Part shown: positions 1-64,000 of the stretch, piece by piece
How the letters are laid out: each line of letters begins with the position of its first letter
Numbering within the stretch: the stretch's first letter is position 1
DNA from: Xiphias gladius
Lineage: Eukaryota; Chordata; Actinopteri; Istiophoriformes; Xiphiidae
Direction of reading: 5' to 3'
Assembly: GCF_016859285.1 (NCBI RefSeq)
Contig: NC_053400.1
Span: 26,727,501-26,791,500, forward strand
DNA: 64,000 bases
The notes under the pieces: generated by a model
Databases searched by the model: none
Told to the model about the DNA's origin: nothing
Seen by the model: only the letters and a program-made list of their open reading frames with translations
Position numbers and translations under genes: made by a program

Positions 1-200
1 CAGTCCAAATCCAAATATGCACAGTTTACTATGATGTACAACAAGGAAAAGCACAAATCTTTTCAATTCAGAGGCTTAAATCATCAAAAATGTTTTCCAT
101 TTTCCTTGAAAATCGCCTTGCTAATTAAATCGATTATCAATATAGTTGCTGATAAATTATTTTCTACAATTTTCAACTAATTGTTTCAGCTCCGTTTGGA
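1..200 (+). repeat. 3' part of a TAGGGCT-type MITE
   Basis: The stretch ends in a run of degenerate ATTAATCGATTATC-like motifs closing with TTTCAGCTC. This is the 3' terminal pattern of the very common teleost MITE whose more complete copy lies at 17733-18086. The window cuts its 5' end. It lies in an nnt intron. Family assignment is by remembered pattern and by similarity to the second copy. Confidence 0.6.
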
Positions 201-394
201 ACCGCTACATATTGTACAACCAAAATATAAAACATCAGAGTCCGGGATGATAAGTAAAAGCTGACAACTTTTGAATGTTGTAGAAATTTAGGCCAAACAA
301 AAACTAAAGATTGTCATTATGCTCTAAATTTCTGTTGGGTTAACTGTATAATTTAAACAAACATTTGTTTTTATTCAGTAGAGAAAGGTCTCTT

Positions 395-830
395 GATCAG
401 AATTAGTAAAGAAAAAAAAACACATAGTTGGTTTTGTTTATTTGTCAGCAGGATTACACAAAAATTACTGAACCGATGTGCACCAAACTTGACGGAGGGA
501 TTGGGTACTGGAAGAACCCATTCAATTTTGGGGCAGATCAGGTTAAAGGGGATAGATCCAGGAATTTTGTATCACTCTCCTTAACATTGCAAGACAGGGC
601 ACTTTGACATTTTCGATCAATTTCCCCCGGAAATAATGTATGGATCTTGATGTACAAAAATCCCATATATTTATGATGTTGAGATCTATCAGTTTCTACA
701 TTGGGGTGCAGTTCCAGATAATAATCCGGGTCTGGTAGAGCTACACCGACATGTAGGATTGCTTGGCCTCGGCGGAGGTATGCGCTCTCCTGAGTGCCAG
801 TCTAGTTTTGCGTGGATCCGTGTATTGGTC
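395..830 (+). repeat. dispersed repeat with CCTCGGCGGAGG end
   Basis: The core reads as in the copy at 19372-19602: a GTTTGTTTGTCAGCAGGAT start, then a CACCRAACTTGRYGGAGGGAT block, then CATTMAATTTTGGGGCAGATC, ending in GGCCTCGGCGGAG. Two copies in one window show that it is dispersed. It is non-coding and probably a non-autonomous DNA element. The class is not certain. It lies in an nnt intron. Confidence 0.6.
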
Positions 831-836
831 TCTGAC

Positions 837-5767
<4,931 letters not shown>

Positions 5768-5973
5768 GGCTACTGAGCGTCTGCCCGGAGACTCCTTTTG
5801 GCTCTTGAATATGAACACAAAACAACCAGATGTAGGTGATAAGTTAACACTACTTCTGCATCTGCTGAACAAAGCACATTATCCCTTTGAGTAGGTCCTG
5901 AGCCCCACAGTCACACACTCAGGCAGTCTGTGGTGCCAGGCCTACAGACAGCAGAGGGACATTTCAGCTCTAC

Positions 5974-5974
<1 letters not shown>

Positions 5975-6027
<53 letters not shown>
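5975..6027. repeat. (CA)n microsatellite
   Basis: This is a pure AC dinucleotide run upstream of nnt. The adjoining gene-free interval from 5768 to about 9120 also holds an A run at 6279-6303 and ATTC-type repeats at about 6408-6450. No coding exon was recognised there. Confidence 0.97.
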
Positions 6028-6029
<2 letters not shown>

Positions 6030-6683
6030 GCCCAGGGGTTGATTACAGACTCCGGGCTTGTTCGCGAGATCTGGAGTTATGACGGTACAGAGGGAATCCG
6101 TGCCAAGTCTGGCCTAGTCGTTGTGGGCAGGGGCAGAGAGAAGCGGGCAGAGAAACAGATAAGCCAGATAAAATGTTGTGGGGCTAGATGGGGGCACCTC
6201 AGGACTCAGACACAGACCCATATCTCCTTACATAAGCAAACTGTAAAAAAATGTGGCGTTTACAAATACTTGTCTCTCTCAAAAAAAAAAAAAAAAAAAA
6301 AAACACAATTTCAATACCAGAAAACAAATAAGAGTGTGAAAACTTGAAATACTCTGCTTGGTGTTTTGGTTTCTGAGGATGTATTTGCTATTTTTCCCCC
6401 CTCCATTCCGTCATTCATTCATTCCTTCATTCACTCACTCAGTCACACAGTCAACTCACAGCTGAGTAATTCATTCATAAACTGACAGACTGGTTGATTG
6501 CTCAGACTTGCCTTTCAGATTTCCAGAAAGAGCAGGTTACCTGTTCAACTCTCCCTCAGCCTCAGCCTCAGCAGCAGCAGCGGCGGCAGCGGGGTCACCT
6601 GTGAGACGTCCTACCCAAGAGTCCCTCGTCCGCTTGCAGGGACAGACAGACGACCTTCCGCGGTTTCGATATCACCGCTGCAC

Positions 6684-6715
6684 TATTTATGTATAAATAG
6701 CCAGCCACGTGACTT
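6684..6715. promoter_or_regulatory. orphan TATA-like and E-box cluster
   Basis: CTATTTATGTATAAATAGCC contains a TATAAATA box inside an A/T palindrome. It is followed directly by CCACGTGAC, a CACGTG E-box. No recognised first exon follows on the plus strand. nnt starts 0.9 kb away in the opposite direction. Whether it is used as a core promoter is unknown. Confidence 0.3.
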
Positions 6716-7914
6716 CACTCACGAGCACCCTGGAAGCAGATAAACTCCCTGCGGAGTCTGGCTCAACAACACCGCCGAACCCACCTGCGAATCAAAGGCT
6801 GGGTAAACATGTGTATGGTTAAAATGGTCGCTGGTGAAATCGGCGTCGACAGATTGGACTGACAAAAAGTTGCCCGGTCAAAGCCTCGAACCCTCCCAAC
6901 CACTACAGAAGTAGCCCAAAAGGTTTTAATCTATCTATCTAGCATGACATAAGTAGGTATAAATATAATAAAGATTGGATTCAGTGAGTTAAGTCCTGAG
7001 CTACAATTTGAGCCCCGTGTTTTTTTAAGCATATATATGTTATATGTTCACATTTAGGAAGATTAAGTACGCCGAACTAGCTATTAGCGCTTTCTGTTGG
7101 ATATGTACCATTGGACGTACAGACAATAATCAATAAATTGCTTCAGTGCTGAAGAGAACTTAAAAACAAGATGTTTCTCGGGCAAATTCTGAAGCGTCTA
7201 TTTTATGATTTCTAAGCGGGTTTATGGACGTTTATTTCTGATGGACATCCGAGATAAGGATACGTCACATTGAATCTGAAAATATATGTATCATGTCTGT
7301 GTGTTTAGATATGACCGAGTATTAATTAGTATTAGTATTAGTATCTTGTATTGCCTCTTCTGCGGCAGAAAGGTGTAAAATTTAGAAATTGGACGACCGT
7401 GACTATTTCCCTCGTTTACAGCGGTGTGGCACAAAAATCTGGGCCCCGTACTGTGCACATGCAGCCTCAGTGGGCCCCTTTCCCCTTTAATTATATGAAC
7501 TGTCTTACCATGGACCCTACACCACGAAAGGATCCCTGTATTAATATAGTAAGTAATATAACATAACTTTAGAAAGTTAAAGGCAAAACCCAAGTGTATA
7601 CAAAAAAAAAAGAGGCAGCCCCATTATTAAAACTAAAAAGACAGAATTGGGACCTGCTATCACTCTCAAACTGATTGACTGGTCTTAATACAGGCAGAGA
7701 TGTTAAGTATCAGCTCGGTCTCAGTTGGTAAACTATTCTGATGCTGCCGAAGGTTTATTTGCACCAGTGGTGTTTGCGTACACCATAGTAAAATTTATAA
7801 AAACACACTAGGAAATTAAGCATACTTCATAATAAGTTGCACTAGTCTCCTCACTACTACACCCTTTCTTGCTCTCTCTCTCTCCCCTCTACACAAGGAA
7901 ATACATCAGTTTAA

Positions 7915-8165
7915 GCAGTTTATTAGGAACAACCAGGCTGACGGGAATCCAGTCTAATACAACGGCCTCAAATAAATCCTAGGCTATAATGCTCAGTTTG
8001 GGCTGACGCTGTTTCAGAGCGGTGTTAATTCAGCTTCATGGTCATCTTTGAGGCTGTGGTCTATGTTGCCGTTGAAGTGTATTGCATTATACAGACAGGT
8101 TTTTCTATTATTTTGTCCCCAGTTCTATCAGCGAGGTTAGACTAAATAACAGAAGCAGCTCTCTG
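7915..8165 (+). repeat. dispersed repeat, shared with 47585-47800
   Basis: Blocks such as ATGCTCAGTTTGGGCTGA, GGTCATCTTTGAGGC, GCATTATACAGACAGGT and TTTCTATTATTTTGTCC recur in the same order and orientation at 47585-47800. It is non-coding. The class was not identified. The rest of 6800-9100 shows no gene. Confidence 0.6.
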
Positions 8166-9128
8166 TGTGATGCAGCACAGTCCAACAGCACCACAAATTC
8201 CATCCCCCGAACTGAACATACAGCGGAATCAAACACCTCTCTAAAACAATCTCAGTGAGAAAATGATCGTTGTAACCCTCACGAGGGGGTTTCAAATGCC
8301 AGAGGTATGGCTGTATCGCAGCTGCGTGCCGAGGACTTAGGTATATGCACATAATGCCGGGGTGAGCACGAGATTTCCGACTGTAAGGAAACGGTGACTA
8401 AACGTGGGGCCTCCTCAGCTATTTGTCCTCAGGAGACAGAAGGGCAAAAAATAATAGGGACCAAATGGAAGATGGTGGCGATATTTGGACTACTAATGTT
8501 TTACTGTATCCTCCAGTGGAACGCCCGTGAGTGAGGCAGCGAATGGGCAAGGGTTAAAGAGGTTTGGGGGTGCCTTCGAAGTAAAAGAGGAATTGAGCTA
8601 GACCAGATATAGTTGTGGAGATCTTAACGCTGGTTTCTGAACTGGTGAGAGGCCGGATCATCGATGGCAGCGGGACTGGGATGCGGACAGCGGAGGGAGG
8701 AGGCTCCACGACATCCAACCGCCAGTTTAACCCGGCAATAGAGTGAACACGTCTTGGAAAGATGAGATGAGATTGACAAGGCTAGGTTCGGGACATTGCA
8801 GACTAGCAAGTGGGTTGGTGCCAGAGGGGAGGCATAGAGACGACAGCTGTTGATACTGTGGAGTCCCGGGGTCTGTACAACATGTCATGATTGCATTGCC
8901 CGCTCTGTGCCGGGGAAAGGAGAGAGTTTTATACATGGAATTAGGCAAGCTGGGAAGAAAGTTTAAGGTTTTTTTTTTTTTCCCTTAGAATACTGCTGGA
9001 CGACTCGATGTTCGAGAAAGAGAGGGCCTGGGAAAGCAGTCCACTTCCTCAAAAACACAGATCTACACTGTCGCAAGATATACGGTGGGTCTTAAGAGGA
9101 AAGAAAAAGTAGCAATGATGTTACTACA

Positions 9129-9235
9129 CCAGTGGGAGGCAGCAAAGCACTAAACCGTACCTAGTCTGCCGGAGCGAAGAAGAAGAAGAAGAAGCAGGAG
9201 AAGAAAAAGAAGAAGAAGAATTTCTGTCTCTCGCC
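9129..9235 (+). repeat. CCAGTRGG-plus-GAAGAAG repeat near the afg2b promoter
   Basis: CCAGTGGGAGGCAGCAA is followed about 45 bp later by a GAAGAAGAAG tract. The same arrangement occurs at 52540-52617, just before the first exon of the zinc-finger/BESS gene. The first part resembles a CTCF core (CCASYAGRKGGC), but a match this short is weak evidence. Confidence 0.45.
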
Positions 9236-9368
9236 GGGCAATGTTTTGGTTGACTGTGTTGTTTTAACGCCACATGGGTTTTGTAAACATAAGTCGCCCT
9301 GTTGCTGTCGGCACCGCTAACATTCATAACATTTTAGCCGCCGACCACTAGTATCTCCCATTACTTGG
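9236..9368 (+). promoter_or_regulatory. afg2b: afg2b promoter and likely 5' non-coding exon
   Basis: A GC-rich stretch ends in ATTACTTG|GTAAGAAA, a strong donor. The candidate partner acceptor TTTTACTTTCAG lies at about 10147, just before the afg2b start codon. This suggests a non-coding first exon ending at 9368. The transcription start was not located. Confidence 0.4.
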
Positions 9369-9942
9369 TAAGAAACTGTCACTTTTTTTTTTGTATTAAA
9401 ATGTATGTATCGCTGCTAGGAATGAAGTTGTAGCTAATAGCTAGGAGCATATAGCATAGCCGAAGCTGCAGCTGAAGTAACAGCTCCACTCCTGCCTGTT
9501 TGTTTGTTTGTTTGTTTGTTTGTTCATTTATTCATTTGCACTGTAAATCCTAAAAATTCACTGTTAATTGCTGGAATCCGTCGATTGATCAGTGAATACA
9601 CTGAGCATGTTTTATTTATGTATATCATTTATAGACAAGCTGAGATAACCAGCTGAAAGTGCTGATGTTTCACACAGTATCTCGTCTATCTCTGTAGGCC
9701 ATTTGAAGAAAAATGTTTAAAATAGTGAATTATGAGTATTTTCAGTGATTTACAGTCATACATAGAGTTATAATGAAAAAACACTAAAACCAGCTTGGAT
9801 AAATACACTTTACATGTAAGTAGTTTAATTTCTTACTTTCACTGAAGATTTTTACATTTTTACAGGCACCTGTGTCATTTTTCATGTATTGCGGGTTACT
9901 TGCAGCTTTATATTTAGATAAATTGAGCGAGAAGTCCTCTTT

Positions 9943-10050
9943 TCAGTCGATATCAAAGTATTTGGACAGTTGCACAGTTTTTGTTCTTCAGGCTCTGTGT
10001 TTCAACACACTCAAAAGGACACCATACATTTGCAGTTAGGACAGTTTAAA
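9943..10050 (+). mobile_element. Tc1 terminal repeat fragment
   Basis: AAGTATTTGGACAGTTGCAC closely matches AAGTATTTGGACAGTTACAC, the terminal repeat of the Tc1 copy at 27766. Only a terminal piece is present. It lies in the presumed 5' UTR intron of afg2b. Confidence 0.55.
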
Positions 10051-10173
10051 AGATGGCAAAAATTAACCAAAATGAACCAGGGCACCAGATGGTTAGCGTA
10101 CTATAAGAACTTGTGTTATCTGCTTGTAGTTCAGTATTTTACTTTCAGTGTGGTTGGTGGCTGCTGATGGTCA

Positions 10174-14783
<4,610 letters not shown>

Positions 14784-14984
14784 CAAACCACATATGACCA
14801 TGTCGTCTGCATTGATAAATTGTATTATTACAAAAAAATTTGTTTGAAATAAAATTAGTAAAACTTGACTATTGGTTTCTTGTATTTTGTAATTTTTTTT
14901 GTTACTGACAAGCACCTTAAATGACTGTTTGAGATCTCAAAATCAAACCATCAACCAACCACTGACTTTCTGTTTTTAAATGTG

Positions 14985-15197
14985 GCCATAAGAGGGCGTT
15001 GCACACTCAGAAAATGTATTGATCACCAGCAAAGTGGAACTGTTGAAGTATTGGACTCTACTGGTGTATTTCATTGCAGGAAGTTCTGTCTGTCTACGTG
15101 CCTTCCACCTCGTACTACCCCCCCCCATCCTGACTACATCAGCGGGACTCTCAGGATGCTGAGCTAAGAGACGTCAAGGATTTCTTTGCAACAACAG
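14985..15197 (+). promoter_or_regulatory. c15orf48: c15orf48 promoter and 5' non-coding exon
   Basis: A likely non-coding exon ends ACAACAG|GTGAGA at 15197. It joins the acceptor TTCTCCTCAG at 15300, 20 bases before the ATG. Upstream are GGGACTCTCA (15144-15153, one base off a kappa-B consensus) and GACGTCA-like bases at about 15170. The mammalian gene is inflammation-induced, so the kappa-B-like site is suggestive only. Confidence 0.4.
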
Positions 15198-15320
15198 GTG
15201 AGACGTGCCGCACAGCTGCCTCTATGACTTGTTGACTTTATTCCACTGAATGGACTCTCAGCCTCATTGTTAAGTGGAATTAAAATACATTTCTCCTCAG
15301 GTACTTGAGAAATTTGAAAA

Positions 15321-16161
15321 ATGGTCGGATTTTTCCAATTATTGAGAAAGAGAAAGGAGGTGAGTTGTCTATATTTTTATTATGTTAGATGATTTTGTAT
15401 TGCGGATATTGGTTTTATAGCCCATGAAGAATATTATATCCATTTTAATATTATGATAGACATTTAAATACATTTTTTTTCAATGTGTGTTCCAGCTGAT
15501 CCCTTTGATAGGGTTCATGGCTTTTGCTGCAACAGGAGCCACCTCTGCTGCGATCTACTTTCTGCTTACTAAACCTGATGTTATGTGAGTGTTATTGTAC
15601 TTTTTTCCCCCTCATTTTGATAAAATTATATTCCACTGTATATATTATATAATATAAAGTGTTTTAAATTGCACTTAAACCTCCTTCGTGTTTCAGTACT
15701 TTAATCAGCCTCTGGCAGCTAAGAAATGCTTAATAATGATATAACATTTTGATTTCCTGTTTTTTAGTTTGAATAAAACCAGAAACCCAGAACCATGGGA
15801 GAGAGTAGACCCATCAAAACCCCAAAAGGTAATCTCTAACATAACATTTTTTTATATTTGATGGTTGTTAATAAGCCTTAAATACAAGCAGAATCTTCCG
15901 GAGTGCAGCTGCAACCTGCTGAGTCACTGAGGAAGAAATGTTATCAAATTAGCACCAGCCTTATATTGTGATCTGAGTAACGATGTGTATATTAGCGCAG
16001 CTACTCATGTTACCTGTCTCTTAAGGTTGGTGTCACTCTTGCAAATGGGTCAGGTGAAGCCTAATTTTTTATTTTTGGCATTTACGCTGCAGTTCATCAC
16101 CATCAATCAGCAGTGGAAACCAGTGGAGGAGCTGGAGCTGGTGAAGAGCCTCACCAAGTAA
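15321..16161 (+). CDS. c15orf48: C15orf48/NMES1 (COXFA4L3), NDUFA4-like complex IV microprotein
   Basis: This is a small mitochondrial inner-membrane protein, paralogue of NDUFA4. In mammals it replaces NDUFA4 in cytochrome c oxidase during inflammation. Four coding exons are read: 15321-15359, 15496-15584, 15768-15828 and 16093-16161, giving 85 residues (human 83). The start MVGFFQLLRKRKELIPL matches human MSFFQLLMKRKELIPL. One hydrophobic helix follows (FMAFAATGATSAAIYFLL, about residues 20-37). The tail NPEPWERVDP and ITINQQWKP is the family signature. Donors and acceptors are all GT-AG. It is the direct downstream neighbour of afg2b, as in human. The 3' UTR carries miR-147, so a single transcript yields both the protein and the microRNA. 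A poly(A) signal AATAAA is at about 16569. Confidence 0.95.
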
Positions 16162-16225
16162 AAAAAGGAGGGCATCTGCTAGAAAGACCACCTGCCTGCG
16201 CCCCGCCCCCCACCCATCAGTCTAA

Positions 16226-16287
16226 CAGAATCCTTTCTGCACAAACTGGGACACTCTTACACTCAGTGTGCGGAAATGCTTCTGCTC
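16226..16287 (+). ncRNA. mir147: miR-147 precursor hairpin
   Basis: The 3p arm begins GTGTGCGGAAATGCTTCTGC at 16266, the known miR-147b sequence. The 5p arm (16226-16247) holds CAGAATCC and TTTCTGCACAAACT, close to mammalian miR-147b-5p. TTTCTGCACA pairs with TGTGCGGAAA through one G-U pair, and CAGAA pairs with TTCTG. The loop is about 18 nt. It lies 64 bases after the c15orf48 stop codon, the same host-gene position as in mammals. Confidence 0.92.
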
Positions 16288-16568
16288 CACTGGTGGGGTT
16301 TCACCCTGCTAAACCCAACAACGCCCATCCGCAACAGTGGAAAACTTTGGTAACAGACCCCCAAAGTGAAAAAAGACTATCTTACTCTGGGTTTCTGTGA
16401 TTAAAACTAAAGAGCTATATTTATATTGAAGAAGCTGTGTTTTAATGTGACAGGGCAGTTGGTGGTCATAGAAACCCAGATGCTCTCACAGTAGATGTGA
16501 ATATACAATAGTGTTTGACTGTGAAGACACGAAATGTAAACTGAGTAAATAATGTACTGTACAGTGTC

Positions 16569-16574
16569 AATAAA
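16569..16574 (+). terminator. c15orf48 poly(A) signal
   Basis: A canonical AATAAA lies about 0.4 kb after the stop codon, giving a short 3' UTR that includes the miR-147 hairpin. From here to 17540 nothing gene-like is seen. Confidence 0.6.
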
Positions 16575-17540
16575 TTATTGTGAACACGCAACTTTCTCCA
16601 TCAGAGTGTTGCAAATGTTCTCAAAGGTATAAACATATTTATGGAGGAATCTTCATAATCAGGCCTTTACACCGATATTCTTAGTCTGTTGTGTGTTATA
16701 AAGCAAATAGTAATATCTTCTCCCAAACTCATCTACCTCTTGACTATAAATGATAATATGTTGAATTTGGTTGGAAGAGGTGCTGCATCCCCTGTTTTAA
16801 TGTAAATACATCACAAAGCATAACAAAAAGATAAGGCTGGTGATATTCTGTGTTTTTCAAATTGTTAACAAATCCCGTAAAAGACCAAAACCAGCCATTA
16901 ATTGATCCAACTAACAAGTATTGTCTGTGTAGCCAAAGCTTGATATGGCTTATTGCTCTGTGTTTACCTACGTTGGCCCTTCTCACAGCAGGCATTTTGT
17001 GTACTTTGTTTTATTTTTTATTTTAAGACTTAAGACACTTATGTCTTAAGTAAGAAATGGGCTTGTGGCTGAGTGCCACACACAGGCTGGGGAAGTGGGA
17101 ATGTAATTAGAGATTGACTAACACATTGTAGATTTTGGTCTTTTTGTTGGATTTGTTGACAATAAAAGAGATTAATGCCGGCCTATTTTTTGAAGTCATA
17201 TTTATTTCTAGTCAGTCGATAATTACCTAGACTTTTTTTCAAAGCAGACAGTTTGAATTTTGCAGAGAGAGTGTGGGTGTAGGTGTAATTACTAAGAGTA
17301 ACAATAGTTTCTCTCCATTGAGGTGTCCCAGTAAACCATGCTCGGTTGCACCATACACAAAACTAGTCCTCCTTGAAAAGCACACCTAAATGTTAAACAA
17401 CCATTATTAATGTTATCAGATCTGGCTGTGATTTTCCTGCTATGACAACACACAATGCCTGTAGTGAAAAGGATCTACTGCTTTAAGAGTGGCTTAAATC
17501 CTCCTAATATCTTAGTATGTAATTTTACAAAACATCTCAC

Positions 17541-17720
17541 TTCAAGATCCCACATGATCTCCATCAGCAGACGGAGTTTGCAGAGTTGTCATGTGATTGC
17601 AAAAGTGTATATGTGTGTAAGTTTCTGAGCATTAGTCATTCGAGCAAATTTGAACATCTACAATTCCATGAAAAATGAGCAAACTCCATCCGCTGATGAA
17701 GATCGTATGCCGTGATCGAA
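17541..17720. repeat. imperfect palindromic MITE relic
   Basis: The left arm 17541-17581 (ending CAGCAGACGGAGTTTGC) and the right arm 17679-17720 (starting GCAAACTCCATCCGCTG) are inverted copies with a few mismatches around a loop of about 100 bp. The layout suggests a hairpin-type MITE. It abuts the next MITE. Confidence 0.55.
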
Positions 17721-17732
17721 AGCTAAACGGAC

Positions 17733-18086
17733 TAGGGCTCCGAGTAACGATGATTTTATTACTGATGAACCTGTTTAGCATTTTTTTCACTCCATCAAAT
17801 GTCAAAAAATTGTGCTAAATGTCCATAAGATTCTGAAAGTCAAAGGTAATGTCTTTAAATTGTGTGTTTTGTCCAACCGGAAGCCCAAAACACAAAAATG
17901 TTCTGTTTTTAATGATGTAAAAAAGAGACAGCAGAGAATCCTTAGATTGGAGAGGCTGAAAAAGGAGAATACTTGGCTAATTTTCCGTGAAAAATGATTT
18001 AAAGGACAAATTAATTATCAAAATAGTTGCTGATTAATTTTCTCTTGATCGACTTACCGATTAATCGAATAATGGTTGAAGCTCTA
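17733..18086 (+). repeat. TAGGGCT-type MITE, near full length
   Basis: It begins TAGGGCTCCGAGTAACGAT and ends ATTAATCG...GTTGAAGCTCTA, so its ends are inverted copies of each other (TAGGGCT and AGCTCTA). The interior holds AATTATCAAAATAGTTGCTG, typical of a very abundant non-autonomous teleost element. A second copy is at 1-200 and a fragment at about 33690. Confidence 0.7.
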
Positions 18087-19088
18087 AAATTGACCTTGAG
18101 GTTGATTGATTAATCAATTGATTTAATTTATTTTAAAAATAAAAATACAGAATAACTGCACAGCAGAAGCTACAGTCATCAAGGGGCAAAACACAATAAA
18201 GCCTGAAAGGCTAATTGACATCGTGGTCCTCCAACAATTTGTGAGATTATTCAAGAGTGAACTTTGAAACTGCTTTTTCATTCTTGAATCTCCCATCTCA
18301 TATTTAATCTCCTATCTACTCATTTTGTTTGAAAGACACAGTCAGTATTTGAGTGAATGTTGTTTGCAGACAAGAAGATGATGAGGCGTTGCCAGCTAGG
18401 ACAGCTGTAAAGTAATTACTGCTAAGCAATGGGCAAATGCACCCATCTGCTAGGTTTATGGCTGCGTGGGTATTCAACACTCCCATTACGTTTCACAATA
18501 AGAGACAAACCTCTTAATGTCCATCTCATTTCTCAGAGGAGAGAAAGAACTTCAGAAAAACACGCCTATACTTTCAGACACACACTGCGCCGTGAATCTG
18601 GATGGATCCCTCATAAATTGTTACACATTAAACAAGAGGTGTGAAGGGGAGAAAGAGAGCAGGAGAGACACGGGTTTTGTTTCCTGGTCTGTCTGAGCTG
18701 CCCTTTTATCAGGAAAACATTTTTCTCTTTGGTTTCACTGACATGCATGATAGATGGTACATGCATATTAGCAAGGGTGTTTCACATTCAAAACATTTCC
18801 TTCCTCTTTGCAGCTTGTCAGTTTATACTTTCTTCTCTCATCTTGAACGCTATGTAGATGCTATCCAGTCAAATTTCAGAGCTTTAGAGAACCTTAACGA
18901 GAGGCTCATTGGACAAGCACTGGCGTGTACTATGGCTCGTGTTACGTAGTCAAATACTCTGTGACGGTGGGGGTGTGCTACAGTCAGATCTTACTTTCAC
19001 CTGCTAAACTGCAGTATGTACAACTGGCAGGTTATTTAGAGAAACAATGACGAGGAAGGATGTGTGTTTGTGCGCGCGCAGGTGCGTG

Positions 19089-19115
19089 CGTGTGTGTGTG
19101 TGTGTGTGTGTGTGT
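19089..19115. repeat. (TG)n microsatellite
   Basis: This is a short pure TG run in the gene-free interval between c15orf48 and slc30a4. Between 18090 and 19370 I see nothing else beyond this. Confidence 0.9.
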
Positions 19116-19371
19116 TGTGCTGGAATTTGTGTACGTGACTGGTTCACAGACAGCATGACACCACAGACAATGTGACTAGTGAGTGAAGCAGGTACTGCTC
19201 TCACAGAGCATGGGAAGGGAGAGCGATGGAATTCCCCGTGTGTTATCAGTGGTACACTTAAGTGTTTTTACCATGAAAAAACCGTCAGAAAGTGAACGCT
19301 TTTGACTTCTGTGAGTTGTATTCCTTCAAGTAAAAAAACATATACATATTTTTACCTCCGCTGAGGAGCTT

Positions 19372-19602
19372 ATGTAATCACCCGTGTGTGTTTGTTTGTT
19401 TGTTTGTCTGGTTTTTTGTTTGTCAGCAGGATAACACAAAGTACTGAGCTGATTTGCACCGAACTTGGTGGAGGGATGTGGCCGGGGCCAGGAAAGAACC
19501 CATTAAATTTTGGGGCAGATCCAGATCAGTTACTATGAATTTCCAATTTTTCCTCTGACGTCTGGTGTATGCTGTTTGACCCTGGCCTCGGCGGAGAATA
19601 AT
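19372..19602 (+). repeat. dispersed repeat, second copy of the 395-830 family
   Basis: It opens CCTCCGCTGAGGAG and closes CCTCGGCGGAG, which are near-inverted ends. In between it shares TTTGTCAGCAGGATAACACA, GGTGGAGGGAT and TTGGGGCAGATC blocks with the first copy. It is non-coding. Confidence 0.6.
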
Positions 19603-20293
19603 TTTCCTGGTTTCTTTAATGTCGTCTAATGTAACGGGGTCAGACACTGCTGACTCTCTACAGCAGGGCTGAGTACAGCATTTCATGGTACTCTAAAGTA
19701 AGGCAGGGCAGTCAGGTAGATGTTGTAAACTATTGGCTCTGCTCGAAGACAAACAGATGATAACTCCCCCTTGTTCTGTGGCTTTATGTGAATTCACCCG
19801 TTTCCTGGTAACGGAGACACTCCCAGGTTATTCATGTCAATAATAATCCTTTGACCTATCTGCATTTGGAAGATTATCCTTGTTTGTATTAAGTACTTGA
19901 TGTGGTGAACACATACAGTATGCTCCATTACATAACTATAATTACTTTAGTATTTTTATCAATGGATAATTATTCACAAACATATGCCTCAGTGTCGACT
20001 TGTTAAAGGACTAATTCACCTATTTTCAGCCATTTATTTGTACACTTTTTTTTTTTTTAAATCAGTGTACATCAGTATAAGAGCATACTTTTTTCTCCAT
20101 AAGGACGGCTTTTTTTGCCACCAAACCTGTGCACCCAATAATTTAAAAAAAATAAAAACCAGTTTTCAAATCAGTTTCATCAGGTAAAGGTCTTTGGACA
20201 GAAATGTGTCTTTTAGGCTACTGTTCAGCCCATGTGTGCACCATCATTTAAGGTGTTAAAGGTGGTAAATAGAGACACTTCTCTATAAAACTG

Positions 20294-20371
20294 CTCATGA
20301 CAGGATCCTTTTTAATAAGATAAGATAATGTTTATATATATAAATGTTATTAAAAAGGATCCTGTCATGAG
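20294..20371. repeat. perfect 25-bp inverted repeat
   Basis: CTCATGACAGGATCCTTTTT at 20294 with its following AATAA (to 20318) is the exact reverse complement of 20347-20371. The spacer is an A/T-rich 28 bases. The arms extend a further 3 bp with one mismatch. No coding exon or known element explains it. It lies at or beyond the 3' end of slc30a4. Confidence 0.9.
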
Positions 20372-20749
20372 TAGAATTTCTCAGGTATAACAGAAGTGCA
20401 CCACCTAGAGTTGGAAAGTGAGAGCAACGTATCCAGCACACCATAGTTCTAACAGACCATTTCAAATTCCTTTCAGACTTCTTTTGTGTGTTTCATGAAT
20501 ATGCATTAATATTAACAAGTTCTGTAGTTATTCGAGTGATAATCATTTAAGTGTAATTGTAAATGTAAGTGCTCTCACAATCGGCAGCAGTGACCAATTC
20601 AGTAACAATAATTATCCAAATTTGGGTAGAGGATTTGGGTAGGACTGAGAGTAAGAGTAGAGTAATACTAACACTTCAGGGATTACCAAACTGTTTCCTA
20701 ACTTCAATTTGTCCAGAGAAATGAGATACTGACACAAAAGATTAAGTAT

Positions 20750-21888
20750 TTTATTACAAACAAAAACAGTGATCCAGTTCCTGACTTCCCTTGATGAATA
20801 ACATCAGAGACGTGGAAAGGTTTGCAATAAACCCCCCCCCCACAGCCTCTCAACACTTGACAGAGAAGACACTATCATCACCTTGGCAAATTTCAATTAC
20901 CACCTTCCGCCCCTCAAAACACTGCAACTCTGAAATACCGTCGATTTCACAAACCCGTCTGCATTGTGACACTGTCAGTCAATACTATGAAAAAAAAAGT
21001 GGAGTATAGTGTTAGGCTGAAACCACACCGAAGGCGGTACAGCCACTGTAGCATTTACGATTATTCAAACATCAGACACAGTTTGATTGTCAGTTGCCTG
21101 CTGAGCACAATGAATTAAGAGACATGCTAGAGTCAAATATCAGTGTCAAAAACGTCGAGTTATTTTTGTTGTTGGTCAGTACAGTCGATATAGACTACTT
21201 TAAGAATATCTAAGGTTGGTGTCTTTTAAAAAATCTGCCTTACAACAGACTTTGGCTGAAGAGTAATAATGATTAAGTGCGTCTGATCAAGTGTAAAGTC
21301 TACTAAAGGGACAAAATGATAAAGGTTTTTTGCCTCACTTATGCCAGTGGTGAGGAGTACAGCTTATATGCACTGTGACCACAGTTATTACCAAATGACA
21401 TGAGGTACCTTTTTCATTTGCTGACATACTTAGTAAAGTAATACAATCTTAGGATTTCCATCTTCCCACCTATTAACAAAAAGTTCAATTTACATCTGAT
21501 GACTAAACATCAGTTGTGACAAATCAAGTAAAATACAAAAAAGTTACCTGCTGAAATAGGCTTTGACGGTGAATTAAGAGAAGTTTTTTCATTGTTCCTA
21601 GCTGAAGCATTCAACCTCCACTCCGAAAGCTTTGCGAGCGCAAGACCATACGGTCCCTGGAGGCTGTGGCGATCCTTTAATTAGAAATTTGCATCTGCCT
21701 TTGTTCCACTGACTGTCCTTTGGCACCAGTCTTTTTCCACTTACATACCCTATACTGTGGGGCTCCTGCTACGGCACTGAGCTGAGGCAGCAGTGCGACA
21801 TCCATCCAGGCCCTCTGTTAACTGTACTCTCTGCTTTCTGGCTCCATTAAAAAGCACAGTGGAAGTCAATGTGCGCATGAGTCTCTCT
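20750..21888 (-). other. slc30a4: slc30a4 3' UTR with candidate poly(A) signal
   Basis: Downstream of the stop codon (minus strand) no further exon is seen. AATAAA (plus-strand TTTATT) at about 20750 is a plausible cleavage signal, giving a 3' UTR near 1.1 kb. Transcript ends were not verified. Confidence 0.4.
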
Positions 21889-24800
21889 TTAGGCACTGGG
21901 CTGCTGGCACTGCGCACAACTGCGCACCGGCCTCTGCCTGTGTGTCTGCACCTGCACTGTGCACTGGGTGAGACCGTAGGTGTTAAGCAACAGGTGGCGG
22001 GCCTTCGCCTGGACGTCCTCCCAGTTGCTGGCACTAGAGGGCGCTGTGAACACAAAAAAATGCATTTGCATATAAATGAAACAACTTCAAGTGTACCAAC
22101 AGACCAGGCGTCGGCAATTACTAGGTTTAACCATGTGCCAGCTTTTCGGTATTGTTCAAGTGGGGGCCAACGTTTTCAAGGCACAGTGGAAACGCAGGAC
22201 ACTTTGTTATAGGATTATATCCAACTGCAGAAGTAATTTTTCCCATTAGCAGCTAAATGCTGAAGTTTTTCCTCATTTGGCAAAAACGACTCAATGTGAA
22301 TATATTTTATTTTCTGTGTTGCATTACAAGACTGGAGATGCAACTGGCAGGTTATCCACACACAATAAATAGTGGTTGCTTCATTTTAGGTTGGATGAAA
22401 GTAAAAAAGGTCAGAAAAGGCTAGATTATATTATACTCTATATTTGTTTATTAAAGTTTATTAAACTTCTTTTTGATACCAGATTGTTTAGATAGCCTGC
22501 CTTTTACATAGGGGCAGTATTAAGTGGTCATATTTATTGGAATTTACATGGTCGTTGAGAATGACAAATATTGTAAACATTTTGATGTAAATAGTGAAAG
22601 AACAATGATGGATAAGTTACATGTGACTTAGGTTATCAGATCTAGGTATGAGAGTGAGAGTATAAAAATGAGTACAAAATGTGACATGGGAAAAACAAAA
22701 GATTTTCAAGACCTAAGATTAACATTTCTGTTCTGACAGGTAAATGAAAATGAACGCGCTGCTGAATCCGCTGTGGAAACTGTCTGAATCAAAGTGGTCA
22801 AGCCAAAGGTGGCTAAGCCAGAACACTGACGTGTATTCCTCTGAGAATCTGTGGAAAGACTTGAAGATCAATGTTCATGTCCAACTTGACTGAGTCTGAG
22901 AAAATCTTAAACAAATGAAATGCCAAAATCCAGAAACACCAAGCCGACAGAAACAAATCCAACAACACTTCAAGCTGTAATCAGTAGTATTTTTACCATG
23001 TAAATTACATATTCAGTAAATATGCAATTCACCATGTAATCATATTTCGTGTAGACTGCGGACAAGAATGTAATTGTAGTCGGTCTGAATTAAGGCTATA
23101 CCACCAGTTCAAATGTGTCTGAATGCACTTTAGATTCACTTTAGGACTGTAAAAAATATTACAACTAACAAACTTATCATGTAGATTGTTTATTAATATG
23201 TCATAATAATTCTATAATCACGGCACATGAGGAAGAGTACTTTCATTTGTTAAGTGTGGCAACAGAAAGGAAGTAAGCCGAAATATGGATGAATTACTTT
23301 TTTGACTGAACGTAAATTCTTGATTTGACTTGAATTTACAAAATAATATTTAGGAATATATTTCCTTATTTTCCCATAATCCCTCTCCCTTACTGGGTGT
23401 ACTGATGTTACACTCACTGAGCTGGAGATGCACTAGTGCTGCAGTCCTGTCGGCGGTCAGTGCCCAGACATTCAGCTCATCGACTGATTGGACGTCCTCC
23501 AGCTTCAGGAGGTCCTCTTTGATTCGCTGAGAGTCCAGGTGCCTGGGAACACCTGACAGAGCGAGATAAAGACAACCCCATTTACGTAATCACTCCGCAC
23601 TCTTAATACTATGCAACATCATTTGACGGGACAAGAGCCGAGACTTACCCTCCAGCACAATGACTATTGTGTCTCGCATAATGCGGAATGTGGTGAAGAG
23701 AACCAGAACAGAGAAGATATAGGTACAGATGGGGTCTGCCACCTTTAAATCCGGCTGTGAAGACACAGGGTTACATCACATCAACTGAAATCAAAGGTTT
23801 TTTTTTTTTTTTTTTACAGTTCTTGAAGCATAATTACTTCCAATAACTAATGTGTGCATTTGTCGAGCGCCTATTGTATGCTCAGCCTTTCTGGCAGTTC
23901 ATCTCAAGTCATCTAAATGAATGACTACATGGTACAAAGCCACTATTTCAACAGGGTATTGTTTGGCCAGCGTTCACATATTTGTGAGCATTTGTGGAAA
24001 ATATAAACGAGGAGGACCGTTTCAGAGTTAGACATGGATGACAGGCAGCTCAACTAAGTCATCACTTGCATTACCTTGTTACTGAGCATGTGTATACAGC
24101 TTAATTGTTCACACTGTGCTGTGGGATGATCTCCAACATAATATTCAATCAACCACTCTAAAGTACCTTATTTTGGTAGGTACAAATTGCTCTTTTACGC
24201 GCAGTGCGGCTAAAATAATTGATAACACTTTATTTTACGGGTCTGTAAACGCCAGTTTATTTCCAAATAATATCCTAAGAACTTTCTTGGAGAGAACCAT
24301 ATAATTTGATATTAATTATGGGTAAAATGGGCAGTGATAAGTTGATACACATCCAGTTATGTCTAAATCCTAAGCTTGCACAACCTTGAGATATTTATTC
24401 AGAGGATAGCAGATGAGCTAAACATGCAAAATGGTGAAATGTGACTACAAAGAAACATAAGATTCATCATAAATGAAGAATGCAGTTTCCAATAATAAAT
24501 TCATGAGTAATAAATATTCACTAGGACTTAGATGGAGTAATTTCTTTCACATAAATTCATCTGGAAGTCAATAATAAAGTCACCGCTACAAACTGAACTA
24601 ACTAAAATAACAGTCTTTTCTCTATTTTCCTGTAGTTAGTACCAAACTGCATGGTTCTTTCTAGGAAACTTTCAAGAAATTATAAGGAAATAGCAGACCT
24701 ATAAAATAACCAAATGAGTTACCAAATCATCTTCTCCATATTTATGGAAAAAAAATCTAGTCTGCTAAAAGAAATGCTAAATTATATCTACTGTAAGAGA

Positions 24801-27800
24801 TTTAACGTTTCATACACAACAATTCTAGGGAATTACCATTAAAAGTTGACCGTGTTAATTGTTAAAATTCATGGAAAACAATTCTTTAAAAGGCAGGGTA
24901 CCTTGAAGCGGACAATGTAGGCAGCTATGAGCACCCCGACACTCTGGAGGAGGTCTCCCAGAGCATGGATGAAGGCTGCCCTGACAGCCAGGCTGCCGTG
25001 CGGCTTCTGCTGTTGACCTGACCCAGCCGACTGTGAACCTGAGGCAGCGGCGGAGCCGTGAGAGTGACCATGGCCGTGAGAGTGACCGTGGCCGTGAGAG
25101 TGGAGGTGACCACCTTGGTTTAATAGGAAACCCATTCTAAAGACAGAGGCACACAAAGACAGAGCGATTTATTTTTAGCTGTAAAATTATATATATTTTG
25201 TCCAATTCCCATCATGGTTTGACTGAATTAGAAACAACAGTCATTTATTCACCCGCTGACTGTGGTCAAACATTAAACACTGAGCATCAGCAACTTCAAG
25301 CTTTGAAGTGTAGTTTAGGCAGTACTTTGGACTGAACTGTTTATTTTTGATGATACTCTACATTCGCAGGAATGCGCTCAGCATTGTCACGTCGCTGCAC
25401 TTCAGCTCTTTATTTGTGAAAGCTTCCCAGTTTTTAACCGCCAACAAAAGCAGAGTAGATAGCTAATGTAAAAGAAATGTGCAATATGGAGAGACTGAGT
25501 TTTACTTTGAGACTCTGTACTGATAAATGTATAAAGTATTGGACAAAGTGTTTACTGTACACCAATATGAATATAGTACAGTAAGAAATAATACTAGCAC
25601 TTGGTTTTTCCAAGCCTTTACCCTTACATCCCTCATGGTTTTTACAAGCCTTATTGTATTGGTATGTATGTTGGATATAAGCCTGTATTATCATATTTAT
25701 ATGACTCTGGTGACTTGTTCTGTTATTTTATTATATTATATTTTATTATATGTTTATTATATGTTTATTTTGTGACTGAAACAATTAGAAGAAAAGTAAA
25801 AAAAAAAAAAAACAAATTCACATTTTTTTCTAAGCAAACATTTACATGTGGGCGTTTCACTTACATAAGATTGACAGCCACCCCCACAGCTGCAGTGATG
25901 AGCATGACATCTCCATCTATGTTGAAGTCTTGGCTGACCGTCCTCTGAACCGCCTCATAGAGCAGTATGGCCGTCAGGATGTAGATGAGGACCACACTGA
26001 GGACTGCCGATACCACCTCTGAACCAGGAAATCACAGCAGTTGTATAAACACGGCGCATTCGTAACAAAAACAATAACAGTACCTGCCATGAGATAAGCC
26101 TGATTTCAACAGGTAGCTCTAAGACGTGAAGAATGTGCCTTTTTGTGTACTGTAGGAGCACACAATACAGGTCATGTAACCAGAATGGGGCAATTAAATA
26201 TGTTTCCGGTGTACATGACAATATTAGAATTATGCCAGCAGATTATCGGGCAGATTAGATATATATGATTCAGACTTTTAAAAATGTATCATTACTAATC
26301 GATTCTCATGTCTGAAACCTTGCTGATGATTAAAGGGGTCAGACCTCTCCCTTATGGCATCTACTACAACTTGTTTAGTAACTTGTTAGCCTCACACATG
26401 ATGGAAAGGCTCCCAGTGTCCATGCTACATACCGTTTCTGATCATGACTACAATTGTCTCTTTTGTTTTCGATTGTCAAATGTATCTTTACATGGCCGAT
26501 ACTGTTTTCTACAGGGTTTGTGATCATTTTTCCACTTTTACTCCACTTTTATGTACTGGAAGATGCCCTTATTAACCTCATTTTAACCCTTGATTAAAAT
26601 AAAACAAAATTTATGTTATTCTCAGAATCTAGAGATATACATTAGCGTAATATGCAAATCACCCCTCTGACCAGGTTTAACTTTGAGAGTGCAACAGTCC
26701 AAATATTTTGGCATCTGACCTGAAGAGAAATTCTCGGTTTCTGTATTATAGAGATGTTGCCTCCACTCCGAGGCCCCCAGATTAAATTCACCATTCTTAC
26801 CTTATTATCGTGACTGGCTACAATACAATACTCACCCACTGCATTTTATATGACAAAGCTGGCTGGATTTATTTCCAAAACCGTTGTTGGACAGTTGCCA
26901 TTTTATACCTTGACTAGGCTGCTCTTAGCCGACCTGCTCTGTATAAATAAGGGTCATTTAAATGAAATTTATTTAGTTTTGCATCAGGTGACTGAGTTAC
27001 AGTCAGCCTCTTACGCCTAGAAAAATGCTAAACACAGACATGCGACAACGTTATTACATGCTGCTTATCTCCCTGACTGATTGCATTTGGTAACAGTGTA
27101 ATAAATCAGAACAGTCAGTATTTGTAGATGTATATCTGCACCAAACACCACAGTTACACTGTAATAGATAAACTACACTAGTGGAAAAAAAAAAAAATGA
27201 AATGATAAATATCCTTTATTGGTAACAGCTGTGACCATAGGGGTCTAAACTTGTCAGGCAGAAATCTAAATCCTCTGCATCTCTACTTATAACCAAATCT
27301 AATGTACCCAATCTATAATCTGATCTGGATTGAACACTGCTGAACACACACTTTATTCTCTGAACATGATTCCATCTGCATCAGAACCAAATATATCTGT
27401 TTACCTCACACAAGAGCGAGCGAGTGGAGAGAAAGGGAAAGTGAAAAGAAGAAGTGAAAAGGGTTTGGACATCGGAAACGTACCCAGGCGATGCAATCCA
27501 AAAGTGAACCTCTTGGTGGGTGGCTTGGTGGAGAGCCAGAGGGCCAGCAGAGAAAACAAAATGCCCACCACATCTGCTAGCATGTGCACAGCGTCAGTCA
27601 TAATGGCTAAGCTGTTTGACAGGTAACCACCTGAAGGTAAAAGACAATGTGATCAATTAAAATGACAAATGCTGAGATCTATCTAAGCTATTTGTGCATG
27701 CACAGATTTTGAGATACGAAACACAAAGATGTAGATTTAGATGGGTGTGGCTCCATGCAGGTACACAGTTAGGTACATAAGTATTTGGACAGTTACACAA

Positions 27801-30636
27801 TTTTCGTAATTTTGCCTCTGTACACTATCACAATGGATTTGAAACAAAGCCATCAAGATTTGATTGAAGTGTAGATTTTCAGCTGCATTTCAAGGGCTTT
27901 GTAGGAGCCAAGACTTTTATGAAGTATGTGTTTGTTAAGGCTGCCTACATTCTTTTGTGAGTGTGAATCTTTGAATCTTTTCAAAGATTGTGAGTAGGGC
28001 TCAGATATTTTCTGTTGAGCGTCATGTCTTGCTTAATGTATGCTAGTATTTATAATTGCAGGTTAATACTTTTTAGTTTTTAATAAACCGTATAAAACGT
28101 ATCTGGACTTCAATGTGGATTTGTATGAACGCATCACAGTTAGGAAAAAAAAAGGCTTTTAAGAGGCTAAGTAGGCTCTTAGCCTCTTAACAGCTTTTTT
28201 TATGGACAGTAGTTGCTACAGAGTTTAACAAAAATATTGCATTAACCGTTTAGGAATTACAGCCCTTTTTATACATAGTCCCTCATTTTCAGAGGCTCAA
28301 GAGTAATTGACTGACAACCAGTTTCATGGCCAGGTGTGGTCTGTTCCCTCATTTCATGACAAATTAAGCAGATAAAAGGTCTGGACTTGATTCCAAGTGG
28401 TGAATTTGAATTTTGTAGCTGTTCATGGGAGCTCTCAATATACGGTCCGGAGAGGTGTCGATGAAATTGAAAGAGGCCATCATTAGGCTGAAAAAACAAA
28501 ACAAACCTATAAGACAGATAGCAGAAACTTTAGGAGTGGCCAAATCAACAATTTGGTACATTCTTAAAAAGAAGGAATGCACTGGTGAGCTCAGCAGCAC
28601 TAAAAGGCCTGGAAGACCACGGATGACAACTAAAGTGGATGATCACAGAATTCTTTCCTTGGTGAAGAAAAACCCTTCGCAACATCTGGCCAGGTCAAGA
28701 ACAGTCTTGAGGAGGAAGGCGTGTCATTGTAGAGTCTACAATCAAGAGATGCCTTCATGAATGTAAATACAGAGGGTTTGCTTCAAGGTGCAGACCACTG
28801 GTAACACTCCAGAACAGAAAGGCCAGATTAGACTTTGCCAGTAAAAATCCAAAAAAAAAAAACATTTCCTCGAACAAGATTCTTTGGACAGATGGAACCA
28901 AGATTGACTTGTACGAGAATGATGTGAAGAGAAGAGCATGGAGAAGGAAAGGAACTGCTCATGATTCAAAACATACCACACATCATTTGTCAAACATGCT
29001 GGAGGCAGTGTTATGGCATCGGCATGTATGGCTGCCAATGGAACTGGGTCACTGTTTGAGCTACAAAAAGCTACCAGCTACCAAAAGCAAATTCAATGCC
29101 TTTTATCTGCTTCATTTTTCTGCTTAATTAACTGTACATCAACAGCAAAGTACGTAATTAGATTTCCAGGTTATATGCTGTAAAGTGACTCACACTCTTT
29201 GGAGCCACATTTAATTTTTTTTTTTTTTCGGGGGGGGGGGGTTATTCACTTGGTAAACAATAACTGAATTTTGAAGATGATGACAGAAATTAGCATATGA
29301 TCTAATGTGACCCTAGGAGAATTAAAACTAATTTAAAAAGTGGTGAACTGCCACAGGCTATCAGCAAAAACTTAATTAAAAGAAGCTATGTTCTTGTCAC
29401 CACTTTTTAATTAGGAACCACTGACTCAGACAGAAAACAAAGGCCCTCTGACTCATGAGGAGAAAAAAAAAAAAAAAAAAAAAACCCGGAGATTCTGGCC
29501 TGACTTTTCAGACAGTGCTCTCCAGCACCATCATTAAAACAACAAATGAGGGTGTGTCTTCTTTTGGAAGAATGGCGTTCATCTCTCCAGTGGAGTTTCT
29601 GGGACTTGTCAAATCAATGCTAAGGAGAAATGAATTTGTTCTGGCGGCATGTGGTGGCCCAACACCTTACTAAGACACTTTATGTTGGCTTTTCCTTTAA
29701 TTTGTCACCCGTCTGCATGTTCACTTGATCTTCAAGGAGTAATGATGGGTCTTTTTCACTATTCTCTGACATTTGATTCACTGAAAAATGAACTGATTAT
29801 TAAAGAATATAACCGTCACATGTACTGATAATGAAAATAACTGTTGGTTGCAGCCATACAGTTCTTTTATGATCGATTAATACATTTCCACAGGGCTTTC
29901 TATGTGATTATTACTTGACTCGTAGAAGAAATGGAAGCAGTTGGCTAAAACAAAACTTTAAAACAAATTAGCTCAATATAAACTAAAATAATTTAGGTCT
30001 TAGAACTAGATTTTGAGAGTCCCTCTACTGGACCAGGCCCACAGGATGTTGAATGGAGGACTGGTCATTACTGATGTCTTAGTGAGTATTAAAATTATGC
30101 AGACCCATATGATATAGAGCAAACCTGGGGCTTTTGAATTTGCCCTCTGGTTGGTAATCCAGCCTCGCCAAAAATATTATATAATAAAATAATAATGTGG
30201 TGCGTGGTTCACTCTTCGCCTGCTTACCTATAATTTCACCTGTCATGAAAACGAAATACAGCAAAGCTGCAATGACAAGCCTCTTCATCACCTTCCGGTG
30301 CTTGATACTCTCCCTCTTCTTGGTACAGTTGTCACAGGGGTCCATATTCAACCCCGGGCTGCCGAGGCTCGAAGAGGAGTCGAGCAGGGAGTCGTCGTCA
30401 TCACCCGCCACCACCAGCGTGTTCACCGCCGCCCCGTTGGCGGTGAACACCGCGCCGGCCGAGTAGTCTGACATCTCCCCGGACACCACCACCTTCAGCT
30501 TGTTGAATTTGGGCGCCTCGTCCTCCACCAGCTCATCGGACATGTCGAAGGGCGCCGAGTCGCTCAGGTCCCGGTCGCTCCGCTCCCTCCGAAAGGCGGA
30601 CCGCACCTTGCTGATGAGGTTCCCACCTGACATCAT
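21889..30636 (-). CDS. slc30a4: zinc transporter ZnT4 (SLC30A4)
   Basis: This is a cation-diffusion-facilitator Zn2+/H+ exchanger that loads zinc into endosomes, lysosomes and secretory vesicles. Seven coding exons are read: 30228-30636, 27484-27630, 25865-26018, 24902-25136, 23649-23754, 23418-23552 and 21889-22043. They sum to 446 residues (human 429). The acidic cytosolic N-terminus (residues 1-110) precedes TM1 ([18 protein letters not shown]). Zinc-binding pairs are visible: H152 and D156 (HMLAD) in TM2, and H294 and D298 (HALGD) in TM5. The His-rich loop [18 protein letters not shown] (247-264) is encoded by a short minisatellite. The C-terminal cytosolic domain ends CAQCQQPSA, like human CANCQSSSP. 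Paralogues SLC30A2, A3 and A8 are the alternatives, but the flanking c15orf48 and bloc1s6 fix it as SLC30A4. Intron 1 (2.6 kb) hosts a Tc1 relic. The first of two adjacent ATGs was taken as the start. Confidence 0.94.
27766..29060 (+). mobile_element. Tc1/mariner transposon relic, interrupted and 3'-truncated
   Basis: The left terminal repeat is CAGTTAGGTACATAAGTATT onward. Transposase sequence starts at about 28428 with a readable paired-type helix-turn-helix ([20 protein letters not shown], then [18 protein letters not shown]) and the GRPR motif (RPGRPRMTT). Further on, [20 protein letters not shown] appears in another frame. The ORF is frameshifted after about 80 residues, and the copy stops near AANGTGSL, so the last catalytic acid and the right terminal repeat are missing. 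A foreign block of about 325 bp sits at 27897-28222 inside the 5' non-coding part. It lies in slc30a4 intron 1. Confidence 0.85.
28146..28203. repeat. hairpin inside the block interrupting the Tc1 relic
   Basis: TTAAGAGGCTAAG (28159-28171) is the exact complement of CTTAGCCTCTTAA (28178-28190) around a 6-base loop. The flanking AAAAGGCTT and CAGCTTTT extend the stem imperfectly to about 22 bp. It lies at the right end of the inserted block. Confidence 0.7.
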
Positions 30637-30675
30637 TAATAATCACCGGGGCAAGGAATTGGCAGGTGAGCTCTG

Positions 30676-31086
30676 TCTGTAGGTTACTGATCTCCGGGGT
30701 AAATCATTCACATTTTTGTCGCAGCATCCACATTTTGTTGCACCTGGAACGACAACAACAAACAAAACAAAAAAAAAACTACAAAATAAAGTGACACCAA
30801 AAAAATCGGGAGAGAGAGCATAATTTCCCGTCAATACAGGTCAGCAACTTCGTCCACGTTTTGTCGCTATACTGCCACTATGAAGTTGACATGTTAAGGA
30901 AATGTCCTCGAGTCACACACGTACCGACGGTAACTCAGAAACTTCAGTCCTCGTAAAAACAGCCTCAGCTAAACAGTAACAAGCTAGCGAGTAAAGGTTA
31001 GCTATCTTCTCGTGTCAGCTTGTGACCAAAAGAAAACCAGCCCTTTTAGTGTGGTAGTTTGTTCAGAAATGTGAGCCGGACTTACC
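30676..31086 (-). other. slc30a4: slc30a4 5' UTR intron and non-coding exon end
   Basis: On the minus strand CGTCTGG|GTAAGTCC places a donor at 31086. An acceptor AACCTACAG at 30677 leads into the 40 bases before the start codon. Together they suggest a non-coding first exon upstream of 31086. Confidence 0.5.
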
Positions 31087-31300
31087 CAGACGTGTACGTT
31101 TCGGTCGCATAAACTCTGTTGGCTTCGTATTTTTTTTTTTTAATTTCTTTTTTAAAAACTTTCCTGGTGATTGAGCTGTCAACATCAGACACCAGTTCCG
31201 CTCTCGGGAGTAACACGAACAAGTTTGGTCTCGTCCGCAGTCACGTGACGACGCCGGAGTCACATGACGTTCGTTCGGACGCAGCAACAAACCCGAAATC
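31087..31300. promoter_or_regulatory. bidirectional slc30a4/bloc1s6 promoter with CLEAR sites
   Basis: The interval between the divergent first exons is CpG-bearing. It contains GTCACGTGAC (31240-31249), the exact palindromic CLEAR consensus bound by TFEB, TFE3 and MITF. GTCACATGAC follows at 31259-31268, one base different, 19 bp away start to start. TF binding is inferred, not shown. Confidence 0.7.
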
Positions 31301-31387
31301 TCGGCGACCCGTGTTTCTCTTCTGTCTCTGGTCGGCAGAACTCCACTCCTGGCACCCGCAGGTACTGCTACACGGACAATAAACCAG
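31300..31387 (+). other. bloc1s6: bloc1s6 5' non-coding exon
   Basis: AAACCAG|GTAAGATGG gives a donor at 31387/31388. The acceptor CTCTTTACAG at 31592 opens the exon carrying the ATG. The exon start is not defined. Confidence 0.5.
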
Positions 31388-31629
31388 GTAAGATGGTGTT
31401 GACTGAGGTGGAACCTTTACAGATGTTCTGGCATGCTAATGTGGCACGCACATCGTGGAGCAGCTAAGCTAAACACTTCCTCAGCATTTAGATGCGCGAT
31501 GTTTTTGATAAACTATGACCCCGAGGTAATATTTCGGCCTGAAGAAACGGTGGGAAAAAAACTCTCTCTGATTGCTTGGTGCCTCTTTACAGGTCATAAA
31601 AGCAGCCTGGGTCAACAGAGTCGCTGCTT

Positions 31630-31727
31630 ATGGAGGCAGAGGGGATGGAAGATGAAGGACCTTCGACCCAGAGTGAATTTCCACGGAGTGAAGGTGTGTG
31701 TCTGTGTCTGTGTGTGTGTCTGTGTGT

Positions 31728-31808
<81 letters not shown>

Positions 31809-32466
31809 AACCTGCTCTCTACCTGTCCACACCTGTCTGATCTCCCTGCCTGAACTTCAGTATACATTAGATGAATCCAGCTGCAGCTCCGGTCCCAATT
31901 AGTGCCTCCCACAGGAAAACTCATTCATCCTCACTGAGTGACCAAAAGTAATTTCAAGGAAGGGACCATGAACATCAAAACAATGTTTAGAGATAAAGGC
32001 TAAGCATATACATTTACAGATATACTATTTTTCAGGGTATTTGGTCGGTAGGTTTTTCAAAGCATCTTGGAGAAGTTGCCACATTTCCACTGTGGATTCA
32101 GGCTGTCTCAGTGTCTTCTGTCTCTCCATGTGATCCCAGACTGACTCCATGGTGTTAAGATCAGGGGCTCTGAGGGGGCCAGATCATCTGCTGCAGGACT
32201 CCGTGTTCTTTCTGTCGCTGAAGATAGTTCTTTGATACCCCTGGCTGTAATTCGTTCATTGTCATGCTGCAGAAAGAGGACCAATCCAAAATCAGACGCC
32301 TCCCGATACTGCCTGGATAAATAAGATAAATAAACATAAAAAAAAATGCAAACTTTTTTGCACAGTAGCACATTAGTGCCATTTATATATACAGCGACAC
32401 CTTGTGTTAGGTTACTTACTCAGTGACTTGAAAAAAAAAAAAAAAGGGGGTATAACAGATTTTTAA

Positions 32467-32505
<39 letters not shown>

Positions 32506-34802
32506 TAGCCTGACCTTTGGTCCCGACTGTAAGCCAAGCGCCAAAAACAGTGGGTCCTGCACTTCCCATAGTACAAGTCCAAAACATCTTTGGTTGCGCC
32601 GTGTTCATGTCGTATCAGTGTTATAATGTCATTGCACGCTTTTTTAACCCTAAGACAACCAAGCATACAACTGGCTTAAGTTGTCCACTGACAGGAACGT
32701 CCACAAGTCAAAAACATGGGAACCTTTCCCATCTCTCCTATATGACATGAAAGTGGCGTTAGACCCTACCTGACTTATAGATGCCCGCAGGTTTCGAAAA
32801 CCGCACACCCCCAGTCTGCCACACAGGCTGAAAAAAGGTGAAAAATATGAATTCTCCAAACCCAAGTTGATTTAACCCCTGAAAACATCATCAGGCTAAT
32901 TTTCACAGACTTTAGAAAGCTCCTCTAGAAACACTGAAAAACAAAATACTGTTTGCACAGGCTGAGTAGTACTCACGATGAATATTTTATTGAAGGGACT
33001 TTTTTTTTTTTTTTTTTTTTAAATCAGAAGAGTGCCCTAGTAATACTTATATAGAGAAATAAAATAACAGGAACAGACAGAGTCATTAATGAAATAGAAT
33101 TATAGATAAGAAGCAACGGGAGGTAAGATTTAATGGCCATGGTGACCTACAGTAGATCACGTAAAACAACGAAGTCTTACATCTCATCTCTTACGTCTTA
33201 TCTCATGCAGTCAGAATAACAGGGGCGAGAGGCAGTGCGTCACATTTCAAGGATGTCAGTGATGAGCTATAATTACTGCCTTTGTGAAGGGAAAACTGCC
33301 GCCGGGCCTCCAAAGAAGGGCGATAATTGGGTAATTTATATAAGGGACTCATTACTAAACGCTTCGCACATTTTTTCGTCACATATTTGACAGATCTCCA
33401 GTTGGCACCGCAGGAATCCTTCCACCTGGAGAGCTCAGCCCCTCTAGAGAATGTGTTCGTGGATAAGAATGCCGTGCAAAAACTCACAGAGGGATTACTC
33501 TCTCACTACCTACCGGATGTACAGACCTCTAAACGAGCGCTTCAAGAGCTCACGTGAGTACTTCCTTGATTGGTGTGTCATGAGTTATTACTCTTGCACC
33601 TGGCAAATTGGCAGTAGCGACTTTAATACTTTCGAGTACTCTTTTCTGCTGCAACTTATTATTATTATTATTATTTATTTATTTATTTTTAATTAATTGT
33701 TTGGTCTGTAAAATGTAAGAAAATAGAAGCAAATAGCCAACACTAGATTAGAAAGGAAGCAGTGAGGAATTATTTGTTTAAAAACAAACTTACCTCTAGA
33801 CCTCACAAATTTCTATTGATTGGTGTGTGAAGTAAATAAAAAGACATTTAAAATATCCCTACAAATACGCTGTCTTTGCCCGCACAGCTGTCAGTTAGGT
33901 GATTCACACACTAACATACTGATATACCCACATGCCAGTATGTAGAGGTCACGCAGGTAATCATGCGTTAGGCAGAGTGTCTTGCCAGTGTTTCACTACC
34001 AACATACTGGTGTTCACCTGTTTGTATTAAGCCAGGGTGACACAACTAGTGCTATTAAAACTTCACAAACGTGTAAAAATCTGTGGGACACTTTTAAATA
34101 ACCTGTCATTGTCATTGAATGATTAGAGCATATTCATTTTTTTTCCGCCTATTGACGTTTTGGTGTAGAATATGCGGTAGATGTCCTTGAACACGAGTAA
34201 AGTGCACTTGATGATATTTATTTTTTACTCTTCGTGTTTTGTTTTTTTTGTCTCAACCAGACAAAATCAGCTGATATTGTTAGAGACACTGGACCAAGAA
34301 GTCACCAAGTTCAGAGAATGTAATGCCTTACTCGACCTCAATTCACTGGTATGTTTGGACTGAGTTATAATCTCATTTGTACAGTTGTCGTTTGTATTAT
34401 AATCTCATTTGTACACTTGTTGTTGGTTTTTAATCCAGTTTGTTGTCTTTAGTTTACAGAGGCGAAGGTTTACCACAGTAAACTGGTGAACATAAGGAAA
34501 GAGATGATAATGCTCCACGAAAAGACAACTAAACTAAAGGTACCCCTCACCTCAGTCAGATTTAACGCGAGCGTTTTGCTTGCGTCAGTATAGTTGACCT
34601 CGTGCTCTAAGACGGGTTGGTGGATGGATGTAGCTGTAACAATGCATGCACTGAAAAAATGTTGCCTGTTGGTCTCTCTCAGAAAAGAGCTCTGAAGCTG
34701 CAGCAACAGAAGCAGAAGGAGGTGCTGGAGAAGGAGCAGCAACGTGAGAAGGAGCTGGAGAGAGAGAGGCAGCTTATTGCCAAACCTGCTAAAAGAACGT
34801 AG
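31630..34802 (+). CDS. bloc1s6: pallidin, BLOC-1 complex subunit 6
   Basis: Pallidin is a coiled-coil subunit of BLOC-1, which sorts endosomal cargo to melanosomes and other lysosome-related organelles and binds syntaxin-13. Five coding exons are read: 31630-31693, 33394-33553, 34261-34348, 34453-34539 and 34683-34802. They give 172 residues, the same as human. The acidic start MEAEGMEDEGPSTQ precedes the family core: KLTEGLLSHYLPDVQ, QNQLILLETLDQE and KLVNIRKEMIMLHEKT, then a K/E-rich coiled coil to the end (KPAKRT, human RPAKRM). The intron 1 donor AAG|GTGTGTGT opens directly into a 110-bp TG repeat. Intron 1 also holds a Tc1 relic on the opposite strand. It is divergent from slc30a4, as in human. 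Confidence 0.95.
31694..31805. repeat. (TG)n microsatellite starting at the bloc1s6 donor
   Basis: A TG run with early TC interruptions starts at the first base of bloc1s6 intron 1. The donor itself (GTGTGT) is therefore part of the repeat. Confidence 0.95.
32040..32310 (-). mobile_element. Tc1/mariner transposase 3' relic
   Basis: On the minus strand WPPQSPDLNTMESVWDHMER reads cleanly, a match to the Tc1 signature around the last catalytic Glu. A leucine-rich tail follows (ALKNLPTKYPEK). An upstream piece FCSMTMNELQPG corresponds to the QDND/PKHT region and is degraded. The N-terminal DNA-binding part is absent. It sits in bloc1s6 intron 1 and is a different family from the 27766 copy. Confidence 0.75.
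32470..32501. repeat. (AGC)n trinucleotide repeat
   Basis: There are about ten AGC units in bloc1s6 intron 1. On the opposite strand it reads CTG. It is not in a coding exon. Confidence 0.95.
33690..33770 (+). repeat. TAGGGCT-type MITE fragment
   Basis: AATTAATTGTTTGGTCTGTAAAATGT resembles the inner part of the MITE family present at 17733-18086. It is short and diverged, and lies in bloc1s6 intron 2. Confidence 0.35.
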
Positions 34803-34954
34803 GATCCCCTATTACTGTATGCTGCCGTATTAAAGGACCATACAGGTGGTTTTGCATGTTTTGGCCTATTTATTACGTATCAAATATACCTGACAGTACT
34901 GCTGACTATTTTCCAAAGCACGGGTATTTTAGATTTTTCTTTTTCTTTTTAAGG

Positions 34955-35110
34955 TAAGTTTTTGGGTGTCTTGCCTTTATTTGACAATAAGTAGAGAAGC
35001 AGACAGGCAGTGTGAGGGCAGAGAACAGGGGGGGTCGAGATACAGCTAAGATTTCCAATCGGTTTTTGTGATCACGTCGTATGCATATAGGGCCCCCGCT
35101 CCCCGCCACT
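34955..35110 (-). repeat. tRNA-derived SINE relic
   Basis: CTTGCCTTTATTTGACAATA, then an AGACAGGCAG/GAGGGCAGAGAACAGG block, then GGGCCCCCGCTCC at the right end: this is the usual minus-strand view of a teleost tRNA-type SINE (the tRNA-like head is on the right). It is diverged, about 150 bp, downstream of bloc1s6. Confidence 0.5.
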
Positions 35111-35119
35111 TTTAGATTT

Positions 35120-38100
35120 TTGAATGCGTTTCCCTGCCATCCAGGTAGCCATTAAAATCTACTCCAAATATGCCTGATACATTTAGTCCATGACACAGAA
35201 TATTTTGTCTTGTTTTATTGTTGTCCAACAAAAATCATTGTTACATGGTAGTGCAGTTGTAAGTGCTCATTGCTGCAACAGGTTTGCTCTGAATTATTGC
35301 ACAGTACCACATTTTTTCCTTTATTGCCTATCTTAGGCAGGTCTCATCAGTGAGTTTAAAATAAAGCTCATTTTATTTGAAATTATGACGTTAGAAATTG
35401 ACTTGGGTCTAGGTTTACCTACTGAAATGCTTTTTTAAAAGTTTTGATGGACAGCTTCTGCATTCAAATGTGCTGAAATAAATGATATGAAGTTGTTAAA
35501 GTGGGACAGAGATTGGGTTTAAGCATATTTTTGGTTTGTTTTCGTTTCCAACAGTCTCACTTTTATATTATTTGCTTGACTTTGAGGATATGATCTGGTA
35601 GCTTGATGCCTTTTTTTTTTTCCTCAGTTATGATGACACTCATCCTATCTTTATACCTACGCTGCAGTAGGAACCAAACTTGGAGTAAGCTAGAATTTTT
35701 AATTTGAGAGTGTGAAACAGTCTTTATTGAAAGAAATGGAAGCAGTGGCTGTCCACAATTTAAGATAAATCCATTCAAAAATCTTGACTATAATAGGCTT
35801 TGGAAAATGGTTCACTTGATAGACAGTGTGTGTGATTCTTAGTAAAGGGGCCAAAACTTGCAAAAGCTGATCCTTTATTTCTGAGGTTGCCAAGATCACC
35901 ACAAACCAAAGACATGGACTAAATCATCTAATGCTGGTACTTCCCACTATCAGCCTCTGATGACAGACTCAAGCAATTCCCTGAAACTGGAGCAAATTAC
36001 TCCACGACAGTTTTTTGCAGCCATCAAACAATGAACAGGGGGAAGGAGAATCAGTGTGTTTGCTGTCTATTGTTAAAGTATTAATGTATGTTTTTCCTGG
36101 GCATCACCCGCTCTTGGTGTTGAATGTTATAAAACAGGTATGTGGTTTTAAAGTCTGCACTAAATTTGGCTGTATTTTTGGGGTCCGGATAATATGATAA
36201 TTGATGGTAGTATGAACCAAATTTTGTCCCCACCATACACAGGATCTGTAAATTTGTGTAACGGACATTTCAAGAGGTTTCTATGCACTACTCATGCCTG
36301 GAACTCCACTGTTTGTACCATTAATAATAAAAGCAATACAAACTGGTTTGTAGTAAATTGACATTTTTTAGTTTTAATACAACATCTTGTAAGCTGTACA
36401 CTGTGTGAAGATCAATACCTGCTGTAGTACTTTTTGTCACAGTTGCATAAATTTAAATTAAATATAATGTAAAACGGGTTCTCAAGTGTGTGTGTGTGTG
36501 TTGGAAGGGTCGCGTCCTCATGTCTATGACATGGCGTAAACTTCCTCTTTTCAGGCCCACATGCCCCCTGATTGGCTATATGAACTGTAATGAGTATCTC
36601 AGTCCACCGGGTGTCAGCAGAGGCTGGTTCATGTCACCAGATCTGGCCCCCAGGATGGTTTCATGCGCTCCACGGAAGGCCGAGATTCTGCAGGTCCTTT
36701 TTGCTTCAGCATTTCTGCACCAGCTGCTGTTATTGAGGCACACCTAAGAGGAGGGGGGGGTCCCATTAGGGAGCTCACCCTAATTACATCTTTGTGTAAT
36801 CTTTGGTTTTAAGAGTCTCTGTCTTCCATGCATCGCACAAAAATTGAACATTTGGGACGTAAAGTCCTTTACGCACCTCATTCTGTGCTCTTTTTTTTTT
36901 TTTTTCCCATTACATCCCTCTGATCACCTTGGGTGCCAGGTGAATATACTTAACAGCTAGTAACTAGCCGGCAGAAAAGAGCACCAGGACTGTTATTGAT
37001 TTTCTGACTCTTGTCCGTGTTGGTTACCAATTCAGCCCCAGCCTTTCTCCCATAAACCTTAAATTGTCAGTGAATTGGTAAACACTAGGCAGATGTTTTC
37101 AACAAACACAGCCTCTTGTCACACACGTTTTGTACGCCATTGTCACGCACCAGCCATACAAACAAGAGTTTGTTGGCAGAAGAATAGTTTACATTCCTCT
37201 GTATCCCAATACAACCATGCATCTGTCCAACCCCCCTCCATTTCACATAAAACTCTAATTATGTACTTACTACTACAGCAGGAAACTCAGTCAAAACCAA
37301 CATGGCTTGGTTCTCCCCCGCCCAGTCCTTCTTGGAGCGGAAACTGCACCACAGTGTGGCCATGGAGGGGTCCAGACTCAGAGAGAGGGGCAACCTGATT
37401 CCACACTGATGGAAGTGAGGCAGTGCAGTGGAAACCACATTTTCAATATTGTTTTCAGTACGTTGACTTTGGCTTTTGCTCGACATTTTTTCTGTGTGTC
37501 TATATACGTTGGCTCCGTATATGAATGCCTTTTACAACACTCACTTCCGTTGTTTCCTTTTCTGAAACTGGGTCACTGCAATGCAAAGACCAAAAAAGAA
37601 AAGTCATGCTCGGGTCTGTGATATATATAAAGCTTGAGAGGGGCTCACTGTAGACAAAAATATAAATTATGATATGAATTAAGTTACGAATTGTCAGTCA
37701 TTTTTGTCTAATGTAGCACTATTTATGTAATTTGTTTACCAGAAAGAAGCACGAAATGAGCAGGTCCCATTTCGTTACTGTATTTTGGTGATTTTAGATG
37801 ATTTAAATTTGAGAATGAAGGGTGGGAGCAAATTCAGTTCTTCTTAGGGCCCCAGAAAGGCGTTGGCTGGCCCTAGGATCTCCAACCATAAGGAGGAAAA
37901 TGCAGAGCAACTGAATAAATAATCTTTACAAAGCCAAAGTGAACACGGAATCTGGCCAGTAAGTAGTGGATCCGCATATTACAAGGTTTTTTCCTGAACT
38001 TTCAGTCGTATCTCAAGGTGTTCACTTTTATTTATTAATCTTTATTTCATTTATTCACTTGGAAATTACTTTTATTCCATAGGGCCAAGTGCTCTGTTTA

Positions 38101-41100
38101 AATTTTGGCCTTTGTTTTCTGAGTGTTCACACTTTGGCATCGTAATATTTTACCAACTGAATTGTTTAACGGAATCTGCTCTTAATTAGTTAATACTTTG
38201 ATTGAATGGGGCTTTGTTCTTCCAGCAGGAGGGGGCGTTCAAGGCTTCAGAAGTATACAGCTCAGAGGAGCAGTGGTTTCCGAGGCTGGGCCCTGCTCCT
38301 CTAAGCATTTGGTTTTAACTTGTCTCTGATTTTAGAAAGTTAGCCGTCGGGGAAAACACAACCCCCCCACCACCACCACCACCACCATTACCAAAGCCAC
38401 AAGCGAGTCATGGACAGACATGGAGCAGCAGCAGCTGATGATGTTGTAGCGGGCGGCCTTCCTGTCTGAGTAAACAGTGATTCAGAAGGGTGAGGAGTGG
38501 GAGGCTGCGGTCTGCATCAGACTGGCAGCACCAGGCCTCTCCCAGACCCACCATAACAGGATATGGTCCTCGGGCCCACACTGACGATAGTTTCATCAAG
38601 TTATTACTTCCCTCAGGTTTCACCATTTGGTTGGCATGGTAGTTTTTCATGCACGCTGAGTACTATGAGAAGAGCTGGACAGATGGTTCTGGAAAACATG
38701 TCTTTTTGTGGTGTTTTTGACCAGAGTGACAGTGAATGAGGTTACTTTCCCTTCTCAGCCGGGTCTTATATAACTCTTCATATGCAAGTCTGGACAAGTG
38801 GGCATGGACAACATTAGTAATTAGGCTTCTCTGACTCAACAGATGGAACAGGTTAGATATTTAAGCAAAACTGTTTACTGTGTAACCACCGCATCTTTTC
38901 AAAACAGTAATTATAAATTTGAACCTCATGCATTGAGGGGAAGTAACTAAATATGATAACTCGGGAACAGTTTTGGAGATTTTACTGGGTGCTTTACTTT
39001 ACTGTTTTCATTTTACGGTACTACAGCACATGTCAGAGGTTCTACCTCTTCCTCGACAACATTCATCTGGCAGCTAGTGGCTTTGCAGATTTCACATGCA
39101 AAACAAATGATCGGCTTATAAAATAGCATGAACTGCTACAGAAATAAAACAACCCGATAGCACATCAAGTGGATAAAGTGAGTTCATTTTGACAGGTTAA
39201 CCTGCTGGCAGGGCCACAGGGCAAAAATGAGCATCTGCAGGCCTCTAATAGCCTCCTGCTCCTCTCCATACATTGTGTACTCTTTCTTTCTATTCGGGAA
39301 TATTACCTAGCCCCAGGTTTGCTGTGTGGTAATTTGATTAAACCAATTAATTTAGGGATATGCAACGTGAAAGCCAGTGATGGAAGAAGTATTCAGATCC
39401 TGCTTTCAGAGTTGTAGTTGAGTGAAATTACAGAAATATACTTAAAAATTGCGACTGCTATTTTGTTATGGTATTATTTGATTATTAATACTGATGCCCA
39501 AATGCATAAGCGCCATTTTTCTGCTGCAGCTGCTTGATGTGAAGATAGCTTCAGCTACTTTAGGGGTCAGGCCCCCATCCAGTGTCGCTAGATGAATCTA
39601 AGGGGTCGTGAGATCATTAATGAGAGAAGAAAGAAGACAAAACAAAGCTGTGCTACCAAACTTGTACTTATTTTTTTAACTTTTCTCCAATCTTTCCTTC
39701 TTGTGAAATATTGTATAAACTGAACAGTTATTTAAATAAAACCTGAGACGTTTAGTGTTAAGTAGAATTGCTAATTGTGATAAGGGCCCCCAGACCAGAC
39801 ACCACTTTTGTGTAAGCGGTCATAAACCAGGTTTAATCCTTTAAAGATGTACTGTATTTTAGGTGCCTGTCATTTGTTCCTTCATGTACAATCTTAATCT
39901 GAAAAGTAACTAGTAACTGTAGCTGACAAATAAATGTAGTGGAGTAAAAGGTACGACATTTCCCTCTGAAATGTGGTGGAGTAGAAGTATAAAGTAGCAG
40001 AACATGAAAGGAAAGTACCTCGGAATTGTACCTGAGTACATTGCTGGCTTAAACGTACTTACTGTAGTTGGTTTCCACCACTGATGAAAACAGAAAAACG
40101 AAATAATAAAGGTCTTGAAACTATATATTGACACAGGGCCAGTCTCCAGGGAGGATTTCAAGATTGGATTGGTTTATTATAATTTTGTTATTTATTTGTA
40201 CACTACCAAAATAGACATTGAGATGTAAATATGTGGTGCATATTCCTAAACAAATTTTCGATTTTTGCCGACCAGCTGATACCGTATGCCCAAAGATTTT
40301 GGGGCCCCTGGAGTTCTGAACCACTTTTTATATGTTAATGGATCAGGAGTGATCCAATAATAAAATACAACTTATGTGAACACTTTGGAAGGGGCCATTT
40401 TGCAAAATGTGTACTCTTAACACTGCAGCACACTGACCTTATAATGCTAAAACCTTGAATGGACTGTAACTTGTAATTAAAATATTTTTTCATTGTGGCG
40501 TTGCTACTTTTACTGAAGCAAACGGTCTAAATTCTTCCTCCACCACCTTTGCGCTGCAACACAAGCAGTGAAATGCGCACAACTTAAGTGTCTAATGTCA
40601 TGTATGGGTTGCAGAGTGTCTTGTTGTGTCTGCACCGTGGTATAATTTCTCCCGAGGCCGTTGCACTCCGCGTAAACACAGACAGAGTGGGTGAACCGCG
40701 GTAGGCGAAAAGGCTGTTTTCACATGAGCCCCACAGGTGCAGCGTTAACCCTGCTCAGCTCCCTGCCATGCTGGCTTTGGAGGGTCACATTTTCAAAACA
40801 AGTCCGTACGACAGCCCCATTCGTCACAGGTTTTATGGCACGAATGGCTGGTTTCATGGGCTCCTCTTAGACTGCAGTAAAAGCGGTAAATATAGAAACG
40901 ACTGTAGTCTGAAAAGGGAGGCTTTTAAGAGTGGTGTACTTGTGGTGGGAGGAAAGGATGATCTGATTAAATGAATGTGCCCGATCCGTGCACTTTTCTT
41001 TGGTTGGAAAACATAACATCAGCAGGAGGGAATATTTTGAAGGACGCATCGCAAAGCTGTGGGCGAGACAGAGAAATTGTTTTCAAATAGGTGGCCACAG

Positions 41101-44100
41101 AATCACAGTCACCTCTACTGCCAGGATTGTTAGTGGTTGCCGGGTCGTTTCCTTTCTGACCTGTGTGAGGTGGAGATGTGATAATCCAGACCATAACTGT
41201 TGGGAGTAAGAGGTCTGAAGAGAGCATTTATAGTGTTGTTTAGATGCTCCGTTTGAGTCAACCACAGCAGACTGTTGCTTCCTCTTCTTTTTGGATGCAC
41301 TGCGGAGAGGTTTGTAAGGAGAAAGAGCGAGGGACGGGCGCAGCACAAACACACATGCATCCCATGCAGACAGAAAGGCAGGCAGACAAACACTTGCTCG
41401 CATACATAAACAAGATCCAGTAACTGCCAGTACTGCAACCCTCATAACCCCTAGTCTGGTGGTTGGTGAGGTCCAGAAAACTGCAGGGTTCGTTGTAGTC
41501 CAGAGGCGGTATGGGTGTCAGAAGACAATATCCTCTTTCACAATGGTGATATTCGCCCATGAAGTATTGCGTCTGAGGACAAGAGGTTCACAGTAACCTA
41601 GTTTCTGCAAGCTAGGGTCCACATTACTGAAAAAAATGCTGTTTAAGCTTATTGCTTTTACATTTAACATTTAGAGCTGTCCCTCACTTCCCTGGCAAAT
41701 TTCTGCGTGGAGTAAGAAAAGCCACCGAAGGGTAAAGTGTTACAGAAGTAGAGGTCAGTAAAACATATGCAGCCGTGCAGATCTGAAACAGTTTTTTTTT
41801 TTCTTTTTTCTTTCAAGGGAGGCCTTGCCAGCAGCAGTCAAGGTTATATAACTGCTTATCTGTGACATTCAAGTCCAGGCCGACCAGCCTGCGCATAGTG
41901 TGAAGTAACACCCGTTTTAGAATGAGTTAGCTGCCCTTTGAGGAAATTAACACCAACTCAGAATGATCTTTGGCATCAAAGTTAGGCATATTAAGAGTAA
42001 CTGTTAACGCGCCGAGCCATACAAGGGCGTTAACACACCAAATACCTGGTTTTGAGAAAGAGTCTCACACAGAGAACACTCCAAAACTGATATCTCTGTT
42101 TGTGACTTTGCAAGAATTAACCCCTTGAAAAACTTTGGTTCAGGCCAAAGAATTGCATTGTAAACAGATGGGATGAAGTATTTGGTTGCTTGTCCTGCTC
42201 GAAACTAAAGTACGCCGTCGGAAATTCCCAAGATGGATGGGATTGTAACAAGATCTCACACTCGCTATCTCTCTCTCTCTCCCCTTTGATACATTTGAAC
42301 GTGCTGGTCTGAGCTATTTAAACTCGGTCAACACAACGACCCATAAAATGAAGTTACGTCTAGCTTGAATGGTAGCACACAGGGGAGATCTGGAGTGTGA
42401 GTTACATATAGTGTTCATTGTTTAGCTTGTGGTTGTGTAGTTGAATAAATATATGTTGTAAGAAGCCTGCGGCTGGACAGTCACAATAATCACAGGCTAC
42501 ACTGGAAGCCGGGAGATTAAGATGTGAGCATTCGTGTGTGTGTGAGGAGAACTTCAGCAGGTATGTTGTAATGTACTAGAAAGGAAATGAGTAAATACTT
42601 AGGACGCTATCAAAATGCATAAATATGGCAATAACCCCTCAATTATAAACTGTAAGTAAATAACAATGCGCAGGTTTTTGAAAACCCAATATGCCTCCCC
42701 TTATCTGACGCAAGTGCATTAAAAAAAACAAACATGCTTCATAAGACAGATTTTCACTGTCTGTGTCTGCTGCTGCAGAGACACTGATATGTCAATAGTC
42801 ATGCCGTCTGTCTCGAACCAGAGACACCCGTAAGAGCTGCTTTGTGCTCTGTGGACAATACGACACGTGCTCTTTTTGTCAGACCTCCACTTGCATGCGA
42901 TGTAAAGTTGACATTTCAAGGTTGCTTTATTCCAGAATGACATACGGAGCGGTGGGAAAACAGTGACTTTGAAAACTGAAAAAAGATTCACTGCAATAGA
43001 TCTAAAAAATATCATGTAGTTTGTTTTAAAAGGCGGTTTGTTTAATAAGTGGGTGAAAAAACAGCACAGTTTAAAAATAAGTTATACATTGATTAGGAAT
43101 TAAAATGAATACATGACATATTGAAAAGGATCTTTTAAACAGTTACTGTAATAATCATACACACCACAGCAAAAACACTCCCGCAAACGTAGCAAAGAGA
43201 AAAAAACGACTTCTCATATGTAGGCCAAGGTTTTTTTTCCCCTACATACATACAGCTCTGACTGACTTCAGTTCCTGCCTACAGTAATATTGCATAATGT
43301 GTGCTTTGACAGCAGAGTGTAGAAAGGACAGTGTGAAACTGATTTTACTCCTTCAGAGGTGCCTGACACACCCATGACTCAGATATTTCCAGACTTCTCT
43401 GAATGTTTACATTAAGCTTTCTTCAGATGTTTTTTTCCGTCACAGGAAAGGTAAATGCTGATCTGACACACACCGACAGTATTAATGCGTAGACCTAATG
43501 CATTATTATAGCACTGCATTGTGTAACTGCTCTAGCTGATAGAGATTCATGTTATTTCAGTAAAAAAAAAAAAAAACCTCTTTTTTCCGTTTACACGTAG
43601 ATGACACAGCCCTCCTCATGACGAGCCATATTGTGTATACACATATAAACATAGGAATATACATATAAATACATATTACTATTTGTGTTCCTGCAGTAAT
43701 AGTACATTAAGTGGTGTTTGCAACCAAAAAGCCACAGCTTTATGAAGCATGTGACAAACCCCTTGAGCTTATTCATTGCAACTTGGGTAAAGCACCTCTT
43801 TAAAATAAATGTCTTTGCGCAAGGGATTAAATCGGGTTTGTCTGTATTTTTCTCCGTCTTGCTCCAAGTGTAGGTCTGCTTGCATCCTGTGATGCTACTT
43901 TCCTGGACAGAAAGTCTGCACAGCTTGGCTTATTTACAGCCAGCTGGTACCCAGACCAATGTATGACTAGGCTTCAATATTTTTTGTAGAATACTAAAAT
44001 TTTACCAAAAAAAGAAAAACATTCCCATCACATACACTGTATACTGCTTAACAAGACCTAAGGTCTATTGGCCTGACACTTAAAGCCAGGCAGGTCAAGT

Positions 44101-44550
44101 ACATTATGTGTTTATTTCAACCTGTTTGATTGGATCTACATTAGTACGCAGGCAGAGGTGTTGCTCCGTATAAGCAGGCAGGGCCTTTGAAAGTGTAAAC
44201 TTATTTAGAACTAATTCATGAGTTATCTAATAAGTTTATTCCAAGGAAACAGAGCCATGCGAGTCTGAATTCAAGCAAGTGTTGTGTTCAAAACCGGAAG
44301 TCACGAGGTTCAGCTGAGTGATTCCACTTATCACCTACGCCAACTGTGGCCTGGGAGCGAGATAGTGAAAGCCGCCGGCTCACTCAACCTAACTTAGCAG
44401 CTAAAGTGTGTTTAACAGGGGACGATATGGAACACTACAATTTACACATGCTAAGATTCTTAATGTTTATTTTGCAGGTGTTGACTTTGTATAACAGCTG
44501 GAGAAGAGGGCATTATCTTAAAATAATCACAGGAGCACAGAGTTGGCAGG
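35120..44550. other. 9.4-kb interval without recognised genes
   Basis: I find no exon with a recognisable protein family on either strand. Contents seen are the MITE-like repeat at 39375-40083, short CCACCA and TG runs (about 38370 and 36486), T and A tracts, and candidate bloc1s6 poly(A) signals (AATAAA at about 35360 and 35477). Conserved regulatory elements cannot be judged without alignment. Confidence 0.6.
39375..40083. repeat. CAGTGRTGGAAG-ended MITE
   Basis: The left end CAGTGATGGAAGAAGTATTC and the right end GTTTCCACCACTG are inverted copies. The interior has the AGTAACTAGTAACTGTAGCTG and GTAAAAGTAC-type phrases of an abundant teleost non-autonomous element. Related pieces are at 47482-47560 and 49610-50060. 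Confidence 0.6.
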
Positions 44551-44557
44551 AGGATCA

Positions 44558-44908
44558 TTTATTCATGTGTGACCAAGTGCATCCATCCTCTGAACATATC
44601 CATCAACTCTTTGGAGTGTAGGCTGTAACAAAAGCAATAAATAGGGTAGATATAAAATCATGCCAGCATTTGATGCTGTCAGTTAAACATTAAAAAAAAA
44701 AAAAAAAAAAAATCATAGCAGTCAACTAAATGAGCTGCCAGGTAGAAACTTAAGGCAAGGTGGTCTTCTGCTTGCAGTTTGAGTATCTGCTCCTGTTAGC
44801 CGATCGTGTGACCTGTAATAATAGGGTAAATACATAAATAAATAACTCACATTTGGATAAAAAGATTTAGTAACAGGACAGTCAGATGATTTTTTGTACC
44901 TTTGTTTG
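44558..44908 (-). other. nmrk2: nmrk2 3' UTR with candidate poly(A) signal
   Basis: A minus-strand AATAAA (plus TTTATT at 44558) lies about 350 bases after the stop codon. An A run is at about 44690. No further exon is seen. Confidence 0.4.
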
Positions 44909-46608
44909 TTAAAGAGATTTCTGGATGTTATTCAGGATGTCGCCATAGACAAAGTTGAACAGTTGCTCCTTTGACTTGGTTCCATCTAGCTGCACTGTAA
45001 TAGCAGACATTGAGTCAATGAGAGAAACTTTAATCTTTAAATATGAACATGTAGCTGCCTGCAAAATAAGTGACAATACAAAGAATTTAAAAAAAAAAAA
45101 AAAATGCACAGAGACTTACCGACATCAACAGCTGTTGACTCCATGATGTTCTTGTGTTTCAAATACATGGGCCAGACATGGCCATCGAACAGGCCGGGGG
45201 GGTCTGGCACCGTGTAGTTCCTACAGCTGCAGAGAGACACAGCACCAATGACATGAGGTAGTAAGACAGCAGGCTAGACTACAATCGCCAGTTAAGAACA
45301 ATGTCTGACCACTGGAGCACTTACCACCTCCTCTTTTTGCATTCTTCATAAGGGATGGAAATAAAGAAACGTTGGTTCAGCACGTCGATCAAAGGTCTAA
45401 AAAGGGTAGAGTCAAATTAATTTCAAGACTAACATGTCTTTTACAGTGGGAAACAACTAACAGAAATGTAATGAGCACATGTTTTTACCCATAGGTGTAA
45501 AGCAGAAAGCCCTCCACAATAAGGATGTGAGTCTCCTCATCTTCCTTACGGTCAGACTTTGGGACAATCTCAGTGTCCAGGGTGTTATTAACGCCATGCG
45601 ACTTCTCAAACTTCACCGGGTTCTCCAACCATGCGTAGATCGTGCTCATCATGGCGTCCATGTCCAGAGCAGTAATGACTGAGCAGGGCGGAAGGACAGA
45701 GGGGTAAAAGGAAATAAAATAAAAAATAAAATAAGAAGTGTGTAGAAAATTGCAGAGAGCAAGTAAGAAACATGTTTGAGTAATCAAGTTAGGTTATATT
45801 GCATGCAGATTACAAATGAGTTACCATGTTACAGCAGGAGCAAATACACACACACACCAGACAAACAGTCAACCACACGCACACACACACACAAACGCTT
45901 CCATAAAAACCCGGGCTTACCATCGTACTGCTTAAAGCCATCTTCACCAACTTCAATCTGATCTTGGGGCTGAAACATACATTGATAAGATGTACCCGGG
46001 TACATTCCACTAATGCTACACTCTTGCTATATGGAAGACTCTGATAGCTCATACTGTATCTTACATTACAGCAAAGTGTTAACACGCCACCAACTAGTGT
46101 TACTCGGAGCAATCCCTTTGGTTAACTATATCAAAAAAAAAAAAAAAAAGATCAAAAATGTGTGTGTCTGTGGCTCACCTTGAAGAAGTCATCCTGATGT
46201 ACCACACAGCAGTTGGGCAGGTTCTTGATCAGTCTGTTGGTGAGGGTGGTTTTCCCTCCATTGGTTACGCTGCATGGAGCAAAGCAATAAATTTTTTTTT
46301 TTTTTTTTTTTTAAAAGGCAATGAATGGAGGATGATGCAATCCACATGAAGGGCAATGCGGCCCAAATAGCAACAAACCAAATAGAATATTGAATCCGGA
46401 ATATCCATGTGATCGAGCAGGTATTACATTTAAAATTTTACAGGTCATGTATCGTTAATATTAATTACTTTCGCATAACATCCAATTCAGTAAATACGGG
46501 CTGTAAACCAACCAACCAACCAACCAGTTTTAAAGCATCGCCAGAGCATTTATTTACACGCTCACGGAGAATTTACACATTTAGCGTATTTCAGTTATTG
46601 ATACCATC

Positions 46609-46651
<43 letters not shown>

Positions 46652-47012
46652 GTGGGTCAACTGTGTATATGGCGGCTTTGCTCTTTACTGTTACTTACAT
46701 TGCCTGTAACCATGTAGCTTTGTTGACTGAATCGATAAACCAGGGAAGATTAAGCTAAGTGTTTACGGAAGCTACAGGACGAACATTAACACGTTCGGTT
46801 ACTGAACAGTTAAATTAGCAATAAAACCAAAAAAAAAAAAAAAAAAAAAAAAAAAAAGCGAGCAACAATATAGCGGATTTCATGACCGCCCTTCCCCACG
46901 TGTGCCGGGCTTTCAGGGCCTGGCAGCTCGGTTGGCCTAGCTTAGTTTAGCTTAGCCTCCGTGGCCATTCATTCGTCACAACTCACCCGCCGATGCCGAT
47001 GATATACTTCAT
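44909..47012 (-). CDS. nmrk2: nicotinamide riboside kinase 2
   Basis: It phosphorylates nicotinamide riboside to NMN with ATP, an entry to NAD+ synthesis prominent in muscle. Seven coding exons are read: 46987-47012, 46179-46269, 45921-45969, 45489-45678, 45325-45396, 45120-45226 and 44909-44994, giving 206 residues. The P-loop [12 protein letters not shown] (residues 6-17) is split by intron 1. Substrate-site motifs are [24 protein letters not shown] and [37 protein letters not shown] and [10 protein letters not shown] fit NMRK2, not NMRK1 (FKPESEI, RVYQPPDSPG). The C-terminal tail of mammalian NMRK2 is absent. Human NMRK2 maps to 19p13, so this neighbourhood differs from mammals. Confidence 0.93.
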
Positions 47013-47292
47013 GTTTTCGAATGGGGTGGTTCAAAAGATCGTGGAAAAAAAAAGATAGGTCGCCTAGAGTTCAACGGACCGCTTCAGGAGCTCAGTGATC
47101 AACGGGGAAGAAAGCTTAAAAGAAAAAGAAGAGGGTTGCAAAAGGAAACGTCAACTACTCGATTCCTCCATGGCAGCTGGGATGAGCGAGTAAGGTAAGA
47201 GCGGAGACGGGATGTCGCTCGGACGCGGTCTTCCACAGAGAGAGAACAGCCGGGTCTCCGTCGCTACTACACATACTGCAGACCGCGATGTG

Positions 47293-47342
47293 ATTGGCTA
47301 TTTAAACACCTCCAGCTGCACGGAAAACCCCGAGCAACCAAT
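47293..47342 (-). promoter_or_regulatory. nmrk2: nmrk2 candidate core promoter
   Basis: Within 50 bases lie an inverted CCAAT box (47338-47342), a CAGCTG E-box (47313-47318), a TTTAAATA TATA-like box (47299-47306) and a CCAAT box on the gene strand (47293-47297). They lie about 280-330 bp upstream of the ATG. The E-box next to a TATA-like box suits a muscle gene, but this is inference. Confidence 0.45.
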
Positions 47343-47481
47343 CAGGAGCGAGTCTCGCCGCAGCCTCTCCCCTTCGTTTTTTTTAAACACTGAAACGTGA
47401 TGAATTTTTTTTTAATTTTTACTGCAAGAGAGAAAAAATAAAATTAAATTAAAAAAAAAACCAAACAAACAAAAACGAAGA

Positions 47482-47800
47482 CAGTGGCGGAAAGTAGTGG
47501 CAGCGTTGGAAGAAGTATTCGGATCTTTTACTGAAGTAAAGGCAGATAGAGAACTGAACCTCTATATGCACCAAGCTAAAACTAACGCAGTCAGTCCTGC
47601 AATAAATCCCACCTCCCTGAAGGTGATAATGTTCAGTTTGAGTTGAAACTGTTTCACATTGGTGTGGATTCAACTGTGTGGTCATTTCGGAGGCCACAGT
47701 TTGTGTTGTTGCTGAACTGCACTGCGTTACACGGACAGGTGTTTCTATTACTTTGTCCACCCCGTGTATAACGACGAGGGTAGGGTTGAATAATAGAAGC
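47482..47800 (+). repeat. composite of two dispersed repeats
   Basis: The left part (CAGTGGCGGAAAGTAG, then TTGGAAGAAGTATTC) belongs to the CAGTGRTGGAAG family. From about 47585 it matches the 7915-8165 repeat in order and orientation (TGTTCAGTTTGAGTTGA, GTGGTCATTTCGGAGGC, GTTACACGGACAGGT). Confidence 0.55.
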
Positions 47801-49609
47801 ACTCCTTGACTACAGCTCCACCTCGACCATACTGCGTTAAAACAAAGCTTATATTAGCACAGGAATCATTTAAGGTTGTGAAAGGGACTATTCTGCAAAG
47901 CTGCTCTGAATTTTCATACTTAAATGCGTTACGTAGCCGAAGATCTCAAGCTTTACTTTAGGTCTTTTATTTAGTATTTCTAGGATTTTTTTTTTAATTG
48001 TGTGGGTGCCACTTTCACTCGAGATTTGCCAATCACTGAATCTTTGATAAATAAAGTGATGCCAGATACCAGATTAGGAGAGGCTAGAATAGACTAGACC
48101 TTTATCCTCAAAAGACATAGTATCTGTTGCCCGCCTAGACCTTAGATAAAATCCCCATAAAGACGGAAAACCTATCCATAAAAAAATATCCATAAGATGG
48201 TCAAACAGAGAGAGTTGTAAAACAGTGCATGACACATTCAGTCATGAAAGAGTGTAGATATTTGCAGTTCATTGTTGGTAGCGTTTAACTTGTGTAATTT
48301 ACAGGAAAAAAGGGCCTCTTTTTATTAAAGGGACCTTAACAGACACATGTTAACTAAAGGGCAACCTTGCATTGTGAGCATGGTGCAGATGACCCGTCAG
48401 GTTTTTTTCCCCCTGACTAATTTTTCTGTGTCAGGGTGCAGTTGCATTCAGTAGTATTATCAGCTACTCACTTAACCACAATACACTTCAGTACCCACAT
48501 GATACACAAGATAAGGCTGCCGGTACTGCCACAGAAAACCGTTCACATCAGTGTCTGAATCAGAGACACAAAGTAAAAAATGATAACATCTCATAACTCA
48601 CTCGCGCTGCTGAGGTGCTTCTTTCGCCAGCCTGCAGCTGACCTCACCCTGTTTTGTTTAGAAACGTCCCAACCGATTCCATGACACAGTTTCCTGAGGT
48701 TGCACCAAAATATTACTTATGCCGGGGTTTACATCCTCAAGAACCTCAGCTATGAAGAGGAAGTCGCCAAGCGTGGAATTCAGCTCAGCTTGTAAGATTT
48801 CTATTCATAGTTTGAACCAAACTTCATTCGGCCAATTTGCAGCCTTATAATGAGAATTTCGTGAGTTTTTTTTAAAATCTGCATCAATATACTTCGCAAA
48901 AGCTTTTAATATTCAGGGACCCGTTGAGTTGAGATAAATAAACTTCTCCGCTTCTTCTGATACTGTGGATATAGGATGATATCTGCGAAGTTTACGAGCC
49001 AGGTAAACTGCTTCCATCAAACTCCTTCTCATTTGACCACCATGTGACACAATATCCATACCATCACCTTTAATTTGTTACTGAGAAGTTCTTGGTACTG
49101 CAATCAATTCCCGGTACTGAAAGAAATTCTTGTAACTGAAAGAAATTATTGATACCGACAATGTAGCACATAGATCTCATGTCTTTCATGCTTTTAATAG
49201 ACGTGGTGAGGGAGACCTTTTCTGTGAATCCCCGTTTTTGTTCACTACCGTGACCTGATGTTTATTTTACAAGCGTGCATTGCCTGCTTTACGCAATTCC
49301 TCAGCAAGTCACAAAAAAATAATGCCCTGTGACTTGACTGAGATTTGGCTTTTCAAATTTTATTCTATTGCCCCATATCCTGATGCTATAGTTCAAATCA
49401 GAAGTGTCATTAAGTTTGAACAAAGCTGCTTTAGTTAACACATCTGTATCTTAAACATCTCTGATGGTGCAAATAGGTAAATAAATATCCAGAATATCAA
49501 AACCGATTTTAATAGTGTGGTATTCAGAAGCTTCATATTTGCAGAGAGATACAGTGCATTCTTTTGTCAAGTAAAATAGGCATATTTTTGATGTATCAAA
49601 TGCGGCAAC

Positions 49610-50060
49610 CAGTGGAAAGTAGTAATCAGATACTTTACTTAGGTAAAGGCAGCAATACCACAATGTAAATATACACCATTAAAAGTAAAACTCCTGCTTT
49701 CAATTTTTAATAAAAGCTTTTAAATTTATGTAAAAATATGGAAGTATATTAATCAAAAAGTACTTAAAGTACCAAAAGTACAAATTATGCAGTGAATGGC
49801 TTCTATCAGTGTTATATTATTATATAATTAAATTGTATTTTTATTTACTGATGCATTACAGCGGAAGCAGTTCTTCAGTGTTGTAGCTGGAAAAGGTAGA
49901 GCAAATTTTAATTACTTTCTAGACTACTTGGCATTTTAATCTATAACATATTTTGTATCCCGACATGCAAAATGTTAATCTGATAAGTAACTTGTAACTA
50001 TAGCTATCAGATAAATGTAAATGATGAAAGAAGTTCTTTGATTTTCTCGGAAATACACTG
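49610..50060 (+). repeat. CAGTGRTGGAAG-family MITE copy
   Basis: It starts CAGTGGAAAGTAGTAATCAG, with interior phrases ACTTTACTTAGGTAAAGGCAG and AGTAACTTGTAACTATAGCT shared with the 39375-40083 element. The right end is not clear. Confidence 0.55.
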
Positions 50061-51100
50061 CAGAACAAGCATAAATAAAGTTTAAAAAGTGCAAGTATAA
50101 ACTACATTTATAAAGTGGCACAAAATGGAAATACGTACAGTCTATCACTGGCCCGAAAATGGCAAAACAAAATGAATAATTAAATGCAGAATGTAAAAAT
50201 CAAAATGTTCTAAAGCTAACCAAACCTAAACATTTTTTGAAACGTGTCTGTTGTTTGGGCAAACTTTATCAAAGGCTTTCATTTTGTTTCAGTTTTTGGG
50301 GCATTTATACACATGACTGGGTTAGCTAATACAAAGTGAGTATAATCAATGTCATAAGTCTTTCCACTCACACAAATGTGGTGTCACACAATTAGATTCA
50401 TGGGTGTGGGAGGCAGACGATGAATCTACTTCCTTTTGGTCAAATGTAAGTTGGTGTCATTTCAGTGGGCGTTTTTATTTAAGCATACACTCGCATAACG
50501 ACTCAGTTATTAGCTGCTAATGCAGCTGTTTAGTCTGTCTATATGGCCATTTAGCATCATCCACGTATCTAATTATATAGGAACTGAGACTCACAGTACT
50601 GAAATTTGTATTGTAGGTGAAGATTTTGTCACTGACATGTGCCTAACATGATACGAGATGCTTAATCAGCTGCACAGCATATAATGCACTGTCCCACATA
50701 TAAATGTCTCATAAACCTGAGAGATACTGCGGGGTCTGTGAGCCTACTTCATTTACTGTACACTGTGTTCGTCTCCGCCCGTCACATTTCAGCTCAATCC
50801 ACCTTCAGTCACATTTGTGTCATCTTGCATTCTTCACACTTAATCTGACTGTATTTCCGTAAGTGCCACATTTTCTGCATCGAGGAGCTCTCCTCTCCAA
50901 TCTGTCTGTGTGATACGGTTGGCGAATTCATGTTGAATTGAGCCGCGGATAGTATTTCAGAGGTGCTGATTAGGATATAAAACCTCGTGTTTCACTGAAG
51001 GCTGTGTATTTGTAATATAACTGAGAGAGTTAAGTACAGTTTAGTAGTAACTGCACATTTTGTTCCGCTCTCATTGATGACTGAAAACAGCCACGCATCT

Positions 51101-51120
51101 GACCGCCATCTGGTGGCTGT
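51101..51120 (-). promoter_or_regulatory. CTCF-like motif
   Basis: On the minus strand AGCCACCAGATGGCGGTC fits the CTCF core CCASYAGRKGGCRS at all core positions. It lies between nmrk2 and the next gene. Binding is not shown. Confidence 0.4.
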
Positions 51121-52539
51121 GTAAGCCTCTTTTTCAGAAGTTTTGGTCCTGTGCATTTTCTCTGTCAGGTCTCCATTTGGACCAAGAGACAGGCAGACAG
51201 ACACAGATGTGCACCCACTCTGTTTTGTTATATGCTTCTCTTTGTCTCAATGAGATCAGAAATTGCAGTGTTTTCCTTTTAATAACTTGGGTGACATTTT
51301 ACCCTGCAAAAAAGATGCACGCTTGCTTGCAATGGCATGTCATAGTTCTGTATGGGAGCAATACGAATAAATAGAATATTGTACATAATGCGTTCAAATT
51401 TAATTTCAACCTTGCTTTCATTAACTGTTGCTACCTTTTTTGGCTTTTATACTCAGCATTTTCATTTATATTTGTACATCTTACACCTATACATCTCTGA
51501 ATTAGAATGGCTGGTACATGTTCACAGTATAAAGATATTTTCTTTGATATTCTTAATTTTTCTGTGGTTTGCTTTCCAGGTTTTTCCTTTGTGCATCAAA
51601 GTCAGGGTGTTGCTTTCATCCCCCTGTGCTTCATCTACAGTGCGTACTGTACGTTTCCTTTTATTGTGCCGTACTGGTTCTTTTTCAGTAGTAAAGGAGA
51701 GGAGGAGGTCTCTTCTTAAAGAGAGTGGGGTTACTTGAAGAGGGAACGTACAGATGAGTTTAAGATGCTATGAAGGGTTACTGACGGCAAAAGTAAAGAA
51801 ATTAAATAATTAAACTCTCTCAAGCTTTTTCCCTCTTTTCACCCTGGTAGGGATAGAAGAACTGACCGATGGATAAGGGTGTTTTTTTTGTCACATGCAT
51901 TAACCAAGGACAGGATGTGAATGGAATGACAGTAAAGAAAATACTAGGAAACATAGAACTGTCCCAGGAAAGTGATTGAAAAACAGTCAAGACCAGTAGG
52001 TGGCAATAATGCCCTCTCTTTTTTTCTAGAACTTTTTTAAGTGAGGTAAACAACACAACAACCCGCATACAAAAAAGAAAAAAAAAGAAGAATATATTGA
52101 TGGTACAGCATATTTTGAAGTAAACATTTAGTTTACCTTTAAGAAAATGTTAAACCAGGGCTTAACTTTGGTAAATCTACTGACTAAGGTGCAGTTTTAA
52201 GAGAAGTGTTTAGATTTGTTCATGGCATAGAAAAGAAAAGCAAACTATACATTTTTTAAAAAGTCAAACTCAGGAAAGATACAATCAATGATCAAAACAT
52301 TAACATCAGTATATATATATAAAACTATGGACATGAGAGCTACAGTCGTCAGTAATCAGTGGAACCGCTGGCTGTACTCTTGGCTCTTACATGGGTTAAA
52401 GAAGAAAACAAACACTATAAATGTTTTAATTTGCTCTGCCTATGTTTTGTTCCCCTTTTTTCCCTTTTCGTGTACAATAAGGAAGTAAATGAATACATAC
52501 ACACGTCCATACATAAATTCCTTCTTTTCTCCTTCCTGT

Positions 52540-52617
52540 CCAGTAGGTGGTGGTAATGTACCTTTGGGCTGCCAACCGCCCATGAATCCGTAGTAGAAGA
52601 AGCAGTAGTTCTCTCTG
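52540..52617 (+). repeat. CCAGTAGGTGG-plus-GAAGAAG promoter-proximal repeat
   Basis: CCAGTAGGTGGTGGTAATGT is followed by GCTGCCAACCGCC and then GTAGAAGAAGCAG, ending just before the first coding exon. It has the same design as 9129-9235. CCAGTAGGTGGCAATAATGC also occurs alone at 51993. This looks like a small dispersed element often found at teleost promoters. Confidence 0.5.
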
Positions 52618-52623
52618 GGAAAC

Positions 52624-54730
52624 ATGGACAGTGATCAGCAATCAAAAGTAAGAAAATACGCGACCGAATAACAGTGACTATTACCTTTTTTTTTTTTTTA
52701 ACCATAAAGTAATTTATATGTGACTGTAATGTTATCTTAGACTAACACCTCAGAAGAGTTGTCGTCTTGTTGTGATTTAACGAGCTGTTAGCCAAGTAAT
52801 TGTCGTACTAGCTAACTTCCAGGCTGACTAACACCTATCATATTAATGTGTATTTTTTTAGTGTTAACGCGTAACTTTACTCCAAAGCACTGAACAGTCA
52901 TTTAGGGGATCCAAAGATATAACTTTAACCTCCAAAGAAATGTCAAAATCAGTTAATCGGCAGCTGTTTGGGGGTTAGCCAGGCTAGCCGACTGATGAGC
53001 CGTTAACGTCCGTGCGTTGCCGTGTTTATTGTTCTTTAAAATGGATTAAAATCAACGTAGTTTCAGTTGTAGCTGTGGCTCCTCTCGTCGCTTTGCCCAG
53101 CACGCAAACCTTCACATCACACTCCTGTTTGGAGTATAAATAACTCACGTTGCAGAGATGTCACAGTTGATGCCAGTGCTTTGTGACTAGTCACTTCTTT
53201 ACACTTTCCAGGCTCATGTATCTATCCAGAGGGGGTTGTCCATTCCTCCTCTGCAAAAATGCAACAGTTGCTGCTCTCCAGGCAAATTCCACTGTCCGTT
53301 TTGTTCACCAGCCTTTTTCAAACCCACTAAGCGCTCCAGAGTTAGACTTCATTTGGATAATCATCTGAGAAGAGCATTTTATGTTGGAGGTAAGGTGCTT
53401 GCATCTTTCTGCTCTGTAATTACTCGCCACTTTCAGCGAAATGATTCATTAATGATTAAACGTGTTGTTGATGTTTCAGAGTACACGATCCACAGATGCG
53501 GACTGGAGTGCAGGAAACAGCCACATTACCACTGTTTATACTGCACGGCCACAGTGATGAGGAAAAGAGATTTCACCAATCACCTACCATTTTGCCACCA
53601 GGCCCAACAGCGGAGGGCGCAAAAAGTATCCCAACTACAGCCAGCCATGACACAAACTAAAGGACTGAGTGCTCCACCGCTGACCCCGGGAGAGAGTGAC
53701 ACCCCTTCATATGACATAGTAAGGCTGCGATCATGTATGATGCACTTTTAAGTAAGCTGTTTGTCAGCTTTTTCTAGCTTTCCTATGTCAATTTTTTCTA
53801 TCTACGACATATTTCCAAACCCCTTTCATGTGTTTTAATTACTGCATGGCAGCCAGGGGCGGATAGCAAATAGCGCTCCTTGCGCCTCTTTACCTGTTGA
53901 ACCTGTTTGTTCTACAACCAGCTTGCACTTAAGTAAAAGAGAGTCACATTTTGTGATTATGATTTTGTGTTGATGGCTTGGAAACTATTATGTCTGCAGC
54001 ATCTTTGCAGGATGTAACTCCTGTTGTTCCCCCGGTACTTCTATGGAGTCATGAGTTGCATGTGATGGGGTGTAATCGATCAAACTGTTTGTCGAGATAT
54101 CCTTGAAAAACAAAGATATTTGGAGAGAAATTCCTCTTACTGGGGAACACTTGGCACATGATTGAATAAACTTGCCATAACTGATCTGCAAACATCTAAG
54201 AGAGGCAATTTTTATTGCATGTGTTTTATAGATGTTCTTTGATTGCTAATAAGGACAGAGCCAGCTTTTGACATTGTGTAGTCTATCACAAATTGTGCAT
54301 CTTATTACCTAAAACCTAAGTCCCTTTGATTGTATATGTTACTAGGCCTGTCACTGAACCCTGCAGATTGTATTTTGTTTTCCAAAAATTTCTGTTGTCC
54401 TCACAGGAGAGCGATGACGTCAGTGATAACATCACCATCATCCCAGATTCGGATGACCACAGCAGCCAAGGAGCGAGCAGCAGCCAGCTAGTGTCTCCCA
54501 TCATCCCCAAGTCAAACGAATGTGACAGTGTGGGGAAGAGGAAGAGGAGTATGGAGCCACACTCTTCTAAATGTCACCAAACTGTACAGACAAACATTGA
54601 AAAACCACAAGACTGCGATGAATACTACTTCATGAACCTTGTGAAACTGTTTAAGAAGTTGTCCCCTCAGAAAAAGGCAGAAGTCAGGATGAAAATCGAG
54701 AGACTTCTCTTTGAAGCCGAGTTTGACTAG
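52624..54730 (+). CDS. uncharacterised Cys/His-rich protein with C-terminal BESS-like motif
   Basis: I do not recognise a named gene. Four coding exons with GT-AG introns (52624-52647, 53212-53389, 53480-53718 and 54407-54730) give 254 residues. Two Cys/His clusters are visible. The first is CNSCC...FHCPFC...RLHLDNH (about residues 24-58). The second is HRCGLECRKQPHYHCLYC with HLPFCHQ (about 71-108), each resembling an atypical zinc finger. A Ser/Asp-rich acidic linker follows (DSDDHSSQ), then a basic KRKR. The last 35 residues (YYFMNLVKLFKKLSPQKKAE, then VRMKIERLLFE) fit a BESS motif, a protein-interaction helix pair of chromatin factors in insects. A nuclear DNA-associated role is inference only. 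AATAAA at 55601 could end the transcript. The 8-residue first exon is the least certain part. Confidence 0.8.
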
Positions 54731-55600
54731 AAAAGGGTGTACACACAAAAACAAAATTAGTTTTTTGTTTACAAGCTCTGGTGAAGCATTGTTAATACTC
54801 ACTCAGCTGAGATGCCTCATTGCCTTCTGGGGCCCGTTTCCCCAAATTTGCAACATACGAGCAGCGATCTACAACATGGCATACTGTCCTCTCTCGTTCA
54901 CTTGAAATCATTGTATTAATCAAAACACACACAAATGTGCGCAAAAACAGTAGGACTCACAAATTTGTCTGCAATTTGTTAGCAACAATCGTTTGTGAAA
55001 CATGATGGTGCCACCATATGAGACTTGCCTGTAAGCAGTGCTCGAAAACCGCCTTTGCTAAATGGGCTCCCGGTTTGTTTAAGTTACATATATGTCAGAC
55101 TTTTTTTTAAGTGCAACTTACTGTTATACTGACCGAACAAGAAATGAGGATCTACTCCAGATCTTATGAATATTCGTTTGTTTCTTGTGCTGCTAACGTC
55201 CGCTTTTTTCTTAAACTCAAAATACCTAAAACCACAGAATGAATTCAGTATTTCCTTTTTATGGAGCACTAATCTGTACTGAAACACCCGTCATGTTTCA
55301 GAGTAGTTATAAATGCTGTGTATAAAAAGAAACAGTTGTTCATAATAATTAACACATTATGTTAAGACCTGTACTTTTGATACAAGACAGAGAGATGTAC
55401 TGTGTGGTTCATAAAGAATCGCCAAATATTTATGCAGTGAAAACTGCTCAGCCTACCTCACAGATGCACAGCCGGAGAAATAATCTCAGAGCTGGACACT
55501 AATAATACAGTGTGTCATAAATAGACAAAACAAAATTAAGCTAATATTTGTTAAACCTCTGTTATGGATTGTTTTTTATTTTTTAATTTTTTAAAATTCA

Positions 55601-55606
55601 AATAAA
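55601..55606 (+). terminator. poly(A) signal of the BESS-motif gene
   Basis: A canonical AATAAA lies 0.87 kb after the stop codon. No gene is seen from here to 56184. Confidence 0.5.
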
Positions 55607-56184
55607 GCACCTGCATGTACTGGCCTTCAACCATGTTTTTGTATTTTTTTAGTTTTAAATGCAGATTTTTCTTTTTCATAGCCTTTTTGGTTAAGATAGC
55701 TGTGTTGTTGTGTTGCTCAACTTGTGTGTATGTGGGTGTTCAGTTTCTGTGTGGTGAGACAGAGACGTGAAACTTCTGTATAAGGATTTTAATGATTAGG
55801 AAACGCATTTGTTTTAAAAATGTGTTATATTTCCAGTAACTTAAAAAAAAAAAGTATTAAAGTAAAAACTATTGATGAGCCAGCACCTTCCTTAACATGA
55901 AAATCACCTGAGGTACATGGTTATACAGTAGAAGTGTCAGTAACAAGGTCATTTCAACTCAGAATCCACTTACTAGCTCTTTCTGAGTTTGAATCACATG
56001 TCATTGCCTTCAGCAGAGAATAGACTTTCAAGTTTAAGTACAAATGTTATTTTGCAAATACTAATTTCAACAGCGTATAGCATAAATGGTGAGACAACAT
56101 CACAGTAAAGTGAATGCTTTGCTTCTCATGAACAAAACAAGAAATTCACAGAGAGAATGTACTAATAGGAAAATAGAATAAGAG

Positions 56185-56640
56185 CAGTGGTTCCCAACCT
56201 TTTTCCCCTGTAAGCAATGTTGGGGCGTCCTGTTGGCCTAGTGGTATACTGTGTTACTGCGGCATCTTTGGTTGGATTTACAGCCAGGGTACTCTATTAG
56301 ATGTCATACCTCTCTCTGCCCATGTTTCCTATCTATATCTTCACTGTCATTCTGTCCAATAAAGGTGAAAAATCACCCCTAGAAGGAAAAAATCTTAAAA
56401 AAAAAAAAAGGAAAGATACGCCAACTTTTCAGCAATCAACACTGTCTATTACCAAGTAAAGCAAAAAGTGATTGACCTCTAGAGGCATGAAGATGTAAAA
56501 TTATCCAGTAAAAAGTAAATGTAAATTTGTGTGGTGTAAAAGCTTTTTTCTGCTTTCCTCTTCTCTTATCATCTCATGACCTCTCAGATTTTTCTTCTAA
56601 CTCCATGGAGGGGTCTCGGCCCCTGGGTTGGGAACCACTG
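56185..56640. mobile_element. hAT-like MITE hosting a SINE
   Basis: CAGTGGTTCCCAACC (56185-56199) and GGTTGGGAACCACTG (56626-56640) are perfect 15-bp inverted ends of the type seen in hAT (Charlie-like) non-autonomous elements. No matching 8-bp target duplication is evident. A SINE interrupts it. Its right end is about 80 bp from the hapln3 stop codon, so it forms part of that 3' UTR or its flank. Confidence 0.65.
56222..56410 (+). mobile_element. tRNA-derived SINE
   Basis: GGGGCGTCCTGTTGGCCTAG resembles a tRNA A box. GGTTGGATTTACAGCC is a worn B box. Then come CTCTCTGCCCATGTTTCC, CCAATAAAGGTGAAAAA and a final A run. The order is that of a teleost tRNA-SINE, inserted in the hAT-like MITE. 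Confidence 0.65.
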
Positions 56641-56721
56641 GTATTAATGACGCTCAGAAGGATACATATTTTCGAGAAATCGGTGTCAACTTTACATTTC
56701 TGACCCGGCAGAGATCTGTAT

Positions 56722-59093
<2,372 letters not shown>

Positions 59094-59156
59094 CCTGCGG
59101 GCCGTACGGACCGATCCCGGTCCTCTAGGGGGTCTCTGTGCAAATCCCCAAGCAGG

Positions 59157-59637
59157 CCTGCGGGGAGAAATCCGCCCGTTAGTCCCCGAATCGGATGCCG
59201 TGGCGAGACGGCGCCGGCAGAGGGCAGCGTGACCCCACGTTTGGCGAACGATGTCTCTGCTCCATGAAAATGCAGTGTTGCCACTTCGACGGGTTCGGTC
59301 CAAAGTTTTAACGCTGCGTTGAGGCACCGCGAAACTGTTACATCAAATGACTCATTTAAAGTATAGAAATGTGGGAAATTTAAAGCCCCCCCCACCCACA
59401 CACACACACACATTGCAGATAGGGATTTTTACTGTTTGAGTACAGACCATAACATTTCACCTTTTTATCCTTAGCCAGCACGTTTGCCACGTGCACCAGC
59501 CGTGACAATAAAATCTAATCAATTCATCAACGCGGATCAACTTAAAAGGCAAGTCACAGAAGTTCATTCGACTGATGAAGTGACTCGTATTATGAGCATC
59601 CCTTTGTCGATATGTAATTTTTCCTCCACTCACCGCA
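59157..59637 (-). other. hapln3: hapln3 5' UTR intron region
   Basis: On the minus strand a donor TTTGCG|GTGAGTGG lies at about 59636. An acceptor TCTCCCCGCAG lies at 59158 and leads into about 65 bases before the ATG. This suggests a non-coding first exon upstream of 59637. The promoter was not located. Confidence 0.4.
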
Positions 59638-59979
59638 AAACACCCCCCGATACTCCCTCCTGCGGGGTTTCGGTCCCGCTCGAGAGGACAGCGCTGATGC
59701 CGAGGAGCCACAGAAGAAGATGCGCGGGAGCCCGTTGGGTTTGCAAATCGGTGGTCTCCAAGAGGACACAGTGGGCTCGGTGGCCGAAGAGGAAGAACAA
59801 CAACAACAACAAAAAGAAGAAGAAGGAGCATCAGTTATGGGTGTAGTCAGCGGCAGGGCCGCGATGTTGCTCTGTCGCCACACCTGGAACAAATGCTCAG
59901 GAAACCTCCCTGGGCGCGGAGGGAGGACAACGATGCCTGACACAGAGAAGTCCCCTCTACCAGTCATCACATAATGATT

Positions 59980-60179
59980 TCAGACACACTCACAAGTCCC
60001 GTCGACGCATTGTCAATTTTTATATCCACAAACGCAAATACTCCACCTAGAAAATTCAATAAATTACCACCCAGTTTGGATGCTTCTCCTTTCTGAATTC
60101 TTCTTGTACTAATGAAGCCTTTGAAGAACCACATAAGTGCCTTACTACTTATTTCCTAATTTATCTTCTCTCACTCTCT

Positions 60180-60239
<60 letters not shown>

Positions 60240-61770
60240 CTGTGCAATGTCCTTGTGTTTTTTCATGTTTTGTTGTCTCTTTTGTTCTTCTTTGTTTCTT
60301 GACAGCATATTCTGACAATTTTCCTGTCTTTGTGTAATATATATTTCTTATGCTATTTGTTCTATTTGGACGTGTTGCTACAATTACTGCCAATAAAGTT
60401 GAAAATATCATCAATAGTGTACATTAGAGAGTTCACATAGACCTATACAAGTTAAGAATGACAAAATATCTTGTTTGTGTTTAATCTCTAACAGTTCAGT
60501 GTAGATTAGTAAAGCTGGATTTTCTTTCCATTTTCATTCTCCCAGTTCCCCAGCATCGTCTGCAGAACTACAGAAAATTCAAACATTTAACAGGCAAATT
60601 CTTTTACCGAAAGACGTATTATCCATTTGAATCTCAGCCTCTTCACCATGTTATTTATCCTACCAAAACCATTCAGTTCTCACTGAACACCACACAGTTT
60701 AGGCTGCCAAATCTGCTTTCAGGTAAATATGAAGTGAACTTTAACAATGATTTTATCAGAAGTGATAAAATTTTATTCTGCAAAGCAGTTGAGGTGCACT
60801 GGGTGAATTACTGTCTTAAAGCACAGACCAGTTGTTTTGATCCTTTTCCTACACACATACCTTTAAAAAAAAAAAAATCACAGTAGGCTTAACCATAAGA
60901 AATAAGCTAATATCGTGCAGTTGTCTGTAGAGTCGTATCTTGGGCGAGAACTCTTTTGCATCCCTCCCTAAACTCTCTGAGAGCAGATGTTTGTTACAGA
61001 GGGTCCCCACATCACACCATCTGGCAGCTGTGTTTTCCCTGGAAGCACTATGATCTTTTATAGGAAACCCTGCTCGGGAAAACATACACAGCCAGGTACA
61101 GTAGGCTTAGGCACACACGGCGAGGAAAGAGATGCTCCGTCCTCCACCTCGTTCCTTTCATAGAGATGAAAGCTGTTGCCAGGGGCCAAGCATACCAGGA
61201 CTGTGAGCGTAGCAGGGAGGTGAGGGGCCGACGGGGTGTAATTACTCTCGTAAACAGCAGGCCAAGGCCTGGTAGTCCTTCATGGAGAAAACTCACAACG
61301 TCTCTGTGCTGTTGGGAGAGTTTGTGCTGGAAAGCAGAATGCATCTGACAGCGGGGGTTTATCTTCGAAACGTTCAATTCTGTTTTGTCTGAGAGCTTCA
61401 AGTCAAATACGGATTCCTGCTGTCGCCTACTTCCATGTTGGCTTTGGACGGCAAAGCGTTACAAAACACGGTCTACTTTTTGGATTATATCTGCATCTGA
61501 ATAATGCAGGTGCCGCCTAAAATGGCCAGTTGCAGTGGGTTTTTAATAAGCATGTTCCTCTCCTTCACGCTGCCCCCGCCGTGTCCCCTGTACGTGGGCT
61601 CACTGACCTGTCCGTTCATGCAAGAATCAGCCCCCAACACCCGCTGAGACACGGACATTGTCTGACCACATGGAACTCTATGGCCCAGCAGCGGGAAGTA
61701 AACTGTTATGTAGCTGGTGACATTCAGTATAACAGCTCATACTAAAGTATGACAAAGACATGTTTTGTGT
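59980..61770. other. gene-free interval between hapln3 and mfge8
   Basis: A pure (AT)n microsatellite occupies 60182-60237. AATAAAG lies at about 60393. No exon of a recognised family was found. Promoter elements of hapln3 may lie near 59980. Confidence 0.6.
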
Positions 61771-61773
61771 CTC

Positions 61774-62724
61774 TTTATTGAAGAGAAACATGCAGATTTC
61801 TTTTAACATTTAATAAGTCATCTCAGTCCAAGTCCAACAATGATTTTAAAAAAGAATTTGAAATAATGTTTATTTTCTACACATCTTTCTACATATTTCA
61901 CATTTGTTGTAAAAAGGATTAAAATATGATGAAATTATGTGTAAGAATGAAGCGGACAAACCTGCTAAAATGCGTAAAAAACAAACATTACCTGACACAC
62001 TTGGTGCAAAAAGCCCTACAGTTTGTCATTCGGTCATTTGAATGACTCCATCAGTGTGCAATTTTCTATTCCTGGACATATTTTCTCTTCGAGGATAGTT
62101 GGAAATGCCAAAATATACAATATATTGCACAGGCCGTACGTCATTATATCACTTTGTGCTTGAGTAACAAAACAGCAGCTGGACAACTGACACAGCGAGA
62201 CACAGTGAGTATGCTGGTGAGGATGTTTCTCATCTGTCCTCTGCAGACTGTTAAAACTACGAAAAATTGCAGGGTTGTATCCTGATGTGGGGTTGCAAAA
62301 GTAGGACAGAAAGAGTTTAAAACTGGCAGCATGGCTTCGAGTGCAACCGAAGAGGTGAAGAGCACTATTATCAAATCTGCAGACTTGAGAGAACCCTGAA
62401 ATCAATTGGGATTCTTAGAAGGAGTGAATAATACAGACTAAGTGCAAATCTGTGCAAATCTCGTACAGTTCAAAAGCTACTAAAAGCATGGATACTCAAC
62501 GCGGGACTCTCTGTGAGCACCTACAAGCTGCAATGTCAAACAATTTTATTAACGGAAACATTAAAAAAAAGTCACTAGTCAGAAAGTGCTACAAGTGTTA
62601 AAAGTCCAAGCTATTCAGCAAACGCGATCTCCATTCTGTTCAAGATCCATTCTCAGCTGTGCTCTGAGGAGTGGGAGCAGCTGGATGAGCATGGAGCACT
62701 GATAAAACGCTTATCGCCGAGCGT
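61774..62724 (-). other. mfge8: mfge8 3' UTR with poly(A) signal
   Basis: Minus-strand AATAAA (plus TTTATT at 61774) lies 0.95 kb after the stop codon and is the first canonical signal found close to a plausible end. No other exon is seen between. Confidence 0.45.
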
Positions 62725-64000
62725 CTAGTCATCGCAGCCCAGCAGCTCCATGCGTAGAGCGATGCGCTCGTGCCACTCCCAGGGGACCACTCGAACATAC
62801 CGGGCGTAGAACGGAGGCTCAAATAGATTCTTCTCGTGGGTGTTGTTGTCAACGTTGCCTTGGAAAAGCTGCAGATAAATGTTAAGGTTATGGTTAAAGC
62901 AAAACAATCGCTTACTGAGGAAAAGTGATTGTATATAAAGCACGTCCTGTTAAATTCTGTTCAAATTTCCTGAGAACGACAATTCTGCTGACTGACTAAT
63001 ATAACTCTAATATCCACTGGGCACGACCAAGCCGAACCTGCACAATTTCACGACACTGTAATGTAATTTGGGTGAATACATCCACCAGAAGTCTAAATGG
63101 CCATTTGTCATCAGGCGTTGTTGATGAAACTGAGCTGTGCTGCTCTCTGACAACGTGACGACCCAGATCCTACCAGCCCCGCCCAGATGTTCAGACTATT
63201 CAGACAAGGCCCCCGGGCAGCATCATTATGTCGTGAGCCTGCTGGCTCTTTGCTCAGTAAAAACATCAAAGCTTTTTTTTTATTTAAAGTTTTATTGGAT
63301 CATATGGGTCCCGCCACTGAAGCTAAAATGCTCTAATAAAGGACAGAGGAAAAATAGTTCCTAGTCCTCTCTAAGAAGGAGGCAATGGTACGGAGAACGG
63401 GCTTTCCACTGCCCCAGCAAGAGCCAAAAATCTCTCTCTTCATAAAGGGAAAGAGAGAAACAGAAAGGGAAGCTGACAGGCTGAGAATTATGTAGGACTT
63501 TTTGGACCTTACTTTAAAAGACTGTGGTTAATCCAAAAAACACCTCAGAAAAGACGTATTAAATTATTCAACATTGTTAAGAGATAAAAAAAAAATCACA
63601 TTTTACTTTTTGAAATCTTCTGCATTGAAATGAGACTTGTTTACAGACCTCCATACACAGTATACTGTATTAGGGAAACACATTTTAGGGATTCGTATAC
63701 ATCTGACCTTGTCATTGCCGGTGTTCTTGTCCTTCACCGTACTCCACGACTCTCCGTCGTTACTGTAAGCGACTTTAAACACTGACACAAACTGAACAAC
63801 CCCAAAGTCCTTCGCCCCCTGAGTGATGATGCCTGTGAGGCGCTTTGTCTTCTCCAGATCGACCTGGCGAGGGAACAAAGAACGCAGTTATACTCTGCAA
63901 CATCTGCTGGCATCAAAGGACATTTTCCCGCCGGGGTCTCCCCTCACCTGGATCCACTCTGAGCGGTTGTTGTGGGCAGGAGACCAGGCGTTTGTCTTTC
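62725..64000 (-). CDS. mfge8: lactadherin/MFG-E8, C-terminal discoidin domain (partial)
   Basis: MFG-E8 bridges phosphatidylserine on dying cells to integrins on phagocytes. Three exons are present: 62725-62868, 63708-63863 and 63947 to beyond the window edge. They encode the last F5/8 type C domain: [66 protein letters not shown] and the closing [16 protein letters not shown]. The EGF repeats and first discoidin domain lie right of the window. EDIL3 is the closest alternative, but EDIL3 pairs with HAPLN1, whereas the neighbour here is hapln3. That supports MFGE8. Confidence 0.9.

Follow-up and report, generated by a model that had tools for sequence, protein, structure and literature searches.

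In vertebrates, the C15orf48/NMES1/MISTRAV/MOCCI locus carries a small B12D protein and the miR-147b hairpin in one last exon, with seed sites for the microRNA in the ndufa4 3' UTR; experiments with mimics, reporters and complex IV underlie the mechanism described for mammals (PMC7793259, PMC8035321, PMC8654286). According to Sorouri 2020 (PMC7793259), human and gar miR-147b agree at each of 22 bases, zebrafish miR-147b carries indels and may be nonfunctional, the ndufa4 8mer is conserved out to fish and duplicated in some of them, for example gar and medaka, and ndufa4 duplications are noted in zebrafish. A 2021 study in Science Advances (PMC8654286) gives at most two miR-147b differences, none in the seed, for coelacanth and six ray-finned fish, and speaks of >450 million years of selection; together with PMC7793259 it places miR-147b with fish c15orf48 in gar, coelacanth and six ray-finned fish. 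The mir-147 precursor of the Atlantic halibut, printed in 2012 (PMC3398304), resembles miR-147 of mammals and birds and has putative miR-147* reads; it was found in an EST, and the passage leaves its host gene unnamed. Furthermore, oni-miR-147 is tabulated with expression values for an icefish and two red-blooded notothenioids, in a passage that names neither host gene nor target (PMC11209021). Two other papers returned as miR-147 sources were irrelevant: PMC4390885 was matched through mir-1473, and PMC9926789 through a cited work with miR-147a in its title. An earlier note on the DNA studied here had claimed that the pair of protein and microRNA predates the fish-tetrapod split; this is right but already printed (PMC7793259, PMC8654286).

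Here we describe the corresponding locus of Xiphias gladius in a window of 64,000 bases, the whole stretch of DNA that was analysed (Table 1). Demonstrated in this fish are the hairpin, the coding gene, a mature core that occurs exactly once in the genome, and target sites. As in the vertebrate locus, a B12D protein and the hairpin share one last exon and ndufa4 bears seed sites; in contrast to it, Xiphias gladius has two genes classified as ndufa4-type, with sites in one. The locus is very probably the fish ortholog of C15orf48/MIR147B, with one transcript that would yield a complex IV subunit and a miR-147 acting on one ndufa4 copy.

Table 1. Features of the c15orf48/mir-147 locus of Xiphias gladius (window coordinates).
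Feature	Position	Strand	Evidence
Possible c15orf48 5' non-coding exon (start arbitrary)	15100..15198	+	read by eye; GTGAGA donor follows 15198, acceptor precedes 15301
c15orf48 coding exon 1 (ATG)	15321..15359	+	open frame joined at GT/AG borders
c15orf48 coding exon 2	15496..15584	+	open frame; B12D search
c15orf48 coding exon 3	15768..15828	+	open frame; B12D search
c15orf48 coding exon 4, stop TAA; hairpin in same exon	16093..16161	+	open frame
c15orf48 3' UTR (3' end approximate)	16162..16600	+	sequence words; 3' end placed by AATAAA
mir-147 precursor hairpin with basal stem	16215..16295	+	Rfam RF00693, 68.2 bits, E 9.1e-14; fold z -5.05
Likely miR-147-5p arm (ends inferred)	16226..16247	+	Rfam alignment and pairing table
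Mature miR-147-3p (ends by homology)	16266..16287	+	all 22 bases match oni-miR-147 of PMC11209021

The c15orf48 coding sequence comprises four exons with GT/AG borders and specifies 85 residues without an internal stop. Its product contains a full B12D domain (Pfam E 2.3e-22) and matches four solved-structure sequences (best E 1.2e-9), each bearing the label NDUFA4 of cytochrome c oxidase. Compared with human sequences, the product is identical to C15ORF48 at 55/83 positions and to NDUFA4 at 24/67, and scores of 278 for C15ORF48, 118 for NDUFA4 and 130 for NDUFA4L2 place this small B12D protein nearer to C15ORF48 than to NDUFA4. The domain and the identity to C15ORF48 uphold c15orf48 as the host gene, as the earlier note had named it, and the gap of 64 bp that it had counted between stop and microRNA is exact, the stop ending at 16161 and the feature proposed in the note starting at 16226. 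Polyadenylation-type words (ATTAAA at 16400, AATAAA at 16569 and 17161) lie exclusively downstream of the hairpin within 16101-17500, so that a transcript ending at any of them would include the hairpin; with neither AATAAA nor ATTAAA ahead of it, miR-147 is predicted to reside in the 3' UTR of the c15orf48 transcript. A crude scan for NF-kB, ISRE, GAS and AP-1 consensus words found none on either strand of 14791-15320, the 530 bases before the ATG; inflammatory induction is therefore without sequence support here, a result that weighs little in either direction.

Upstream of c15orf48 and on the same strand, Pfam identifies an AAA-ATPase gene, and downstream, on the opposite strand, a cation-efflux domain at 27.6 bits against a cut-off of 26.6. 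By their domains these neighbours fit spata5l1 and slc30a4, which flank human C15ORF48. Further away, an AlaDh_PNT_N domain gene at 4423-5169 (-) (E 3.2e-22), with likely additional exons by eye at 3451-4024 (-), is probably nnt, which is not known to be a neighbour of the human C15ORF48 locus. The minus strand also encodes a Pfam Xlink (extracellular link) domain at 56725-57036 (E 7.7e-33) and, by eye, a similar-looking second stretch at 57546-57893; the region 56725-57893 (-) is probably a hyaluronan-link protein gene. Open stretches at 28419-29124 (+) resemble by eye a broken Tc1/mariner-type transposase, and the translations of 892-1161 and 1814-2152 (+) have a long peptide run in common, which suggests a local duplication or repeat.

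In an Rfam cmscan of all 64,000 bases on both strands, mir-147 was the single family above its gathering score, which for RF00693 is 57 bits. The alignment spans model positions 1-78 of 78, with three pairs flagged non-standard. A stretch of 102 bases containing the hairpin folds at -38.3 kcal/mol. Its shuffles average -23.3 kcal/mol (sd 2.98), and 0/200 fold as stably. The hairpin also persists within the 439 bases past the c15orf48 stop, where its 30 pairs have a mean probability of 0.93 and a minimum of 0.49. Fold and pairing table thus reveal a stable hairpin whose stem contains both arms, confirming the miR-147 hairpin that had been proposed at 16226..16287 and for which the earlier note had suggested the secondary-structure check.

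The 3p arm reads GTGTGCGGAAATGCTTCTGCTC and equals oni-miR-147, a tilapia-type name, in all 22 mature bases, in agreement with the miR-147b identity claimed for it. A CNNC word begins 15 bases past the 3p end, the distance near which Drosha's CNNC helper motif is positioned. At the loop end, 16266 is paired with 16246. A 5p arm beginning at 16226 would have its first base paired to 16284 and a 3' overhang of 3 bases; beginning at 16225, it would have one of 2 bases. Drosha/Dicer-like offsets are plausible for the predicted arms, in line with the expected offset named in the earlier note. A miR-147-y primer from work on flounder, listed in PMC8003733, is one base off the window sequence. Decay of the hairpin to an unprocessed remnant is highly improbable: the three non-standard pairs in the alignment and the zebrafish precedent, in which miR-147b is reportedly not intact (PMC7793259), would fit it, but the match to the family is full-length and above its cut-off, and the mature sequence is that of oni-miR-147 printed in PMC11209021.

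The genome to which the window belongs comprises 690.8 Mb in 1298 contigs. It contains the 18-base core of mature miR-147 in one exact copy, at no place with one mismatch and at 33 with two (34 places genome-wide), compared with 4 places with up to two mismatches for the reversed control pattern; as the control has a different CpG number, we do not read this excess as extra mir-147 copies. Rfam scans at 7 of the 33 two-mismatch places gave no mir-147 match, and a genome-wide RF00693 search returned one match among the 60 candidates scored of 54802. A second mir-147 locus is accordingly rejected for further exact and for one-mismatch cores and for the seven two-mismatch loci scanned.

With E values up to 10 allowed, a B12D search of the genome yielded 25 rows. 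The 15 below the cut-off were dropped; the 10 above it derive from five genes, c15orf48 on contig C1 and the others on contigs C3, C9, C18 and C21. Judged by identity to human NDUFA4, the C3 (55/67) and C9 (49/67) genes are classed as ndufa4-type. The remaining two look ndufa4l2-type in sequence, with weak separation against the human sequences (scores with NDUFA4 versus NDUFA4L2: 205 versus 201 for C21, 188 versus 215 for C18).

The earlier note had set the presence of a seed site in fish ndufa4 as a check, and the C3 gene has two. Its 3' UTR of 193 bases, from the stop to AATAAA (3' UTR ends are placed here by this word, not by transcripts), contains CCGCACA twice: a 7mer-m8, followed by G, begins at the 42nd base past the stop codon (contig C3, minus strand, 21466540), and an 8mer, followed by A, at the 99th (contig C3, minus strand, 21466483; both contig coordinates converted from locus positions). 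Among 20000 dinucleotide shuffles of this UTR, at least one CCGCACA occurred in 0.58% and two in none. This arrangement of 8mer plus 7mer differs from the duplicated 8mer reported for gar and medaka in PMC7793259. The 8mer offers eight further pairs to the 3' half of miR-147, and its predicted duplex of -26.6 kcal/mol was attained by 23/5000 shuffles of the miR-147 3' part and by 61/5000 of the upstream site part. For the 7mer duplex (-19.9 kcal/mol), pairing beyond the seed is at chance level (1164/5000 and 800/5000 shuffles).

These sites might instead serve mainly miR-210, which is linked to hypoxia and has an overlapping seed, the hairpin and gene being conserved with miR-147 minor for ndufa4. 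An intact mir-210 is present on contig C8 (RF00679, 83.2 bits) and has six seed bases in common with miR-147, the C3 8mer also fits miR-210 as CGCACAA, and zebrafish retains its ndufa4 site though its miR-147b is reportedly not intact (PMC7793259). We nevertheless regard a predominant role of miR-210 as unlikely, since both C3 sites read CCGCACA and match miR-147 fully through position 8, and since the duplexes predicted for miR-210 reach only -19.2 (8mer) and -17.2 kcal/mol (7mer), versus the values given above for miR-147 (19/22 bases of the miR-210 sequence used were confirmed in the genome).

Unlike the C3 gene, the other three paralogs lack CGCACA in the stretches read past their stops (C9, ~6 kb; C18, ~6 kb; C21, ~3.5 kb). 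The UTR of the C9 gene may just be a short one, an AATAAA lying ~78 bases past the stop; neither a miR-147 nor a miR-210 seed word follows that stop. Thus miR-147 sites are kept in only one of the two ndufa4-type genes, C3 and not C9. Among the matches listed in the literature search (titles, abstract starts and passages), we found no description of a fish in which one of two ndufa4 copies is without a site; such single-copy retention may already be in print. Within the window, CCGCACA occurs on the plus strand at 15208, which we place in the intron ahead of the ATG exon of c15orf48, at 32801 and at 33880. The word is absent from the c15orf48 3' UTR (16162-16600), and self-targeting of c15orf48 by miR-147 was rejected on this basis.

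Hairpin, coding gene and target sites support, at the level of sequence, the dual-output reading of this locus, in line with the earlier claim that one transcript gives both a microprotein and a microRNA. In the model that we favour, the system most likely works as in mammals. An induced transcript would encode the small complex IV subunit, and its last exon would supply the miR-147 hairpin, excised by Drosha from some of the c15orf48 transcripts. The released miR-147-3p would lower one ndufa4 copy by binding both of the sites in its 3' UTR, while the c15orf48 protein would replace NDUFA4 in complex IV. By analogy with the mammalian locus we extend processing, inflammatory induction, repression and exchange of the subunit to this fish. 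As the C9 ndufa4-type gene has no site, subunit exchange could be partial. More tentatively, and with the odds somewhat against it, the miR-147 (and miR-210) switch may have retained its hold on just one ndufa4 copy after gene duplication in fish, the other copy being a stress-resistant complex IV subunit beyond c15orf48/miR-147 control.

Xiphias gladius is apparently one more ray-finned fish with all parts of the circuit, namely host protein, microRNA, target sites and miR-210. Since zebrafish reportedly has no intact miR-147b, such a fish would suit a test of the coupling better than zebrafish, and if one ndufa4 copy alone is targeted, the other would provide a natural internal control.
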